DNA from: Actinomycetes bacterium
GTDB taxonomy: Bacteria > Actinomycetota > Acidimicrobiia > Acidimicrobiales > CADCSY01
Reading direction: 5' to 3'
Assembly (NCBI GenBank): GCA_025464025.1
Contig: JAODBP010000061.1
Location: 1-9,600 of the forward strand
DNA: 9,600 nucleotides
In this document: positions 1 through 9,600 of the stretch, piece by piece
Numbering within the stretch: the first letter of the stretch is position 1
Layout of the letters: the number at the start of each line of letters is the position of its first letter
Notes under the pieces: model-generated
Told to the model about the DNA's origin: nothing
The model's database searches: none
What the model saw: the letters and a program-made list of their open reading frames with translations, nothing else
Program-made: the position numbers and the translations under genes

Positions 1-330
1 CGCTCGGGCGACAAGGGCGACATCAGCGACATCTCGCTCTTCGCCGACGACGCCGAGATCTACGACGCCCTCGTCGAGGCCGTCACGGCCGAGCGGGTGG
101 GCGAGCACTTCGGCTCGCTCGTCACCGGCCCGGTCGACCGCTACCTGGCCCCCAACGTCCTCGCCCTCAAGTTCGTGCTCCACGGCGCTCTCGGCGGGGG
201 TGTGACCCGGAGCCTGCGCAGCGACGCCCAGGGCAAGACCCACGGGCTCTCGCTGCTCCGCATGTGGGTCGACCTGCCCGACCACCTGGTCGAGCGCTCG
301 ACCCGTCGCACCGCCCGTCCACCCGCCTGA
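1..330 (+). CDS. AtuA-like ferredoxin-fold protein, C-terminal part (5' end outside window)
   Basis: The 109 visible residues read in frame from base 1 to the TGA at 328-330. They begin with RSGDKGD (residues 1-7) and contain the conserved RYLAPNVLALKFVL stretch (47-60) and HGALGGGVTRSLRSDAQGK (61-79). These match what I remember of the small ferredoxin-fold domain found at the C terminus of acyclic terpene utilisation (AtuA/DUF1446-like) proteins, or encoded as a separate protein of about 100 residues next to them. The role of the domain is not well established; AtuA proteins belong to acyclic terpene and related branched acyl degradation. The last ten or so residues (ERSTRRTARPPA) look like an unconserved tail. 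Whether this is a free-standing small protein or the end of a longer AtuA fusion cannot be decided, because the start is missing. The amidohydrolase gene follows 26 bases downstream on the same strand. Confidence 0.75.
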   Translation, partial: RSGDKGDISDISLFADDAEIYDALVEAVTAERVGEHFGSLVTGPVDRYLAPNVLALKFVLHGALGGGVTRSLRSDAQGKTHGLSLLRMWVDLPDHLVERSTRRTARPPA

Positions 331-356
331 TCGTTCCCACCAACCCCGGAGAACCC

Positions 357-1478
357 ATGCCGCTGCCCACGGACGCCAAGGTCGTCTCGGTCGACGACCA
401 CATCATCGAGCACCCGAACGTCTGGCAGGACCGGGTCGCCGCCAAGTGGCGGGACCGGGCTCCGAAGGTCGTGCCCGAGGACGGCATCCCGATCTGGTGG
501 TACGACGGCCACCGGCACGCGCCGCTCGGCCTCGATGCGGTGGCCGGCGACGACCCGAGCGAGTTCAAGCTCACGACCAAGGCGTTCGAGGCGATGCGCC
601 CCGGTTGCTACGACCCAAAGCAGCGGCTGGCGGACATGGACGCCGACGGCATCTGGGCGTCGATGGCGTTCCCCCAGTTTCCCCGCTTCGCCGGGCAGGC
701 GTTCCTCGAAGTCGAGGACCGGGAGCTGGGGCTCGTGTGCGTCGAGGCGTGGAACGACTTCGTGGTCGACGAGTGGTGCGCCACCGACCCCGAGCGCCTG
801 ATCCCGCTGTCGATCGTGCCGATGTGGGACCCGGTGCTGTGCGCCGAGGAGATCGAGCGGATGGCGGCCAAAGGGTCGCGTGCGATCACGTTCTCGGAGA
901 ACCCGGCCGCCCTCGGGCTGCCGTCGTTCTGGTCGGAGGCGTGGGACCCGATGCTCACCGCCCTGGAGGAGACCGACACCGCGCTGTGCCTGCACATCGG
1001 CTCGTCGTCCCGGCCGATCATCCCGCACTCGGATGCGACGACGCCGGTGATCATCTCGCTGATGGGCCTGCTCACGATGGCGTCGCTGACCGACCTGGTC
1101 ATGTCGCCGGTGCTGGTGAAGCACCCCCGGCTGAAGGTGGTCCTGGCCGAGGGCGGCATCGGCTGGGTGCCCTACATGCTCGAGCGGCTGGAGCAGGTGT
1201 TCGAGAAGCACCGCCACCACTCGAAGATCAACGTGGAGAAGACCCCGACCGAGTGCTTCCGCGACAACATCTGGACCTGCTTCATCCGGGACGATGCGGG
1301 CATCGCCAACCGGCACGCCATCGGCGTCGACAAGATCATGTTCGAGGTCGACTACCCGCACTCCGACTGCGTGTGGCCCAACAGCCGCAAGGGCCTGGAG
1401 GAGGCGCTGCGCGACGTGCCGGACGACGAGGCCCGGATGATGGCCGGCGACAACGCCAGGAAGCTGCTGCGCCTCTGA
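357..1478 (+). CDS. amidohydrolase 2 family metal-dependent hydrolase/decarboxylase
   Basis: A 373-residue protein starting at ATG 357, preceded by GGAG at 348-351 with a 5-base gap. The open frame extends further upstream, but this start gives the usual N terminus. It fits the amidohydrolase-2 TIM-barrel family (ACMSD-like). Visible motifs are SVDDHIIE near the N terminus (Asp13 and His15, the D-x-H metal site), His213 in CLHIGSSS, LAEGGIGWVPYMLERLE (Glu265 in the AEGG turn) and DYPHSD (Asp332, His335), where Asp332 is the expected catalytic or metal-binding aspartate. Such enzymes hydrolyse C-N or C-O bonds or decarboxylate aromatic and acyl acids in the cytoplasm, using one divalent metal. 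High-GC actinobacteria often carry many paralogues of this VDDH...DYPHSD type, mostly without known substrates. The AtuA-like gene upstream and SnoaL-like gene downstream suggest a catabolic unit, but that is inference. The family call is firm; the substrate is unknown. Confidence 0.88.
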   Translation: MPLPTDAKVVSVDDHIIEHPNVWQDRVAAKWRDRAPKVVPEDGIPIWWYDGHRHAPLGLDAVAGDDPSEFKLTTKAFEAMRPGCYDPKQRLADMDADGIWASMAFPQFPRFAGQAFLEVEDRELGLVCVEAWNDFVVDEWCATDPERLIPLSIVPMWDPVLCAEEIERMAAKGSRAITFSENPAALGLPSFWSEAWDPMLTALEETDTALCLHIGSSSRPIIPHSDATTPVIISLMGLLTMASLTDLVMSPVLVKHPRLKVVLAEGGIGWVPYMLERLEQVFEKHRHHSKINVEKTPTECFRDNIWTCFIRDDAGIANRHAIGVDKIMFEVDYPHSDCVWPNSRKGLEEALRDVPDDEARMMAGDNARKLLRL

Positions 1479-1510
1479 GGCGACCCAGTTCGCTGCGCGA
1501 GGCTGGTGGG

Positions 1511-1876
1511 GTGGAACCTGCCGAGATCGTCCGCGACGTCCTCGACCAGCTCGGCCGGCGGGTCGCCGCTCGTGATCTCGACGCGGTGCTCGACCTCTAC
1601 GAGCCCGACGGCGTGCTGGCCGGGACGATGGCGAACAACGTCGGCGCGGAGCAGATCCGCGCCTACGTGACCAACGTGGTCGCCGCCGACGACCCGCTCT
1701 CGTGGGAGTGGGACGACATCGTGGCCGGGACCGACGGGACGGTGATCTGGTTCCTCGCCCCCGGTCGCATCGTGTTCGGCGAGACCAGGCCGTTCCGGCT
1801 GACCGGCGTGCTCCGGGAGTCGGGCGGCGCCTGGCGCTTCGCCCAGTTCCACGGCTCGATCCCGTTCGGCTCGTAG
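1511..1876 (+). CDS. SnoaL/NTF2-like domain protein
   Basis: A 121-residue protein. The best start is GTG 1511, with AGG at 1500-1502 about 8 bases ahead; the frame is open further upstream but only over the amidohydrolase gene. It has the NTF2-like cone-fold pattern: an N-terminal helix with RRVAARDLDAVLDLYEPDG (residues 16-34), a second helix around AEQIRAYVTNVVA, then beta strands ending in GAWRFAQFHGSIPF, with His114 near the C terminus as in many SnoaL-like and YybH-like proteins. Members may be small enzymes (isomerases, hydrolases, cyclases) or ligand-binding proteins that assist a neighbouring enzyme. It lies 32 bases after the amidohydrolase on the same strand and abuts the next gene with no spacer, so co-transcription is likely. 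Whether it is catalytic cannot be told. Confidence 0.7.
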   Translation: MEPAEIVRDVLDQLGRRVAARDLDAVLDLYEPDGVLAGTMANNVGAEQIRAYVTNVVAADDPLSWEWDDIVAGTDGTVIWFLAPGRIVFGETRPFRLTGVLRESGGAWRFAQFHGSIPFGS

Positions 1877-2476
1877 GTGCCCGCCACGAGGTCGGCGGAC
1901 GAGCGGCTCGTGCGAGCGGTGCTGACCGCCGTCGTGGGCGTCCCGGCGGTCGTGGCTGTTGGGGTGGTGGTGCACCGGCACGGGCAGGCCGAGGCGTTCG
2001 TGAGCTGGCCGGTCATCGGTGTGGCCGTGCTCGCCGCCGTCGTCGCCGTGCTCGGCGTGTGGACCCGCCAGCCCGATTCGGCGCTGGTCGGTCTCGCCGC
2101 CCTGGTGCCGGCGGCGATCCTGATCTACGTCGTCCCTGCCGTCGCGCCGCTCGCCTTCGTGGTCGTGGCGCTCGTCGTCCTGGCCGGGCTGGCGCTTCGG
2201 GTCGGTGGCTTCGCTTCGGCGCTGGCCACGTTCGCCGCCCTGTTCCTCCTGCTGCTGACCGTCGTCCAGGACCCGGCCGTCGAGTGCGGCGACCACAACA
2301 CGACGACGAGCAGCGGTCCGTGGTGGATCTCGACCGCGGACGACACGTTCGCCAGCGTCACCGGCGGCAGAGACGGCACGTCCCGAGGCACCGTGAAGGT
2401 GGGCGACGACGTCTACGGCTATGCCTGCCAGGGCGGCCGACTCGTGGAGTTCGGGCGCGACGAGCTCGACGACTAG
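1877..2476 (+). CDS. unrecognised membrane protein, about five TM helices with C-terminal two-cysteine domain
   Basis: A 199-residue protein starting at GTG 1877, directly after the TAG of the previous gene; in-frame GTGs at 1910 and 1919 are alternatives. I do not recognise the family. Hydrophobic stretches suitable for membrane helices lie at about residues 14-32, 43-62, 68-86, 88-107 and 112-130. The remaining 69 residues (131-199) are polar and contain Cys137 and Cys184, a Trp pair (149-150), and an acidic end (DELDD). With five helices and a short N terminus carrying basic residues inside, the C-terminal domain would face outward, where the two cysteines could form a disulfide; this topology is inferred by eye. 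No Shine-Dalgarno sequence is obvious at the TAG-GTG junction, so translation probably relies on coupling to the SnoaL-like gene. Its stop codon overlaps that of the convergent rad50 gene. Confidence 0.6.
   Translation: MPATRSADERLVRAVLTAVVGVPAVVAVGVVVHRHGQAEAFVSWPVIGVAVLAAVVAVLGVWTRQPDSALVGLAALVPAAILIYVVPAVAPLAFVVVALVVLAGLALRVGGFASALATFAALFLLLLTVVQDPAVECGDHNTTTSSGPWWISTADDTFASVTGGRDGTSRGTVKVGDDVYGYACQGGRLVEFGRDELDD
2473..2476. other. CTAG serving as stop codon on both strands
   Basis: The palindrome CTAG gives TAG at 2474-2476 to the membrane-protein gene on the + strand and TAG at 2475-2473 to rad50 on the - strand. The two genes therefore converge with overlapping stops and no intergenic space. 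Any terminator for either unit must lie inside the opposite gene; I found no convincing hairpin with a T-tract near here. Confidence 0.9.
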
Positions 2477-4746
2477 ACCCCGCCGAGGACCGTGGCGCGG
2501 GCCCGGCGGCCGGGGAGCTTCTCGACCTGGATGGCGTTGGGGAGCTGCTCCTTGATGGCGCTGTCGTGGGTGACGACGAGCACCTGGCGGAACCGACCCT
2601 TGAGCCGCTCGAGGGCGAGGAGCATGCGCTCCTTGCGCTCGTCGTCGAGGGGGCCGAACACCTCGTCGAGCACGAGCAGCCCGACGGCGCCACCGGACTG
2701 GAAGCGCACGTGCTCGCTGATCGCCACCCGGAGGGCGAGGTTGGCCAGATCGACCTCGGAGCCGGAGAAGCGGTCCATCCCGTAGGTGCGGCCAGCGTCG
2801 GTGATCTGGATCTCGTAGGTGTCGGCGTCGACCTCGAGCCGGTCGTACTCGTGGTCGGTGAGCTCGGCGAACAGCTCCGCGGCCTGGGCCGCCAGCCGGG
2901 GCCCCACCACGGACACGACGTTGTTCCGGAAGTCGGAGAGCAGGTCGCCCAGCCGGCCGAGGTGGCGGGCCCGCTCGGCCAGGTCGGCGATGTCGGCATG
3001 GGCCTGCTTGCCGTCGTCGAGCCGGGTGGTCGCGGTGGTGACCACCGACTCGGCCTGCGCCGCCCGCTGGCGCACGGCGTTGGCGGTGTCGGTCGCGAGC
3101 TTGAGGGCCTGGCGCGCCTCGGACCGGGCCTGCTTCGCCGCCTCCAGGTCAGCCGGCTTGAACGCCAGGCCCTTGACCTTCTCGCGCAGGGCGTCGCGCG
3201 TGGCGGTGGCCTCCTCCAGCCGGGCTCGGGTGGCGCCCAGCTCCGTGGCCACCTGGGGTGCCCGCTCGAGCCGGGCCTCGAGCTTGGCCACCTCGGTGGC
3301 GGCCCGGCGTCGCACGGCCAGCTCCTGCTTCGCCTCGTCGGCCGTGCCGGCGACGTCGCCGGCGAGCGCCCGGGCCTGGGCGAGCACCGCCTCGGCGTCG
3401 AACCGGCGGGCGGCGTGCTGCTCCCACGTGGCCCAGGCCTGCTGGGCCGCGGTGAGCGCCGTGGTCGCCTCCCGGGCCTCCTTGGCCGCCAGCTTGGCCA
3501 CCGACTCGGCGTCGGCCAGCTTCGAGCGCTCGGCGCTCAGGCGATCGCTGGCCGCCCGGACCTCCTCGGTGCGGTGGGCCGCCACCTGCTCGAAGGCGTC
3601 GCCCAGGTGCTGCCCGCACACCGGGCAGTCCTCGTCGGCCGACAGCTCGGACGACCGCGCGGCGGCGGCCTCGGCCCGGACCAGCTCCTGCTCGGCGGCC
3701 CGCACCGAACCGGCCAGCTCGGCGGACGCCGCCGCGGCCTGCTCGGCCGCGGCGCGGGCGGTCTCGGCCACCGAGTCATCGGGCCGCTCGGGGGCGTCGA
3801 GGTCGGGCAGGACGGCCAGGGCGGCGATCGCCGACTCGACCGCCTCGAGCGCCCGGAGCCGGGCCTCCAGCTCGTCGAGTCCCTCGGCCTGCGGGCGGAG
3901 CTCGGCCAGCGCGCCCTCGACGTCGGCCAGCGCCGCCTGCTCCGCGATGAGCGACTCGACCCGGTCGGTCGAGGCGTCGACGATCGACGCCGCAGCCTTG
4001 CCCTCGACCACGAGCTGGTTCCAGGTGCGGGCCAGGTCCTCGAGCTGCTCGAACGCCGCCTCGGCGGCGTCGTTGGAGGTGACGGCCTCGGCCAGCGTCG
4101 CCTCGCTGCCGGCGACCTCGTCGACGATGGCTTCGGCGTGCTGCTTCGCCGCGGCCAGAACCTCCTCCAGCTCGCCCAGGTCGGGCAGCCGGGCGGCCAG
4201 TCGCTCGTGGTCGGCCCGGGCGTCGCGGGCATCGGAGCGGGCCGAGTCGCGGGCCTTGTCGAGCGGGGTGATGCCGAGCATCCGCAGGACGAGCTCGCGC
4301 CGCTTGGCCGTCCCGTGGGCGCTGAACGCGGCGACCTGCTTCTGCTCGGCGAACACCGACGACCGGAACGACGTGTCGTCCATGCCGATGACCGAGTGCA
4401 CGTAGGTGGCGACGTCGCGCACGCCCTCGGCCACCTGCTGGTTGTTCCAGTGGGCCTCGGCCTTCACCGTGTGGTTGATGCCGGTGATCGTGCGCCGGAC
4501 CAGGTACAGGTGGCCCTCGTGCTCGAACTCGACCTCGGTGACGCAGTCGGCGTTGACGCCGCTGGTGCGGATCTGGTCGTTCGACGTGCGGGACTTGCCG
4601 TAGAGCGTCCACCGGATCGACTCGATGAGGGCCGACTTGCCGCCCCCGTTCGGTCCGTAGATGCCGACGAGGCCGGCCGGGACCTCGAGCTCGCACTCGT
4701 CCTCGTAGACGCGGTAGTTCCGCAGGTACAGCCGAGTGATGCGCAC
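2473..4746 (-). CDS. sbcC: Rad50/SbcC-type SMC-family ATPase with zinc hook
   Basis: A 757-residue ATPase, the partner of the Mre11 nuclease encoded just upstream; it tethers and unwinds DNA ends using ATP. It starts at GTG 4746, giving MRITRLYLRNYRVYED, the typical Rad50/SbcC first strand; the frame is open upstream but lies over mre11. Motifs: Walker A GPNGGGKS (31-38), Q-loop Gln135 in VFAEQKQ, zinc-hook CPVC with Cys374 and Cys377 almost exactly in the middle, ABC signature FSGSE (660-664), Walker B LLVLDE with Asp694 and Glu695, D-loop GPLDD and switch His727 in VVTHD. Regions of about 165-370 and 385-600 are Ala/Glu/Arg-rich heptad-like coiled coil. The protein is shorter than E. coli SbcC (about 1050) and archaeal Rad50 (about 880), so its arms are short. 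The signature is unusual, with Phe for Leu and Ser for the second Gly of LSGGE. It may be annotated simply as an AAA or SMC family ATPase. Confidence 0.93.
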   Translation of the reverse strand: MRITRLYLRNYRVYEDECELEVPAGLVGIYGPNGGGKSALIESIRWTLYGKSRTSNDQIRTSGVNADCVTEVEFEHEGHLYLVRRTITGINHTVKAEAHWNNQQVAEGVRDVATYVHSVIGMDDTSFRSSVFAEQKQVAAFSAHGTAKRRELVLRMLGITPLDKARDSARSDARDARADHERLAARLPDLGELEEVLAAAKQHAEAIVDEVAGSEATLAEAVTSNDAAEAAFEQLEDLARTWNQLVVEGKAAASIVDASTDRVESLIAEQAALADVEGALAELRPQAEGLDELEARLRALEAVESAIAALAVLPDLDAPERPDDSVAETARAAAEQAAAASAELAGSVRAAEQELVRAEAAAARSSELSADEDCPVCGQHLGDAFEQVAAHRTEEVRAASDRLSAERSKLADAESVAKLAAKEAREATTALTAAQQAWATWEQHAARRFDAEAVLAQARALAGDVAGTADEAKQELAVRRRAATEVAKLEARLERAPQVATELGATRARLEEATATRDALREKVKGLAFKPADLEAAKQARSEARQALKLATDTANAVRQRAAQAESVVTTATTRLDDGKQAHADIADLAERARHLGRLGDLLSDFRNNVVSVVGPRLAAQAAELFAELTDHEYDRLEVDADTYEIQITDAGRTYGMDRFSGSEVDLANLALRVAISEHVRFQSGGAVGLLVLDEVFGPLDDERKERMLLALERLKGRFRQVLVVTHDSAIKEQLPNAIQVEKLPGRRARATVLGGV

Positions 4747-4748
4747 GG

Positions 4749-5870
4749 CTACCCGATCGACTCCTCGACCGCGCGCGAGAGGTAGCCGGCGCCCAGCTCC
4801 TCGAGCTTCCTGCGGTCGTAGCCCATGAGGTCCTGGTGCTCGACGTAGCGCTGCCAGCGCGACGCCATCGAGTCCATGTCGGGGATCTCGACGGTCATCT
4901 CGGTGCCGGCGAACGACGGCTCGAGCTTGAGGTGCAGGGCGGCGCCGGCGACGTCGCGGACGCGCTGGAGGTCGAGGAGCTTGTAGGCCTCGGGGTCGAC
5001 GCCGTCGACGAACAGCCGGGCCACGGCGCCCTCGGGCACCGACGCCGCCCGCTGGAGCACGAGCTCCTCGACCTCGGCCGGCGAGAGGCCGAGGGCGGCG
5101 ACGGTCTCGAGGGTGACGAGCCGCCGGTTCGAGGGCAGGGGCACGTGGGTGCACCTCCCGGTGTCGGTGTCGAGCACGACGATGCCCTTGGGCTTGTCGG
5201 GGTCGTCGGCGAAGGTGAACGTGTCGGTCGAGCCGGCGTACCACATGCCCTCGCTCACCGGGATGTGGAAGTGGTAGTGGCCGAGCAGCACGAGGTCGGC
5301 CTTGATGAGCCCGGCGTCGATCTCGATCTCGTTGATGTCGGCGTAGCGGGGCTCGACCTGGGTGATGCGGGGGTGGGTGAGCAGCAGGTTCGACTTGTCG
5401 AGCGAGCGCTCGCGGTCGGCCTGGTCGAGCGCCTCGAGCGTGGCGTCGACGGTGAGCATCTGCGGGATGCAGTGGACCTTCAGCCCGGGCAGCTCGAACG
5501 ACGCGTACGAGAGCCGGGTGGCGAACATCACCTCGGGGAACGTGTCGGCCAGCGCCGAGTAGGGCGAGCCGGTGCCCGGCAGCCGGGGCGTGTCGTGGTT
5601 GCCGCTGATCGCGACCAGCGGCACGCCGTGGTCGCGGATCTTGAGCAGGGCCCGCTGGGCCACCCGGAACGAGCGGTAGGTGGGGCGGGGGTGGTCGAAC
5701 ACGTCGCCCAGCCACACGACGAGGTCGGGCGACTGGGCCAGGGCCAGGTCGACCGCGGCGGTGAACGACTCCTCGAAGTCGAGCTCGCGCCGGTTGACGC
5801 CGGTGGCGGCATCGGTCACCGACAGGTAGGCCCGCCCCAGGTGCGCATCCCCGAGCGCCACGACCTTCAT
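4749..5870 (-). CDS. sbcD: Mre11/SbcD-type DNA repair nuclease (metallophosphoesterase)
   Basis: A 373-residue protein starting at ATG 5870, whose A is also the last base of the herA TGA; the frame is open upstream only across herA. It is the Mn-dependent 3'-5' exonuclease and endonuclease subunit of the Mre11-Rad50 complex. Calcineurin-like phosphoesterase motifs appear in order: GDAHLG (Asp8, His10), GDVFDH (Asp56, His60), GNHD (Asn91, His92, Asp93), His166 in LLLTH, and GHYH (His198, His200). All metal ligands expected for an active enzyme are present. Residues of about 240-320 fit the capping domain that contacts DNA. The C-terminal part (about 335-373), with RYVEHQDLMGYDRRKLEELG, is helical and charged and probably docks onto the base of the Rad50 coiled coil. 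Length is close to archaeal Mre11 and E. coli SbcD (about 400). A 2-base gap separates its stop from the rad50 start. Confidence 0.94.
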   Translation of the reverse strand: MKVVALGDAHLGRAYLSVTDAATGVNRRELDFEESFTAAVDLALAQSPDLVVWLGDVFDHPRPTYRSFRVAQRALLKIRDHGVPLVAISGNHDTPRLPGTGSPYSALADTFPEVMFATRLSYASFELPGLKVHCIPQMLTVDATLEALDQADRERSLDKSNLLLTHPRITQVEPRYADINEIEIDAGLIKADLVLLGHYHFHIPVSEGMWYAGSTDTFTFADDPDKPKGIVVLDTDTGRCTHVPLPSNRRLVTLETVAALGLSPAEVEELVLQRAASVPEGAVARLFVDGVDPEAYKLLDLQRVRDVAGAALHLKLEPSFAGTEMTVEIPDMDSMASRWQRYVEHQDLMGYDRRKLEELGAGYLSRAVEESIG

Positions 5871-7450
5871 CAGTCGACCAGCGCCGAGATGTTGGGAGCG
5901 GCCACGGCCCGGGGCGCGGGCGGAGGCTCGACCGACTTCACCACGTCGTCCCAGAACGCCACCCGGGCCGGCACGGCGAACGGGGCCTCGAGGTTGGCGA
6001 TCAGGCACTCGCCGGGCATGAGCGTCTGGATCTCGCCAGCCGAGGCCGAGAGGTCCTGCTTCGAGCTGCCCCGGAGGATGTTGCGGTCCTTCTCGTCGGC
6101 CAGGCCGAGCACGAAGAACGTGTTGAACTGCGACAGCAGCTCGTCATCGAGCAGCTTGGGCTGCTGGGTGATGGCGGTGAGGCCGACCTTGAACTTCCGG
6201 CCCTCGCGGGCGATCCGGGGGAAGACGTTCGACTCGCGGTCGCTGCCCTTCGAGAGCACCCGCTGGGCCTCCTCGAGCACCATCGACACGACCGGGAGCT
6301 GCTCGTGGCGCTCGGGGTCGTCGAGGTAGGCCGCCGACCACCGCTCGAGGATCTTGCGGGCCAGGAACGACGCGACCAGCACCTCCTCGGTGGAGCCGAG
6401 GCCGCTGACGTCGACCAGCACGACCCGGCCCTGCTCGAGCTCGCGCAGCACGGCGCCGCCGACCGACACGTTGGGGTCGGCCGAGACGCACTGGAGCTCG
6501 ACGATGCGCCGGGCCCGCCGGTGCACGACCTGGAGCGTGTTGAGGGCGACCCGGCCGTTGAGCTCGAGGTCGCGGAACTCGGGGAGCTGGTCGAGCTGGG
6601 CGAACTCGAGCAGCCAGGAGAGGCCATCGCCCCCGTAGTGGCGCTCGAGCTCGAACAGGGCCTCCTCCTGGGGGCGGCTCCAGTCGTAGGCCGTGCGCAG
6701 GTCGTCGACGGTGAGGTCGGCCAGCGACAGCTTGAGCGTGGAGGTGTTGGGCAGCGGGCGGGCGGCGAACGTGCGCAGCCGGTCGGCGGCCCACGGGTGG
6801 CGGGGCAGCTCGGTGCGGTACTCGCCGTGGGGGTCGACGATCAGGAGGCCGTAGCGACCGGCCGCCTGCATCACGCCACCGGCCAGGACCTTCATGAGGT
6901 TGGACTTGCCCATGCCGGTGGTGGCGAAGATGCCCACGTGCATGGCCAGGCTCTTGCCGGGGATGCCGACCTCGAAGTCGACCACCGTCTCGCCCGAGCG
7001 CAGCTTGCCGATCGGGAGGTCGCCCATCTTGGTGCGGAGGAACTCGAAGTCGGCCGCCTCGGGGGCCAGCACCCGGGAGAACTGGGTGGGCAGGCTCTTC
7101 GGCTTGCGGAACTCCTGCTGGCCCCACTCGTCGGGCGGCGTGAGGTAGCCCAGGCAGCGGCAGTCGGCCACCCGGTAGGTGCGGCGGGCCTGCTCGTGGA
7201 GGGGGTGGGCGCCGGCCTCGCCCCGGGCGTCGTCGGCCAGCATGGTGCCGGCCACCCGCTCGGCCCAGCCCGGCTCGCGGTGCTCGGAGCCGTAGGACAC
7301 GTCGACGACACGGAACAGGTAGCGGCGCCCGGTCTGCTCGTCGACCGCCACCAGCAGCTCGCCGAGGAACAGGTCCTCGTCGGGCCCGGCCCGGAACACG
7401 CCGTCGAGCACGTTCTTGCCGAACAGCCGGCCCTTCGTCTCCGTGGTCAT
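5870..7450 (-). CDS. herA: HerA-type hexameric DNA translocase (DUF87 ATPase)
   Basis: A 526-residue HerA/FtsK-superfamily ATPase. HerA forms a hexameric ring that pumps duplex DNA into the NurA nuclease during end resection. It starts at ATG 7450, overlapping the nurA stop. The first 150 or so residues fit a HAS-barrel domain. Motifs: Walker A ATTGMGKS (176-183, Lys182), HerA-type DPHGEY (206-211), Walker B VVSMVLEEAQ with Glu393 and Glu394, then REGRKFKVGLTAITQQP (416-431), which holds the conserved arginine region and sensor-like glutamines, followed by LLSQFNTFFVLGL (438-450). Walker A has Met where Ser is common (TGMGKS versus TGSGKS), a tolerated change. The C-terminal 21 residues are Pro/Ala-rich (EPPPAPRAVAAP) and end in ISALVD, resembling a flexible tail with a short terminal peptide. 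Defence-type HerA proteins pair with SIR2 or DUF4297 nucleases; here the NurA and Mre11-Rad50 neighbours argue for repair. Automatic pipelines may call it an ATP-binding protein. Confidence 0.93.
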   Translation of the reverse strand: MTTETKGRLFGKNVLDGVFRAGPDEDLFLGELLVAVDEQTGRRYLFRVVDVSYGSEHREPGWAERVAGTMLADDARGEAGAHPLHEQARRTYRVADCRCLGYLTPPDEWGQQEFRKPKSLPTQFSRVLAPEAADFEFLRTKMGDLPIGKLRSGETVVDFEVGIPGKSLAMHVGIFATTGMGKSNLMKVLAGGVMQAAGRYGLLIVDPHGEYRTELPRHPWAADRLRTFAARPLPNTSTLKLSLADLTVDDLRTAYDWSRPQEEALFELERHYGGDGLSWLLEFAQLDQLPEFRDLELNGRVALNTLQVVHRRARRIVELQCVSADPNVSVGGAVLRELEQGRVVLVDVSGLGSTEEVLVASFLARKILERWSAAYLDDPERHEQLPVVSMVLEEAQRVLSKGSDRESNVFPRIAREGRKFKVGLTAITQQPKLLDDELLSQFNTFFVLGLADEKDRNILRGSSKQDLSASAGEIQTLMPGECLIANLEAPFAVPARVAFWDDVVKSVEPPPAPRAVAAPNISALVD

Positions 7451-8421
7451 GCCCGCTCCATCAGGTCATGGCGGTCGGCGAAGGCCCGCTCCCGGACCTC
7501 GAGGGGAACCCCGGCGACGTCGAACAGGTCGTCGAGCCGGTGGCGCAGCTCGGATCGGAGCCAACCCGGGCAGGCGGCCAGCCGGTCGGCCACCGACAGG
7601 GGATACGGGTAGCCGGGGAAGGCGGCGTCGTCGCACAGGGCGGACAGGGCGGCGAGCACCGGCTCGGGGTCGACGCCCAGGGGCAGGTCGACCCGGAACG
7701 AGAAGCGGGCATCGGGGTCGAGCCGGGCGGCGACCACCTGCACGCCGCCCACGTCGCTCCGGGTGCGGGCGATCGGCGCCCACCACGTGGACCGGGGCCC
7801 GAGCAGCGTCTCGGCCTCACGCTCGAGCCAGCCCAGCAGCGGGGCGCCGCCCCGGGACAGCGACGAGTGCTTGGTGACCCCGGCGAGCAGCACGCCGCGC
7901 TCGGCGGCCCGGGCCAGCAGACCGGCGAGGAACGTGGACGGCACCCGCCAGTCGGGCTGGAGGTCGCCGTCGACCAGCACCAGGGCGCCGGCCTCGGCCT
8001 CCTCGACGCAGCGCTGCACGGCCAGCCACTCGTCGTAGTCGCGCAGCAGGTTGACGTCGACCGACCCGACGACGTCGAGCCCGAGCGCCTCGAGGGCCGC
8101 CACCCGGTCGTCGGACCCGCCCAGCACGGTGGCCCGCAGCTCGCCCTCGTCCTCCAGCACGCACGACCCGGCCACGTAGCGGACCCGGGCCGCCCGGGTG
8201 ACGAGGAGCTGGATGCAGCGAGCGTCGGCCACCAGGGCCTGGCCGCCGTCGACGGCCCACACCTCGATCGGCTCCACGCCGCGCTCGAGGGCCCGGACGG
8301 CCACGTCGCCGGTGAACTCCAGGTCGCTGGTCCCCGTCGGGTCGGCCAAGGTCGTGGCCGACCCGGTGAGGAGCGCTGCCAGCCGTTCAGCTGCTGCCTC
8401 GAGCGAGCTCATGGGTTCCAT
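7447..8421 (-). CDS. nurA: NurA-type 5'-3' nuclease
   Basis: A 324-residue protein from ATG 8421, chosen for an AGGG about 10 bases upstream. ATG 8412 and TTG 8442 are in-frame alternatives, the last without a visible ribosome-binding site. NurA is a toroidal dimeric, Mn-dependent RNase H-like nuclease working at the mouth of the HerA ring. Visible motifs: AVDGG with Asp58, an acidic RDYDEW segment with Glu131 about 20 residues before LVLVDGDL (Asp151), TKHSSL with Lys184, FRVDLP (Arg243, Asp245), and the C-terminal GYPYPLSVADRLA. Archaeal NurA, as I recall, has Tyr and His eight residues apart in the last motif; here Tyr271 is kept but position 279 is Asp. Length is near the family norm of about 330-340. 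It is first in the operon and its stop overlaps the herA start by four bases. The family call rests on motif order plus the herA neighbour. Confidence 0.88.
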   Translation of the reverse strand: MEPMSSLEAAAERLAALLTGSATTLADPTGTSDLEFTGDVAVRALERGVEPIEVWAVDGGQALVADARCIQLLVTRAARVRYVAGSCVLEDEGELRATVLGGSDDRVAALEALGLDVVGSVDVNLLRDYDEWLAVQRCVEEAEAGALVLVDGDLQPDWRVPSTFLAGLLARAAERGVLLAGVTKHSSLSRGGAPLLGWLEREAETLLGPRSTWWAPIARTRSDVGGVQVVAARLDPDARFSFRVDLPLGVDPEPVLAALSALCDDAAFPGYPYPLSVADRLAACPGWLRSELRHRLDDLFDVAGVPLEVRERAFADRHDLMERA

Positions 8422-8433
8422 GATGACCGAGCC

Positions 8434-8475
8434 CTGTGACAATTACACGGCTGTGATTCGATTGTCGCCATCACA
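8434..8475. repeat. clustered direct and inverted repeats, candidate operator
   Basis: CTGTGA occurs twice in direct orientation (8434-8439 and 8451-8456), 17 bases apart. TGTGAT (8452-8457) and ATCACA (8470-8475) form a perfect six-base inverted repeat with a 12-base spacer. GACAAT (8438-8443) and ATTGTC (8461-8466) form another perfect six-base inverted pair with a 17-base spacer. They lie in the spacer between divergent nurA and the TSUP transporter gene, overlapping the proposed nurA promoter and the likely transporter start. A dimeric repressor or activator site is plausible. The TGTGA half-sites recall the CRP/FNR superfamily, but the spacer is wider than the usual six bases. Confidence 0.4.
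8442..8468 (-). promoter_or_regulatory. possible promoter for the nurA-herA-mre11-rad50 operon
   Basis: Read on the - strand, GCGACA (8468-8463) resembles a -35 box (4 of 6 against TTGACA) and TGTAAT (8447-8442) a -10 box (5 of 6 against TATAAT). The spacer is 15 bases, shorter than ideal. A transcript would begin near 8435, about 14 bases ahead of ATG 8421, putting the AGGG at the very 5' end. This is the least GC-rich spot I noticed in the window and the only spacer upstream of nurA. The call is weak because box scoring was by eye. Confidence 0.3.
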
Positions 8476-9222
8476 CCACTGACCGCGCTCGGGATCCTGG
8501 CCGCCGGCACGGCTGCCGGGACGATCAACGTCATCGTCGGCTCCGGCTCGCTGATCACGTTCCCGACGCTCCTGGCCGCCGGCTACCCCGCGGTGCTGGC
8601 CAACGTCAGCAACAACGTGGGCCTGGTGCCGGGCTCGATCAGCGGGGCCATCGGCTACCGCCGGGAGCTGGCCGGCCAGGGGCCCCGCATCCGCCACCTC
8701 GGCGCGGCGTCGGCCAGCGGCGGCATCCTCGGCGCCACGCTCCTGCTGGTGCTGCCCGGCTCGGTGTTCGACTCGGTGGTGCCGGTCCTGATCCTGGTGG
8801 CCTGCTTCCTCGTCGCCTTCGGGCCCCGGATCCGGGCGCGGGTCGTGGCCCGCCGACCCGAGGAGGGCCACGGCGGCGTCGTCCTGTGGGGCACCGTCTT
8901 CCTGACCGGCGTCTACGGCGGCTACTTCGGCGCGGCCCAGGGCGTGATCCTCATCTCGCTCCTGTCGATCTTCCTGGCCGACGACCTCCAGCGGCTCAAC
9001 GGGCTCAAGAACGTGCTGGCCGGGCTGGTCAACGGCGTCGCCGCCGTGCTGTTCATCACCTTCACCCACGTCCACTGGGGCGTCGTCGGCCTGCTGGCGG
9101 TCGGCTCCGTGGTCGGCGGCCAGCTCGGGGCCACCGTCGGCCGGCGGATCCCGCCCGCCGTCTACCGGGTCGTGATCGTCGTGGTCGGCCTGGTCGTGGC
9201 CACCAAGCTGCTGGTTGACTGA
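8461..9222 (+). CDS. TauE/SafE (TSUP) family membrane transporter, non-AUG start
   Basis: A predicted 253-residue integral membrane protein of the sulfite exporter TauE/SafE family. These carriers move sulfite, sulfonates or other organic anions; the substrate here is unknown. The two family half-repeats are visible: GTINVIVGSGSLITFPTLL (20-38) followed by NVSNNVGLVPGSISGAIGYRR (48-68), and GVYGGYFGAAQGVILISLL (150-168) followed by LNGLKNVLAGLVNG (179-192). About seven or eight hydrophobic segments run to the C terminus. No ATG, GTG or TTG lies in frame between the TGA at 8437-8439 and GTG 8593. Starting at 8593 would delete the first helix and the first GSGS motif. I therefore place the start at ATT 8461; ATC 8470 (giving I/M-TPLTAL) and CTG 8479 are equally arguable. 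The gene diverges from nurA, and the next gene starts four bases after its stop. Confidence 0.82.
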   Translation: MVAITPLTALGILAAGTAAGTINVIVGSGSLITFPTLLAAGYPAVLANVSNNVGLVPGSISGAIGYRRELAGQGPRIRHLGAASASGGILGATLLLVLPGSVFDSVVPVLILVACFLVAFGPRIRARVVARRPEEGHGGVVLWGTVFLTGVYGGYFGAAQGVILISLLSIFLADDLQRLNGLKNVLAGLVNGVAAVLFITFTHVHWGVVGLLAVGSVVGGQLGATVGRRIPPAVYRVVIVVVGLVVATKLLVD

Positions 9223-9226
9223 GGCC

Positions 9227-9600
9227 ATGGCCGCAGGGACCCCCGAGGACCCCTGGTTGCTGAAGACCGCACCCGGGTCGTCCGAGTACACGATGCACCG
9301 CGACGGCGACGAGCTCGTCTGCCAGGTGGGCTCGACGAAGCTGAAGTACCACGCCCGGGCCATCGAGGACCTGCACGGCTGGCTCCAGGCCCAGGGCGAC
9401 TGGGTGCCGCTGGGCGGGGCCGACGAGCAGAAGCCGGCGCCCGCGGGCTCGGTCGAGGCCTGGGGCCGCGACGAGTCGAACCCGGTCGGCGGCTGGTACG
9501 GCACCCGCAAGGGCTACCGAGGCCGGTTCGGCGTCTACCTGCCGCCGCTGCTGGAGGAGCTCGGGCTGGTCGAGCTCGAGCACAACGCCCGCAACAACCG
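9227..9600 (+). CDS. conserved uncharacterised protein resembling DUF6855 (3' end outside window)
   Basis: It starts at ATG 9227, four bases after the transporter stop, with GAGG at 9221-9224 as a closely spaced ribosome-binding site. The 124 visible residues have no signal peptide or membrane helix and are rich in Trp and Gly. Notable stretches are TPEDPWLLKTAPGSSEYTMH (5-24), VGSTKLKYHARAIEDLHGWL, GDWVPLGGADEQKPAP, VEAWGRDESNPVGGWYGTRK and GYRGRFGVYLPPLLEELGLVELEHNARNNR at the window edge. From memory this pattern matches an actinobacterial family of about 140 residues annotated as DUF6855 or hypothetical, so only a short C-terminal part should be missing. No function is known to me. Tight coupling to the transporter suggests co-expression. 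Confidence 0.75.
   Translation, partial: MAAGTPEDPWLLKTAPGSSEYTMHRDGDELVCQVGSTKLKYHARAIEDLHGWLQAQGDWVPLGGADEQKPAPAGSVEAWGRDESNPVGGWYGTRKGYRGRFGVYLPPLLEELGLVELEHNARNN

Follow-up and report, generated by a model that had tools for sequence, protein, structure and literature searches.

A NurA-HerA-Mre11-Rad50 operon in Acidimicrobiia, its coexistence with RecBCD and AdnAB markers, and a promoter palindrome also present at replication and repair genes

Operons in which nurA, herA, mre11 and rad50 stand together have been described for thermophilic archaea, and the NurA-HerA pair likewise occurs in the bacteria Deinococcus and Thermus. In the scheme set out in the literature, Mre11-Rad50 opens DNA ends and a hexamer of HerA feeds the DNA to a dimer of NurA (PMC4351679, PMC4641729, PMC12977600, PMC5715905). 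The nuclease activity of Sulfolobus NurA is reported to be essential for function in vivo (PMC4351679), and a 2026 study of HerA-NurA from Thermococcus describes cutting of both strands with no apparent overhangs and doubts a role in resection (PMC12977600). SbcD and SbcC genes lie downstream of hepA (HerA) in Oceanithermus profundus (PMC5448004), and homologs of HerA and NurA in Actinobacteria are already stated in a review (PMC8708640). The operon described here, from the actinobacterial class Acidimicrobiia, is a new clade of this known operon kind; what goes beyond print is a palindrome-marked link to replication and repair genes, together with the absence of ordinary SbcD. Among the matches listed in our literature search, no paper dealt with the operon in Acidimicrobiia or with the palindrome.

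The window, meaning the whole stretch of 9,600 nucleotides that was analysed, carries the operon on its minus strand in the order nurA, herA, mre11, rad50:

7447..8421, minus strand: nurA, predicted RNase H-fold nuclease of 324 aa (open reading frame, predicted fold, invariant catalytic residues)
5870..7450, minus strand: herA, putative hexameric DNA-pumping ATPase of 526 aa (Pfam, solved relative, invariant motor residues)
4749..5870, minus strand: mre11, putative metallophosphoesterase nuclease of 373 aa (Metallophos domain, solved relatives, metal-site residues)
2473..4746, minus strand: rad50, putative SMC-like ATPase with CxxC zinc hook, 757 aa, GTG start (AAA_23/SMC_N)

The reading frames of nurA and herA overlap by 4 bases (ATGA) and those of herA and mre11 by 1 base (TGATG), and a 2-base gap separates mre11 from rad50; judged by these overlaps and the gap, the four genes would be co-transcribed as one transcription unit. 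An alternative, possibly leaderless start of nurA at 8412 would shorten its product to 321 aa. The initial annotation had described a complete, intact and translationally coupled set, and this observation is confirmed as real: the catalytic positions examined are invariant except for one gapped row of Rad50. Its guess at a probable actinobacterium was also right, the nearest relatives being Acidimicrobiia. Among the best 80 of 132 HerA relatives, the nearest (L001) is 95% identical over 464 columns and comes from a metagenome-assembled genome (MAG) labelled Acidimicrobiales. The neighbouring genes are ordinary by Pfam: beyond rad50 lie genes for an AtuA-type domain, for an amidohydrolase and for a SnoaL-like protein, and beyond nurA those for a TauE/SafE exporter and for a DUF6855 protein. 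Base composition, compared within the window, is even along its length. Operon-bearing actinobacteria are a group seen mostly through environmental DNA; one member of the clade, an Acidiferrimicrobium genome, carries no MAG label in the genome collection.

Three of the four proteins are readily assigned. HerA contains the Pfam DUF87/HerA central domain (E 1.4e-21), HERA 4d2i (E 3.8e-21) is the solved protein closest to it in sequence, and its Walker A, Walker B and arginine positions (K182, D206, E393/E394, R415/R418) are invariant in 73 of 73 rows. Mre11 has a Metallophos domain (Pfam), solved relatives named Mre11 and metal-site residues D8, H10, D56, N91, H92, H166, H198 and H200 that are invariant across 57 of 57 rows. 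Rad50, matched by AAA_23/SMC_N (Pfam), is closest to solved entries named Rad50 and was checked for Walker A, CxxC, signature, Walker B and H-loop motifs: C374/C377, S661/G662, D694/E695 and H727 are invariant in 40/40 rows, and K37/S38 are present in 39/40, the remaining row being gapped at both. The solved relatives of these three proteins are, we take it, mostly archaeal entries. All three fall far below the NCBIfam equivalog cut-offs, which bound named archaeal groups and not whole families: HerA scores 92.1 bits against 800 (NF040937) and 72.3 against 970 for archaeal repair HerA, Mre11 scores 57.1 against 500 (NF041031), and Rad50 scores 138.8 against 700 (NF003034). HerA is also far below the cut-offs for anti-phage HerA (47.0 against 800 bits for NF042943; 39.6 against 850 bits for NF042944).

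NurA is the divergent member of the set, as judged by a score of 20.6 bits against the Pfam NurA profile (gathering score 21), confined to the C-terminal part, and by a PDB sequence search that gave no match at E ≤ 1. In a model built from an alignment of 43 relatives (pLDDT 93.3), an RNase H-type NurA fold is predicted; the first structural match in the VIA-align table is Sulfolobus NurA, followed by Thermococcus NurA and TdpB. A different fold for this protein would have spoken against the initial annotation, and with Sulfolobus NurA as the top solved match its identity is borne out. Residues D58, E131, D151 and K184 are invariant in 63 of 63 rows, acidimicrobial and outside alike, and were paired by motifs, not by an alignment with the Sulfolobus protein, with the catalytic residues D58, E116, D133 and K202 given for S. 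islandicus NurA in PMC4351679. Among the rows displayed, the YPYPL motif is followed by Asp in acidimicrobial NurA and by His in most outside rows; position 281, which varies, is non-catalytic, and the His/Asp site precedes it by a few residues.

A scan of a genome collection confirmed 132 relatives of HerA, and the best 80 were analysed. Of these, 41 belong to the acidimicrobial clade (one of them carries an Acidobacteriota label and is apparently misbinned), 4 are deep actinomycetal or unlabelled bacterial, 5 are of the Oleimmundimicrobium type, 14 are Zixibacterial/FCB and 16 are archaeal. Within this set of 80, all four genes are present at 44 loci, in identical order in 44/44; where a locus left room for four genes, 31/43 have all of them, as do 20/20 in the acidimicrobial clade. 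At 12 acidimicrobial loci, herA and mre11 are spaced 0.8-6.2 kb apart, with other genes between them in those examined; to the eye these inserted genes look ordinary (MarR-like, NUDIX-like and others). HerA at E ≤ 1e-20 was detected in 4/198 genomes drawn from the class, as against 6/6 of one acidimicrobial family and 22/32 of another, and the operon therefore marks a part of the class and not the whole of it.

Archaeal nurA-herA-mre11-rad50 operons (L072, labelled Euryarchaeota; L063, Thermoplasmata) contain the same four families with identical catalytic positions, and L072 has the order seen in the window and is nearly gapless. The clade of the window differs from them in its bacterial host, which mostly carries RecBCD or AdnAB markers, in its acidimicrobial promoter palindrome, and in the Rad50 signature, which reads SGS in 22/22 acidimicrobial rows and SGG in 16/18 others. 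The Zixibacterial and Oleimmundimicrobium-type operons (for example L053, L055, L051, L054 and L075), which are likewise bacterial, agree with the window in gene content and order, and their HerA is 45-48% identical to that of the window; they lie on the opposite side of a branch in all four trees. For every member of the operon, a quickly computed maximum-likelihood tree has a branch with the acidimicrobial and deep actinomycetal genes together on one side (support 100 for HerA, 95 for Mre11, 96 for NurA and 100 for Rad50), and the four genes thus appear to have moved as a set from the time of the deep actinomycetal split or earlier. A long stem leads to a single acidimicrobial group in both the HerA and the Mre11 tree. 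Past the common branch the trees disagree, NurA grouping the Oleimmundimicrobium-type set with archaea (90), and Mre11 (95) and Rad50 (98) grouping it with Zixibacteria. Outside the clade, the relatives that come closest among the best 80 of 132 belong to other Actinomycetota, to Zixibacteria and to archaea, the last mostly Thermoplasmatota. The trees are unrooted, contain several long archaeal rows and take their rows through HerA, so that Mre11 and Rad50 relatives outside HerA-bearing loci are absent and no archaeal origin can be demonstrated from them.

Most operon-bearing genomes also carry a marker of the standard bacterial machinery. RecC (PF04257) passes its cut-off in 26/43 bearers, compared with 10/37 operon-less genomes. 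AdnB, recognised by its nuclease domain at E < 1e-20, is clear in 8/43 bearers and in 58/198 of the class sample, the query being a single nuclease domain from G004 that distant AdnB may escape. In the G004 pair, each protein combines a UvrD helicase domain with a PD-(D/E)XK domain, and the solved chains nearest to the AdnB-like one are 6ppu_B, 7sjr_B and 6ppr_B (listed as UvrD/REP or DNA helicase), which we take to be mycobacterial AdnB. One or the other marker was found in 32/43 bearers; neither was found in 11/43, including G013, in assemblies of undemonstrated completeness. The AdnB of G013 is a contig-end fragment only. The proposal that the operon replaces RecBCD or AdnAB was rejected on the RecC and clear AdnB counts. 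The initial annotation had weighed the set as either the main or an extra end-processing system; with a marker in 32/43 genomes, the operon is additional in most of its bearers, and a role as the sole route is not supported. The coexisting enzymes may make the module non-essential.

The situation is different for SbcCD, which belongs to the same superfamily as the operon's Mre11-Rad50 and probably overlaps with it in end-cleavage function. SbcD above the TIGR00619 cut-off was found in 0/43 operon-bearing genomes and in 90/194 operon-less genomes of the class sample (Fisher 9e-11, kinship ignored). The operon-less members of the G017 family also show 0/10 over the cut-off, two of them at 75-76 bits, so loss in the lineage may explain part of the contrast. 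Two bearers, G001 and G011, gave no SbcD/Mre11 match whatever, not even to the Mre11 of their own operon, which means that assembly gaps matter to these counts. A full-length SbcD-like match of 60.6 bits was seen in G248, and three matches below the cut-off in G028. Direct displacement of SbcCD by the operon was considered and is not proven, as the operon-less G017 kin lack SbcD over the cut-off too. The Mre11 of the window scores 48.4 bits against TIGR00619 (cut-off 77.65), and 11 ordinary SbcD proteins from operon-less class members are split from the operon Mre11 by a branch with support 100 in a tree that leaves out L101 and L108-L111, which were lost in the motif filter. By the reckoning of the initial annotation, its reading would be overturned by standard AddAB or AdnAB in the genome together with genes that group with ordinary actinobacterial paralogues: AdnAB is indeed present in some relatives (the 8/43 with clear AdnB), and Mre11 lies on a separate side from the SbcD of the class. 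In our reading, the bearers have no clear complex of this kind other than the operon's Mre11-Rad50, and we claim no direct swap.

The sequence ahead of nurA contains two further features:

8441..8458, minus strand: palindrome AATCACA-GCCG-TGTAATT, likely operator, upstream of nurA
8420..8448, minus strand: inferred core promoter, −35 GTGTAA at 8448-8443, 17-bp spacer, −10 CATCAT at 8425-8420

The palindrome has the consensus AATNACA-N4-TGTNATT and mostly lies 37-48 bp ahead of the nurA start. Counted over 200 bp upstream with ≤2 mismatches, it is present at 20/37 acidimicrobial nurA genes, as against 2/1850 shuffles, and is missing at 17/37 acidimicrobial nurA genes, at 4/4 deep actinomycetal loci and at 21/21 loci outside these two sets. 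By the same count it precedes mre11 in 7/12 loci where mre11 is separated from herA (0/600 shuffles) and in 1/22 where the two genes adjoin, and in all seven loci where a split-off mre11 has the palindrome, nurA is without it. In a loose control over the acidimicrobial loci, 32 distinct sites (≤2 mismatches) compare with 9, 4 and 5 in three shuffles, and a separate single shuffle gave 19 strand-wise matches, so that such sites are weak when taken alone; at 0-1 mismatch, 49 strand-wise matches compare with 1, 0 and 0 in shuffled sequence.

The 3' half of the palindrome overlaps a −35-like GTGTAA/TTGTAA, followed after 17 bp by a NANNNT −10, with the start codon 5-8 nt further on; in the window this codon stands 7 nt past the −10, at 8412. 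The geometry, which was defined after the rows had been inspected and in 7 rows uses an in-frame start other than the first choice, is present in 20/21 dyad-bearing nurA rows, 2/8 mre11 rows and 45/5000 random positions. It would imply leaderless transcripts, with 8412 as the start in the window. Given the overlap with the inferred −35, part of the conservation of the palindrome may be that of the core promoter. In about 300 bp upstream of nurA in the window, no LexA box (CGAAC-N4-GTTCG) was found with two LexA patterns at ≤3 mismatches. Across loci, PafBC-type and LexA-type box patterns gave no consistent signal upstream of nurA; at one deep actinomycetal locus (L041), a single LexA-like box with 1 mismatch precedes this gene.

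The palindrome recurs at other genes. In 15 operon-bearing genomes, AATNACANNNNTGTNAYT (≤1 mismatch) gave 86 forward and 82 reverse matches versus 4 and 2 for the reversed pattern, counted strand-wise so that palindromic sites count on both strands. Sixty regions were fetched, 59 of them holding 60 sites and one (L190) holding none; the operon's own sites, ten on contigs of G012 and G007, one on G021, part of the G023 sites and the sites in G020 and G022 were left out. By tblastn to references, the 60 sites lie upstream of dnaE (11), whiB (10), nrdJ (7), uvrD (2), trpG (2) and recA (1), and 27 are without a reference gene; the reference genes were picked after their recurrence had been seen, and orthologous sites in related genomes are not independent. 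Each dnaE, whiB or nrdJ site is in a different genome within its gene set, and a macro-domain gene stands on the opposite side of 5/10 whiB sites. Examples checked against Pfam and NCBIfam exceed the cut-offs for the DNA polymerase III alpha equivalog NF004226 (dnaE) and for NF005122 (nrdJ); dnaE encodes the replicative polymerase and nrdJ a B12-dependent ribonucleotide reductase. By coordinates, two of the unassigned sites (G008:C53 and G009:C7) fall just upstream of a PDDEXK_1 match.

Of the recA promoters of the clade, 24/24 have an SOS box (≤1 mismatch), and the palindrome is found close downstream of it in 12/24 at ≤2 mismatches (1/480 shuffles) and in 21/24 at ≤3 mismatches (6/480 shuffles), in a set from which L211, L220 and L221 were left out and in which L200, L217 and L218 were not found. 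The half-sites may coincide with a −10 TACACT, and these recA palindromes are therefore suggestive only. Three CGAAC-N4-GTTCG boxes, one of them perfect and the other two nearly so, stand in the lexA promoter of G012 (L139), and in this one genome no palindrome was found there at ≤4 mismatches; the idea that the palindrome is the LexA box was rejected for that genome. Judged by this promoter, the palindrome would seem to be the site of some regulator distinct from LexA. A candidate is the WhiB-like protein, solely by virtue of the site in its own promoter.

Considering gene identity, gene order, intact active sites, the predicted fold of NurA and the common promoter element, all of them read from sequence, the most likely role of the operon is the processing of break ends on the chromosome, coordinated with replication. 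Mre11-Rad50 would recognise and clip the ends, possibly blocked ones, a HerA hexamer would pump duplex into a NurA dimer that degrades DNA, and the single-stranded DNA left over would serve RecA. HerA and NurA would form a physical complex acting as an ATP-driven nuclease. The acidimicrobial module would act beside RecBCD and/or AdnAB and supply the Mre11/SbcD-type complex. In members where the palindrome stands at nurA or a split-off mre11 as well as at dnaE, nrdJ, the WhiB-like gene and sometimes uvrD or recA, the module is probably co-expressed with replication and repair. Complex formation, the polarity of resection, leaderless transcripts and regulation in vivo are what we infer from these data. 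Taken whole, resection of break ends beside RecBCD/AdnAB, with supply of the SbcCD-type activity and expression alongside replication and repair, is the explanation we consider probable.

A defence nuclease, in which HerA-NurA degrades phage or plasmid DNA and Mre11-Rad50 senses free ends in the manner of HerA-Sir2, HerA-DUF4297 or TdpAB, is an unlikely reading. Mobile defence genes do not typically persist across two families (here 6/6 and 22/32) or share a branch in all four trees, many members have the same promoter element at dnaE, nrdJ and whiB, and HerA scores far below the anti-phage cut-offs, though it is also below those for archaeal repair HerA. We give somewhat less credence still to separate jobs, with Mre11-Rad50 as an SbcCD equivalent for cleavage of hairpins and blocked ends, HerA-NurA in segregation or another translocase task, and a linkage that is historical. 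Linkage is dispensable, to judge from the 12 acidimicrobial loci with mre11-rad50 0.8-6.2 kb from nurA-herA, 7 of which have the palindrome at mre11 and not at nurA, and the bearers have no SbcD over the cut-off (0/43); against this, the palindrome before nurA in intact operons serves all four genes, and Mre11 of Sulfolobus acidocaldarius interacts with HerA according to PMC2288612. A decaying passenger without a host role, recently transferred from archaea or Zixibacteria, is very improbable despite its rarity in the class sample (4/198) and the presence of Zixibacteria and archaea among relatives outside the phylum, being largely refuted already by active sites kept across the clade and opposed by the single acidimicrobial group on a long stem in the HerA and Mre11 trees, the even base composition along the window and the clade-specific promoter element.

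Resection of break ends as part of chromosome maintenance remains the preferred reading, and the promoter element that the operon shares, in many members, with the replicative polymerase and ribonucleotide reductase genes suggests a built-in replication partner rather than a curiosity. More tentative is the wider proposal of an undescribed, palindrome-marked, non-LexA regulon in Acidimicrobiia, which would tie dnaE, nrdJ, the WhiB-like gene (possibly encoding the regulator, under its own control), UvrD-type helicases and recA (beside its SOS box) to an archaeal-type resection operon standing in for SbcCD. If these readings are true, a bacterial clade runs the archaeal-type four-protein set besides RecBCD/AdnAB and without ordinary SbcCD, and the role of HerA-NurA in resection or in antiviral degradation, which is disputed for archaea, would become addressable in a bacterium. 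The palindrome would then be a regulatory link and offer a way to find the regulator behind these replication and repair genes.

In the window, the end of rad50 overlaps the end of a convergent small open reading frame (1877-2476) by four bases, at 2473-2476. Elsewhere, the operon of locus L033, from a bin labelled Acidobacteriota, is near-identical to that of L034, from a bin labelled Actinomycetes; L033 is probably misbinned. In the deep actinomycetal operon L041, a LexA-like box precedes nurA and the palindrome AATNACA-N4-TGTNATT is absent:

L041 4703-4716, LexA-like box upstream of nurA, AGAACGTGTGTTCG

In genome G004 the reading frame that precedes the AdnB-like gene (L087 8924-12961) has glycosyltransferase matches ahead of its UvrD/PDDEXK domains and is probably fused or over-extended. 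A LAGLIDADG/intein segment lies within nrdJ of G009 (L154 2402-4999), and in six genomes (G004, G012, G013, G014, G023 and G164) the recA matches are broken at residue ~200 inside one long open frame, an arrangement that looks like an intein.

The promoters of recA were examined in loci within the range L192-L219. A classical SOS box was found in all 24 of the 24 examined, and in many of them a palindrome-like element starts 14-36 bp beyond it.

On contigs of two genomes (G008:C53, ~109350; G009:C7, ~7534), the palindrome lies immediately 5' of a PDDEXK_1 (RecB-nuclease-like) gene that is small and stands alone; many class members have genes of this type.

Thirteen of the 15 operon-bearing genomes searched for the palindrome supplied the regions L132-L191, where it lies repeatedly upstream of dnaE, whiB/macro-domain, nrdJ and uvrD genes, 27 of the 60 sites having no assigned gene. 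The palindrome-bearing genes apparently constitute an undescribed regulon.
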